Shown: positions 1 to 46,988 of the stretch, in pieces
Layout: every line of letters begins with the position of its first letter
Numbering within the stretch: the first letter of the stretch is position 1
NCBI GenBank assembly: GCA_905234365.1
Contig: CAJOHI010000009.1
Location: forward strand, 1-46,988
DNA length: 46,988 bases
Source: an uncultured Selenomonadaceae bacterium
Lineage (GTDB): Bacteria; Bacillota; Negativicutes; Selenomonadales; Selenomonadaceae
Direction: 5' to 3'
Made by a program: the position numbers and the translations under genes
Notes under the pieces: generated by a model
What the model was told of the DNA's origin: nothing
Database searches by the model: none
Seen by the model: the letters and a program-made list of their open reading frames with translations, nothing else

Positions 1-39
1 GTTAGTTATATTTTACTAAAACGTACAACCTAAGTCAAC

Positions 40-90
40 AAAAAATGCGCCTTACATCCCCAGCATTAAAATGCGGGGTCTTACGGCGCG
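40..90 (-). terminator. GC-rich hairpin with U-run downstream of the DeoR-type gene
   Basis: On the minus strand an outer stem GCGCC/GGCGC (85-89 with 47-51) and an inner stem CCCC/GGGG continuing into GCAT/ATGC enclose a short loop. They are separated by a six-by-six internal loop, and six U follow at 40-45. This fits a rho-independent terminator for the leftward gene that ends at 179. The internal loop and high GC are unusual, so an IS200/IS605-type end or another structured RNA is an alternative. The rest of 1-178 shows no gene. Confidence 0.5.
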
Positions 91-178
91 AATGATAAAA
101 TTTAACACCAGTGATAGGTTTACATTTATCAATAAGATTGATTCTAAATTTGTCTTTGATATTGTTGCTCTAAATTAT

Positions 179-934
179 TTATTTATTTTTTGTTACAGTT
201 TCAATTTTAATCTTTTTTGCCTCTAAATTGTTTTTGGTTACGTCATCTATTCGATCATCAGTGTAAATGGCATTTATTTTTTCATAAGGCAATAAAGGAA
301 CAACACCAATTTGTTGAAATTTTTCCGACTCAGTTAAAATGATAGCCTCTTTTGAGCTGTTTATCATATCTCTTACGGCTTCCGCTCTCATAAGGTCTCC
401 TGCCATTGCTCCACGTTCATTAAAACCGTCAGTTCCCATGAAGAATTTATTTACATAAAAATTTTCTACGCACTTTTTTATTAAAGGACCGACCATAACC
501 TGCGCTTCATTTTGATATTCTCCACCGAGCAAAATCACATGCGCTCCTGATTTATGTCTTATAAATGAAGCAATAAATACCGAATTTGTTATTATGGTTA
601 TATCGCGTCTTTGAGTAACCAATTCTTCAGCCAAGAGAGCACAACAAGAGCCTGATTCAATCATTATAGTTTCGCCGTCTTTTATGTTTTCTAAAGCCTT
701 TTGAGCTATTCGGCGTTTCACATCGTAATTAAATGAAAGTCGATTGCTTACGTCATCACTCGATACCATTGTAGCATATCCATGTGCCCTACTTAAAAAG
801 CCTTTTTTTTCCAACTGTGATAAATCTTTTCTAATCGTAACTTCTGATACGCCAATAGCTTCGGATAATTCTGCTACGGTGACCTTTTTCTTCTCGTGTA
901 AGATGTTTAAAATCTTTGTGTGACGTATTTGCAT
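179..934 (-). CDS. DeoR-family transcriptional regulator
   Basis: A sugar-responsive DNA-binding repressor. The N-terminal winged HTH (residues about 3-55) has the DeoR pattern VTVAELSEAIGVSEVTIRKD, followed by a DeoRC sensor domain with the phosphosugar-binding pattern MIESGSCCALLAEEL and IITNS. Length (251 aa) is normal for the family. I start it at the ATG at 934, which lies 8 nt after AAGGGG; an ATG two codons upstream is too close to that site. It is divergent from a methyltransferase gene and has its own extended -10 promoter. The effector and target are not visible. The nearby deoB and bglA are possible sugar-linked targets, but that is only positional. Confidence 0.88.
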   Translation of the reverse strand: MQIRHTKILNILHEKKKVTVAELSEAIGVSEVTIRKDLSQLEKKGFLSRAHGYATMVSSDDVSNRLSFNYDVKRRIAQKALENIKDGETIMIESGSCCALLAEELVTQRRDITIITNSVFIASFIRHKSGAHVILLGGEYQNEAQVMVGPLIKKCVENFYVNKFFMGTDGFNERGAMAGDLMRAEAVRDMINSSKEAIILTESEKFQQIGVVPLLPYEKINAIYTDDRIDDVTKNNLEAKKIKIETVTKNK

Positions 935-964
935 TATCATTTCCCCTTAATTTTATTTTGCTTC

Positions 965-992
965 ATTATATCACATTATTTGTTTTAGTAAA
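965..992 (-). promoter_or_regulatory. Promoter of the DeoR-type gene
   Basis: On the minus strand TATAAT (965-970) is preceded by TGA, making an extended -10. TTTACT (987-992) lies at a 16-nt spacing as a weak -35. The predicted transcript starts about 25 nt before the chosen ATG. Confidence 0.55.
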
Positions 993-1004
993 TAGAAATT
1001 TCAT

Positions 1005-1035
1005 TTGAAAATGATGTTCTTTTGATAAATATAAT
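1005..1035 (+). promoter_or_regulatory. Possible promoter of the methyltransferase gene
   Basis: TATAAT at 1030-1035 lies just upstream of the GGAG ribosome binding site. The only -35-like element, TTGAAA at 1005-1010, is 19 nt away, so this is a weak or regulated promoter. It sits between divergent genes and could be controlled by the neighbouring DeoR-type protein. Confidence 0.4.
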
Positions 1036-1059
1036 TTTAGAAATGGAGAAATAAAATTT

Positions 1060-1809
1060 ATGTTAGCTTTAAAACAAAATTCTATCAATCTTGAAATTAG
1101 CTTGAATCGTCGTATTGAAAATTATTGGAACAAGCGCAGTAAAGATTTTAGCCGAGTTCGTCGTATTGAATTAAATGGCATTGACGCTAATATTTGGCAA
1201 AACCTTATTGAACAACACCTGCCACAGGAAAAAGACCTTAACATTTTAGATGTCGGCACAGGCGCAGGATTTTTTGCCATTATTCTTGCAAAACTTGGTC
1301 ATAAAGTTACTGGTATTGATATGTCATCAGCGATGCTGCTTGAAGCAAAAAAAAATATGCTCCAATATGGATGCCGTGCTGATTTTATAAAAATGAATGC
1401 TCAAGAATTAAATTTTGACGATAAGATTTTTGATGTGGTAATAAGTCGTAATTTAACTTGGACTTTGCCTGATGCTATGCAAGCCTATCGTGAATGGCAC
1501 AGAGTTTTAAAAATTGGCGGTATGCTTATAAATTTTGATTCGGATTGCGGTCAAACAACTTTTTCTAAAAAATCTGATGAAGCTGATGTCCACGCAAACA
1601 TTAACGATGATTTATTGCAAGAATGTAATGATATTAAAAATAATTTGCGAATCAGTACGCACCGCCGTCCCGATTGGGATATTCAATGTCTTGACGAATT
1701 AGGTTTTAATGTAACTTTCGATGAAAATATTGCTCCAATGGTACATCAAGATAATAATTGTCATTATGATTCTATTCCAATTTTTGCTGTTTATGCTAAA
1801 AAAGCTTAA
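1060..1809 (+). CDS. Class I SAM-dependent methyltransferase, substrate unknown
   Basis: A Rossmann-fold methyltransferase of 249 aa. Motif I is LDVGTGAGFFAIILAKLG (about residue 65), followed by the acidic end of strand 2 (GIDMSSAML) and a motif IV region DVVISRNLTWTLP. The core resembles the UbiE/Methyltransf_11 group. ATG is preceded by GGAGAAATAAAATTT. It stands alone between a divergent DeoR-type gene and a convergent secreted-protein gene, so context gives no substrate. The C-terminal 70 residues contain no motif I recognise. Methyltransferase is well supported; anything more precise would be a guess. Confidence 0.8.
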   Translation: MLALKQNSINLEISLNRRIENYWNKRSKDFSRVRRIELNGIDANIWQNLIEQHLPQEKDLNILDVGTGAGFFAIILAKLGHKVTGIDMSSAMLLEAKKNMLQYGCRADFIKMNAQELNFDDKIFDVVISRNLTWTLPDAMQAYREWHRVLKIGGMLINFDSDCGQTTFSKKSDEADVHANINDDLLQECNDIKNNLRISTHRRPDWDIQCLDELGFNVTFDENIAPMVHQDNNCHYDSIPIFAVYAKKA

Positions 1810-1820
1810 AATACAGTTAA

Positions 1821-2348
1821 TTATGCAGCGGCGGTAAATGTGACAGAAAACATATTATAATTATAATCCATATTTCCGTTGACTATTATAAATCTGTTTG
1901 CTGCCGAACACCAGCGACGAGCATCAATATTATTATTACTTCGCCATGAATCAACGAAAATAGACATTTCACCTTTATTGACACCTAATGTCGCCAAAAT
2001 TAAAACGAGATTCTCGCCTAAATTATTCATTGCAACACTGTCACTAGCCGTGCCGACAATCATTATTTTTGAGACGTAACCTTCTTTATTGGCGAAAAGA
2101 CTAATCGTCGTACCGTGTCCGATGCTGCCGTTGCCGCAAATATAAGTATCGTAATTGTCATTACTCATTGACTTTTGTGGCATTTTTTTAATTATCATGT
2201 TGCTTTTTTTCATCTCTTGAGCAACCTCATTAAAACGATAATAAAAGCCGTCGCAACCATAATCGCTGATTCTTACAGGTACAACAGCAGAGCAAATATT
2301 TGTAATGAGCATTAAAGTCAAAACAATGAATGAAGTTTTCCAAGTCAT
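1821..2348 (-). CDS. Secreted protein of unknown function
   Basis: The product is 175 aa with an N-terminal signal peptide (WKTSFIVLTLMLITNICSA, cleavage likely after SA), so it should be exported. The mature part is a mixed alpha/beta-looking sequence with four Cys and no motif I recognise. I start at the ATG at 2348, which follows GGAGGTGCTTACA; the upstream in-frame start overlaps this ribosome binding site. It converges on the methyltransferase gene with an 11-nt gap. Conserved-hypothetical exported proteins of this size are common in Negativicutes genomes; no function can be assigned. Confidence 0.7.
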   Translation of the reverse strand: MTWKTSFIVLTLMLITNICSAVVPVRISDYGCDGFYYRFNEVAQEMKKSNMIIKKMPQKSMSNDNYDTYICGNGSIGHGTTISLFANKEGYVSKIMIVGTASDSVAMNNLGENLVLILATLGVNKGEMSIFVDSWRSNNNIDARRWCSAANRFIIVNGNMDYNYNMFSVTFTAAA

Positions 2349-2476
2349 TGTAAGCACCTCCATTGATTATTTGATTTATTATCTCATACTTTCGTGAAAA
2401 ACAAATTAAAAAGCCTCAATTTAAATGCGATAAAATCATAAATTCAAATATTATTGTAGCATTACAATTAAAATAA

Positions 2477-2485
2477 TGTTATAAT
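2477..2485 (+). promoter_or_regulatory. Extended -10 promoter before the flippase gene
   Basis: TGTTATAAT: a TGn extension directly before a perfect TATAAT. No good -35 lies at 16-18 nt. It is about 48 nt upstream of the ATG at 2534. Confidence 0.5.
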
Positions 2486-2533
2486 TTTGTTGCGAACTAT
2501 GAATTAATCAAGGCGGTGTTTCCGATTCAAAAT

Positions 2534-4195
2534 ATGGAAAATCAATCTGACAATAAAAATAATGTCAGTAATGAAAATACATCAAGCAAGAGTGAAAAAT
2601 TTTTAAAAGGTACATTAATTTTAACGATTGCAAGTTTTGTTGTTAAAGTCATTGGTTCACTTAATTGGATTTTCGTTTCAAGAATCTTAGGCGGTGAAGG
2701 CATTGGCTTATATCAAATGGCATTTCCGATATATTTCTTTGCAATGACAATTTCGCAGGCAGGTGTACCGGTTGCAATTTCAATCATAACAGCGGAAAGA
2801 GTAGCACTAAACGATATTTATGGTGCAAAGAGAGTTTTTAAAATTTCGATGGCGCTGATGTTGGTTACAGGAATATTTTTTTCAGTGCTGACATATTTCG
2901 CAGCGGATTGGCTGATCGAATGGCATTTCATTCGTGACGCAAGAGCTTACATGTCCGTCGTCGCACTTGCACCTACCGTATTTTTCGTAACTTTTTTAGC
3001 ATCATCAAGAGGTTACTTACAAGGCTGGCAGCGAATGACACCAACGGCAGTAAGTCAGATTGTCGAGCAAATCTTTCGCGTAATTACGATGATTTTGCTT
3101 GCCGATTTATTCCTGCCAATGGGTTTAGAGTATGCGTCGGCAGGTGCAAGTTTAGGAGCCTTAGCCGGAGCAGTAACCGGTTTAATTGTGCTTATTTACT
3201 TCCACATAAAATTAAATCACGAAATTGACATCAAATATGGCGTTGACTTAAAACCAACTGAAAAATCAGCAAATGAATCCGCATTTTCAATAATGAAACG
3301 CATTTTTAAATTGTCATTGCCGGTTTCAGCAGCGTCGATAATGCTGCCGGTAGTGTCGAATTTGGATTTAATGATTGTGCCTCAAAGATTGGAAGTCGCC
3401 GGTTACAGCGTTCATCAAGCAACAGAATTGTTTGGTTATTTAACAGGAATGGCGGTTCCACTCGTCAATCTTGCAACGATTTTAACAGCTTCGCTTGCCG
3501 TTTCAATCGTTCCGGCAATTTCAGAGGCAAGGGCACTCAAAGATACAACGAGAATTTATCGGCAGACGGCGGCGGCAGTAAGAATATCAAATTTTGTATG
3601 TTTTCCGGCGTTCGTGATCGTCTTTCTGCTCGCAACGCCTATTGCTTCGTTGATTTACAATGCACCTGGCGCAGGTCCTGCAGTAATGATTTCAGCGGTA
3701 TCAATAATTTTGCTTGGACTTCATCAAGTTTCAACCGGCGTGCTGCAAGGCTTAGGACATACTACAATACCAATGGTCAACATGATTTTGGCGGCAGCAG
3801 CGAAAGTTGCACTTAACTGGACTTTGACGGCGATACCGGCACTCGGAATTATGGGTGCAGCTTGGGCAACGGCGGCAGATATGGGTGTTGCGGCTTTTAT
3901 CAATCTTTATTTCATTTATCGTTATATTGGTTATAAAATGGAAATTGGTCAGCTAATTAAAACTATTGGTTCGGCAGCAGTTATGGCGCTTGTCGTTAAA
4001 TTTTTCTATGACTTCACCATTGCACAATTTAATATGGCAGTGTTTTCACTTTTTGGCGCCGTTATAGTCGGCTGTGTCGTTTATATTGCAACTATGGCGG
4101 TGATTGGCGGTATGCTCGAAGAAGACATGCAGCGTATTCCAATGATCGGTAAAGTTGGTGTTAAAGTCTTTCGCAAAATTGGAATATTTAAATAA
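2534..4195 (+). CDS. MATE/MOP-superfamily polysaccharide flippase (SpoVB/MurJ-like)
   Basis: A polytopic inner-membrane protein (about 553 aa, 12-14 predicted hydrophobic helices) of the polysaccharide-transporter branch of the MOP superfamily. It resembles SpoVB/YtgP/MurJ proteins that flip undecaprenyl-linked intermediates. Recognisable pieces are the first helix region FVVKVIGSLNWIFVSRILGGEG and GLYQMAFPIYFF, typical of SpoVB-like proteins. A GTG at 2516 overlaps the ribosome binding site AAGGCGGTG, so I use the ATG at 2534 although the spacing is long (15 nt). In a non-sporulating Gram-negative organism the likely cargo is lipid II or a surface-glycan precursor. It precedes deoB, separated by a terminator. 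Confidence 0.82.
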   Translation: MENQSDNKNNVSNENTSSKSEKFLKGTLILTIASFVVKVIGSLNWIFVSRILGGEGIGLYQMAFPIYFFAMTISQAGVPVAISIITAERVALNDIYGAKRVFKISMALMLVTGIFFSVLTYFAADWLIEWHFIRDARAYMSVVALAPTVFFVTFLASSRGYLQGWQRMTPTAVSQIVEQIFRVITMILLADLFLPMGLEYASAGASLGALAGAVTGLIVLIYFHIKLNHEIDIKYGVDLKPTEKSANESAFSIMKRIFKLSLPVSAASIMLPVVSNLDLMIVPQRLEVAGYSVHQATELFGYLTGMAVPLVNLATILTASLAVSIVPAISEARALKDTTRIYRQTAAAVRISNFVCFPAFVIVFLLATPIASLIYNAPGAGPAVMISAVSIILLGLHQVSTGVLQGLGHTTIPMVNMILAAAAKVALNWTLTAIPALGIMGAAWATAADMGVAAFINLYFIYRYIGYKMEIGQLIKTIGSAAVMALVVKFFYDFTIAQFNMAVFSLFGAVIVGCVVYIATMAVIGGMLEEDMQRIPMIGKVGVKVFRKIGIFK

Positions 4196-4214
4196 AAATT
4201 TTTAACTAAAAAAC

Positions 4215-4238
4215 AGTCCGCTGACTAGGCGGGCTTTT
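4215..4238 (+). terminator. Rho-independent terminator after the flippase gene
   Basis: A 7-bp stem AGTCCGC/GCGGGCT with one G-T wobble and a 7-nt loop, followed by TTTT. Confidence 0.65.
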
Positions 4239-4275
4239 CGATTATATTATCAAAATTACACGAGGTGTTTTTTAT

Positions 4276-5457
4276 ATGGAAAAAATTAAAAGAGTATTTT
4301 TGATTGTGCTGGATAGTTTTGGAATTGGTGCCGAGCCGGATTGTGCAGACTTTGGCGACGACGAAACTTGTAATACCTTTAAGTCAATTTACAATTCAAA
4401 AAATTTTAGTGTGCCCAATTTACAAAGACTTGGACTTTTTAACATTGACGGCATTGATTTTGGCAATGCTGTAAATAAACCGTCGGCGAGTTTTGCAAGA
4501 CTTAGAGAACTTAGTCGCGGAAAAGATACGACTATTGGACATTGGGAAATTGGCGGCATTGTATCTGAAAAGCCGCTGCCGACTTATCCAAATGGCTTTC
4601 CTGCTGACGTTATGGACGAACTCTCAAAAGTGCTTAACAGAAAATTACTTTGCAATAAGCCTTATTCCGGTACAAAAGTTATTCACGACTACGGTCAAGA
4701 GCACGAAGAAACAGGCGCTTTAATCATTTACACTTCCGCTGATTCGGTTTTGCAAATCGCTGCACATGAGGAGATTGTGTCGGTTGAGCAACTCTATAAT
4801 TATTGCCGAATTGCACGAAAAATTATGACAGGCAACCACAATGTCGGCAGAATTATAGCGCGGCCATTTATCGGCAAGTATCCAAATTATGAGCGTACGC
4901 CTCGCCGTCATGATTTTTCACTTGAACCGCCGCAAGATACGATTTTAGACGTTTTAAGCCGTGAAAATTTCGACGTAATTGGCGTTGGCAAAATATTTGA
5001 CATTTTCGCCGGACGCGGAATTACCAGGTCACTTGGAATCAATGAAAATAATGCTGACGGCATGAACAAGACATTAAAAGTCATGGACGAAGATTTTAAC
5101 GGTCTTTGCTTTGTAAATCTTGTTGATTTTGATATGGTTTATGGACACCGCCGTGACGTTGACGGATATGCACAGGCAATGATGGATTTTGACATTCAAT
5201 TAGGCAAATTTATCACCAAGATGAAAGATGATGATATCTTAATGATAACTGCAGATCATGGCTGCGATCCGTCAGCGAAAGGCACAGACCATACTCGCGA
5301 ATATGTTCCATTACTGATTTACGGCAGTAAAATTAAATCTGTTAATCTCGGCACTTATCCGACATTTGCAACAATAGCCGCAACAATCGCTGATATTTTC
5401 AATGTTAAATTGTCAACAAAAGGTGAAAGTTTTCTGAATCTCTGCAAAAATTTTTGA
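4276..5457 (+). CDS. deoB: Phosphopentomutase
   Basis: Interconverts (deoxy)ribose 1-phosphate and 5-phosphate in nucleoside salvage, using two Mn ions. The 393-aa length is standard. The alkaline-phosphatase-fold metal sites are present: N-terminal VLDSFGIGAEPDCADFGDD, the phosphothreonine loop KDTTIGHWEIGG (Thr near residue 86) and the C-terminal TADHGCDPSAKGTDHTRE. GAGGTG lies before the ATG. It is monocistronic as far as can be seen, with terminators on both sides. A DeoR-family regulator 3.3 kb away is a conceivable but unproven partner. Confidence 0.96.
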   Translation: MEKIKRVFLIVLDSFGIGAEPDCADFGDDETCNTFKSIYNSKNFSVPNLQRLGLFNIDGIDFGNAVNKPSASFARLRELSRGKDTTIGHWEIGGIVSEKPLPTYPNGFPADVMDELSKVLNRKLLCNKPYSGTKVIHDYGQEHEETGALIIYTSADSVLQIAAHEEIVSVEQLYNYCRIARKIMTGNHNVGRIIARPFIGKYPNYERTPRRHDFSLEPPQDTILDVLSRENFDVIGVGKIFDIFAGRGITRSLGINENNADGMNKTLKVMDEDFNGLCFVNLVDFDMVYGHRRDVDGYAQAMMDFDIQLGKFITKMKDDDILMITADHGCDPSAKGTDHTREYVPLLIYGSKIKSVNLGTYPTFATIAATIADIFNVKLSTKGESFLNLCKNF

Positions 5458-5463
5458 AATATA

Positions 5464-5523
5464 AAAAAACATCTCATTCGTTTTTGATAAATCAATTATG
5501 CAAAAATCTTTGAGATGTTTTTT
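5464..5523. terminator. Bidirectional terminator between deoB and the glucosidase
   Basis: AAAAAACATCTCA (5464-5476) pairs with TGAGATGTTTTTT (5511-5523) around a 34-nt loop. U-runs occur on both strands, serving the two convergent genes. Confidence 0.75.
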
Positions 5524-5565
5524 ATATTTAAAAGCGACAATACGGGTTAATATTCAATCTGTTAC

Positions 5566-7068
<1,503 letters not shown>

Positions 7069-7749
7069 TTATGCCATTAAGTTTTTTTTGTCAATCTTGC
7101 CTTCGGCAATGAGTTCATCAACCCAAGCACCGTGATGATGTTTAGCATAATCAGCATTGATTGTGCCGTCCTTCATACCTTGCAGTGAATCCGGATTTAC
7201 TCCAACGGCAAGATAAATATGACCAAGCGCTGCGGCAAATCCGACACCTGCCGCGATTGAATGAAGCGGAATCATCCAAGCACGAATCGAATTATCAATT
7301 ACACCGTTTCCAAGCCAAAGGACAATGCCACTCAAAACCAAAACGCACCAGAGGCCCATTTGTAAAGCGATATTCATCTTTTCGCCGCCATTGTAAAAGC
7401 CTTGTTTCGGCATTTTTGGATCGCGACCGAGAAGTTCACCTGGAAACTTGACTAAAAAAGTCATATCGTCTTTATTAAAACTCAACACTTGACCAAAAAG
7501 CGTAGCGTAGCCGTCACGAGCAATGAAAAGACCGATAATTGGTGTGACAATGAAAATCACAGCAAAGAAGCGGTGCATATTTTGCAACGTTGCGGAACCA
7601 AGTGCATTGTAAATAAAGCCGAATTGTTCAGGCGCATAGAGAGGCAATGCCGTTAAAAACAGCATCAAGAAAGAAATTCCGTTAAGCCAATGGCAGAGGA
7701 TAAAGCCTTTTTTGTGACGAGGCAAAAATTTATCTCTAAGAGACATCAT
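7069..7749 (-). CDS. fdhC: Formate dehydrogenase cytochrome b556 subunit
   Basis: The membrane-anchor subunit (FdnI/FdoI/FdhC type) passes electrons from the iron-sulfur subunit through two b hemes to menaquinone. Four hydrophobic helices are visible, with candidate heme-ligand His in FILCHWLNG, NMHRFFAV, PLHSIAAG and ALGHIYLAV. The open frame extends 33 codons further upstream, but that part overlaps fdhB. The start is set by AAGGTGGTGATT before two adjacent ATGs (7749/7746), 13 nt after the fdhB stop. About 226 aa, normal for the family. It is the last formate-specific gene of the operon. Confidence 0.92.
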   Translation of the reverse strand: MMSLRDKFLPRHKKGFILCHWLNGISFLMLFLTALPLYAPEQFGFIYNALGSATLQNMHRFFAVIFIVTPIIGLFIARDGYATLFGQVLSFNKDDMTFLVKFPGELLGRDPKMPKQGFYNGGEKMNIALQMGLWCVLVLSGIVLWLGNGVIDNSIRAWMIPLHSIAAGVGFAAALGHIYLAVGVNPDSLQGMKDGTINADYAKHHHGAWVDELIAEGKIDKKNLMA

Positions 7750-7762
7750 AATCACCACCTTA

Positions 7763-8548
7763 TTAATTAGATTTTTTACCCATAATTTTACTGAGCACAA
7801 AAAGACCGGCAATACCGGCAGCTGCGCCGACACCTGCAATTTTTCCAATAGGACGAATTACATCTTTCCAAAGATTTATAGATGCAGGCGTTTTAGGATC
7901 AACAGGCAATCCGTAAACTTCCGGCTTGTCAGGCAAAATGTACATCATGTGAGTACCACCGACTCCATTAGGTTCAACGCCATAAAGATTGGCATTTGGA
8001 AATTGATCCTTGACGTAAATAAGCCTGCTGCGTGCAAGTTCTCTCATTTCCTCAATCGTGCCAAAGTCAATAGCTTGAGCAGTACAAGTCTTTGCACATG
8101 CCGGAACCATGCCTTTTTCAATTCTGTCGAAACACAAATCGCATTTAGTTGACTTGTTGCGATCCGGATCGACTCTCGGAACATTAAACGGACAATTAAT
8201 CGTGCAATAACCGCAGCCAACGCATTTTTCCTCGTCAATTACGACGGCGCCGCTGTCAAGTCTGCTAATTGCGTTTTCTGGACAACCTTTAAGGCAACCA
8301 GGATCTTGACAGTGCATACATTGAAACTTAATGAAGTCCCAATGGAATTTGCCTTTTTCATCAACACGCTCATTCATCTTGATAAGATTAATAGTTTTGC
8401 TCGTAAGGTCAGCATGAGATTGATATTGTCCTTCAAAAGGCGTTGAAAAATCGGCAGGTAAATTGTGCCACTGTTTACAAGCAACCATACAAGCTCTACA
8501 GGCGCTGCACCTTGCAACGTCGTGAAGCATTGCCATTTCCTTAGCCAT
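7763..8548 (-). CDS. fdhB: Formate dehydrogenase iron-sulfur subunit
   Basis: The ferredoxin-like subunit (FdnH type) carries four [4Fe-4S] clusters between the molybdopterin subunit and cytochrome b. Cys motifs: CSACRACMVACKQW, CMHCQDPGCLKGCP, CVGCGYCTINCPFNVP and CDLCFDRIEKGMVPACAKTC. A single C-terminal transmembrane helix (about residues 238-256, AGVGAAAGIAGLFVLSKIM) anchors it. The ATG at 8548 follows AGGAAGTGATAATT; the GTG at 8557 lies inside that site. About 261 aa, slightly shorter than E. coli FdnH. Unusually it is separated from fdhA by fdhE and three small unrelated genes. Confidence 0.95.
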   Translation of the reverse strand: MAKEMAMLHDVARCSACRACMVACKQWHNLPADFSTPFEGQYQSHADLTSKTINLIKMNERVDEKGKFHWDFIKFQCMHCQDPGCLKGCPENAISRLDSGAVVIDEEKCVGCGYCTINCPFNVPRVDPDRNKSTKCDLCFDRIEKGMVPACAKTCTAQAIDFGTIEEMRELARSRLIYVKDQFPNANLYGVEPNGVGGTHMMYILPDKPEVYGLPVDPKTPASINLWKDVIRPIGKIAGVGAAAGIAGLFVLSKIMGKKSN

Positions 8549-8590
8549 AATTATCACTTCCTAACTTTTGATATTAATTTTAAAATCTCA

Positions 8591-9109
8591 TTACATAACT
8601 TTTTCAAATCTGAAGGAATAATCAAAGTCTTGAATATCATTTTCAAGTTGCCTATTCATTCTTGGTTCTGGATTATGCGGATTGTAAAATTCTACGATAT
8701 GAAAGCCGCATTTATTAACGTAAAAGTGAATATTTCGCCTTTCAAAATAAGGTGTAACCGTCGTCCAAATTTTTGTATTCGGGTAAAGTTTTTCCATTTC
8801 TTGCCAAGCAGCATAGCCTATGCCTTTACTGTGACAATCAACATTGATAAAAAATAGCAACAACTCATTATGATTCGTTTCGGCATTGATAACTACAATC
8901 ATTCCGCCGACAATTTTATTTTCATTGACGATATTATAAGTGACTGCGCCAGGTGCATTAAACGATTCAATAACATCACTGCGCGGAATAATTTCTTCGC
9001 CGTTGTCGCCAAATTGCTCAATTACAGCCTTTTTGAAAGCGACTTGAATATTTACAATAAATTGTTCCTTTTCAGATTCTTTAATTTTTACAAGTTTAAC
9101 ATCTAACAT
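8591..9109 (-). CDS. GNAT-family N-acetyltransferase
   Basis: A small acetyltransferase of 172 aa. The acetyl-CoA-binding motif A is VDCHSKGIGYAAWQEMEKLYP (about residue 91). Strand 4 (NELLLFFINVDC) and the C-terminal FYVNKCGFHIVEFYNPHNP segment are also typical. Substrate is unknown. It lies 33 nt before fdhB and 15 nt after the VOC gene, the third of three small cytoplasmic enzymes inserted into the formate dehydrogenase operon. No strong ribosome binding site is visible, so it may depend on translation of the gene before it. Confidence 0.82.
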   Translation of the reverse strand: MLDVKLVKIKESEKEQFIVNIQVAFKKAVIEQFGDNGEEIIPRSDVIESFNAPGAVTYNIVNENKIVGGMIVVINAETNHNELLLFFINVDCHSKGIGYAAWQEMEKLYPNTKIWTTVTPYFERRNIHFYVNKCGFHIVEFYNPHNPEPRMNRQLENDIQDFDYSFRFEKVM

Positions 9110-9124
9110 AAAATCAACTTCAAC

Positions 9125-9508
9125 TTATTCCGTAATTTCAATTTGATTGCCTTCAAGGTCGATAATGCAGCTTTCGTAATAGCCGTCGCCGGTTGTTCTC
9201 GGTCCACTGATAACTTCAAAACCGTCATTTTTAAGTTGTGCTGTCAATTCGTCAACCTTTTCTTTGCTGCCGACACTAAATGAAATATGTGCAAAGCCGG
9301 TGCGAGTCAAGTCTTTTGAAACGTCTACCATGTCAGCCTTATTCATGATTTCAAGTCTTGCCTCACCGTCGAAGGTCAGAAAGTAAGAGCGAAATTTTTT
9401 AACCGGATTATGATAACCGTTGTTCGATTTTGCATTAAAATACTTGATAAAAAATTCGCGAGTTTTTTCGAGGTCATTAACATACATTGCAACGTGTTCA
9501 ATTTTCAT
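9125..9508 (-). CDS. VOC (glyoxalase/bleomycin-resistance fold) protein
   Basis: A 127-aa vicinal-oxygen-chelate protein with paired beta-alpha-beta-beta-beta modules. It starts [20 protein letters not shown], has a central FAHISFSV, and ends [15 protein letters not shown], whose Glu is the usual metal ligand. Members include lactoylglutathione lyase-like and thiol-transferase enzymes; the sequence does not tell which. It lies between the cupin and GNAT genes in the formate dehydrogenase operon with short gaps. Family confident, role unknown. Confidence 0.85.
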
Positions 9509-9529
9509 TTTAACAGCCTCGCTTGTTGA

Positions 9530-9847
9530 TTAATTTTTTACTGAAATTTTGATAACTTTTGCAATATCGTCGCCGTTGTTCCAAATTGAATGTGGCGTTG
9601 TACCTTTAACATAAAACATTTCGTCTTTGTGAACGATATTAACCTTTTCGCCTTCGTAAATTTTGACTTCACCTTCAACTACAATGAAAATATGGTCATC
9701 TTCGTGAGTGTGATTGCCTTCAGGACCACCGCCATTTGGCTCAATGTAAGCAACTGCACCCCAATGAATTTTGCCCATGTCGTCAAAAAGTTTTTTAGCC
9801 AAGAATTTTGAATGTCCAGGCGGTGTTATAAAATCATTTTTAAGCAT
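9530..9847 (-). CDS. Small cupin-domain protein
   Basis: A 105-aa single-domain cupin. Motif 1 is GNHTHEDDHIFIVVEGEVKIY and motif 2 is GTTPHSIWNNGDD, giving the His/Glu metal site of the family. The ATG at 9847 is 9 nt after GAAAGG; the longer open frame would overlap fdhE. Such proteins can be sugar- or dioxygenase-like enzymes or ligand sensors, and nothing here distinguishes these. It is the first of a cupin-VOC-GNAT trio inside the formate dehydrogenase operon. Confidence 0.8.
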   Translation of the reverse strand: MLKNDFITPPGHSKFLAKKLFDDMGKIHWGAVAYIEPNGGGPEGNHTHEDDHIFIVVEGEVKIYEGEKVNIVHKDEMFYVKGTTPHSIWNNGDDIAKVIKISVKN

Positions 9848-9863
9848 GATACAAGACCTTTCA

Positions 9864-10562
9864 CTATTCAAGCAAGACGCTGCCAACTTTTTTTAAATTC
9901 TTATCTTCTGCCAATAAATCAAAATGCAGAGTCAGATAATCATTCAAAAAAATATCTTCGCTGCCTTCTCTGTTGTAAGTTTTGATGTAGCAATGACAAT
10001 CATCACAAACGTCAAGACGCATTTGAGGTTCAGACTCAATTTCGAGAATGTGAATTTTTTTGAGGTCTTTATTATCGCAATAGACACAACCTAAACGATC
10101 CCAGTGCCACATTGTACCGCAACCGCCGCATTTTAAATAACGTGCTCTGCCTTCATTGAATTTACGAAGCTGCGCTAAAACCGGCTTACGTCCGCAAATT
10201 GGACAATAATTCTCAGACCACTTTTCCCAAACATCTGACAACTTCAATTCATGTGGAATTAGCTTTTCAATAATCGCCCATTTAATGAGACGTTCGTTTG
10301 TTTCGTTAATTTCCTCAAAATTGCAAGCGTTCAGCACTTTTGGCGCTAATTTCTCAATGGCTTCTGTAACGTAAATTTGTAAATCTTCATGCTGCAACAA
10401 CGGCAACTTTTCAGCAGTCAATGCTTGGCACTTTTCAACATTCGGAAATTCAAGCGGCGAAATATCTTTTACTGCTGCCTCAATTGTTTGATAAAGTTTA
10501 AATGTCTCACTTAAAAACAAATGAGATTTGAGATAATCTTCAAGAAAAATTTTTTCTTCCAT
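9864..10562 (-). CDS. fdhE: Formate dehydrogenase accessory protein FdhE
   Basis: A cytoplasmic, rubredoxin-like protein needed for maturation of Tat-exported respiratory formate dehydrogenases. The zinc/iron-binding Cys pairs are all present: CPICGRKP, CGGCG, CVYC and CDDC (roughly residues 118-190). The N-terminal half is helical, as in FdhE. At 232 aa it is shorter than E. coli FdhE (about 309). It sits 21 nt after fdhA, as expected for a dedicated maturation factor. Confidence 0.9.
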   Translation of the reverse strand: MEEKIFLEDYLKSHLFLSETFKLYQTIEAAVKDISPLEFPNVEKCQALTAEKLPLLQHEDLQIYVTEAIEKLAPKVLNACNFEEINETNERLIKWAIIEKLIPHELKLSDVWEKWSENYCPICGRKPVLAQLRKFNEGRARYLKCGGCGTMWHWDRLGCVYCDNKDLKKIHILEIESEPQMRLDVCDDCHCYIKTYNREGSEDIFLNDYLTLHFDLLAEDKNLKKVGSVLLE

Positions 10563-10583
10563 GTAAATTTACCATTTCCGCGA

Positions 10584-13500
10584 TTAAGCTTTTGTGATAT
10601 TAATTAAACATGCCTTAAATTCTTGAGATTGAGCATTCGGATCAAGTGCATCGATTGTAATATAATTTCCGCTTGGACCTTTTGAAAGTCCGGTAAATCC
10701 CCAGTTATACGGCTGCCACGTCACAAAGACTTCTTCGCCGTTAATCATAAGCGGTTGAATACGATTAGTGACCATTGCTTTTTCTTGAATTTCAGCACGA
10801 ATTGAACGGACTTTAACCATATCACCGCTTTTAACTCCGAGTTTATCTGCTAATTTTTGCGGTATCTCAATGAATGGCTCTTTAACAAGCTCATTAAGCC
10901 AAGGAACGTGACGAGTTATAGTGCCGCCGCACCAATGCTCCGCAATACTTGAACTGCACAAAACATACGGAAAATCTTCCTTAGTTCCAATCTTTTGCAA
11001 ATCAGGCATACGAGGATAAATAACACAAGGACTGAATTGTGCATTAGGGTTTTTGTGCAATGCGTTTTTCGTCGGCGATTCGACAGGCTCGTAAAATTCC
11101 GGAATTGGTCCATCAACTGGCGTTGAAGAACTATCACGAGTTTCGCCGTTTTCAACATCTTTATAACTTGCTGCAAAAATTCTGCCGACGCCTTCGCCAA
11201 CCATTCTAAACGGCTTTTGACCTGCAGGTGTTGACGGCGCAGCATTCAAACTGCCGACGTCCGGTCTGTCGTAACCTTCCCACATATTTGTCGCAGCATT
11301 CCACCAAACAATCTTTCTGTTAGGATCAAGCGGATTACCATTTTCATCGCACGAAGCACGATTGTAAAGCAAATGAATATTATCCGGCCAAACCCAGCCA
11401 TAATTTGGAAAGATTCCCATATTACCAGGATCTTCTTGACCGCGACGTTTTGCCATGTGTACACCACCGTCACGCATGACACCGGCATAAATCCACATTC
11501 CTGAATTAGTCGTTCCGTCGTCTTTGATCTCACCAATGCCGTTGAGAAGGTGTCCGGTTGACAAGTCATAACCATTGACTTCGCGCATGATATGTTCAAC
11601 CATGTGACCGTCATTAGGATAATTCCAAGTCAGATTTTTAATCGGCAAGTCTTTTGGATCAGTTGAATCGGCATAAAGTTCACGAATACGGCGCCAGAGC
11701 ATATCGCAAATTTCATAATCCGGCTTAGAGTCGCCAACTTTATCCGGTCCTGCCATTCTCCATTGAATCATACGCATTGAATTACTCATTGTACCTTCGC
11801 GCTCAAGATACGAACAAGCCGGCAAAAATATAACTTCGGTATTAATGTCTGCCGGTTTAAGAAATTCTTTTGAACCTTCAGGATTGTCCGGTCTATTCCA
11901 AAATTCTGCAGTCTCATTAATGTACAAATCTTGATAAATTAGCGTATCCAAATGACAAAGTCCACGATGTACCATGCCAAGATTAGGATTACTAACTTGA
12001 GGATTTTGACCGGCTATGTACATGCACTTCATCTTGCCTTCAATCGCTTTTTCGAATTGAACGTAAATAGAATCATTTTGAGTTGAATTGCGAATCGGCA
12101 AATAACTGAAGCAATAATCATTTTCTCTGGTTGCCGCGTCGCCAAACCACGCTTTAAGTAAATTAATCAAGAATTTTGCACGGAAAGTGCCGCTGTTATG
12201 CGTCCACTTTTGCAGAGTATTCGTCTTTTCAGTCGGCCAAGGCAAATATCCTGGAAAATATTGGAACATAATTCCGTAGTCGGTTGAAGCTTGGACGTTC
12301 GGCTGACCGCGCATGGCATCAATGCCGCCGCCTGGTACACCGATATTGCCTCTGAGAAGCTGCAGGACGGTGAAGCAGCGAATATTTTCAACGCCAACAG
12401 TATGCTGCGTCATTCCAAGTGCATACATGAAGACGGCAGGTTTAACGCTGCTGTAAAGTTCCGCCGCCATTTTAATATCTTCAATGCTTGCACCGGTAAT
12501 TTTTGAAACGACTTCAAAAGTATAACGTGAATAGTGTTTTTTAAGAATCGACATGACGGTATTCGGCGCAAATAAATCCGCAGACCTCATAGGTTTACCG
12601 TTAGCGTCAACTTGATATTGCCAAGTGCTCATATCATATTTGCGAGTTTTTTCGTTATAGCCGCTGAAAATTCCATCATCAAAATTAAAATTAGGATTAA
12701 TCAAATGATCCGCATTAGTATGAAGTCTGATGTATCTTTCATCATACTTTTGATTTTGAATTACATAATTAATGATTGCGCCAAGAAAAGCGATATCAGT
12801 ACCTGGACGAATTTGAATAAAATAATCAGCGATTTTTGAAGTACGAGTGTAGCGAACGTCAACGTGCATAATTTTAAGACCGTTCTTTTTGGCGTTCATT
12901 AAATTTTTTAAGCCCATTGGGTGACATTCTGCAAGGTTGGAGCCTTCAATCCAGGCAAGTTTAGTATTTTTGAGATCATACCAAGGATTAGTCATTGCAC
13001 CGCGTCCAAAAGCTGCGCTCATTGCTGGCGGAGTATTTGCATGACAAACACGAGTTTGATTATCAATCGACATCATACCGAGAGCACGAGTCATTTTGAC
13101 AAGCTGATAGCATTCCTCATTGTTGACTTGACTGCCGCCGATAAGTCCGATAGCGTCAGTGCGTTTGACTTGAACTTGTTCGCCGTTGATTGTTTCCGTG
13201 TCAATCCAGTTTTCATCGCGAGCCTTTTTAATAGCTTTTGCCGCCTTGTCGATAGCTTCTTCCCAACTGATTTCTTCCCAATGATCTGAACCAGGTGCAC
13301 GATATAACGGCGTCTTGACACGTTCAGCGGAATTTGGAATGTGTGAGTAACCTTGACCTTTGCTGCAAAGACTGCCGAAATTTACCGGACAGTCAGAGGC
13401 GCCTTCAAGATTGATTAACTTGCCGTCTTTGACGTAACCAATCTGACCGCAACCGCAAGCGCAAAAATGACACGTTGTTGTAAATTCACGTGCGCCGGTA

Positions 13501-13622
13501 AGTTTAAACTCTTTGTTGAGTTCCGCTTTGGCTTTTTGAATGTTAAAGCCCAAACTTGAAAGCGCAAGTCCGATACTGCCCAAACCTGTAGCCTTCAAAA
13601 AACTTCTTCTGCTGAGATCCAT
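10584..13622 (-). CDS. fdhA: Formate dehydrogenase molybdopterin subunit, Cys form, Tat-exported
   Basis: The catalytic subunit (FdnG/FdhA type), 1012 aa, oxidises formate to CO2 at a Mo/W-bis-MGD centre. A Tat signal (SRRSFLK, residues 4-10) sends it to the periplasmic side. A [4Fe-4S] cluster motif uses C51, C54, C58 and C86. The active-site segment RVCHANTPPAMSAAFGRGAMTN has Cys193, encoded by TGT at 13044-13046, where E. coli FdnG has selenocysteine (TGA). The frame is therefore uninterrupted and needs no SECIS. The C-terminal MopB dinucleotide-binding domain includes VLCSSSIAEHWCGGTITRHVPW. Operon partners fdhE, fdhB and fdhC are downstream, fdhD upstream. Confidence 0.97.
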   Translation of the reverse strand: MDLSRRSFLKATGLGSIGLALSSLGFNIQKAKAELNKEFKLTGAREFTTTCHFCACGCGQIGYVKDGKLINLEGASDCPVNFGSLCSKGQGYSHIPNSAERVKTPLYRAPGSDHWEEISWEEAIDKAAKAIKKARDENWIDTETINGEQVQVKRTDAIGLIGGSQVNNEECYQLVKMTRALGMMSIDNQTRVCHANTPPAMSAAFGRGAMTNPWYDLKNTKLAWIEGSNLAECHPMGLKNLMNAKKNGLKIMHVDVRYTRTSKIADYFIQIRPGTDIAFLGAIINYVIQNQKYDERYIRLHTNADHLINPNFNFDDGIFSGYNEKTRKYDMSTWQYQVDANGKPMRSADLFAPNTVMSILKKHYSRYTFEVVSKITGASIEDIKMAAELYSSVKPAVFMYALGMTQHTVGVENIRCFTVLQLLRGNIGVPGGGIDAMRGQPNVQASTDYGIMFQYFPGYLPWPTEKTNTLQKWTHNSGTFRAKFLINLLKAWFGDAATRENDYCFSYLPIRNSTQNDSIYVQFEKAIEGKMKCMYIAGQNPQVSNPNLGMVHRGLCHLDTLIYQDLYINETAEFWNRPDNPEGSKEFLKPADINTEVIFLPACSYLEREGTMSNSMRMIQWRMAGPDKVGDSKPDYEICDMLWRRIRELYADSTDPKDLPIKNLTWNYPNDGHMVEHIMREVNGYDLSTGHLLNGIGEIKDDGTTNSGMWIYAGVMRDGGVHMAKRRGQEDPGNMGIFPNYGWVWPDNIHLLYNRASCDENGNPLDPNRKIVWWNAATNMWEGYDRPDVGSLNAAPSTPAGQKPFRMVGEGVGRIFAASYKDVENGETRDSSSTPVDGPIPEFYEPVESPTKNALHKNPNAQFSPCVIYPRMPDLQKIGTKEDFPYVLCSSSIAEHWCGGTITRHVPWLNELVKEPFIEIPQKLADKLGVKSGDMVKVRSIRAEIQEKAMVTNRIQPLMINGEEVFVTWQPYNWGFTGLSKGPSGNYITIDALDPNAQSQEFKACLINITKA

Positions 13623-13659
13623 AAAATCACTTCCTTTTAATTAACTAAAAGAACTCAAA

Positions 13660-14388
13660 TTACGTATTAATTAAAATACGTTGCGGATTAGTGTAAATAC
13701 AAAAAGAATTAGGCGCCATTCTCGCAATAAGAGTAACGCCTAATTTTTTGGCAATATTAATAGACAGCGTTGTTGGAACTGACTTTGCAGCAACAACACG
13801 GATTCCCATTCGATCAAGTTTAGTCATCATTTCCGAAGAACAACGACCACTGAAAATGAGAACTTTATCAACAAGGCTTATATTATTTCGCAAAGACCAG
13901 CCATATAATTTATCAAAGACATTGTGACGGCCGACATCTTCACGAAATGCCAAAATATTTTGACCGTCAAATATAACGCCACTGTGAACGCCGTTTGTAA
14001 TTTCATGCGTTTTGGAAAGTTCGCTCAAAAGTTTATCAGCACAACTCAAAATTAATTTTGCATTGAAGTGAATGTCTTCAACTTGACGATTGGTTTTGAC
14101 TGATGAACTTTTACTAGTCGTGACGTTTACAATAAAATTTTCCTTATCAACATCAAGTTTCAGCACTTCATCAAAATTATTAATTAAATCGCGTTGCGCC
14201 AAAATACCAACAATTAAATCCTCTAAATCGTTCGGCGAACAATAAACAGCAGTTAAAAATTCATCGTTTAGATAGATTTTAACGGCACATTCAATAGAAG
14301 TGAATTTATTATCAGCTTCAAAAACGTTTAATTTTGAATCATAGCGAATAACGGAATAATTCACAAATTTATTTTCCTGCGCCTTCAT
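13660..14388 (-). CDS. fdhD: FdhD sulfurtransferase-type formate dehydrogenase maturation protein
   Basis: FdhD binds bis-MGD and delivers the sulfido ligand to formate dehydrogenase. Conserved blocks seen: FREDVGRHNVFDKL (about residue 150), SGRCSSEMMTK (near 180), VPTTLSINIAKKLGVTLIAR and the C-terminal FCIYTNPQRI. The central loop normally containing CGxCG reads TTSKSSSVKTN, so the two Cys that relay sulfur in E. coli FdhD are absent. A Cys does occur in SGRCSSEM. 242 aa. It lies directly upstream of its client fdhA and 36 nt downstream of hcp. Confidence 0.92.
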   Translation of the reverse strand: MKAQENKFVNYSVIRYDSKLNVFEADNKFTSIECAVKIYLNDEFLTAVYCSPNDLEDLIVGILAQRDLINNFDEVLKLDVDKENFIVNVTTSKSSSVKTNRQVEDIHFNAKLILSCADKLLSELSKTHEITNGVHSGVIFDGQNILAFREDVGRHNVFDKLYGWSLRNNISLVDKVLIFSGRCSSEMMTKLDRMGIRVVAAKSVPTTLSINIAKKLGVTLIARMAPNSFCIYTNPQRILINT

Positions 14389-14424
14389 AAGAAAATCTCT
14401 CCCAATTAAGTTACCTTTATTATG

Positions 14425-15948
14425 TCAAATCATATTGTCTATGTCATCTTCTACGTTTGAAATGCTTCCAATTCCAAAATTCTCAACTAAAACTTTAGCA
14501 ACATTCGGCGACAAGAAAGCCGGCAGAGTTGGTCCTAAGTGAATATTTTTAACGCCAAGATGCAGTAATGCAAGCAGTACAATTACAGCTTTTTGCTCAT
14601 ACCAGGCGATATTGTAGACGATTGGCAATTTATTTACATCATCAAGATTGAAAACTTCTTTGAGTTTAAGCGCAATTAATGCCAATGAGTATGAATCGTT
14701 GCACTGACCGGCATCAAGTACTCTCGGAATACCGCCAATGTCGCCAAGTGGCAATTTAATATATTTATACTTAGCACAACCGGCAGTGAGAATTACAACA
14801 TCTTTAGGTAATGCTTTTGCAAAGTCAGCATAATATTGACGCGATTTCATGCGACCATCACAACCTGCCATAACGACAAATTTTTTGATTGCGCCATTTT
14901 TAACTGCCTCAATAACTTTATCGGCAACTGCAAATACCTGCTCATGTGCAAAACCGCCGACTATTTCGCCTTTTTCCAATTCAGTAGGCGGCGAACATTT
15001 TTTGGCAAGTTCAATCAGTGCTGAAAAATCTTTCTTGCCGTCAACCTCATCAATATGCTTGCAGCCTTCAAAACCAACAACACCGGTAGTAAAAACTTTG
15101 TCCTTGTAATTTGCTTTTGGTGGAACAAGACAGTTAGTAGTAAGCAAAATTGGACCATTAAATTTTTCAAATTCCGTTGTTTGCAGCCACCAAGCATTGC
15201 CGTAATTACCTGCAAAGTGTTCGTACTTTTTAAATTTCGGATAATAATGAGCCGGCAACATTTCACCATGAGTGTAAACATCAACGCCGGTGCCTTCGGT
15301 TTGCTTGAGAAGTTGTTCCAAATCTGCAAAGTCGTGACCACTAATTAAAATTCCAGGATTTTTGCCGACACCGAGTTTAACTTTTGTAACTTCAGGATTG
15401 CCGTAAGTTTCAGTATTTGCCTTATCGAGAAGCGCCATAACTTCAACTCCGAATTTTCCTGTTAAAAGTGCCAATTTAATCAGTTCGTCAATGTCCATAT
15501 CGTCTAACAATTTCGCAAGTGTAGACTGCATGAAATTATTAATTGTCTCGTCATCGTAGCCTAAGGCGTTAGCATGATAAAGATATGCCGCCATGCCTTT
15601 GAGACCATAAGTTATCAATTCTTTAAGACTGCGTTTGTCCTCGTCAACAGTTGACATTACACCGATAAGTTCAGGAACTTCAAAGCCACTTGGAATTAAA
15701 CTTTTAGTCTCCTCAATGAAATGATTTAATGCTTCGGTGTCAAAATTTGCATTAGTAATTGTGCTGAAAAGATTTCTGACAACGATTTTGTTTGTATTTG
15801 GCACTTTAGCCGCGCAAAGTTTTTTGGTGATATAAATTAAGTTGTCCTGCAATTCGGCGACTTCTGCACTTTTTCCGCAAATGCCTTCGACAGTACAGCC
15901 TTTGCCACCAGCAGTTTCCTGACATTGAAAACAAAACATGTTACTCAT
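14425..15948 (-). CDS. hcp: Hybrid cluster protein (hydroxylamine/NO reductase)
   Basis: A cytoplasmic prismane-type protein that handles nitrosative stress, reducing NO to N2O or hydroxylamine to ammonia. The N-terminal cluster motif [20 protein letters not shown] has C-x2-C-x8-C-x5-C spacing. Hybrid-cluster ligand segments include [17 protein letters not shown] and [10 protein letters not shown]. About 507 aa. The ATG at 15948 follows AGGAGAATGTTT; the longer frame runs through this site. It is the first gene of the apparent formate dehydrogenase operon and has a CRP/FNR-type site upstream, linking nitrosative-stress and respiratory control. Confidence 0.95.
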
Positions 15949-15989
15949 AAACATTCTCCTAAAATACAAATATCATAATAATTTTTTTA

Positions 15990-15995
15990 ATTTTA
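15990..15995 (-). promoter_or_regulatory. Candidate -10 of the hcp-fdh operon
   Basis: TAAAAT on the minus strand. A start near 15983 would put the centre of the palindrome at 16015-16034 at about -41.5, the geometry of class II CRP/FNR activation. No good -35 is present, as expected for an activated promoter. Confidence 0.4.
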
Positions 15996-16014
15996 CCACG
16001 CTAAAACTTTATTG

Positions 16015-16034
16015 TATGTGACATTTGCCACATA
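16015..16034. promoter_or_regulatory. CRP/FNR-type operator upstream of hcp
   Basis: The 20-bp palindrome reads TATGTGACATTTGCCACATA. Its core TGTGA-N6-CCACA differs by one base from the TGTGA-N6-TCACA consensus of the CRP/FNR family. It is centred 76 nt before the hcp ATG. A HcpR-like or other CRP/FNR regulator is the likely ligand; none is encoded in the window. Confidence 0.6.
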
Positions 16035-16085
16035 TATTATAAAACTTTGCGAGAATATAGTAAATAGTTTTATTTTGTACCAATT

Positions 16086-16137
16086 AAAAAAAACTCCGAC
16101 AAGTATAAATAAAATTTGTATAAAATCATATACTTGT
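16086..16137 (-). terminator. Possible terminator of tRNA-Leu
   Basis: A perfect 9-bp inverted repeat ACAAGTATA/TATACTTGT (16099-16107 and 16129-16137) with a 21-nt loop. On the minus strand a run of eight T follows 5 nt later. Confidence 0.5.
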
Positions 16138-16168
16138 TAAAGCTTCGCAATAAAAATAATTTATAAAA

Positions 16169-16253
16169 TGGTGCGGACGAAGGGATTTGAACCCTTACAA
16201 CCGAAGTCACTGGATCCTAAGTCCAGCGCGTCTGCCAATTCCGCCACGTCCGC
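16169..16253 (-). tRNA. tRNA-Leu (anticodon UAG)
   Basis: A class II tRNA read on the minus strand. The acceptor stem is GCGGACG with CGTCCGC and discriminator A, and the 3' CCA is encoded (16169-16171). The D-arm begins TGGCGGAATTGGCAGACGC. The anticodon stem-loop CTGGA-CTTAGGA-TCCAG gives TAG. A short variable arm GTGACTTCGGTTGT follows, then the T-arm AAGGGTTCAAATCCCTT. All stems pair. Confidence 0.96.
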
Positions 16254-16286
16254 TACATATCATTAATTAAAACGATTATCATAGTA

Positions 16287-16316
16287 TTTATAACATTTTA
16301 TACATATATTTGTCAA
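16287..16316 (-). promoter_or_regulatory. Promoter of tRNA-Leu
   Basis: TTGACA (16311-16316) and TATAAA (16287-16292) are separated by 18 nt on the minus strand. They place a start about 27 nt before the mature tRNA 5' end. Confidence 0.65.
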
Positions 16317-16364
16317 TACATTACAAAAATTTATTGGTAACTTTTTGGATTATAAACTGCTGAT

Positions 16365-17891
16365 TCAATCAAAATCAACGTCGTTGCGGAGTTTAACCGC
16401 CTCGCCAATATGTACGTTATCAATGATTTCACTGCCTTCAAGATCAGCAATAGTTCTGCCAACTTTTTTAATTCTATCGTAAGACCTGGCTGAAAGGCGT
16501 TTCTTTTTATAAACCAATTCTAAAAGTTCTTCAGCCTTATCCGTCATTTGACAAAATTTACCAATTAAAGCATGATTCATTTGAGCATTGCAAAAAAGGT
16601 GATAAGGTTTAAGCCTTTCCTGTTGAATAACTCTTGCAGCGGTGACACGTTTTCTGATTTCCGATGAAGGTTCATTCTTTCGCTTTGAGGCAAGGTCTTT
16701 ATACTCGACTTTTGGTACGCGAATATGGATATCAATTCTGTCCAGCAACGGACCGGAAATTCGCCGAGTATAGCGTTTTATGTCATTTTGCGTGCAGCGG
16801 CAAGGATGCTCCGGATCACCATACCAGCCGCAAGGACAAGGATTCATTGAGCAAATAAGAATTATACTTGACGGAAATGTTAAAGTTGCATTTATACGCG
16901 AAATTGTGATTTTTCGTTCTTCAAGCGGTTCACGCAATGCCTCAAGTACAGACTTATGAAATTCTGGAAATTCATCTAAAAATAATACGCCATGATGTGC
17001 CAAAGTTACTTGTCCGGGACGTGGAATTGTGCCGCCACCAATCATTGAAGCTGTTGAAGCATCGTGATTAGGATTTTGAAATGGTCGTTTTGTTATTAGT
17101 CCGCCATTTAAACCAAGTTTTCCTTCAATACTGTAAATTTTTGTGACTTCCAACGCTTCTTCCGGTGTCAATTCCGGCAAAATTGAGCTCAAACGTTTAG
17201 CCAACATTGTTTTTCCGGAACCGGGCACGCCTACCATTAAGACATTATGTCCACCTGCTGCTGCAATTTCCAAAGCACGTTTCGCCATGAATTGTCCTTG
17301 AACATCCGCAAAATCATCTTGAAATTCTGCAATAGGATTTTCAGTGACAACATTTTTTTTGACTTCAGGATAAAGTGACTCATAACCTTGTAAAAATCGC
17401 ACTAAATCAGACAAATTTTCCGGTGCATAAACTTCAATGCCGTCAACTAAAAGTGCTTCGTTTACATTTTCCGTTGAAACAAAAAATTTTTTAATACCCT
17501 TGTCGCGAGCGCTAACAATCATTGGCAATACACCGCGAATGCCGCATAATTTACCTTCTAATGACAATTCAGCCGTAAAAAGGCAGTCTTGGATTTTATC
17601 GCGTGGTATTACGCCTTGTGCAGAAAGTATTCCAACTGCGATAGGTAAATCTAAGCCGGAACTATCTTTTTTTAAATCAGCCGGCGCTAAATTTATTGTA
17701 ATTTTTTCCATACGCATCAGCAAATTTGAATTTTTAATTGCAGTACGGACACGCTCTTTAGATTCACGAACAGAAGTATTTGGCAAGCCGACAATCTCAA
17801 ACGTTGGCAAACCGTTACTACTGTCAACCTCAACGGAAATAATTTGTCCCTCAACACCAAGAGTCGTTGAACCAAAAACTTTTGCAAACAA
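16365..17891 (-). CDS. yifB: YifB/ComM family AAA ATPase (Mg-chelatase-like)
   Basis: A 508-aa protein. An N-terminal Lon-protease-like ChlI domain (residues about 20-140) is followed by a Mg-chelatase AAA+ domain. Walker A is GVPGSGKTMLAKR near residue 225 and Walker B is VLFLDEFPEF. A Cys-rich insert reads CSMNPCPCGWYGDPEHPC, and a C-terminal Mg_chelatase_C helical domain ends the protein. Homologue ComM is a branch-migration helicase in natural transformation. The start lies just after AGGAGGATAC. It is downstream of a divergent small secreted-peptide gene. Confidence 0.93.
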   Translation of the reverse strand: MFAKVFGSTTLGVEGQIISVEVDSSNGLPTFEIVGLPNTSVRESKERVRTAIKNSNLLMRMEKITINLAPADLKKDSSGLDLPIAVGILSAQGVIPRDKIQDCLFTAELSLEGKLCGIRGVLPMIVSARDKGIKKFFVSTENVNEALLVDGIEVYAPENLSDLVRFLQGYESLYPEVKKNVVTENPIAEFQDDFADVQGQFMAKRALEIAAAGGHNVLMVGVPGSGKTMLAKRLSSILPELTPEEALEVTKIYSIEGKLGLNGGLITKRPFQNPNHDASTASMIGGGTIPRPGQVTLAHHGVLFLDEFPEFHKSVLEALREPLEERKITISRINATLTFPSSIILICSMNPCPCGWYGDPEHPCRCTQNDIKRYTRRISGPLLDRIDIHIRVPKVEYKDLASKRKNEPSSEIRKRVTAARVIQQERLKPYHLFCNAQMNHALIGKFCQMTDKAEELLELVYKKKRLSARSYDRIKKVGRTIADLEGSEIIDNVHIGEAVKLRNDVDFD

Positions 17892-17952
17892 TACACGTAT
17901 CCTCCTTGCAAATATTTAAATTTTGGAATAAAAAATTTTTTTAGCCACACTT

Positions 17953-17980
17953 TTGACACAATTTTATGTCATAATAACAA
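17953..17980 (+). promoter_or_regulatory. Candidate promoter and inverted repeat before the small secreted peptide
   Basis: A perfect -35 TTGACA (17953-17958) is followed after 16 nt by a weak TAACAA. The -35 overlaps an inverted repeat TGACA-N8-TGTCA (17954-17971) that could be an operator. Confidence 0.4.
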
Positions 17981-18030
17981 TCAAAGAAATAAGTTTTAAA
18001 TTTTTTGTACTGATCTTGGAGGTAATCTGA

Positions 18031-18201
18031 ATGATTAAGAAAATTTTTATCATGGCTTTAGCAATTATGAGTTTGTCATTACCAACATTTGCTGCAGGTG
18101 ATAATCACAATGAACAACAAAATCAATATTATTGCTGCGGCGGTTATCGTCATGGCAATGGTAATTATGACTGCTGCTACAATTACGATAACAACAATTA
18201 A
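18031..18201 (+). CDS. Small secreted Cys/Tyr/Asn-rich peptide, unrecognised
   Basis: A 56-codon gene with a very strong ribosome binding site (TTGGAGGTAATCTGA before the ATG). Residues 1-22 (MIKKIFIMALAIMSLSLPTF then AA) form a clean signal peptide. The predicted mature peptide of 34 residues begins GDNHNEQQNQYYCCGGYRHG. It contains two CC pairs, six Tyr, and many Asn and Gly, and ends DNNN. It could be a metal-binding, disulfide-linked or surface peptide. I recognise no family. It is followed within 41 nt by the convergent CAP gene. Confidence 0.7.
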   Translation: MIKKIFIMALAIMSLSLPTFAAGDNHNEQQNQYYCCGGYRHGNGNYDCCYNYDNNN

Positions 18202-18241
18202 TTAACACCGCAAATATCCTGCAAATATGGCTATCAAAAAT

Positions 18242-18745
18242 TTATGCCTTAAAATGCTGTACCCAAAAATGCTTGTAACGTGTATTTTTATCATAAAGAT
18301 AGCCGACGCCAATGTATTTATACTTTTTGTTTAGGATATTTGCTCTGTGTCCTGGACTATCCATCCATTGCTGCATAACCATTTCACAACTCGTTTGACC
18401 TGCAGCGATGTTTTCACCGGCGGATTTGTAGTCAATACCATAAAAAGCCGTATTGAATGGCAAGCCGTTCGGTCGAGTATGTGAAAAGACTTTTGTAATT
18501 TCCCTTGCACGAATTGCTGCCGGTCTTAAAAGTTCTCGCGATAATTTCAGCGGATTGAGACCGGCTTTTTTTCGTTCAATATTAACTAGTTCTACTATTC
18601 TTTCAATGGCCTCGTCGCGTGTAATTTCTGTTTTTGTTGATGATGTTATAGTTTCCGGCGCTTTGGAATATGTAATCGCCGGAGTCGAAATTAACATCAA
18701 CGCCACTATTGCAACGGAGAAAAATTTTCTAAATAAATTTATCAT
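18242..18745 (-). CDS. Secreted CAP-domain (SCP/PR1) protein, copy 2
   Basis: About 167 aa: a signal peptide (FFSVAIVALMLISTPAITYS), a short linker and a CAP domain. CAP motifs: ELVNIERKKAGLNPLKLS, FSHTRPNGLPF, GENIAAG and WMDSPGHRANILN, ending HFWVQHF. These include the His/Glu cavity residues of the YkwD-type bacterial group. The ATG at 18745 lies 5 nt after the stop of the upstream paralogue. Function of bacterial CAP proteins is mostly unknown; cell-wall association is common. Clear tandem duplicate of the next gene. Confidence 0.88.
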   Translation of the reverse strand: MINLFRKFFSVAIVALMLISTPAITYSKAPETITSSTKTEITRDEAIERIVELVNIERKKAGLNPLKLSRELLRPAAIRAREITKVFSHTRPNGLPFNTAFYGIDYKSAGENIAAGQTSCEMVMQQWMDSPGHRANILNKKYKYIGVGYLYDKNTRYKHFWVQHFKA

Positions 18746-18750
18746 ATCAA

Positions 18751-19281
18751 TCAACCAATAAATAATTGAACCCAATAATGTTCGTACATTGCGTCTTCAT
18801 CGTAAGTGTAACCAACGCCAAGATAACGGTATGCGCCATTCAAAATGTTGGCTCTATGACCGGCAGAGTTCATCCACTGTTCAACAACTTTTTCCGGTGT
18901 TGCTGAACCGGCAGCTATATTTTCAGCGCAAGTTCTATAATTAATACCTGACAATATGCTGAAACAACTTCTGCCATCAGGACGTGTATGAGAAAATACT
19001 TCAACAATTTCTTCGGCTCTAATGTTTGCCAACTCAGTCAAATCATCTGACAATTTAAGCGGTCTGACACCTGCTTTTTCGCGCTCAATGTTGACAAGTT
19101 CAAGCACCTCTTGAGCAAATTCCGAAGCCTCAGCGGAATCTTCGTCAATTTCCTCAACTTCCTCAATTTGACTTACACATGGACATGGATACGAACAAAC
19201 ATTATGAGCTGACACGTTTGAAGCTGTTGTTATCATTATAAATGCAACAGCTAACGGCACTTTTTTAATTAAATTTAACAT
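18751..19281 (-). CDS. Secreted CAP-domain (SCP/PR1) protein, copy 1
   Basis: A 176-aa exported protein. A signal peptide ends near ASNVSA, followed by a Cys-rich stretch (CSYPCPC), an acidic linker (EEVEEIDEDSAEASE) and a CAP domain (ELVNIEREKAGVRPLKLSD, FSHTRPDG, AENIAAG, WMNSAGHRANILN, YEHYWVQLF). The start is 4 nt after the argH stop, so argH and both CAP genes form one operon. The Cys-rich spacer is absent from the second copy and could form disulfides. Substrate unknown. Confidence 0.88.
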   Translation of the reverse strand: MLNLIKKVPLAVAFIMITTASNVSAHNVCSYPCPCVSQIEEVEEIDEDSAEASEFAQEVLELVNIEREKAGVRPLKLSDDLTELANIRAEEIVEVFSHTRPDGRSCFSILSGINYRTCAENIAAGSATPEKVVEQWMNSAGHRANILNGAYRYLGVGYTYDEDAMYEHYWVQLFIG

Positions 19282-19285
19282 TTTA

Positions 19286-20698
19286 TCACTGACCTTTCTT
19301 GATGAGATTTTCCTGTTTTACAATCAATTCGCGTGCATTTACAATTTGTTTTTCAACTTGACGATAGGAAGTTCCGCCAAGTGAATTACGATTGGCAACG
19401 CAAGTTTCAGGTTTAATCGCCTCTTTGACATCTTCGTCGAATAAATCCGAATACTTTTTGAAGTCGTCAATTTTCATATCTTTTATGTAAATATTGCGTG
19501 CAATGCAGTCATGAACAATTTTACCGCTAATCGCATGAGCTTCACGGAACGGCAGATTTTTTTTGACAAGATAATCCGCTAAATCGGTGGCATTGCTGAA
19601 ATCTTCCTCGACGGCTTTCATCATATTATCTTCTTTGACTTTGAGACCTTCAATAATTTGAGCATAAACGGCAAGGCTGAATTTAATTGTATCAATCGTG
19701 TCAAAAACGCCTTCCTTGTCTTCCTGCAAATCTTTATTGTAAGCAAGCGGCAATGCTTTAACCGTAGTCAACAGCGCCATTAAATGACCAATCACCCTGC
19801 CGGTTTTTCCTCTGACAAGTTCCGGCACATCAGGATTTTTCTTTTGAGGCATCATTGATGAGCCAGTGCAATGAGCGTCGTCCAATTCAATAAACGAAAA
19901 TTCACGACTGCACCAAAAAATCAATTCTTCGCTGAATCTTGACAAATGAACCATTAAAATTGAAGCAGCACTCATAAATTCCAAAATATAATCTCTGTCA
20001 CTTACAGCATCAAGGCTGTTACTGTAAATTTTTTTGAAGTTAAGAGTTTTTGCAACTTGCTGCCTGTCAATCGGAAAAGTTGTTCCGGCAAGTGCTCCGG
20101 CACCAAGCGGCATAATATCAGCACGTTGATAAACACCGGAGAAACGCTCAAAATCTCTTTCCAGCATTGAAAAATACGCAAGCAAATGATGTGCAAACAA
20201 AATCGGCTGTGCTCTCTGCAAATGTGTATAACCAGGCATTATAACTGAACGATACTTTTCTGCCGCTTTAACAAGAGTTTTTTCAACTGCGACAATTAAT
20301 TTTTGAACTTCAACAACTTGACGGCGAATATAAAGATGAGTATCAAGTGCAACCTGGTCATTGCGTGAACGTGCCGTATGAAGTCTGCCGCCAGCCTCAC
20401 CAATATCGTCAGTTAGTGCCTTTTCAATATTCATATGAATATCTTCAAGAGCGATATCAAAATTAAATTCGCCGTTTTCAATCTGCGCCAAAATCTTTTT
20501 GAGACCCTCAACAATTTTTGAACAATCATCATCGCTGATAATTTTTTGAGTCGCCAACATTCTAGCATGAGCGATTGAGCCTTCAATGTCTTCATGATAC
20601 ATTCGTTTGTCAAAATCAATTGACGCCTGAAAAGCATTAATCATTTCATCAGTGGTCTTTTCAAATCTGCCACTCCAAAGTTTTTTATTTTCACTCAT
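19286..20698 (-). CDS. argH: Argininosuccinate lyase
   Basis: The last step of arginine biosynthesis: argininosuccinate to arginine and fumarate. About 470 aa of the fumarase/aspartase superfamily, with the signature GSSMMPQKKNPD (flexible loop with catalytic Ser), the HTARSRNDQVA segment and MPGYTHLQRAQP. The ATG at 20698 follows AGGTGGTAGATTTT; the GTG at 20710 overlaps that site. argG is not adjacent. Two CAP-protein genes are downstream in the same transcript. Confidence 0.97.
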   Translation of the reverse strand: MSENKKLWSGRFEKTTDEMINAFQASIDFDKRMYHEDIEGSIAHARMLATQKIISDDDCSKIVEGLKKILAQIENGEFNFDIALEDIHMNIEKALTDDIGEAGGRLHTARSRNDQVALDTHLYIRRQVVEVQKLIVAVEKTLVKAAEKYRSVIMPGYTHLQRAQPILFAHHLLAYFSMLERDFERFSGVYQRADIMPLGAGALAGTTFPIDRQQVAKTLNFKKIYSNSLDAVSDRDYILEFMSAASILMVHLSRFSEELIFWCSREFSFIELDDAHCTGSSMMPQKKNPDVPELVRGKTGRVIGHLMALLTTVKALPLAYNKDLQEDKEGVFDTIDTIKFSLAVYAQIIEGLKVKEDNMMKAVEEDFSNATDLADYLVKKNLPFREAHAISGKIVHDCIARNIYIKDMKIDDFKKYSDLFDEDVKEAIKPETCVANRNSLGGTSYRQVEKQIVNARELIVKQENLIKKGQ

Positions 20699-20792
20699 AA
20701 AATCTACCACCTATTAACGATATTTTACAGATATGATAACTCAATTTTTTTGAAATGGCAATATTTTTTCTTTGCCGCAAAATATCAAAATT

Positions 20793-20823
20793 AAAACGCT
20801 CGTACAAATTCAAAGTACAAGCG
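20793..20823 (-). terminator. Terminator after leuS
   Basis: The minus-strand stem CGCTTGTAC/GTACGAGCG (9 bp, one wobble) has a 9-nt loop, followed by TTTTAATTTT. Confidence 0.7.
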
Positions 20824-20841
20824 CTGAGTTTTTATTTGTAA

Positions 20842-23313
20842 TTATTTTACGACGATATTCACAAGTTTTTTAGGAACGGCAATAACTTTAACGATTGTTT
20901 TGTCTTCTGTCAATTCCTTTGTACGCGGCAAGTCAAGTACAGTTTTTTCCATTGCGGATTTATCTAAATCAGCCGCAACTTTTATTCGGTCTCTAACTTT
21001 TCCGTTAATTTGAAGGACAATTTCGATCTCATCTTCGACAATAGCTGATTCGTCAAATTTAACCCAATTTTGTTTATGCACGCTGCCTTCAAAGAAATGC
21101 GACCAAAGTTCTTCGGCGATATGAGGAACAAACGGCGCCAGCATTTTTAATAAGGCGTCAGCACTTTCACGAGCAAGATTAGGATTAATTGGCTTATTCT
21201 GGAAGACGTGCATTGCATTGACAAGTTCCATTAATGTACTAATCGCCGTGTTGAATGCAAATCTGTCTCTGAGGTCTTCGGTGACTTTTTTAATGGTCTT
21301 GTGCAGGATTCTATGCAGTATTTTTTCTTCGTCGTTAAGGGTATTGATATCATAATTGATGGAACCATTTTTGATCGCTTCGCCAAAAATGTCAAGGATA
21401 CGCCAAACACGATTCAAAAATCTGAATGAACCTTGAACGCCTTCATCACTCCAGTCAAGGTCTCTATCAACCGGCGAAGCAAAAAGGATAAACAATCTTG
21501 CTGTATCCGCACCGTATTTGTCAATAATTTCTTCCGGCGAAACGACGTTGCCGAGTGACTTGCTCATTTTTTTGCCGTCTTTGATGACCATTCCTTGAGT
21601 TAAAAGATTTGTAAATGGCTCATCATAATCAAGCATTTTGGCATCGCGTAAAACTTTTGTAAAGAATCGAGAGTAAAGCAAATGCAAAATTGCGTGTTCA
21701 ATTCCGCCAATATATTGGTCAACAGGATTCCAATAATTAACTTTGTCTCTGTCAAATGGCAGCTTATCATTGTGCGGATCGGCATAGCGCAAATAATACC
21801 ACGAGGAGCAAATAAACGTGTCCATTGTATCCGTCTCACGATGAGCATGACTGCCGCATTTTGGACATTTACACTCATTAAAAGATTTGCTTGTCGAAAG
21901 CGGACTTAATGTGCCTTGTTTAAATTCGACATCTTCCGGCAGTAAAACCGGTAAATCTTCTTCAGGCACAAGCTGTTCACCGCATTTATCACAATAAATA
22001 ATTGGAATAGGAGCACCCCAATAACGTTGACGTGAAATTAACCAATCACGCAGACGATAATTTACTTTGCGCCTACCAAAACCTTGAGACTCTGCTTCGT
22101 CAATGATAGCTTTTATTGCCTTGTGCATTTCCATGCCGGTGAATTTGCCGGAATTGACTAACTCGCCGTCTTTTTCGACGTAAGCTGCCTTCATGTCTTC
22201 AAGTTTAAGTTGTTGACCTTTTGGTTGAAGTGTCAAGATAATTTCAATGCCGTATTTTGTTGCAAACATCCAGTCACGTTGATCGCCGCTCGGAACACCC
22301 ATAATTGCACCGGTGCCGTAATCAGCTAAAACGTAATTTGTGACCCAAATTTGTGCCTTGTGACCGTTAAATGGATTAATGCAGTAATAACCGGTAAAAA
22401 TGCCTTCCTTTTCAGATTCGCTGGAAGTACGCTCAATTTCAGACTGACCGTGAACCCTTTCACAAAAAGCCTTAATTTCCGCCGCTTTAGGACTAACTTT
22501 GCAAATTTTTTCAACAAGTGGATGTTCAGGTGCAAGCGCCATAAAAGTTATTCCGAAAGCCGTATCCGGTCGAGTAGTATAAACTGCAAGTTTCTCGTTA
22601 AGTTCAGGCACGTCAAGTTCAAATTCTAAGCCTTCACTGCGTCCAATCCAATTTTCCTGCATTATTCTGACGCGATTCGGCCAGCCTTCAAGTTTATTCA
22701 AGTCTGCAAGTAATTCATCAGCATAATCAGTAATTTTGAAAAACCATTGCGCTAAATTCTTTTTATGAACTTCAGAATCACAGCGCCAGCACTTACCCTC
22801 AATAACCTGCTCATTAGCCAAAACTGTGCCGCATTTATCACACCAATTAACGCTAGCTTCTTTTTTGTAAGCAAGACCACGCTTGTAGAACAGCTCAAAA
22901 AGCCACTGCGTCCAGCGATAATAATCTGCTCTGCAAGTCTCAACTTCACGGTTCCAATCATAAGCAAGACCCATTGCCTTTTGCTGCCGAATCATATTTT
23001 TTATGTTGCTGAAAGTCCAATCAGAAGGCTTGACACCGTGTTCAATCGCTGCATTTTCAGCCGGCATGCCGAATGCATCAAATCCCATTGGATGCAGCAC
23101 ATTGTAACCTGCCATCATTCGATAACGTGCAACGACATCACCGATTGAATAATTGCGAACGTGACCCATATGCAAATTACCAGACGGATAAGGAAACATT
23201 TCCAGCACATAATATTTTTGACGACTTTCATCAATTTCAGTTTTGTAAGCGTCATCAGATTCCCATTTTTCCTGCCACTTTTTTTCTATTTCCTGCGGCG
23301 AATATTTATCCAT
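20842..23313 (-). CDS. leuS: Leucyl-tRNA synthetase
   Basis: A cytoplasmic class I aminoacyl-tRNA synthetase of 823 aa, normal length. HIGH motif: [19 protein letters not shown]. Zinc ribbon: [21 protein letters not shown] is split around residues 165-185. Editing domain: [25 protein letters not shown] motif: [12 protein letters not shown]. Anticodon-binding and C-terminal domains follow. No T-box leader is seen in the 139-nt upstream gap. It is divergent from rpiB. Confidence 0.98.
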
Positions 23314-23452
23314 TTAATTGTCCTCCAATCTTTTATTTACCGCAATATTTTAACGCACATGAGAGATAACGTCAAGAAATTTACATCTTGCATTATTTTA
23401 TATAAGTTGCTAAAATTAAATTTAATAAAAATATATTAGGAGGATTCATTTT

Positions 23453-23899
23453 ATGAAAATTACGATAGGAAGCGATCATGGAGCGGTTACGTTGAAAGAT
23501 GAAGTCAAAATGGTTCTTAGAGAATTTGACGACATGGAAATAAAAGATGTCGGCACTTACAGCACCGACGCGGTTGATTATCCTGATATTGCAAAAAAAG
23601 TCTGTGCTGATGTAGTCAGTGGAAACGCGGACAGGGGCATTTTACTTTGTGGAACAGGTATTGGAATGACAATGGCGGCAAACAAAATTAAAGGCATTCG
23701 CTGTGCTCTTTGCCATGATGTTTACTCTGCAAGAATGTCGCGTGAACATAATAACGCTAACGTTTTAGCTCTTGGCGGTCGTGTAATTGGATTTGGTCCT
23801 GCCGGTGAGATTGTAAGAGCCTTCATCAATGGTGAATTTGCAGGCGGTCGACATGAAAGGCGAGTCAAAAAAATAATGGCATTGGAAAGCGAAAAGTAA
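23453..23899 (+). CDS. rpiB: Ribose-5-phosphate isomerase B
   Basis: Interconverts ribose-5-P and ribulose-5-P (RpiB/LacAB fold). 148 aa, full length. Motifs: N-terminal GSDHGAVTLKDE, active-site Cys in GILLCGTGIGMTMAANK, catalytic His/Arg in CHDVYSARMSREHNNANVLALGGRVIG, and the C-terminal GRHERRVKKI. A strong site TAGGAGGATTCATTTT precedes the ATG. Downstream it converges on the phosphoramidate operon; no clear terminator is seen in the 24-nt gap. Confidence 0.97.
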   Translation: MKITIGSDHGAVTLKDEVKMVLREFDDMEIKDVGTYSTDAVDYPDIAKKVCADVVSGNADRGILLCGTGIGMTMAANKIKGIRCALCHDVYSARMSREHNNANVLALGGRVIGFGPAGEIVRAFINGEFAGGRHERRVKKIMALESEK

Positions 23900-23923
23900 A
23901 ATTCTCAATGCCACAATAAAATA

Positions 23924-24067
23924 TTATAAACTTTTCATCAAGTATTCATAAATTTGCTTGCCTATTGTCTCTTTAGGTTTGTCGTCACTTTTAATATTTT
24001 TATCTTCTCTGCGCGTTGGAGGAGATTTTTTTTCTTTACTTGAATGATTTTTCTTTAGTTTCTTCAT
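23924..24067 (-). CDS. Small basic peptide, last gene of the phosphoramidate operon
   Basis: A 47-aa open frame (starting MKKLKKNHSSKEKKSPPTRR) preceded by a good site, AGAGGTGAACGAT, which overlaps the stop codon of the glycosyltransferase gene. It is rich in Lys, Arg, Asp and Ser with a short amphipathic C-terminus (IGKQIYEYLMKSL). There is no signal peptide or membrane segment. I do not recognise it. Its position and ribosome binding site argue that it is translated; a short cytoplasmic or nucleic-acid-binding role is only a guess. Confidence 0.55.
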   Translation of the reverse strand: MKKLKKNHSSKEKKSPPTRREDKNIKSDDKPKETIGKQIYEYLMKSL

Positions 24068-24072
24068 ATCGT

Positions 24073-25089
24073 TCACCTCTTGAGATTCGCTGCATTAAAC
24101 AGATAAGAAATTAGCGCAGCATTTGAACCAAAAACCGGCGTTAAATTTTCACGCAATAAAACATCAATCAAATATGACGGATATTTTTGATAAACTTCCT
24201 CAAAATATTCCAAATGCTCACGAATGAAAAAATCTAAAACTTTGTAGCGATATTCTAAATTTTCTTCAGCGTTAAAGAATGAAATTTTACTCATAAATTG
24301 GTCAAAAACTTTTGTGCCTTCAAGAATTACATTCAAATAAATTTTAATCAGTTGTTCAGTTGTAACGTTACGATGTTGAAGCGATCCTTGACGGTAACGA
24401 TAAATATAAAATACATTCGGTATTCTGAAATATTTTTCAGCCAGGCACAGCGCCTTGAAACAAAAAGGCATATCTTCGGAATAAGTCATAATCGGAAATT
24501 CAATCTTATTGTCAATTAAAAAATCTCGTCTAAAAATTTTATTCCAGCAAGACCAAATAAAACCTTTATTGCAGAAAACTTTAACACGTTGAGCAAGATT
24601 GTTTGAAGCCGCCTTAACCGTTTTGACATGATGTCCGCCGACTTGCCAAGTATCCAGCTTGACGGGCGTATTTATACCAAATTCTTCGCTGCCATCATTT
24701 GTGGTGATAAATTGACTTGCGTGTAAAATATCTGCCTGCGTTTCTTCAGCAATATTATGAAGTTCCTCAAGTGCTGTAGGCGTCAACATGTCGTCACTGT
24801 CGAGAAATACAATATATTTGCCTTTTGCAGTTTTAATACCTTTGTTGCGTGGAATACCTGGTGCGCCGCCATTCTTTTTGAGTTTAATAAGCTGTAGACG
24901 ACTTTCAAATTGTGCCTTAAAATTTTCAACAATTTTAACGGAATTATCAGTGCTGCAATCGTCAACGATTATTAATTCATAATCTTTAAATGTCTGTGTC
25001 AAAACACTTTCAAGACATTGCTGAATATATTTTTCCACGTTATACATCGGAATTATCAAAGAAATTGCCGGCGATAAATTGTTACTCAT
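24073..25089 (-). CDS. GT2 family glycosyltransferase
   Basis: A 338-aa cytoplasmic GT-A glycosyltransferase. The N-terminal family 2 domain has SLIIPMYNVEKYIQQCLESV and IIVDDCSTDNS, and the metal-binding DxD motif is FLDSDD (near residue 95). A GGAPGIPRNKGI segment precedes it, and the variable C-terminal region presumably sets acceptor choice. I prefer the ATG at 25089, after GAGGATTAATTTT and past the stop of the preceding gene; an ATG at 25104 overlaps that gene. It probably adds a sugar to the glycan that receives the phosphoramidate. Confidence 0.88.
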   Translation of the reverse strand: MSNNLSPAISLIIPMYNVEKYIQQCLESVLTQTFKDYELIIVDDCSTDNSVKIVENFKAQFESRLQLIKLKKNGGAPGIPRNKGIKTAKGKYIVFLDSDDMLTPTALEELHNIAEETQADILHASQFITTNDGSEEFGINTPVKLDTWQVGGHHVKTVKAASNNLAQRVKVFCNKGFIWSCWNKIFRRDFLIDNKIEFPIMTYSEDMPFCFKALCLAEKYFRIPNVFYIYRYRQGSLQHRNVTTEQLIKIYLNVILEGTKVFDQFMSKISFFNAEENLEYRYKVLDFFIREHLEYFEEVYQKYPSYLIDVLLRENLTPVFGSNAALISYLFNAANLKR

Positions 25090-25093
25090 AAAA

Positions 25094-25852
25094 TTAATCC
25101 TCATTCAATATGCTGTATTGTTCAGGCGTCCAAGATTCATATAATGTCAAATCTTCAGGATTATCAACTTCCAAAAAAATTTCATCATATGCGATAGTTT
25201 TTATTTCTAAATTCTGAGTTAATAAATGTGAGAGCAAACTCGTCATGTCAATTTTTTCAACAGATTTTGGTAAATTGTCAGATTGCAGCACTTGAGAAAT
25301 TTTTGACCAGCTAAGTGGAGTAAATTTTAATAAACCCATATATTGACCTTCAATATCACTGAGTGATTTTGCCTTGTGTCCAATTTCAATGAGATTTGAA
25401 TTTTTATCCTTCTTGAAGGTCTCAATATCGTCTAAAGGATTATCAAAGCGCTCTTTCCACAGTTCCAAAAATTTCGTGTAATAAGTAATTGCAATGTCAG
25501 CTTTCGACTCAATCAATGATTTAACTGCCTTTGACGTGTAGATAATATCGGCATAACTTACAATACAATCATCGGTTTTAAGCCATTCATCAGCTTTCAA
25601 AAGAGTTGCAACCATGTTGGTCTTATCCCAAATATCGTTATGAAAATATTTTAAATTAGGTTGACGTTTTCTAATTTCTTCACTGCGATAACCAGTAATA
25701 ATTGCTATATCACTGATTCCGGCTTTTTTTAAAGAATTTAACTGCCACTCCAGCAAAGTTTTATTCCACAATTCAGTCAAACACTTTGGCAGAATGTCCG
25801 TCTTGTCTTTCATTCGACTGCCTCGACCGGCAGCAAGTATAATTGCTTTCAA
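25094..25852 (-). CDS. Predicted CTP:phosphoglutamine cytidylyltransferase (Cj1416-like)
   Basis: A 252-aa nucleotidyltransferase with the NTP-binding motif LAAGRGSRMKDKTDILPK (residues 6-23), the NMVATLL segment seen in choline-phosphate/alditol-type cytidylyltransferases and a metal-binding SYADIIY. In C. jejuni the similarly sized Cj1416 couples CTP to L-glutamine phosphate, giving CDP-L-glutamine. I infer that role because its neighbours match the other pathway enzymes. The start is TTG at 25852, after GAGGTGAAAC. Taken alone, a sugar-phosphate or choline-phosphate nucleotidyltransferase would be equally possible. Confidence 0.78.
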   Translation of the reverse strand: MKAIILAAGRGSRMKDKTDILPKCLTELWNKTLLEWQLNSLKKAGISDIAIITGYRSEEIRKRQPNLKYFHNDIWDKTNMVATLLKADEWLKTDDCIVSYADIIYTSKAVKSLIESKADIAITYYTKFLELWKERFDNPLDDIETFKKDKNSNLIEIGHKAKSLSDIEGQYMGLLKFTPLSWSKISQVLQSDNLPKSVEKIDMTSLLSHLLTQNLEIKTIAYDEIFLEVDNPEDLTLYESWTPEQYSILNED

Positions 25853-25861
25853 AGTTTCACC

Positions 25862-26458
25862 TCATTTGAAAAAGTTTTTAATCAATTCAACATCTTTGTT
25901 ATCAAAATTACTTTCACGTTCAGGATGCCAACTGACAGCGGCAATTTGCAAAGTTTTATGTTTAAATGCTTCGATTGAATTATCATCAGCATAACCGAGT
26001 ATTTGCAGATTATCCGGTGTATTAAAAAGTCCGAGAATATGATAACTATTGACGCTTTCACGGTTGATTATTCCATGAATTGCATGGCGCCTTCTGACGT
26101 GATTTTCAATTTTGGAAAGTTCAGCACCGAAATAATCGGCCAGAAATTGAAAGCCACGACAAATTCCAAAGACAGGTAAATTATTTTTAATTGCCCATGC
26201 AGTTAAAATTTTTTCAGTTTCATCGCGTTCAGGTGCATCACCACCATATTTTACAAGAGAATTGCCACCACTTAAAAAAATTCCTGCCGGTTGAATCTCA
26301 TTTAAAATGTCCTCAACAAATTCAGATACATTCGGAATCGGAATTGGAATATAGCCGCAATGTCGTAAAAATTTTGGAATCATCTGATCCGCACAGTCTC
26401 TACGCTCATTATAAGACGTTATGACCTCGACTCTCTGAGTATAAATTATCGCCTTCAT
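25862..26458 (-). CDS. Predicted gamma-glutamyl-CDP-amidate hydrolase (Cj1417-like)
   Basis: A 198-aa class I glutamine amidotransferase-fold protein (PuuD/peptidase C26 type). The nucleophile Cys100 is in FGICRGFQ and the pair His178/Glu180 in SWHPERE, so the triad is complete; the oxyanion strand reads FLSGGNSLV. Cj1417 of C. jejuni has this fold and size and splits CDP-L-glutamine into cytidine diphosphoramidate and glutamate. The ATG overlaps the preceding gene's stop by 4 nt (ATGA) and the cytidylyltransferase gene follows after 9 nt. Alone it could be any gamma-glutamyl hydrolase; the specific role is from context. Confidence 0.8.
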   Translation of the reverse strand: MKAIIYTQRVEVITSYNERRDCADQMIPKFLRHCGYIPIPIPNVSEFVEDILNEIQPAGIFLSGGNSLVKYGGDAPERDETEKILTAWAIKNNLPVFGICRGFQFLADYFGAELSKIENHVRRRHAIHGIINRESVNSYHILGLFNTPDNLQILGYADDNSIEAFKHKTLQIAAVSWHPERESNFDNKDVELIKNFFK

Positions 26459-28800
26459 CTCAAAATGTTCACCTGCTTTAAAGCAGCGTCAATCTCAATA
26501 AATTCAGCCGCCGAAATTCGATTGAATAATTTTTGTCCTGCGCCTATTACCGCCGGAATATTCAATTCTCCTGCACGAATTGCCATATGTGAATTTGCGC
26601 CGCCGTATTCCGTTATAAAGCCTGCAATATTATGCGAAAATATCCAATCGAATCCTGGATCTGCCGCTGGAATCAACAATATTTTGCCGCTTAAATCTTC
26701 TTCACTGCGACTTGTCACTAATGCCACATTGGATTTAACTTTTAACTGTGTTATAAAAGTTGGCTGCGAATCAGGTACAAAAAAGTTTTCAATATCTCTG
26801 GATTTCGTGATGAGTGGCGGTAATACTATATGCCTACTTTCCTCGTATCTGAGTTTGCCATTTACGATCGAATGCGTTAAAATCTTATATTCATCAGCAG
26901 TTGTGCCGTAAATTTCTTTAATAATTTGAATATTTGCAAATGCGCTGTCCTCACGAGATATATTGTATTTATTACACCATGTGCCGAAAAGTTTTAAAGT
27001 TTCACTGAGATTTTTTGTAAAGATAAATTTACTCATCTCACGACCTTCAATAGCAGCCTTGATAAATGTAAACAATCCTAAAACATCATCAGTCATCTCG
27101 TGTTTTTCTAAGGCGTTGCGAATATGTCTTATCTGCGGCAGTGATAAGCGGAAATGTTCTTTTATTTCGCCTTCTTCCACTTGATTGTCATTTTGCCAGT
27201 GAAAATAAAATTCCGGTTTTTCGTCATATCTTTCAGAATTTATATCATAAGTACCTGGACGCAAATGTCCATATTTCTGCAAGAAAATTTCTTTGGATAA
27301 ATGATTAAAATCCGACTTCATTTTTGAGCCAACCGTTGACACATCAGACATAAAAGCATCGTATTCTTCTCGATTTATAATATTTTCCTTAACCATAGAT
27401 TGCAGGATTTGTACAGCAATAAATCCGGCGCGAGCCAATCCGGCAAAAGGTAAAGTGCCATAACGTTTACAATCTTCAATTAGCCAATACATCTTGCCAA
27501 TCTCGTCAAGACTACTATTTAATATTTCATTATAACGCTTTGCCAAAATATCAATTTTTTCGCTATCACTTATCCAAAGACCAGTTTTGCTGTTGATTAT
27601 TCTATTCGTGAGCTTGCGAAGGGATTTAATTATTGTGTTCATCTCATCAACAGAAAAACCATGTTCTTGCAAAATTTTAATACGCTTTGGCAAGTCGAAT
27701 GTATAGCAGGAAAATATTATATCAAATTCAACTTTATCATGATCTTGCGGACGCTTGGCAAGTTCATCAAGATAATAATTCACCAATTTTTCAGAGATTG
27801 AAGATGATAAATCCGCTGGAATAAATGAATTGAAACTTACACGCACGTCAATATAAGGAATGCCGCAAAAGTCAATCATCAATGGAAAACTTCTTAATCG
27901 TTTATAACCGTAATTATCGCGTTGATAAGCCCAAGTTGTATCCGTAATTAATTCTTTATATAGTGATAACGCTAAATTTTTAGGATGGACGCCGATCATT
28001 TCTGCCGGATTCCAATCAGTCATATTGCTATAAAGTGCCTTTTCTCCATATAAAAATGGCTTAGACATATTTGCTTTTTTAATATAATTTTTGATTCGGC
28101 GAATGCACAATTTTTGCTGCTCAATATCTGCAACAGATTGATTGAGACATAACGGACGAACTTGAAATATATAAATTTTGCCATTTTTGAAGGCAAATTC
28201 AACATCTAAAAGATTTGTTTCAAATAATTTTTCAAGTTCAGCTAAAACTGTACAAATGGTGCTTAAATAGGCGTTTTCAGGAAAAATAGGGGGGGGGGTA
28301 GCTGAATTTTTAAAGTGGTAAAATAATTTGTTTTCTTTGCCTTGACCACTTGTTACAGACGAAGTTGAACCGGACATATCATAATTTATAACATAATAAT
28401 TGCCGCCACTGTTAGGATCAACTGTAAAAGCAACTCCAGCACCTTCAACTTGCTCAAGGACAGGCTGAACTAAAACTTGATTTTTTATATCATAGATATC
28501 ATAAGAATTAAAGACATTTTCAACTGTACGAGCAAATTCATCTTGATTAAAATTACAAATTTCTGAAATGAATTTTCCGGCTTGAGAACCTTCTGCTGTA
28601 TCCTCATTTTGAGCACTACTGCGAACTATAATTTTATCGGAATCTGCAAATTTCTCACTGACAATCTGCCAAATATTTTTAGGATTGTTTTGCCAGTCTT
28701 CAAGCATAAAATAATACAGAGGCAGCACATTTGCACTGAACTCTGTCGAATGATTTAATAAAAATTCTAAGGTCTGCGCCTTAGTTTTAAAATTATACAT
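26455..28800 (-). CDS. Predicted L-glutamine kinase (PEP synthase-like, Cj1418-like), phase-variable
   Basis: A 781-aa protein of the PEP-synthase/PPDK superfamily. The N-terminal ATP-grasp domain (about 1-220) has IIVRSSAQNEDTAEGSQAGK and ends DVEFAFKNGKIYIFQVRPL. A long middle region follows. The C-terminal swivelling phosphohistidine domain has YGGANSHMAIRAGELNIP with catalytic His738. The PEP-binding barrel of true PEP synthases is missing, as in the C. jejuni glutamine kinase Cj1418, which phosphorylates the glutamine amide nitrogen. Codons 168-171 span a C10 tract that is in frame here. One base more or less gives a 174- or 178-residue fragment. ATG follows GGAGATTTTTT. Confidence 0.82.
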   Translation of the reverse strand: MYNFKTKAQTLEFLLNHSTEFSANVLPLYYFMLEDWQNNPKNIWQIVSEKFADSDKIIVRSSAQNEDTAEGSQAGKFISEICNFNQDEFARTVENVFNSYDIYDIKNQVLVQPVLEQVEGAGVAFTVDPNSGGNYYVINYDMSGSTSSVTSGQGKENKLFYHFKNSATPPPIFPENAYLSTICTVLAELEKLFETNLLDVEFAFKNGKIYIFQVRPLCLNQSVADIEQQKLCIRRIKNYIKKANMSKPFLYGEKALYSNMTDWNPAEMIGVHPKNLALSLYKELITDTTWAYQRDNYGYKRLRSFPLMIDFCGIPYIDVRVSFNSFIPADLSSSISEKLVNYYLDELAKRPQDHDKVEFDIIFSCYTFDLPKRIKILQEHGFSVDEMNTIIKSLRKLTNRIINSKTGLWISDSEKIDILAKRYNEILNSSLDEIGKMYWLIEDCKRYGTLPFAGLARAGFIAVQILQSMVKENIINREEYDAFMSDVSTVGSKMKSDFNHLSKEIFLQKYGHLRPGTYDINSERYDEKPEFYFHWQNDNQVEEGEIKEHFRLSLPQIRHIRNALEKHEMTDDVLGLFTFIKAAIEGREMSKFIFTKNLSETLKLFGTWCNKYNISREDSAFANIQIIKEIYGTTADEYKILTHSIVNGKLRYEESRHIVLPPLITKSRDIENFFVPDSQPTFITQLKVKSNVALVTSRSEEDLSGKILLIPAADPGFDWIFSHNIAGFITEYGGANSHMAIRAGELNIPAVIGAGQKLFNRISAAEFIEIDAALKQVNILR
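28289..28298. repeat. Homopolymeric G10 tract (C10 on the coding strand) in the glutamine kinase gene
   Basis: Ten consecutive G on the plus strand, within codons 168-171 (Thr-Pro-Pro-Pro). With C10 the frame is open. C9 meets TAA after 178 codons and C11 meets TGA after 174. Runs this long are improbable in AT-rich coding DNA unless maintained, and are typical phase-variation switches. Confidence 0.92.
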
Positions 28801-28832
28801 AAAAAATCTCCGTTAATATTTAAATCTACAAT

Positions 28833-29597
28833 TTACAAAGCCTGAACAGTCCAAGCTCTCGAACGATAAGGCACAACAATTTCTTCATAAGGCTCTATAA
28901 TCTCAGCAATTTTGTCAAGGATTTTTTGGAACATATCTTCACCAGCTTGAACTCGAATATCATTGACTGAACGCCAAACACCCATATAACGTTCTTTACT
29001 CATTGTAACAGAATGTGGCGATTCGGTAAATATTATATTGCCGAAATATTTTGTCGAAAGTAATTTGCCTTCAATGTCGCCAATATTTTTTTTGCCGCCA
29101 GACGAAACGCGCTTCATATTTGGAACAGAATCATAAATGACCTGCTCAATGCGTTCATGCAATTCGTGACCTTCAATATCTCTTGGATTATAAATTGCCG
29201 TAAAATATCCTCCAGGCTTCAAAATCCTATGAAATTCAATCAATGCTTCTTCAGTGTTTGCCCAATGGAATGAAGAACCCATTAAAACCCAATCAAAATT
29301 ATTTTCCGGCAAATTTGTATGTTCTGCAGTGCCCTTGCTCCAAATGAAATTACTCTTGCCTTCAAAAGTTTTTATGCCTTCTTCGCGCATTGCATCATTT
29401 GGCTCAACTGCACAACCAACCATACCCAAACCGGCAAGTTCCTCTGTGAGTTTACCGGTTCCTGCACCTACATCAGCGACGTAAAAATCACGTCTATCCA
29501 TACCGATTGAGCGACCAATCATTTTTAAGACATTTCGCGAATATCCAGGTCTGTTGACATATTCTTTGGCTAATTTTGTAAAATCTCCATGTTTCAT
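28833..29597 (-). CDS. SAM-dependent methyltransferase, second paralogue of the phosphoramidate operon
   Basis: A 254-aa class I methyltransferase: motif I VADVGAGTGKLTEELAGLG, post-I CAVEPNDAMREEG, motif IV VLMGSSFHWANTEEAL. It is clearly paralogous to the upstream gene (shared VEPNDAMR, GSSF, ILKPGGYF/ILKPNGWF). The ATG at 29597 follows GGGAGGATTTTTA and matches the paralogue's N-terminus. An ATG at 29645 overlapping the upstream stop (TAATG) would add 16 unrelated residues. Its ribosome binding site is inside a hairpin. C. jejuni has the methyltransferase genes cj1419-cj1420 beside its phosphoramidate genes. The methyl acceptor could be the phosphoramidate oxygen or the glycan. Confidence 0.85.
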   Translation of the reverse strand: MKHGDFTKLAKEYVNRPGYSRNVLKMIGRSIGMDRRDFYVADVGAGTGKLTEELAGLGMVGCAVEPNDAMREEGIKTFEGKSNFIWSKGTAEHTNLPENNFDWVLMGSSFHWANTEEALIEFHRILKPGGYFTAIYNPRDIEGHELHERIEQVIYDSVPNMKRVSSGGKKNIGDIEGKLLSTKYFGNIIFTESPHSVTMSKERYMGVWRSVNDIRVQAGEDMFQKILDKIAEIIEPYEEIVVPYRSRAWTVQAL

Positions 29598-29601
29598 TAA
29601 A

Positions 29602-29638
29602 AATCCTCCCATACGACACTTAACCCTATGGGAAGATT
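29602..29638 (-). promoter_or_regulatory. Hairpin sequestering the ribosome binding site of the second methyltransferase
   Basis: In the transcript AATCTTCCCATA pairs over 12 bp (one G-U) with TATGGGAGGATT around a 13-nt loop. The 3' arm contains the GGGAGGA ribosome binding site of the gene starting at 29597. The 5' arm begins about 6 nt after the upstream stop codon, so a terminating ribosome would open it. Confidence 0.65.
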
Positions 29639-29644
29639 TCAGCA

Positions 29645-30406
29645 TTATTTTATAACACGAGCCATCCAGCCATTTGTCTCGTATGGAACGTCAATAGACT
29701 CTTTATTTAAAGATTTAAGCATATTGGCAATATCCTCAATTATCGCTGAAAAATTATCTCCGGCTTGACGGAAAAGCGTGCCATGTGAGCGCCATCCTTC
29801 GATAATATCCTCAATCGGAACGGAATGGACAACTTGCCCGTTAAACTGCTGAATATTATCAAAGCGTCCACTTGCCTTTATAACTTCTGTTTGATCTTCA
29901 CGACGTGTGCCATAGCTATAATCTTTCACATAGGATTTAATAATATTTTCAATTTTCTTTTGAATTGGATCTGACAAATCGCGATGATTCCACATACAAG
30001 CAAACCAACCATTTGGCTTGAGAATCCTCTGACTTTCTTCCAATGCTTCTTGTCTGTTTGTCACGTTAAATGAGGAACCAAACGTCACCAAGTCAAACAT
30101 ATCTGCCGGCTGTCCGGTATGCTCGCCAACGCCTTCAAACCATTTGACATTTTTATATTCTGCTGTACGTTTAATTCCGTTTGCACGCATTGCATCATTT
30201 GGCTCAACTGCATGAACTTTAAATCCACGTTTTGCCAATTCAATGGTTAAATGTGCAGCACCAGCACCAACGTCGCAGATTATACCCCCCCCCCTATCAT
30301 TGTCTAAACCAGCAATATTAAGCATTTTATCAATTGCTTTCACAGCATAATTAGGACGCTTTACATAAGCTGCCGCTAATTCCGTATAATCCCATTCAGT
30401 TTTCAA
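29645..30406 (-). CDS. SAM-dependent methyltransferase, first paralogue, phase-variable
   Basis: A 253-aa class I methyltransferase: motif I IICDVGAGAAHLTIELAKRG, post-I HAVEPNDAMRANG, motif IV LVTFGSSFNVTNRQEAL. It starts with TTG after GAGGAGGAATTTTT, 12 nt downstream of the transferase gene. Codons 38-41 (Arg-Gly-Gly-Gly) are a G10 tract just before motif I. G9 stops at codon 42 and G11 after 55 residues, so either slip abolishes the enzyme. A phase-variable methyltransferase next to phosphoramidate genes is also the arrangement described for cj1420 in C. jejuni. Acceptor unknown. Confidence 0.86.
   Translation of the reverse strand: MKTEWDYTELAAAYVKRPNYAVKAIDKMLNIAGLDNDRGGGIICDVGAGAAHLTIELAKRGFKVHAVEPNDAMRANGIKRTAEYKNVKWFEGVGEHTGQPADMFDLVTFGSSFNVTNRQEALEESQRILKPNGWFACMWNHRDLSDPIQKKIENIIKSYVKDYSYGTRREDQTEVIKASGRFDNIQQFNGQVVHSVPIEDIIEGWRSHGTLFRQAGDNFSAIIEDIANMLKSLNKESIDVPYETNGWMARVIK
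30285..30294. repeat. Homopolymeric G10 tract (C10 on plus strand) in the first methyltransferase gene
   Basis: Ten C on the plus strand, ten G on the coding strand, at codons 38-41. Frame open at ten. G9 gives TAA immediately after the tract; G11 gives TGA 14 codons after it. It shares the flanks of the other tract: ATAGGGGGGGGGGTA occurs in both, in opposite orientation. Confidence 0.92.
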
Positions 30407-30418
30407 AAAAATTCCTCC

Positions 30419-32113
30419 TCATTCACTTTCTTTATTTTCCTTTTCAATAACAGGTCGAATAACTTTAGGCAAAACAACTTTCCCTTCTTTGACAAATTGC
30501 AAGCAAAGCATCATTACTTGATAAATACGTTGACGCAACGCATTTGCATTCCAATTTTTATTTCTTTCCACCATAGATTTTTCAATTCTAAATGGAAACT
30601 TCAGTAAATAAGCAATATCTTGTTCATTCATTGGACATTCTTCAAAATTGAAGGTTGGATAATCATAATAACGAAGTAATAAATCGAAAAAAATTTTAAG
30701 TCTCTCTTTATCAAACTCTGAGTAGGTAAAATCTATATTTCTATTTAATGGAGCATTATCAAAGCCTTTTACAAATTTTAAATCTTTTAATCCCGGAACA
30801 TCTGGAATAGTTGTAACAGGAACTGCAGGATCTATCATGTTATCATGGTATGGCACATCAAGACATTCGCAAATTGCACGGCTGGTTTCTTCTGGATACA
30901 TCTTTAAATCTTCAAAACGGTATGAATAATATTTATTTCGGAGTTCAGGATGCATATTTAACGCTGCAGTATAAGGAGACCAGATATGTAAATATTTTGC
31001 TTCTTTATCACGCATAAACTGTCGTCCCGTATGAATCAATGGATTTCTCATACTTCCTATGATCATATGGTATGGAAAACAATTCATAATTAATGGTTCC
31101 AAAGCTCCATCTGCATATGTATGAGGATCCCAAACAATTATAGGTGAAACTCTGGGATTTAATTCTACGTTAGTTAATTCATTATCTTTATAAAATCTGA
31201 AGATGAAATACGCCTTAAAAAGTTCAGGTAATGTAAAATTCTTTTTTTTACTTTCATTAATTTTCATCCAATTTACAAATTCTAAACAGTCTACCCATAT
31301 TAATTTATTTTTACGATAATAGCTAACAATACTTTTAGTATTATATTTTGTTTGAAAATCTTTTAAAAATTTTGGATATGAAGAATTGACATTATCAAGA
31401 GGCAAATCATGATTACATCTTGCTGAAATATCTAAAGTTTCTATTCCAAAAACAACACCCGTTCCACCTAAAGGCAACCAACAACATAAACGGTTCATTT
31501 CTTCGATACGCAATCTTGTTGGTTTCATTTTGCTATAATCTATACCAAATCTTTCCTTAAAATCCCAAGGATAAGTTTTAGCCTCATCACCAATCAAAAA
31601 GACAAATTTGTTATTACGACATATTTCAGAAAAATTGACATAACAAAGCAGCAATGAAAATTCGTCCATATCTTTATACTGTATGTAAATATGATTGTCT
31701 CCGGCAAAATCTTGACTGTCTCTTACAGTGTCCGACAAAAATTTTAGATTAAATTTATTATATTCTGCTTCTAATAATAATGGTTTTTCCAAATCTCTAT
31801 AAAAATATTTCGTTTCTCTTATCGAGTTTGTTTCCAATTTATCAACTATCTTATTCTTTTGGTCAAAACGATAAGCAATTTCTTCTGTTGGTCGAAACAA
31901 TAAATAACGGTTTTCATGTGGAGATACAAAATTTTTATTTATTAAAAACGGATATTCCGATAAAAATTTAGCATTTATTTGATAATTAGTTTTCATTGTA
32001 GGAAGAAACGGTAGCCAATATTTTTCTTTGAATTCTTCTATATCTTTTGATTCATTTAAATATTTAAGTTTTTGTTCAAATTCTTGAATAAAATGTGCTT
32101 GTTCTTCATTCAT
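30419..32113 (-). CDS. Large sulfotransferase-like protein, predicted phosphoramidate transferase
   Basis: A 564-aa cytoplasmic protein that I cannot place by whole length. Residues 345-425 look like the C-terminal half of a sulfotransferase. IIGSMRNPLIHTGRQFM resembles the 3'-phosphate-binding RxP region, and YRFEDLKMYPEETSRAICECLDVPY the closing helix motif. LPLGGTG (213-219) could be the 5'-phosphosulfate-type loop. The pathway kinase makes a 3'-phospho donor analogous to PAPS, so a sulfotransferase-fold enzyme is the expected final transferase, comparable to C. jejuni Cj1421/Cj1422. Start overlaps the kinase stop (ATGA). Codon use is visibly AT-rich. An ordinary carbohydrate sulfotransferase is the main alternative. 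Confidence 0.62.
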   Translation of the reverse strand: MNEEQAHFIQEFEQKLKYLNESKDIEEFKEKYWLPFLPTMKTNYQINAKFLSEYPFLINKNFVSPHENRYLLFRPTEEIAYRFDQKNKIVDKLETNSIRETKYFYRDLEKPLLLEAEYNKFNLKFLSDTVRDSQDFAGDNHIYIQYKDMDEFSLLLCYVNFSEICRNNKFVFLIGDEAKTYPWDFKERFGIDYSKMKPTRLRIEEMNRLCCWLPLGGTGVVFGIETLDISARCNHDLPLDNVNSSYPKFLKDFQTKYNTKSIVSYYRKNKLIWVDCLEFVNWMKINESKKKNFTLPELFKAYFIFRFYKDNELTNVELNPRVSPIIVWDPHTYADGALEPLIMNCFPYHMIIGSMRNPLIHTGRQFMRDKEAKYLHIWSPYTAALNMHPELRNKYYSYRFEDLKMYPEETSRAICECLDVPYHDNMIDPAVPVTTIPDVPGLKDLKFVKGFDNAPLNRNIDFTYSEFDKERLKIFFDLLLRYYDYPTFNFEECPMNEQDIAYLLKFPFRIEKSMVERNKNWNANALRQRIYQVMMLCLQFVKEGKVVLPKVIRPVIEKENKESE

Positions 32114-32631
32114 AATTTAAAATACTCCTCAATTTTTTCGACAATTTCTTCAGGCAATTCAGTACCATTATTTTCAATAATCATATCTGGCTGTTTAGGA
32201 TATTCCATATTTACACCAAATCCAACAAGTTCGTGTTTTGATGATTCATAAAGACCTTTTTGATTTCTTTTCATTAATACATTATCGTCAACTTTTAAAT
32301 AAATTTCTCGATAATTTTTAATATTTTCGCGGTTCCAGGCTCTTACATCGTCAAACATTGAAATTGTACAACAAATTACATCTATTCCTTGACATGCCAG
32401 CATATTGCAAATACGAGCATTTCTCATTGCACTTTTATAACGATCTTCAGCAGTATAACCAAGATCATTTCCAAAGACTTCACGTAAAATATCGCCATCA
32501 AGAAATATCACATTCTGCTTCATTTGTCGCAATTTGTTATAAAATAACTTGCCTATCGTAGTTTTTCCGGCACCAGACAGTCCAGTTATCCAATAAACAA
32601 CTCCAAAATCAAATTTATCAATTTTAAACAT
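32110..32631 (-). CDS. Predicted cytidine diphosphoramidate kinase (APS kinase-like, Cj1415-like)
   Basis: A 173-aa P-loop kinase of the adenylylsulfate-kinase family. Walker A is GLSGAGKT (residues 17-24), followed by FLDGDILREVFGNDLGYTAEDR, the nucleotide-substrate DGD motif. It aligns along its length with CysC. In C. jejuni Cj1415 phosphorylates the ribose 3'-OH of cytidine diphosphoramidate. No sulfate-activation genes (cysD/cysN) are in the window, and the four pathway neighbours favour this role over APS kinase. The ATG at 32631 follows GGTGTTTTT; it is the first gene of the operon. Confidence 0.8.
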   Translation of the reverse strand: MFKIDKFDFGVVYWITGLSGAGKTTIGKLFYNKLRQMKQNVIFLDGDILREVFGNDLGYTAEDRYKSAMRNARICNMLACQGIDVICCTISMFDDVRAWNRENIKNYREIYLKVDDNVLMKRNQKGLYESSKHELVGFGVNMEYPKQPDMIIENNGTELPEEIVEKIEEYFKL

Positions 32632-32667
32632 AAAAACACCATAATAATAAAACAATATATTTTACAA

Positions 32668-32696
32668 AGTTTAATATATTTTAATTTTATTGTCAA
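32668..32696 (-). promoter_or_regulatory. Promoter of the phosphoramidate operon
   Basis: A perfect -35 TTGACA (32691-32696), a 17-nt spacer and the -10-like TAAACT (32668-32673) lie on the minus strand. The start would be near 32661, leaving a 30-nt leader. Confidence 0.6.
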
Positions 32697-32701
32697 GGCA
32701 A

Positions 32702-32738
32702 AAAAATAACCTCGCATTTCAATGGAAATATACGAGGC
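32702..32738 (-). terminator. Terminator of the malic enzyme gene
   Basis: The minus-strand hairpin has arms CCTCG...ATTTC and GAAAT...CGAGG with a small mismatch, followed by TTATTTTTTT. It separates malic enzyme from the phosphoramidate promoter. Confidence 0.75.
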
Positions 32739-32752
32739 TAATAACATTTATA

Positions 32753-33985
32753 TTATTTACGAAGCAATTCTCTTGTATGTTCAGCGACTTGCTCAGGTGT
32801 AATATCAGTCAATTTTGCAACGCCGCTTTCAATAGCTGCCTTTGCAACCGCCGCTGCAACTGTCGGTGCAACTCTCTCATCAAATGGATTGGTGATAACA
32901 TGATCTTCGTTAAGTTCTTCATCACTGATAAGCGAAGCGATAGCATAAGCTGCGGCAATTTTCATTTCTTCGTTGATATCTGTTGCTCTGACATCTAAAG
33001 CGCCGCGGAAAATTCCAGGAAATGCAAGCAAATTATTGACTTGATTAGGAAAATCGCTGCGACCAGTGCAAACAACCCTAGCTCCGGCAGCTTTTGCCTT
33101 ATCCGGTTTAATCTCCGGTACCGGATTAGCCATAGCTAAAATAATTGGGTCTTTAGCCATCTTTTGAATCATTTCAGGTGTCAATAAATCAGCTTTCGAT
33201 ACGCCAATAAATACATCTGAATCGTTAATTACATCTTCAAGCTGACCGGCTTCCTTGTTGAGGTTGGTAATTTTAGCGATTTCGTCTTTATAAGGATTCA
33301 TTCCCTTTGGACGACCTTCATAAATTGCACCGGTTGAATCGCAAAGCAGAACATCTTTAGCGCCCATACGTTGAAGCAGCTTAGTAATTGCCATACCAGC
33401 TGCACCTGCGCCATTGACGACAATTTTAATATCTTCAATCTTCTTGCCGACGAGTTTAAGAGCGTTAATCATTGCGGCAGAAACGACGATAGCAGTACCA
33501 TGTTGGTCATCATGAAATACAGGAATATCAACGGACTCTTTAAGTGCATTTTCTATATCAAAACATTCAGGAGCCTTAATATCCTCAAGGTTAATTCCAC
33601 CAAAAGTCGGCGCCATGAGTTGGATAGCTTTAACAATTTCATCGACTTTTTGAGTGTCAAGACAAATTGGAATTGAATCGACACCGGCAAAACCTTTAAA
33701 TAAAATTGACTTGCCTTCCATAACCGGCAAACCTGCACCTGCGCCAATATTTCCAAGACCTAAAACGGCAGTGCCGTTAGTAACTACAGCAACTAAATTG
33801 CCACGATTAGTGTATTCATAACTTTTTTCAGCGTCTTTTTCGATCTCAAGGCAAGGCGCTGCAACGCCAGGTGTATAAGCAAGCGTTAAATCATCAGCGG
33901 TCTTTAATGAAACTTTACTGCGTGTCTCTAACTTACCGCGATATTCTTTGTGCAAATTCAATGCTCTTTCATAAACATTTGGCAT
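32753..33985 (-). CDS. Malic enzyme (malate to pyruvate, oxaloacetate-decarboxylating)
   Basis: Converts malate to pyruvate and CO2 with reduction of NAD(P). About 410 aa, the compact bacterial type without a phosphotransacetylase domain. Motifs: [12 protein letters not shown], the metal/substrate segment [28 protein letters not shown], nucleotide-binding [16 protein letters not shown], and MANPVPEI. The ATG at 33985 is 11 nt after AAGGAG; the frame upstream includes this site. It has its own promoter and terminator. Cofactor preference is not clear by eye. Confidence 0.95.
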
Positions 33986-34041
33986 CTGTGGAATCTCTCC
34001 TTGTTTATATAAAAATTTTATATCATTGCGTATATTCAATG

Positions 34042-34069
34042 ATTATACAACATCAATCTAAAATTGCAA
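34042..34069 (-). promoter_or_regulatory. Promoter of malic enzyme gene
   Basis: TTGCAA (34064-34069), a 16-nt spacer and a perfect TATAAT (34042-34047) on the minus strand. Confidence 0.6.
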
Positions 34070-34134
34070 GGTTTATGAGCCAATTTTTCACGCAAATTTT
34101 AAAAGTATTTTGTATACAATAAATTTCAAGGCTT

Positions 34135-34383
34135 TTAACTCTGAAATTTATGACACATTTCCTTATTTTGATTATAAAATTCTTCGCGACTCATTTGTGT
34201 TGATAAAAATTTATCATAATAATCATCAACGCGGCAAAAAATCGGACGTTCATTGTAAATTTTACAAAGATTAGTCAACTTGTCTAAATATTTACATGAA
34301 CCGTCAGGCAACGCCATATGTTTTGCAAAGAATACTTCACCAATTCGACGGCAACAGCAACCGCATCGTTCACAAGGAAACAT
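34135..34383 (-). CDS. YkgJ-family Cys-cluster protein
   Basis: An 82-aa protein of the YkgJ zinc/iron-chelating family: FPCERCGCCCRR at the N-terminus, then CKYLDKLTNLCKIYNERPIFCR. The CxxCxxCC-type cluster and the C-x8-C-IY-x2-RP-x2-C segment are diagnostic. The ATG at 34383 follows GAGAGGTCATTTTAT. Role in the cell unknown for the family; metal binding is inferred. It is downstream of rodA beyond a terminator. Confidence 0.82.
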   Translation of the reverse strand: MFPCERCGCCCRRIGEVFFAKHMALPDGSCKYLDKLTNLCKIYNERPIFCRVDDYYDKFLSTQMSREEFYNQNKEMCHKFQS

Positions 34384-34403
34384 ATAAAATGACCTCTCAA
34401 TCA

Positions 34404-34441
34404 CAAAAAAATTCCGAGCAAATTTTATAAAAACTGCTCAG
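34404..34441 (-). terminator. Terminator after rodA
   Basis: The 7-bp stem CTGAGCA/TGCTCGG (one wobble) with a 14-nt loop is followed by AATTTTTTT on the minus strand. Confidence 0.6.
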
Positions 34442-34466
34442 AAAACTTAAATATATCGTATTCGTT

Positions 34467-35588
34467 TCAGAATAAAAATTTTTGTTTGCGTAAATGAATA
34501 TTCATTAAAATCGTTACCGCCATTATATTTGTCGTCAGCGAACTTACGCCATAACTCATCAGCGGCAGCGGAATACCGGTGACTGGCATTATTCCGGTTG
34601 TCATTCCAACATTGACAAGAACATGAAATGCAAGCATTGACGTTATGCCAACTGCAAGAAGTCTGCCAAACGTGTCCGCAGCTTCCTTTGCAATTTGCAG
34701 TCCACGCCAAAGTACCATTAAATAAAGCAATAATAAAACTACTGCGCCGACAAAACCGAGTTCCTCACCAACAACGGCAAAAATAAAATCGGTGTGATTT
34801 TCCGGCAAAAAATTTAATTGACTTTGTGTACCCTCAAAAAGACCTTTTCCGAACAGCATGCCGGAACCAATGGCAATTTTTGATTGAATTATATGATAGC
34901 CTGAGCCAAGCGGATCAACATTCGGGTCTAAAAATACCATAATTCGCATTTTTTGATAATCTTTCATAAAGTGCCATAAAATTGGCATTGAGGCAACACC
35001 GGCAATTATAATTCCAATTAACAATCTGATTCGGATTCCGCAAATAAAAATCATACCGAAAAATATTGCCATAAATACGAGTGATGTTCCTAAATCCGGC
35101 TGCTTCAATACCAAAAGAAATGGAAACCCAATGTAAGCGGCAACAGGCAATAAATCTTGTAATGTATTCATTTTGCCTATTCTGTCTTCGAGAATCGAAG
35201 CAAGACAAATTATCATAATCAACTTTGAAAATTCTGACGGTTGAAGGCTTATTGGACCTATTTGAATCCAGCGTTGAGCGCCAAGCGCCGCATGACCGAA
35301 CAACATAACGGCAAGCAGCATAACGATATTAAAAATATATAATTTATTGCCGTAAGGCTGAAGACCGCGATAATCAAAATTCATAAAAAATATCGCAAGA
35401 ATTATATTAATTGCGGCAAAAATTCCTTGACGTTGGACAAACCAAAATCTCTCTTCACTTGGATTGTTGACGTGAGTTGCGCTGCTTATTATGACGAGAC
35501 TGTAAATTATTATAGCCAAAGCCGGAATCAGCAATTCAAAATCAATTTTACGCAGCAATCGTTTAGTATCCGGCGAAAGTATTGCCAA
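34467..35588 (-). CDS. rodA: Rod-shape SEDS peptidoglycan glycosyltransferase RodA
   Basis: A SEDS-family polymerase in the elongasome with ten or so membrane helices, about 373 aa. Family blocks: LILAIFFMNFDYRGL-like first half, FQPSEFSK equivalent LQPSEFSKLIMI, KQPDLGTSLVF, ENHTDFIFAVVGEELGF and GIPLPLMSYGVSS near the C-terminus. Start uncertain: the TTG at 35606 overlaps the site GAGAGGAAG, so I use the TTG at 35588, 10 nt after AGAGG. It is isolated from mreBCD and lies downstream of clpP behind a terminator. Confidence 0.92.
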   Translation of the reverse strand: MAILSPDTKRLLRKIDFELLIPALAIIIYSLVIISSATHVNNPSEERFWFVQRQGIFAAINIILAIFFMNFDYRGLQPYGNKLYIFNIVMLLAVMLFGHAALGAQRWIQIGPISLQPSEFSKLIMIICLASILEDRIGKMNTLQDLLPVAAYIGFPFLLVLKQPDLGTSLVFMAIFFGMIFICGIRIRLLIGIIIAGVASMPILWHFMKDYQKMRIMVFLDPNVDPLGSGYHIIQSKIAIGSGMLFGKGLFEGTQSQLNFLPENHTDFIFAVVGEELGFVGAVVLLLLYLMVLWRGLQIAKEAADTFGRLLAVGITSMLAFHVLVNVGMTTGIMPVTGIPLPLMSYGVSSLTTNIMAVTILMNIHLRKQKFLF

Positions 35589-35728
35589 TTTACTACTTCC
35601 TCTCAATGCTACTTTTACAATGAATGATAACTTATTTTTTTAAAATTCGTGATTAGTTTATCAAAGAATTATAGTCATGTCAAATATAATGACCGCAGAA
35701 TTTTTTGTTTTCAAATCAAAATGGACGC

Positions 35729-35765
35729 AAAAAAAAACATAATTCATAAAATAAATAAATTATGT
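35729..35765 (-). terminator. Terminator after clpP
   Basis: A perfect 8-bp stem ACATAATT/AATTATGT, 13-nt loop, then nine T on the minus strand. Confidence 0.75.
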
Positions 35766-35776
35766 CTTAGAAATTT

Positions 35777-36391
35777 TTATTTGTTTTCCTTCGATTCCGT
35801 ATCTTCTAAAGGTCTGCTTATCACGTCGTCAATTAATCCGTAAGCCTTTGCTTCTTCGGCCGTCATAAAATTATCTCTTTCCGTATCAGCTACAATTTTT
35901 TTACGTGTCTGACCGGTGTGACGACAAAGTATATCATTACCAACTTCACGAAGTCTTAAAATTTCTCTGGCTTGAATCTGAATATCCGTTGATTGTCCGC
36001 TTGCACCGCCTAATGGTTGATGAATCATTATTCTTGCAAGTGGAAGTGCAAACCTTTTTCCCTTAGCGCCGGCAGTCAACAAAAGTGAACCCATAGAGGC
36101 AGCTTGTCCAATGCAGATTGTCGAAACGTCCGGTTTAATATATTGCATTGTATCATAAATTGCAAGACCTGCCGTCACAACGCCACCTGGACTATTTATG
36201 TAAAGGTGTATATCTTTGTCAGGGTCTTCTGACTCAAGGAAAAGTAATTGTGCCACTATGGAATTTGCCACGTCGTCGTTGATTGGACCGCCAAGAATTA
36301 CAATTCTGTCTTTCAACAGGCGAGAGTAAATATCATAAGCTCTCTCACCATATCCGGTTTTCTCAACAACCATCGGCACATAATACGCCAT
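35777..36391 (-). CDS. clpP: ATP-dependent Clp protease proteolytic subunit
   Basis: The tetradecameric serine protease that works with ClpX/ClpA/ClpC. 204 aa. The catalytic triad is complete: Ser99 (GQAASMGS), His124 (MIHQPLGG) and Asp169 (ADTERDNFM). The ATG at 36391 follows GAGGTGATAAAC. It lies 43 nt downstream of tig, as in many bacteria. clpX, usually next, is absent here; a terminator and rodA follow. Confidence 0.97.
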
Positions 36392-36433
36392 GTTTATCAC
36401 CTCGTTGCTCATACTTTCAAAAACAATTATAAA

Positions 36434-37855
36434 TTATTCTGCTGCTTCTGTGCTTTTTTCAGTTTTATTGGCGGCTTTTGTATCTTTTACGTCGTCAACG
36501 GTTTTTTTGTCTTCAGTTTTAGCAACAGTTTCCTTCTTTTCTACCGTTTCCTTGAGTTCTTCCTCACTCTTAGCAATGTTGTCGATAATAAATTTAGCTG
36601 CCTTTCTTCTGCGAACATTAGCCGCGATTGTGCTAAATTGTCGATTCTCCTTGAGGATTTTAACAATTTGTTTAGGTGTAACTCTATAAGTAGCAGCCAT
36701 CATAGCAACTTCATATTCGATTTCTTTTTGCTCAACTTCAATATTTTCCGCTTTTGCAACAGCTTCCAACATTAAATCAGCAAGAACTTCTTCTTTGGCA
36801 CCTTCTCTATAACTTTCGCGGAGTTTTTCCATGTCACTGCCGCTATATTGCAAATAACTTTCAAGTGTCATACTGCGTGTTTGCAGTTGAAGGTCAAGTT
36901 CTTTTACAAGTTGATTAATGCGAGTTTCAATCATAATCGGTGGCAAGTCAACTTTCATATTCTTCGTTGCCGTTTCGATTGCTTTTCTGCCTCTAAGTTC
37001 TACTGCTCTGCGTTCAGCGGCAGTTTCCATATTTTTCTTGATGTCAGCTTTAAATTCATCAACGGTCTCAAATTTGCTGACCTTCTTGACAAATTCTTCG
37101 TTGAGTTCAGGCAACTCACGGTGTTTGATTGAAAGCACTTTACATTTAAAAGTAGCATCTTTGCCGGCATAATCTTCGCTATGATAATCTTCCGGAAAAG
37201 TTACATTTACATCGAGTTCCTCATTGATTTTAGCGCCAATAAGTTGATCTTCAAAACCTGGAATAAATGAGCCGGAACCAATGGTCAGCGGATAACTTTT
37301 GCCGGTACCGCCTTCAAATGATTTATCGTCAATGAAGCCTTCAAAATCAAGCGTAATAAAATCGCCCTTTTCAACAACTGCATTTTCGTCAGTATCAATC
37401 AACGTTGCATGGTGGTCGCGCATTACGTCAACTTGTTTATCAACGTCTTTGTCAGTAACTTCGTCAACTTCCTTTTCAATTTCGAGACCTTTATAATCAC
37501 CCAATGTCACTTCAGGATATGGTGTGAAAGTCACTTTGTATACAAAATCTTTGCCTTCTTCGTTCGTAATGATTTCCGGCTTGAGTTCAGTTACAGGAGT
37601 AAGATTTTCTTTTTTGAGTGCTTCAGCGGAAGTCTTTTGCATCAATATTTCAGCGGCTTCGTCCATTACATATTCTTTGCTTAATTGTTGCTCAACAATG
37701 TTTTCAGGTGCCTTGCCTTTTCTGAATCCAGGAAAATTGTAACGTGTTGCAAGATTTTTACAAGCCGTTTTCTTTGCTTTAGTGAGTTCAGGCGCATCAA
37801 TCTCAATCGTTAATGCCACTTCGTAATTATCTAAGTTTTCCTTAGTGATCTTCAT
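36434..37855 (-). CDS. tig: Trigger factor chaperone
   Basis: A ribosome-associated folding chaperone with peptidyl-prolyl isomerase activity. The N-terminal ribosome-binding domain has the signature NFPGFRKGKAP (near residue 45). The FKBP domain (EKGDFITLDFEGFIDDKSFEGG, about 150-240) and the helical C-domain follow. At 473 aa it is longer than average because of a low-complexity acidic/Lys tail of about 45 residues rich in Glu, Lys and Thr. The ATG at 37855 follows GGGAGG by 12 nt. First gene of the tig-clpP unit. Confidence 0.96.
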   Translation of the reverse strand: MKITKENLDNYEVALTIEIDAPELTKAKKTACKNLATRYNFPGFRKGKAPENIVEQQLSKEYVMDEAAEILMQKTSAEALKKENLTPVTELKPEIITNEEGKDFVYKVTFTPYPEVTLGDYKGLEIEKEVDEVTDKDVDKQVDVMRDHHATLIDTDENAVVEKGDFITLDFEGFIDDKSFEGGTGKSYPLTIGSGSFIPGFEDQLIGAKINEELDVNVTFPEDYHSEDYAGKDATFKCKVLSIKHRELPELNEEFVKKVSKFETVDEFKADIKKNMETAAERRAVELRGRKAIETATKNMKVDLPPIMIETRINQLVKELDLQLQTRSMTLESYLQYSGSDMEKLRESYREGAKEEVLADLMLEAVAKAENIEVEQKEIEYEVAMMAATYRVTPKQIVKILKENRQFSTIAANVRRRKAAKFIIDNIAKSEEELKETVEKKETVAKTEDKKTVDDVKDTKAANKTEKSTEAAE

Positions 37856-37888
37856 GTTAATAAAAAACCTCCCATCTAATATGTGCAT

Positions 37889-38210
37889 TTTAACACGGAA
37901 AATATTTTAACACAAAGGTAGCTAAAAGACAAGCATTTAATTTAATGCCAATTTTGATATTTCAAATTAAATTAAAAACAGCATATGCTACAACATATGC
38001 TTTTAAACTAATATTAAGTTGAATTACTTACTTGATGCAGTTACAGAAAACTTAAATATTTCCTTTCTTATTCAAGACGTCTGCTTCCACCGTCATTGCT
38101 AACTAACTCATATATTGTCATAAGAAAAATTTAACTTTTGCTAGCCTTCATTGCTTAAAAATACAAAATGTGCTATCATAATGTTACTTTATCGGAATGG
38201 AGAAGATATT
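37889..38210. other. Intergenic region with an orphan hairpin
   Basis: No convincing gene in these 322 nt. A perfect 8-bp inverted repeat AGCATATG/CATATGCT (37980-37987 and 37994-38001) has a 6-nt loop. It is followed by TTTT on the plus strand and GTTTTT on the minus strand, looking like a terminator with no annotated gene reading into it. A 17-codon minus-strand frame (MTIYELVSNDGGSRRLE, starting near 38120) lies ahead of it but lacks a ribosome binding site. The hairpin could end a small RNA. Confidence 0.4.
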
Positions 38211-38669
38211 ATGATTAAGAAATTTTTATTTATTTTGTGCTGCATTTTTACTTTTAGTATTTCCATTTGTTCTGCTGAAAAATTTTTAAGTTCTGACAGT
38301 GCGGCGATAGGTGGAATTACAACCGGCAGCAGCGGAGAATACGTCAAAAGCATTTATGGAGAGCCAAACAAAATTAGAGTCAGTGAAAATTCTCAAGGCA
38401 TTGTGACTTGGTATTACGGCGACACTTTCCAAATTGATTTTACTAACGGATTGGCTTCAGCAGTTGTGTCTTCCGGCAATAATGGTTTAGCAACACCTGA
38501 CGGAATCAGCGTCGGCATGAAAAAAAGCAAAGTCACTTCAAAATATGGCCGTCCTCAAGAATCAGATAAATATGGCACAAGAGCAATTTACACTTACAAA
38601 ACCGATAACGGAACAAATGTAACATTTATCGTCAACGGCGATTTAATTACAGAAATTCGTATCAGTTAA
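38211..38669 (+). CDS. Exported protein with two BamE/SmpA-like repeats
   Basis: About 152 aa: signal peptide MIKKFLFILCCIFTFSISIC ending near SA, then two similar modules of about 60 residues. Each has I..G/GM....V...YG.P and a beta-rich tail (IGGITTGSSGEYVKSIYGEP and ISVGMKKSKVTSKYGRPQE). This pattern resembles the BamE/SmpA (PF04355-type) fold. The ATG at 38211 follows GGAGAAGATATT; the longer frame starts in leader sequence. A periplasmic or envelope role is inferred. Isolated gene; function not known. Confidence 0.72.
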   Translation: MIKKFLFILCCIFTFSISICSAEKFLSSDSAAIGGITTGSSGEYVKSIYGEPNKIRVSENSQGIVTWYYGDTFQIDFTNGLASAVVSSGNNGLATPDGISVGMKKSKVTSKYGRPQESDKYGTRAIYTYKTDNGTNVTFIVNGDLITEIRIS

Positions 38670-38676
38670 TTTAAGT

Positions 38677-39765
38677 TCATTCTTCTTCGGATTTAATGAC
38701 AGTACGAATTGGATATGGAATTTCTATACCTTCTTGGCGATATCGCTTCGTAATTTCCTTGATAAATTCATGTTTAAGGAGATATTGCGCCTTAAATTGC
38801 GTTGAATGCAAAAAAGCGTTAAAGTCTATCGAAGAATCACCAAAAGTATGAAACCTTACGGTAGGTTTAAGCGGATTTTGGTCAACACCGTTATCATCAA
38901 GAACAGGTTTATAGCCGTCGATTCGCTCCATAACATTAGTTGCAACTTCAACCGTAACACGTTCGACTTGATCTAAATCGCTGTCGTAAGATACACCGAT
39001 TGGAACGGTAATGACAATATCATCACGCGGCATTGAAAAATTTGTTGTGATTGATCCGGCAATCGTCTTGTTTGGAATGACGACAACTGAACCGTCAGAA
39101 GCCGGAGTAATTGTCGTGAATCTCCAGTTGATGTCGGTAACTCTGCCTTCGTCACCTGTGCTGAGTTTAATATAATCATTTACGCGCATTTGTTTTGAAA
39201 GAATGAGTTGTAATCCGCTAAAAATATTCGCCAAAGTCTCTTGCAGACCGAGAGCAACCGCCATACCGCCAACACCCATTGCAGTCAGAATTGGTGCAAC
39301 TGAAATTCCGTATTCTTGCAGGACAATCAAAATTCCAGAAGCGTAAATAACTGTTTTAAAAATAGTATCAAGTAGTGTACTCTGCGAAGCGTTGCCGGTG
39401 CCTGAAAGTTTCATTGCAACAATGCCGCTTAAAGTGCGTTCTAAAACTCTTGTGAGCGTGAAAACGATAACCGTAAAGAGAAAGTACGAAAACATTCTCA
39501 TTAGACTTTCTGGAAGTTGACTTGTATTAACAATCCAATAAAGTCCGGTCATTAAGCAAAAATTAATTGGTATGCCTCGCAATGCACGAAAGAAAATTGA
39601 TTTGATGTCTAAATTGAATTGGTCTACTTTTAGATGACGTTCAATTTTTTGATTTAACAAACGATTTAGCGCGATGCCGATTGAAAGCGCAGCGGCTAAA
39701 ATACATGCAGGCACAAACAATAATTCGGAAAGATGTGCCCAATTAACGCTTAAAAGATATGACAA
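38677..39765 (-). CDS. MscS-family mechanosensitive ion channel
   Basis: A 362-aa inner-membrane channel protein. Several N-terminal helices (to about residue 140) are followed by the pore helix MGVGGMAVALGLQETLANIFSG, typical TM3 of MscS. The beta domain QMRVNDYIKLSTGDEGRVTDINWRFTTI comes next, then the C-terminal cage region. It probably releases solutes on hypo-osmotic shock. A ribosome binding site AAGGAGGCATTTAAA lies at the start. Monocistronic; convergent with the BamE-like gene. Confidence 0.93.
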   Translation of the reverse strand: MSYLLSVNWAHLSELLFVPACILAAALSIGIALNRLLNQKIERHLKVDQFNLDIKSIFFRALRGIPINFCLMTGLYWIVNTSQLPESLMRMFSYFLFTVIVFTLTRVLERTLSGIVAMKLSGTGNASQSTLLDTIFKTVIYASGILIVLQEYGISVAPILTAMGVGGMAVALGLQETLANIFSGLQLILSKQMRVNDYIKLSTGDEGRVTDINWRFTTITPASDGSVVVIPNKTIAGSITTNFSMPRDDIVITVPIGVSYDSDLDQVERVTVEVATNVMERIDGYKPVLDDNGVDQNPLKPTVRFHTFGDSSIDFNAFLHSTQFKAQYLLKHEFIKEITKRYRQEGIEIPYPIRTVIKSEEE

Positions 39766-39807
39766 TTTTAAATGCCTCCTTGAAATTTATTGATTTTATA
39801 CTTAGTA

Positions 39808-39827
39808 TATGTTATATTATTGTAACA
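39808..39827. promoter_or_regulatory. Inverted repeat upstream of the MscS gene
   Basis: ATGTTA-N8-TAACAT lies between the divergent MscS and GNAT genes in an AT-rich stretch. It could be an operator for either. No regulator assigned. Confidence 0.3.
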
Positions 39828-39917
39828 TATCGTGCAAATTTAAATATTTTTTACGAGTTTTTTGTCCTCAACAGTGATAATTAAAAAAATTTCGGCGAAG
39901 ATAGGAGCGAACAAATT

Positions 39918-40496
39918 ATGGCAGAAGTATTGATTGAAGGAAAAAGACTTAGATTGAGACGCGCTAACGAGAACGACTTAGATTATATCACAGCTTTGCA
40001 ATTTGCGCCCGAAAATTTAAAATTTATCGTGCCGTTTGAGAGAGAATATGAGGAAGAAGCCGCAAAGTCTGACGGTACGAAAATTATGAACGTTATCATT
40101 GAAGAACGAGACACTTACAGCGCTGCAGGTTATTTCATGATTCGCGGTCTTGGCACCGAAGCTAAGGAAATGGAATGGACTCACGTTATCATTGGTCGAA
40201 AAGGCTTAGGCTATGGTCATGAGGCAATGAAACTTTTAAAAGCCTGGACATTTGACATAAAAAAATTTCATCGTGCCTGGCTTGATTGCAAGGACTACAA
40301 CGAAATTGCAATTCATCTTTACACTTCTGAAGGTATGACGCAAGAAGGTCTCATTAGAGAAACTCTTTTGACAGATGGCGTCTATGAGAATTTAATAATT
40401 TTTGGTATGTTGAATAGAGAATATCAGACTCGCAAAAATGCCGGCAAAGAATTTTTAAATAATAATAACAAACAAATTGGAGGAAAAATTTTATGA
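39918..40496 (+). CDS. GNAT acetyltransferase (RimJ/RimL type)
   Basis: A 192-aa acetyltransferase of the RimJ/RimL-like Acetyltransf_3 group: N-terminal [17 protein letters not shown], acetyl-CoA loop [23 protein letters not shown] (near residue 92), and the late segment [16 protein letters not shown]. Such enzymes acetylate protein N-termini or small amines; the substrate is not visible. ATG after GATAGGAGCGAACAAATT. Its last codons contain the ribosome binding site GGAGGA of the overlapping glutathione peroxidase gene, so the two are translationally coupled. Confidence 0.87.
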
Positions 40497-41038
40497 GCAT
40501 TTATGATTTCACAGTCAAAACAAATCGCGGCGTTGAAAAATCTCTTGCGGATTACAAAGGCAAAGTCGTTCTCATCGTCAATACAGCCAGTAAATGCGGT
40601 TTCACGCCTCAATTTGAAGGTCTCGAAAAACTCTACAAAGCCTACAAAGATAAAGGTTTGGAAATTCTCGGATTTCCTTGCAACCAATTTGCCGCACAAG
40701 ATCCCGGAAGCAACGAAGAAATTCAAAGTTTCTGTAAGCTCAATTACGGCGTAACTTTTCAAATCTTCGAGAAAGGCGACGTTCGCGGTCAAACAGCGCA
40801 GCCGCTTTTTAAGTATTTGACTGAGCAGAAAGGCTTCAAAGGCTTCAATAAGGAACACCCAATCGCTGCTAAACTCACTGAGGCTTTAAAAGCAAATTTC
40901 CCTGAGTACCTCGAAGGTGACGGCATTAAATGGAATTTCACAAAATTTTTAATTGACCGCGAAGGAAATGTTATTGAGCGTTTTGAGCCGACAACTGAAC
41001 CGGAAAAAATTGCACCTGAGATTGAAAAATTATTATAA
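40493..41038 (+). CDS. Glutathione peroxidase (Cys type)
   Basis: A thioredoxin-fold peroxidase of 181 aa that reduces hydroperoxides, usually with thioredoxin in bacteria. The active-site Cys is in [16 protein letters not shown] (TGC codon, no selenocysteine). The conserved [16 protein letters not shown] and [19 protein letters not shown] give the Gln/Trp/Asn tetrad. Start codon overlaps the acetyltransferase stop (ATGA). In an anaerobe it probably serves oxygen-stress defence. Confidence 0.95.
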
Positions 41039-41046
41039 TGATTGAA

Positions 41047-41550
41047 TTACTGTTTCATTGCATTTTTTACGGCTTGTTCTTCCTCTTGTGTGAGCTTATA
41101 ACTTGAAACTCCGTCAACAATCGGTTTGACATAAGTCCTTGAATCTTCTCTGCCGAATATTCCTGAAATGACAATTCCATTATTATTTGAATCCAGCATC
41201 GCAATGCAGTAACTCAAATCATTTGCCATATTGTCAAAGGCATCAAATCGGACAACTGCAATTCGAGTTATCGCCTTAGTTAAAATGCTGTCGATACGGT
41301 CAATTTCTTTTCGCAGTTCTTTTTGTTCATTGACGACCATATTAATTTCATCGACTTGACCGTTAATTAATCTCTCCAAATTGCCACCGTCGACGCCTGA
41401 CATCATCTTTTTGTATCGTTTCTTCATGTACGACAAATCAAGCCATAAATTTATCATAATTGCGTACGTAATTACAAGTAAAACACCAAATCCAACGATA
41501 AAATAAACAGGATTAGCTAAAACAAAAGTGGTGGCATCCTTAAAAACCAT
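41047..41550 (-). CDS. DUF4446 family membrane-anchored protein
   Basis: A 167-aa protein with one N-terminal transmembrane helix (YFIVGFGVLLVITYAIMINLWL), then a coiled-coil region (residues about 45-95). A small C-terminal domain follows with RFDAFDNMANDLSYCIAMLDSNNNGIVISGI, the block that defines DUF4446. Function unknown; the family is repeatedly found directly downstream of parAB, as here (32 nt after parB). GAGGAGGATATTATTTA precedes the ATG. A link to chromosome segregation or the cell envelope is only suggested by position. Confidence 0.85.
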   Translation of the reverse strand: MVFKDATTFVLANPVYFIVGFGVLLVITYAIMINLWLDLSYMKKRYKKMMSGVDGGNLERLINGQVDEINMVVNEQKELRKEIDRIDSILTKAITRIAVVRFDAFDNMANDLSYCIAMLDSNNNGIVISGIFGREDSRTYVKPIVDGVSSYKLTQEEEQAVKNAMKQ

Positions 41551-41582
41551 TTAAATAATATCCTCCTCTACGGATACAAAAT

Positions 41583-42722
41583 TTATATGCTAAAGTTTTG
41601 CGAAGTAGAAAATTTTCTTAGAGCTGCGATTTTTTCTTCCTTCGTTGAAATTGTTAATTTATCTGATGAAGTTTGTTTAGTCGACTTTTCAAAACTTTCA
41701 ATGATTCGCGATAAATCTTCTTCTGTGGCAAAATCAATCTGAATACGACTGAATTTTTTGTTGCTGGTGATTTTAACCTGAGCACCAAGAAGTTCAGTCA
41801 ATTTATTTTCCGCTTCTCGAATATAAATCGAAGTTTCTTTATTCTTTTGAGCAGATTTGTCCATTTTCTTGACTTTTGCTGCCACGTTATCTTTCATTAT
41901 TTTATCACGTGATATATCGCTGTCAACGTCATTATTAATAATTTTTATATCCGTTTTTGGTTCAATTTTTTCGGTTGCTGATAAATCAGTATTTTTAACG
42001 GATTCATTGAGGTTAGCAGTCAAACTTGCAAGTAAGCCGGAATTTTTAAGCTCATTGATAAAAGCCTCAACTTTGCGAACGGAAAGACCTTCTGATAAAA
42101 TCATTTCTGCTGCTTGAATTTGCAAAACCTCATTTTCAATCGCAAGAAGCGGACGAGCTTGACCAAGTGTCAAAAGACCTTTTTCAATGAGTGCCCTAAC
42201 CGTTGGCGATAATTTTAAAAGTCGCAGTATATTTGAAATATGAGAACGACTGCGGCCAATTTTAGCGGCGACAACTTCTTGAGTGTGACCAAATTCCTTA
42301 ATTAATCTGTCATAAGCCTGCGCTTCTTCGATAACGTTTAAATTTTCACGCTGAACATTTTCAATGATTGAAATTTCGCTCATCTGTGCATCGGTATATT
42401 CGCGAATTATAGCCGGCACTTTTTCAAGACCAACGATTTTAGCCGCACGAAGTCTGCGTTCGCCGGCAATGAGTTCATAGCGACCGCCGTCAAGCGCACG
42501 AACGATTATAGGTTGCAATATGCCATAAGATTTGATTGACTCCGAAAGTTCTTTTAAGGCTTCGGCATCAAATTCTCGTCTAGGCTGGTAACGATTCGGC
42601 TGGATTAAATCAACTTGAATTTCCTGTACTGAATCCTGCGGCTGTGCCTGTGAAATTTGAGATTGTACTTGCGGAAACAGCGCACTTAAACCTCGACCGA
42701 GACCGCCTTTTTTAGTTGCCAC
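41583..42722 (-). CDS. parB: Chromosome-partitioning protein ParB
   Basis: A centromere-binding CTPase. The N-terminal ParB/Srx domain (QVDLIQPNRYQPR, ELIAGERRLRAAKI) and the ENVQRENLNVIEEAQAY box precede the HTH region (TQEVVAAKIGRSRSHISNILRLL). After a Lys/Asp-rich linker comes the C-terminal dimerisation segment. 379 aa, longer than typical (about 290) owing to a linker of about 80 residues (about 220-310). The GTG at 42722 follows GAGGAGGTCATCAATC and overlaps the end of parA. Confidence 0.94.
   Translation of the reverse strand: MATKKGGLGRGLSALFPQVQSQISQAQPQDSVQEIQVDLIQPNRYQPRREFDAEALKELSESIKSYGILQPIIVRALDGGRYELIAGERRLRAAKIVGLEKVPAIIREYTDAQMSEISIIENVQRENLNVIEEAQAYDRLIKEFGHTQEVVAAKIGRSRSHISNILRLLKLSPTVRALIEKGLLTLGQARPLLAIENEVLQIQAAEMILSEGLSVRKVEAFINELKNSGLLASLTANLNESVKNTDLSATEKIEPKTDIKIINNDVDSDISRDKIMKDNVAAKVKKMDKSAQKNKETSIYIREAENKLTELLGAQVKITSNKKFSRIQIDFATEEDLSRIIESFEKSTKQTSSDKLTISTKEEKIAALRKFSTSQNFSI
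41901..41916. promoter_or_regulatory. Weak parS-like palindrome inside parB
   Basis: TTTATCACGTGATATA has a 12-bp perfect palindromic core around CACGTG and matches the parS consensus TGTTTCACGTGAAACA at about 12 of 16 positions. B. subtilis has a parS in its own parB gene. The match is below what is usual for functional parS. Confidence 0.25.
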
Positions 42723-43473
42723 GATTGATGACCTCCTCAGCAAGGTTTAAATAAGCCTCAGAACCTTTGGACTTCCTGTCGTAAATGATAACCGGCTTGC
42801 CTTCTGAAGGTGATTCGGCAATTCTTACACTTCGCGGAATTAAATTATCATATACCAAATATCCAAAGTGTTTTTTGACATCTTCAACAACCTGCTGCGA
42901 AAGTTTTGTACGAGAATCATACATCGTCATGACAATTCCTTCAATCGCAAGCAAAGGATTAAGACTGCTTTTTACAAGTTCAATGGTATCCATTAATTGT
43001 GTGACGCCTTCCAAAGCGTAAAATTCGCACTGAATTGGTATAATAATTGAATCGGCTGCCGTCAAAGAATTAATCGTCAGTAAGCCGAGTGACGGCGGAC
43101 AGTCAATCAAAATGTAATCAAAATCTTTACGCAAAGGCTCAAGAGCGTTGCGAAGTCTGCTTTCACGAGCAATTAGTGATACCAATTCTATTTCAGCACC
43201 GGCAAGCGCTATCTTTGAAGGCAGCACCGTGACGCCGTAATTTGTCATTTGCAGAGCGTATTTTGCTTCAACATTATTAATTAAAATATCGTAAATCGTT
43301 TTTGTGAGAGTTGATTTATTTATTCCGAGACCGCTTGTTGCATTGCCTTGCGGATCACAATCAACGAGTAAAATTTTCTTGCCAATTTCTGCAAGAGCCG
43401 CACTTAAATTAACCGTCGTAGTAGTTTTGCCGACGCCGCCTTTTTGATTGACGAACGCTATTATCCTAGACAC
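42712..43473 (-). CDS. parA: Chromosome-partitioning ATPase ParA (Soj)
   Basis: A Walker-type ATPase that segregates chromosome origins with ParB. 253 aa. Deviant Walker A is NQKGGVGKTTTTVNLSAAL; then LLVDCDPQGNATSGLG, the Walker B region YILIDCPPSLGLLT, and a C-terminal RIAESPSEGKPVI. No N-terminal HTH, so it is the chromosomal Soj type. Starts with GTG after GAAGG. Its end overlaps the start of parB. Confidence 0.96.
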   Translation of the reverse strand: MSRIIAFVNQKGGVGKTTTTVNLSAALAEIGKKILLVDCDPQGNATSGLGINKSTLTKTIYDILINNVEAKYALQMTNYGVTVLPSKIALAGAEIELVSLIARESRLRNALEPLRKDFDYILIDCPPSLGLLTINSLTAADSIIIPIQCEFYALEGVTQLMDTIELVKSSLNPLLAIEGIVMTMYDSRTKLSQQVVEDVKKHFGYLVYDNLIPRSVRIAESPSEGKPVIIYDRKSKGSEAYLNLAEEVINRGN

Positions 43474-43592
43474 TACTAAGAAACCTTCTTTCGTTATGTT
43501 AATTTCATTTAGGTAAATATTTTCTCATAAATTAACTTGCGTGTCAAATATATTAAAGTTTGTTAAGAATTTTTTATAGGTCCATAATACAC

Positions 43593-43622
43593 TTGCAATT
43601 TATCAGCTTTTGAAGTTATAAT
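43593..43622 (+). promoter_or_regulatory. Promoter of mutL
   Basis: TTGCAA (43593-43598), an 18-nt spacer and TATAAT (43617-43622), 32 nt before the ATG. The rest of the 180-nt parA-mutL gap is AT-rich without other recognisable sites. Confidence 0.55.
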
Positions 43623-43653
43623 TAATCAAAATTAATAGGAGCAGAAAATCAAA

Positions 43654-45588
43654 ATGAGCAAAGTACATTTGTTAGATTCAAGTACCGTCAATAAAATTGC
43701 TGCCGGTGAAGTGGTTGAGCGTCCGGCTTCTTGCGTTAAGGAACTCATTGAAAATTCAATCGACGCCGGCGCTACCAGAATTGAAATTGAAATTCAAACC
43801 GGCGGAAAATCTTTTATAAGAGTTACTGACAACGGAACCGGAATGAGTCACGAAGATGCGAGTTTGTCGATTCGCCGACATGCTACCAGCAAAATTAAAA
43901 ATGCAAATGATTTAACTAATATTGAGACACTCGGTTTTAGAGGTGAAGCGCTGCCGACTATTACTTCAGTTTCAAAATTTACGATGAGGACCCGAATTGA
44001 AGGCAACGAACTCGGTACACTTATTAATCTTAACGGCGGCAAGGAACAGACAGTACAAGAAATTGGCTGTCCACTTGGAACCACGATTCAAGTTGAAGAT
44101 TTATTTTTTAATACTCCGGCACGCAAAAAATTTCTCAAGACAAATAACACTGAAGGTACTAAAATTCATGACTTTATTGTAAAGCTAGCGTTATCGCGTC
44201 CGTCAATCTCTTTTAAATTTATAAATGGAAACCGCACTGCAATTACAACGCCTGGCAACGGCAATTTATTTGACACGATCACAAGTATTTACGGTCGAGA
44301 AGTTTCAGAATCTCTCTTAAAAATAGACTTCACGGATAGAGACGACAACAACTTCAAAATTAAAGGTTACATTTCAAAACCGAATTTGTTAAAGACTTAC
44401 AAAACTTGGCAAACTTTCATTGTCAACGGTCGAATTATAAGCAACAGAATAATTTCCAGAGCCGTTGACGAATCCTACAAGTCATTAATTCCAAAGAGTG
44501 GTTATCCGCTTGCAATTTTGATTTTTGATTTGCCGCCATTGAGCATTGATGTTAATGTTCATCCTCAAAAGACGGAAATTAGATTCGAGGACGAAGGAAA
44601 ATTATACCGTGCAGTTTATTCGGCGATAACTCAATCCATTGATGAAAAGACTTTTGCGGAGGCAAGGACCGACGGCGACTTACAAGATGTTGCAATTAAG
44701 CCGGAAGGATTTAACGTCAATAAGAATTTTGGACTGCATGAAAGGTTTTCATATACTTCAAGCCGTCCATCTACTCGTCCTGATAATCATTACGATCCTA
44801 TAGCCGACATGAGAAAACGCAACTTTGACGAAGTGCGAGATATATTAAAAAATTCTTCCGTTCAAAAAGACAGTGACTTATCACAACAAGCGGAAAAAGT
44901 CATACAAAATATTCGTCAATCTCAATCATATACTACAGCAAGCGATTTATCTGAAATGCCGATAATTTCAACCGATGAAGTGCAAGCAAAAAAAATTTGT
45001 CCAATAGGACAAGTCGATTTGTGTTACATTATTGCGAAGTCAGATGATGGCTTATATATTGTCGATCAGCACGCTGCACATGAGAGAATTTTATTTGACA
45101 GGCTTTCCGGTTACACTGACGGAATACCTGCACAACAGTTGCTCGTTCATCAAATTCTTAACTTCGACGAACAGGAAGCAAAGTTAGTTGAGGATAATTT
45201 GGAAATGTTTCACGATTTAGGCTTTACAATGGAGCCGAGTGGTCAAAATGAATACCGACTGATTGAAATTCCGGTTGACATTGACAGTGCTGATGCTGAA
45301 GGTATGCTCCGTGAAATTCTTTCGAGTTTGCCGCCGATTGATGAAGCTGTTGCCGATGATGAACAGCGCAGGACAATCGCTAAAAATATTCGTCAGTCCT
45401 GCCTTGCCACCACAGCTTGCAGAGCGGCAATTAAAGCCGGACAAGAATTAAATTTTCGTCAAATGCAGATAATTTTAGAGCAGCTTTCAAATACGGCACA
45501 TCCGTTTACTTGTCCTCACGGCAGACCGACAATTTTAAGATTTACAAATAACGATTTAGCTAAAATGTTTAAACGAACCGGATTTTAA
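43654..45588 (+). CDS. mutL: DNA mismatch repair protein MutL
   Basis: A GHKL ATPase that links MutS to strand removal. 644 aa. ATPase motifs: ELIENSIDAGATRIEIEI, VTDNGTGM and RGEALPTI; then TTIQVEDLFFNTPARKKF. The C-terminal domain has the endonuclease metal motif DQHAAHERILFD (near residue 471, last position Asp rather than Glu), and CPHGRPTI, so nicking activity is expected, as in organisms lacking MutH. mutS is not adjacent. Its stop overlaps the convergent DUF927-like gene by 4 nt. Confidence 0.96.
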   Translation: MSKVHLLDSSTVNKIAAGEVVERPASCVKELIENSIDAGATRIEIEIQTGGKSFIRVTDNGTGMSHEDASLSIRRHATSKIKNANDLTNIETLGFRGEALPTITSVSKFTMRTRIEGNELGTLINLNGGKEQTVQEIGCPLGTTIQVEDLFFNTPARKKFLKTNNTEGTKIHDFIVKLALSRPSISFKFINGNRTAITTPGNGNLFDTITSIYGREVSESLLKIDFTDRDDNNFKIKGYISKPNLLKTYKTWQTFIVNGRIISNRIISRAVDESYKSLIPKSGYPLAILIFDLPPLSIDVNVHPQKTEIRFEDEGKLYRAVYSAITQSIDEKTFAEARTDGDLQDVAIKPEGFNVNKNFGLHERFSYTSSRPSTRPDNHYDPIADMRKRNFDEVRDILKNSSVQKDSDLSQQAEKVIQNIRQSQSYTTASDLSEMPIISTDEVQAKKICPIGQVDLCYIIAKSDDGLYIVDQHAAHERILFDRLSGYTDGIPAQQLLVHQILNFDEQEAKLVEDNLEMFHDLGFTMEPSGQNEYRLIEIPVDIDSADAEGMLREILSSLPPIDEAVADDEQRRTIAKNIRQSCLATTACRAAIKAGQELNFRQMQIILEQLSNTAHPFTCPHGRPTILRFTNNDLAKMFKRTGF

Positions 45589-46988
45589 CTTTTAATCAAC
45601 TCAAATTGTCCGTCAGCAGTAAGATTCAAAAAATTTTCTTCGATCAGTTCACTAATGATTTTTTCCGGTGAAAAACCACCTCGTTTGAGTTCATCTTTGA
45701 GCCGGTGATTATAAATCATTATAACTTTGCCTTTGATACTGCCAAAAATTGGGTCTTGCACTCTGATTATGTCGTTGTCATTTATAAAGTGTTTGCGGCG
45801 GCTTTCGATAAATTCTTTAATAAAAATTTTAGCACGTTCGGCATTATTTGTATCGACTTCTGAAACTAAATTATCAAGTATACCGTTTATATGAGTTTTT
45901 GTGTAAAGCTCGTTAAAAATTTCCGATGTGTTGATATTGCGAAAATAAGCATTAAAAATTATATCTGCAGTATAAGCAGCAGCTAAAAAGTTGATGTGAT
46001 CCGGGATTGCGTCAACTCTTTTTTTGCGAAAATCTTGACGAAAGAATTTGTAAAGCGATTTAATTTCATTAATATGGTCCTTAATGATTTCAATCCATTC
46101 GCGACCGATAAGTCCAAAATGTTCCGTTACAAATTCATGAGTATTTTCAGCAAGTTCACGTGGCAAAACTTCTTTACAATGAAATTCAACTGTACGGCGC
46201 TTTTTGCCTTGATCTGAATTAATACCAGTCAATGGCTGCTCACCGGTAATTAAAGCTATTGTAGAAAATCTTTTCAGCATTTCCAAGTCACCGGAACGAG
46301 CGGTGCGACCTTTACTGACACCTTCGCCAACGATATGAGCAAATTTATCAATGTTAGCGTATTCAAATCGACTTGTGATATTTTGCAATTCATCAACGGC
46401 AAAAGGCAAATTATTTGAATTGACGATACGCCGTTCTAAACTCACGAAAGTCGAATTAAAAGTCGGCACATACTTCGGATCACCGTGAATTGACATTGGA
46501 AATTTTATAACACCAGCCGTTTTGCCGCCGCCACTTTTTCCAAAAATACAAAGAGTCATATTTCGCATGTTGATTAGTTCAATAAATGAAGCAGCAAGTG
46601 CAGTGCTGACAGACAGACGCGCATAACGATATTTTTTAATTTTGTCGTAATGTTCCAGCCACTTTTGTCGATCACCTTTAGTCTTGTAAATCAAATGAAA
46701 TTCATCATTTTCGCCTGTATCCACAATATAATCTTTACCTCGCGGAGGATAAATAAATTCAAGATTTTTACTTTCACTTGAAACTGACTTACGCCAGCCA
46801 ATTTGATTGACAATTCTCGTAACAGGTATGATATTTATATTGTAGCGGAGCAATTCACTAATGTAAGTTACGGTGTCACGTACAATTACTGAATCAACGC
46901 CTAAACCAAATCTGCTAAGAGTTACAAGGCGGTGTTCTTCGGAAAAATCATATCGGTCAGCAGTTATAAAGTCCCAGCCTTCCTTGTT
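45585..46988 (-). CDS. DUF927-like P-loop ATPase, 5' end beyond the window
   Basis: The frame stays open to the right edge, so the gene is partial: at least 467 residues are visible. It resembles DUF927 proteins of mobile elements (helicase/primase-associated). Walker A is CIFGKSGGGKTAGVIKFP. Next come a phage-helicase-like pattern of a target loop (FNSTFVSLERRIVNSNNLPF) and a Walker B-like AVDELQNI, then a basic GVSKGRTARSG arginine-finger region. The C-terminal third is unfamiliar. It abuts mutL tail to tail. Viral or conjugative origin is inferred; the Walker B assignment is approximate. Confidence 0.65.
   Translation of the reverse strand, partial: NKEGWDFITADRYDFSEEHRLVTLSRFGLGVDSVIVRDTVTYISELLRYNINIIPVTRIVNQIGWRKSVSSESKNLEFIYPPRGKDYIVDTGENDEFHLIYKTKGDRQKWLEHYDKIKKYRYARLSVSTALAASFIELINMRNMTLCIFGKSGGGKTAGVIKFPMSIHGDPKYVPTFNSTFVSLERRIVNSNNLPFAVDELQNITSRFEYANIDKFAHIVGEGVSKGRTARSGDLEMLKRFSTIALITGEQPLTGINSDQGKKRRTVEFHCKEVLPRELAENTHEFVTEHFGLIGREWIEIIKDHINEIKSLYKFFRQDFRKKRVDAIPDHINFLAAAYTADIIFNAYFRNINTSEIFNELYTKTHINGILDNLVSEVDTNNAERAKIFIKEFIESRRKHFINDNDIIRVQDPIFGSIKGKVIMIYNHRLKDELKRGGFSPEKIISELIEENFLNLTADGQFELIKS

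Follow-up and report, generated by a model that had tools for sequence, protein, structure and literature searches.

A predicted phosphoramidate operon in a Selenomonadaceae genome, with a kinase and a sulfotransferase-like protein that may form a cytidine counterpart of PAPS chemistry

The window analysed here, a 46,988-nucleotide stretch of DNA from an uncultured Selenomonadaceae bacterium, carries an operon of eight genes on its minus strand (24073-32655), the neighbours of which overlap or lie close together, with gaps of -4, 12, -1, 32, -4, 9 and -11 bases between the reading frames as listed. The operon is flanked by rpiB and a malic enzyme gene, the latter named by eye, and lies outside any capsule locus. 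A leftward gene run of this kind had been described in the original prediction and is borne out by the list of reading frames, with eight genes in place of nine, as no minus-strand frame of at least 80 aa lies between 23924 and 24073. The features are as follows.

32668..32696, minus strand: promoter-like site, 10/12 matches, at chance level
32110..32655, minus strand: Cj1415-type kinase, predicted CDP-amidate 3'-kinase (PRK05541, 167.6 bits, cut-off 127)
30419..32113, minus strand: 564-aa sulfotransferase-superfamily protein (T), predicted phosphoramidate transferase (family profile matches CurM)
29645..30406, minus strand: SAM methyltransferase MT2 (Methyltransf_11)
28833..29597, minus strand: SAM methyltransferase MT1 (frame listed from 29645; 29597 is the likelier start)
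26455..28800, minus strand: Cj1418-type L-glutamine kinase (NF004508, 920 bits, cut-off 501)
25862..26458, minus strand: Cj1417-type protein, predicted gamma-glutamyl-CDP-amidate hydrolase (best match NF045546, 123 bits, below the cut-off of 250)
25094..25852, minus strand: Cj1416-type protein, predicted phosphoglutamine cytidylyltransferase (NTP_transf_3, 64.6 bits)
24073..25089, minus strand: GT2 glycosyltransferase (Glycos_transf_2, 121 bits; frame listed to 25104)

The promoter that had been placed at 32668-32696 is present as a site but does not stand above chance, because 43 such sites were found compared with 40.5 ± 6.0 in shuffled sequences, and the same scan listed no minus-strand terminator-like site downstream of GT2. 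The kinase begins with TTG as listed, with an ATG at 32631 as a possible alternative. For MT1, nearly all of 21 homologues (58-87% identical) begin at M17, which corresponds to 29597, behind GGGAGGA, and GT2 likely starts at 25089, behind GAGGA. The GC content is 29-30% for the kinase and T, 39-40% for the two methyltransferases and 37% for the window, differences that may hint at a mosaic.

The four fold assignments made originally, to Cj1415, Cj1416, Cj1417 and Cj1418, were all recovered by profile searches, as were the two methyltransferases and the GT2. Curated profiles place the 781-aa protein in the PRK05849/NF004508 family, which we take to be the family holding Cj1418, and the reading as a PEP synthase, named originally among the outcomes that would refute the prediction, was rejected, the best PEP synthase model (PRK06241) reaching 56 bits against a cut-off of 850. 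In solved PEP synthases, the best-scoring stretch against the 781-aa protein is confined to the mobile domain. Residues His738, Arg60-Ser62, Glu66, Asp67, Glu201, Gln213 and Arg215 are invariant in 14/14 aligned proteins, and among the best 120 of 6235 matches at E≤1e-20 the closest named relative is a Selenomonadaceae MAG protein (73%). A glutamine kinase gene is also present in the cultured carrier Azospirillum lipoferum 4B. Ten pattern matches in viral contigs included none related to the glutamine kinase, and one match (31%) was seen in phage records.

For the 198-aa protein, the best NCBIfam model is the gamma-glutamyl-CDP-amidate hydrolase; six of its relatives also score 102-128 bits for NF045546, and the protein carries GICRG at residue 98 and HPE at 178. 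The 252-aa predicted cytidylyltransferase has a GXGSR..PK motif at residue 9 and is LicC/PntC-like, with no dedicated phosphoglutamine model among its matches; of the solved structures, a phosphocholine cytidylyltransferase (1jyk) and 6pd1 (PntC, PMC6697681) match it best, that paper aligning Cj1416 itself with PntC.

The 181-aa product of the first gene is, on its profile match, a PRK05541-type kinase distinct from the CysN-CysC of the same cell, with a substrate predicted by homology. PRK05541 presumably covers Cj1415. The window genome encodes a separate canonical CysN-CysC fusion (238.5 against 101.6 bits), which has the NIRR and FTGI motifs, whereas both motifs are absent from 13/13 aligned module kinases, that of the window included. 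By family and by motif, the APS-kinase-like gene departs from a canonical APS kinase.

Taken alone, the 564-aa protein has no Pfam match at 0.01, and it scores 14.6 bits for Sulfotransfer_3 (cut-off 27). The profile of its family, searched against the PDB, finds the CurM sulfotransferase (1.7e-7) and TPST1 (0.0017-0.0026), all four of the matches at E≤0.01 being named sulfotransferases. CurM is found again (3.7e-7) with a second alignment, some members of which may also be in the first, and 8/9 of its matches at E≤1 are named sulfotransferases. Sulfotransfer_3 is matched at E≤0.01 by 10/10 members of the second alignment and at E≤0.1 by 19/70 members of the first, throughout which G219, R356, E401, D402 and K404 are conserved (70/70), in what we take to be motifs like those with which sulfotransferases bind the 5'- and 3'-phosphates. 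By these matches the T family belongs, at the family level, to the sulfotransferase superfamily, in line with the resemblance first noted. We also asked whether 846- and 838-aa kinase fusions of Azospirillum prove that the product of the kinase is used by T, and concluded that they do not. They offer weak support, because their N-terminus reaches Sulfotransfer_2 at E 0.014, with no PDB sulfotransferase match and no profile-profile link.

Membership of T in the superfamily of PAPS sulfotransferases raises the alternative that T and its kinase carry out ordinary PAPS sulfation, placed only by chance in a phosphoramidate cassette, and that some other transferase, for example an unlinked one, moves the phosphoramidate. 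PAPS could exist in this cell, because CysD and CysN are encoded on another contig in addition to the CysN-CysC fusion, and true PAPS sulfation is proposed in PMC8743553 for a different gene cluster of C. jejuni HS:19. For the window genome the argument that an absent ATP sulfurylase implies an absent APS kinase was accordingly discarded, and it is valid for the relatives only. There, G124 (98% complete), G164 (99%), G167 (95%) and G120 (91%) have both the kinase and T, yet PF01747 matches nothing in them and CysD never exceeds 30 bits against a cut-off of 396.6, so that in four genomes at least 90% complete the pair occurs with no ATP sulfurylase detected. PF01747 was found in 0/14 genomes searched, and CysD was above its cut-off in two of the 14 (G000 and G173), with strong matches below the cut-off in G066 and G068. 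Among the T or kinase stretches, 13 were searched for CysD and CysN and showed no match to either. Together with the missing NIRR and FTGI motifs, these results make an ordinary sulfation pair unlikely.

The gene neighbourhoods of related genomes indicate what the pair may serve. The G124 cassette runs T-kinase-MT2-MT1-glutamine kinase-hydrolase-cytidylyltransferase, with 22-70% identity to the window proteins (64% for MT2). A kinase lies within about 4 kb of T at 9/13 T loci, or 10 if the split cassette of G120 is counted, in which a different contig carries T, as a fragment containing a stop. Genes like MT1 and MT2 accompany six of the seven glutamine-kinase pieces that bear the kinase, compared with 0/12 of those that do not. 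Eleven of 15 genomes with T lack a glutamine kinase, including G094 of the same genus (T 50% identical), a count on which we rejected T as a phosphoramidate-only enzyme. T and the kinase are also found near PEP-mutase/cytidylyltransferase or choline-kinase-like genes, and in G066, G094 and G167 a DHH gene resembling that of NrnA, a PAP phosphatase, lies directly beside T or kinase loci. Because related genomes hold the pair near phosphonate or choline-phosphate activation genes, the kinase and transferase appear, from the observed gene order, to form a module that would act independently of its cargo. At 5/15 places the module-type kinase occurs without T. In G066 and on contig C51 of G094, a 983- or 960-aa protein stands there instead, the first weakly matching Glyphos_transf (20.8 bits, cut-off 22.1) and the second alike by eye; G136 has a LicD-like gene, and G128, with two tandem kinases, has neither such a large protein nor a LicD-like gene.

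Could the operon instead make a soluble phosphoramidate compound, such as an antibiotic or signal? Its position between rpiB and malic enzyme fits this proposal, as do glutamine-kinase-like genes of Cupriavidus and Microvirga with no hydrolase or cytidylyltransferase nearby, but GT2 is part of the operon and a 64% identical gene again lies near the related transferase in G094, Vibrio and Rhodobacterales relatives are situated among polysaccharide genes, and profile searches identified none of the eight genes as a transporter or peptide gene. We regard a soluble product as very unlikely. It also seems extremely improbable that this lineage holds a decaying, inactive cassette: the glutamine kinase is patchy, being above cut-off in 5/189 family genomes, and the malic-enzyme locus of G094 is limited to MT2, T, a DHH gene and GT2, but all eight window frames are open and their motif residues are present.

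The window operon resembles the C. jejuni O-methyl phosphoramidate (MeOPN) capsule pathway (Cj1415-Cj1422) in its glutamine kinase and APS-kinase-like gene, its predicted hydrolase and cytidylyltransferase, its pair of methyltransferases and its single candidate transferase, which is presumably also the make-up of the seven-gene C. jejuni sets. It differs in lying outside the capsule locus, in having the kinase foremost and adjoining the transferase, and in its additional GT2. The published chemistry of the C. jejuni enzymes comprises N-phosphorylation of glutamine, joining to CMP, removal of glutamate and 3'-phosphorylation. By homology, the glutamine kinase would phosphorylate glutamine on its amide nitrogen, the cytidylyltransferase would link the product to CMP, the hydrolase would remove glutamate to give CDP-amidate, and the PRK05541 kinase would add the 3'-phosphate. 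Much as PAPS sulfotransferases hold 3'-phosphoadenosine, the 564-aa protein would then bind the 3'-phosphocytidine part of this donor and place its phosphoramidate group on a sugar hydroxyl, with release of 3'-phospho-CMP. One or both methyltransferases may add an O-methyl group, and GT2 would, more tentatively, be the probable builder of the acceptor. Hence, we think it likely from sequence comparison that the operon makes 3'-phospho-CDP-(methyl)phosphoramidate and that a sulfotransferase-like enzyme passes the group to a surface glycan, and the reading of a phosphoramidate operon outside Campylobacter is supported at this level. The HS:1 and HS:19 MeOPN sets are given as seven genes in the available text of PMC11924219 and PMC13276843.

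We infer from this a cytidine counterpart of PAPS chemistry, in which CTP activates a phosphorus group, a kinase adds a 3'-phosphate and a sulfotransferase-like enzyme performs the transfer. With PAPS sulfation the system shares the kinase fold, the sulfotransferase superfamily, the 3'-phosphonucleotide logic and, beside some relatives, an NrnA-like phosphatase gene; it differs in that no ATP sulfurylase was found adjoining the pair, the kinase lacks the canonical motifs, and the gene partners of the module use CTP to activate phosphorus groups. Activation of a phosphorus group by a cytidylyltransferase is common to PntC phosphonyl tailoring and LicC-LicD phosphocholine pathways (PMC6697681). 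In the systems which that paper describes, the donors are linked to CMP or CDP and LicD-like genes lie nearby, and its main text contains no word beginning with 'kinase', whereas the window operon adds a 3'-kinase and a sulfotransferase-like protein; profile searches of the eight operon proteins list no PEP mutase match, in contrast to phosphonyl tailoring. We lean, somewhat beyond even chances, toward a bacteria-wide system in which phosphoramidate, phosphonate and probably choline-phosphate are activated with CTP, 3'-phosphorylated by a dedicated CysC-like kinase and moved to glycans by sulfotransferase-superfamily enzymes, while 3'-phospho-CMP is cleared by an NrnA-like phosphatase; the window operon would be the phosphoramidate branch of this system.

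P-N bonds are rare in biology. In the available text of two reviews, the glutamine kinase was termed C. jejuni-specific in 2022 (PMC9561416) and the modification was said in 2019 to have been identified only in Campylobacter (PMC6429109). With 6235 proteins matching the 781-aa protein, the chemistry may therefore be widespread yet named PEP synthase. The available text of a 2026 paper describes the enzymatic details of methyl phosphoramidate addition to the HS:19 polysaccharide as unclear (PMC13276843). A direct and testable answer to this question of transfer would be a sulfotransferase-like enzyme that uses a 3'-phosphocytidine donor, and it would tie phosphoramidate to phosphonate decoration of glycans. 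If true, such a cytidine system would also account for the 3'-phosphorylation of CDP-amidate in C. jejuni.

The operon, predicted to have nine genes, has eight in the ORF listing, and the run contains no ninth ORF of at least 80 aa.

32655 down to 24073, minus strand: operon of eight genes
Minus strand, 5' to 3': kinase (181 aa), predicted phosphoramidate transferase T (T564, 564 aa), SAM methyltransferase MT2 (253 aa), SAM methyltransferase MT1
Minus strand, after MT1: PEP-synthase-like protein (781 aa), amidotransferase-like protein (198 aa), nucleotidyltransferase (252 aa), glycosyltransferase GT2

MT1 has 254 aa from its likely start (270 aa as listed), and the gaps between the listed ORFs are, in order, -4, 12, -1, 32, -4, 9 and -11 bases. 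The promoter proposed for the operon exists as a site but does not rise above chance, being equally common in shuffled sequence. Base composition across 24073-32655 is a mosaic, with GC of ∼30% in the kinase and T genes, ∼39% in MT1 and MT2 and 34-36% in the remaining genes. Elsewhere in the window, two tandem minus-strand genes (18242-19281) each encode a product with a CAP (cysteine-rich secretory) domain.

Against the curated NCBIfam models the 781-aa protein, a predicted Cj1418-type glutamine kinase, scores 920 bits with PRK05849 (cut-off 501), whereas PEP synthase models reach at most 56 bits, and identity as a PEP synthase was rejected. Invariant residues in a 14-sequence glutamine kinase alignment are His738 of GGANSHMAI, Arg60-Ser62, Glu66, Asp67, Glu201, Gln213 and Arg215. 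The best NCBIfam model for the 198-aa protein, predicted to be of Cj1417 type, is gamma-glutamyl-CDP-amidate hydrolase, at 123 bits (below the cut-off of 250); because six relatives adjoining glutamine kinase genes score 102-128 bits, with this model best every time, the sub-cut-off score is common to the group tested. The 252-aa protein, predicted to be of Cj1416 type, resembles the LicC and PntC cytidylyltransferases, and the first gene encodes a PRK05541 kinase (167.6 bits, NCBIfam cut-off 127), predicted to be a Cj1415-type CDP-amidate 3'-kinase.

The full set recurs in the related genome G124, in the order T-kinase-MT2-MT1-glutamine kinase-hydrolase-cytidylyltransferase, with 22% identity to the window for T and 49-70% for the other proteins. 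All 14 glutamine-kinase loci found in plasmid records were examined, and at 11 of them hydrolase and cytidylyltransferase matches lie near the glutamine kinase; such matches are absent from two Cupriavidus stretches and one Microvirga stretch. In these three (L053, L080 and L074, from plasmids of Cupriavidus taiwanensis and Microvirga lotononidis) the homologue, at 32-33% identity, adjoins a thiamine-diphosphate enzyme and an aminotransferase (by eye in Microvirga).

With six pieces from five family genomes, the plasmid loci make a set of 20, representing fewer independent cases because several of the records nearly duplicate others (three from Vibrio alfacsensis, two from Cupriavidus, an Agrobacterium-Allorhizobium pair and a Pseudohalocynthiibacter-Roseovarius pair). 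The kinase is present at 7 of the 20, and MT1/MT2-like genes at six of these seven, the exception being G066. Among the 13 kinase-less pieces, L059, the other half of the split cassette of G120, holds an MT2 end; the remaining 12, one of which (G137) is truncated by the start of its contig, gave no MT1/MT2-like match. CDP-type transferases occur at several kinase-less loci, such as LicD in G009 (139 bits); Glyphos_transf scores 22.5 bits in Vibrio (cut-off 22.1) and 21.2, just under cut-off, in Pseudohalocynthiibacter, and a CDP-alcohol phosphatidyltransferase scores 40.6 bits in Agrobacterium vitis. The LicD gene of G009 adjoins a glutamine kinase that carries a cytidylyltransferase-like domain at its N-terminus (L058 8605-12564). 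Plasmids of A. vitis (L075 7914-13003) and Allorhizobium ampelinum (L081 7914-12993) carry glutamine kinase (annotated in two pieces in L081), hydrolase and cytidylyltransferase with LysE and the CDP-alcohol phosphatidyltransferase.

T564 by itself has no Pfam match at 0.01. A profile of 70 homologues gave ten PDB matches at E ≤ 10; every one of the four that reach E ≤ 0.01 bears the name sulfotransferase, CurM being the best (1.7e-7); four weaker matches (4gox, Teg14 and TEG12 twice) we take to be sulfotransferases as well. Another alignment, built from ten relatives in genomes of the window's family and possibly sharing proteins with the first set, gave nine PDB matches at E ≤ 1, comprising CurM (3.7e-7), seven tyrosine sulfotransferases (0.016-0.15) and 4gox; each of the ten relatives also matches Sulfotransfer_3 (E ≤ 0.01). 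Gly219, Arg356, Glu401, Asp402 and Lys404 are invariant among the 70, in contexts that include GYSGTLFGLNLLDHN, RNP/RDP and RFEDxK, which we take to be similar to the sulfotransferase elements that bind the 5'- and 3'-phosphates.

The window genome also encodes CysD and a canonical CysN-CysC fusion, so that PAPS production is possible there. With the APS_kinase model the fusion scores 238.5 bits, compared with 101.6 for the operon kinase. The NIRR and FTGI motifs of this CysC are absent from all 13 module-type kinases (the operon kinase and its relatives) aligned with its domain, and all 13, as read by eye, show an M[FY] ... NR stretch in place of SPYRADRERAR of CysC. ATP sulfurylase PF01747 was found in none of 14 related genomes searched; CysD is above cut-off in two (G000 and G173) and below it in G066 and G068 (232 and 241 bits), both of which look genuine, and CysN, sought in six of the 14, is above cut-off in G000 and G066. 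Four genomes with the kinase and a T-family gene, G124, G164, G167 and G120 (98, 99, 95 and 91% complete), have no PF01747 match and CysD at no more than 30 bits; the T of G120 is a fragment carrying a stop, on a separate contig. The window genome's CysD and CysN parts were unmatched in the 13 T or kinase stretches searched.

Across the window's class, a search of 380 genomes placed the T family in 15, at 18 places, and glutamine kinase (E ≤ 1e-50) in 6, with both in four; on these counts T was rejected as a phosphoramidate marker. Thirteen of the 18 places were examined, leaving aside three N-terminal-part-only matches and two short pieces near G173 contig starts. Nine of the 13, or ten with the split cassette of G120, have a module-type kinase within ∼4 kb on the same stretch; none lies nearby at G137 (whose T begins where the contig ends), G106 or G094. 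A kinase-anchored search (E ≤ 1e-30) found 21 places in 18 of the 380 genomes. Scores of 112-127 bits put six of them in the canonical class, and five of these six lie in frames of 622-647 aa; the window genome's alone was read, and G653 is uncertain. T is present at ten of the other 15 (on a separate contig in G120).

The partners of the pair differ. In G051 and G167 a fusion of cytidylyltransferase and PEP mutase lies near it, as do an iron alcohol dehydrogenase and an enzyme of the phosphonopyruvate decarboxylase type; the models matched in G051 include TIGR02320 at 399 bits (cut-off 320) and TIGR03297 at 450 bits (cut-off 312). These apparent phosphonate operons lie at L102 1753-9225 and L107 14-8382, the latter with an additional NrnA-like DHH gene. 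In G173 the neighbours are PEP mutase and a fusion of kinase and methyltransferase, and in G164 a choline-kinase-like gene and a nucleotidyltransferase; at L106 955-8279 genes of these last two types stand near the kinase and a T-family gene, with choline-phosphate possibly a third cargo. The five places that lack T are G066 and G094:C51, in which the kinase is next to a protein of 983 or 960 aa (a weak Glyphos_transf match in the first case and, by eye, a similar protein in the second), G136, which has a LicD-like gene plus a fusion of kinase and methyltransferase, and two in G128, where the kinases are in tandem. Fusions of the kinase to a SAM methyltransferase lie near PEP mutase at L109 3194-4357 (methyltransferase part by Pfam) and near a LicD-like gene at L133 2040-3197 (by eye), which hints that the group may be methylated while it is bound to the nucleotide. 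A DHH-DHHA1 gene at the G066, G094 and G167 loci, with NrnA as best NCBIfam model (101-115 bits, cut-off 350), would suit disposal of 3'-phospho-CMP. In the same-genus genome G094 (81% complete), MT2, T, the NrnA-like DHH gene and GT2 adjoin malic enzyme (by eye; L101 511-6338), a partial gene set at the site where the window carries the full cassette; glutamine kinase was not found in that genome.

PMC11924219, PMC13276843, PMC3907429 and PMC10919079 describe the enzymes of C. jejuni and its sets of seven genes, and according to PMC9561416 mutagenesis assigned Cj1421 and Cj1422 as transferases. P-N glycan groups outside Campylobacter are not new, since PMC3907429 reports unmethylated phosphoramidate on Xanthomonas and Shewanella lipopolysaccharide; activation of phosphonates as CMP-phosphonate, with LicD-like genes nearby, is likewise known (PMC6697681). 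Our literature search, with most subscription papers and key C. jejuni enzymology papers outside its scope, found neither genes for such groups or a phosphoramidate cassette outside Campylobacter nor a sulfotransferase-type phosphoramidate or phosphonate transferase.

On the simplest reading of gene order and homology, the kinase would create a 3'-phosphocytidine handle that T would read. As judged from their sequences, what unites most of the loci appears to be the activation of a phosphorus group by CTP, together with the kinase and a sulfotransferase-like protein, rather than sulfate or phosphoramidate. The T of G124 is 32-34% identical to T of phosphonate-type loci, compared with 22% to that of the window. 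Because it is thus nearer the phosphonate-type proteins, although G124 carries a phosphoramidate cassette, its sequence suggests that T recognises the handle and the acceptor more than the cargo.
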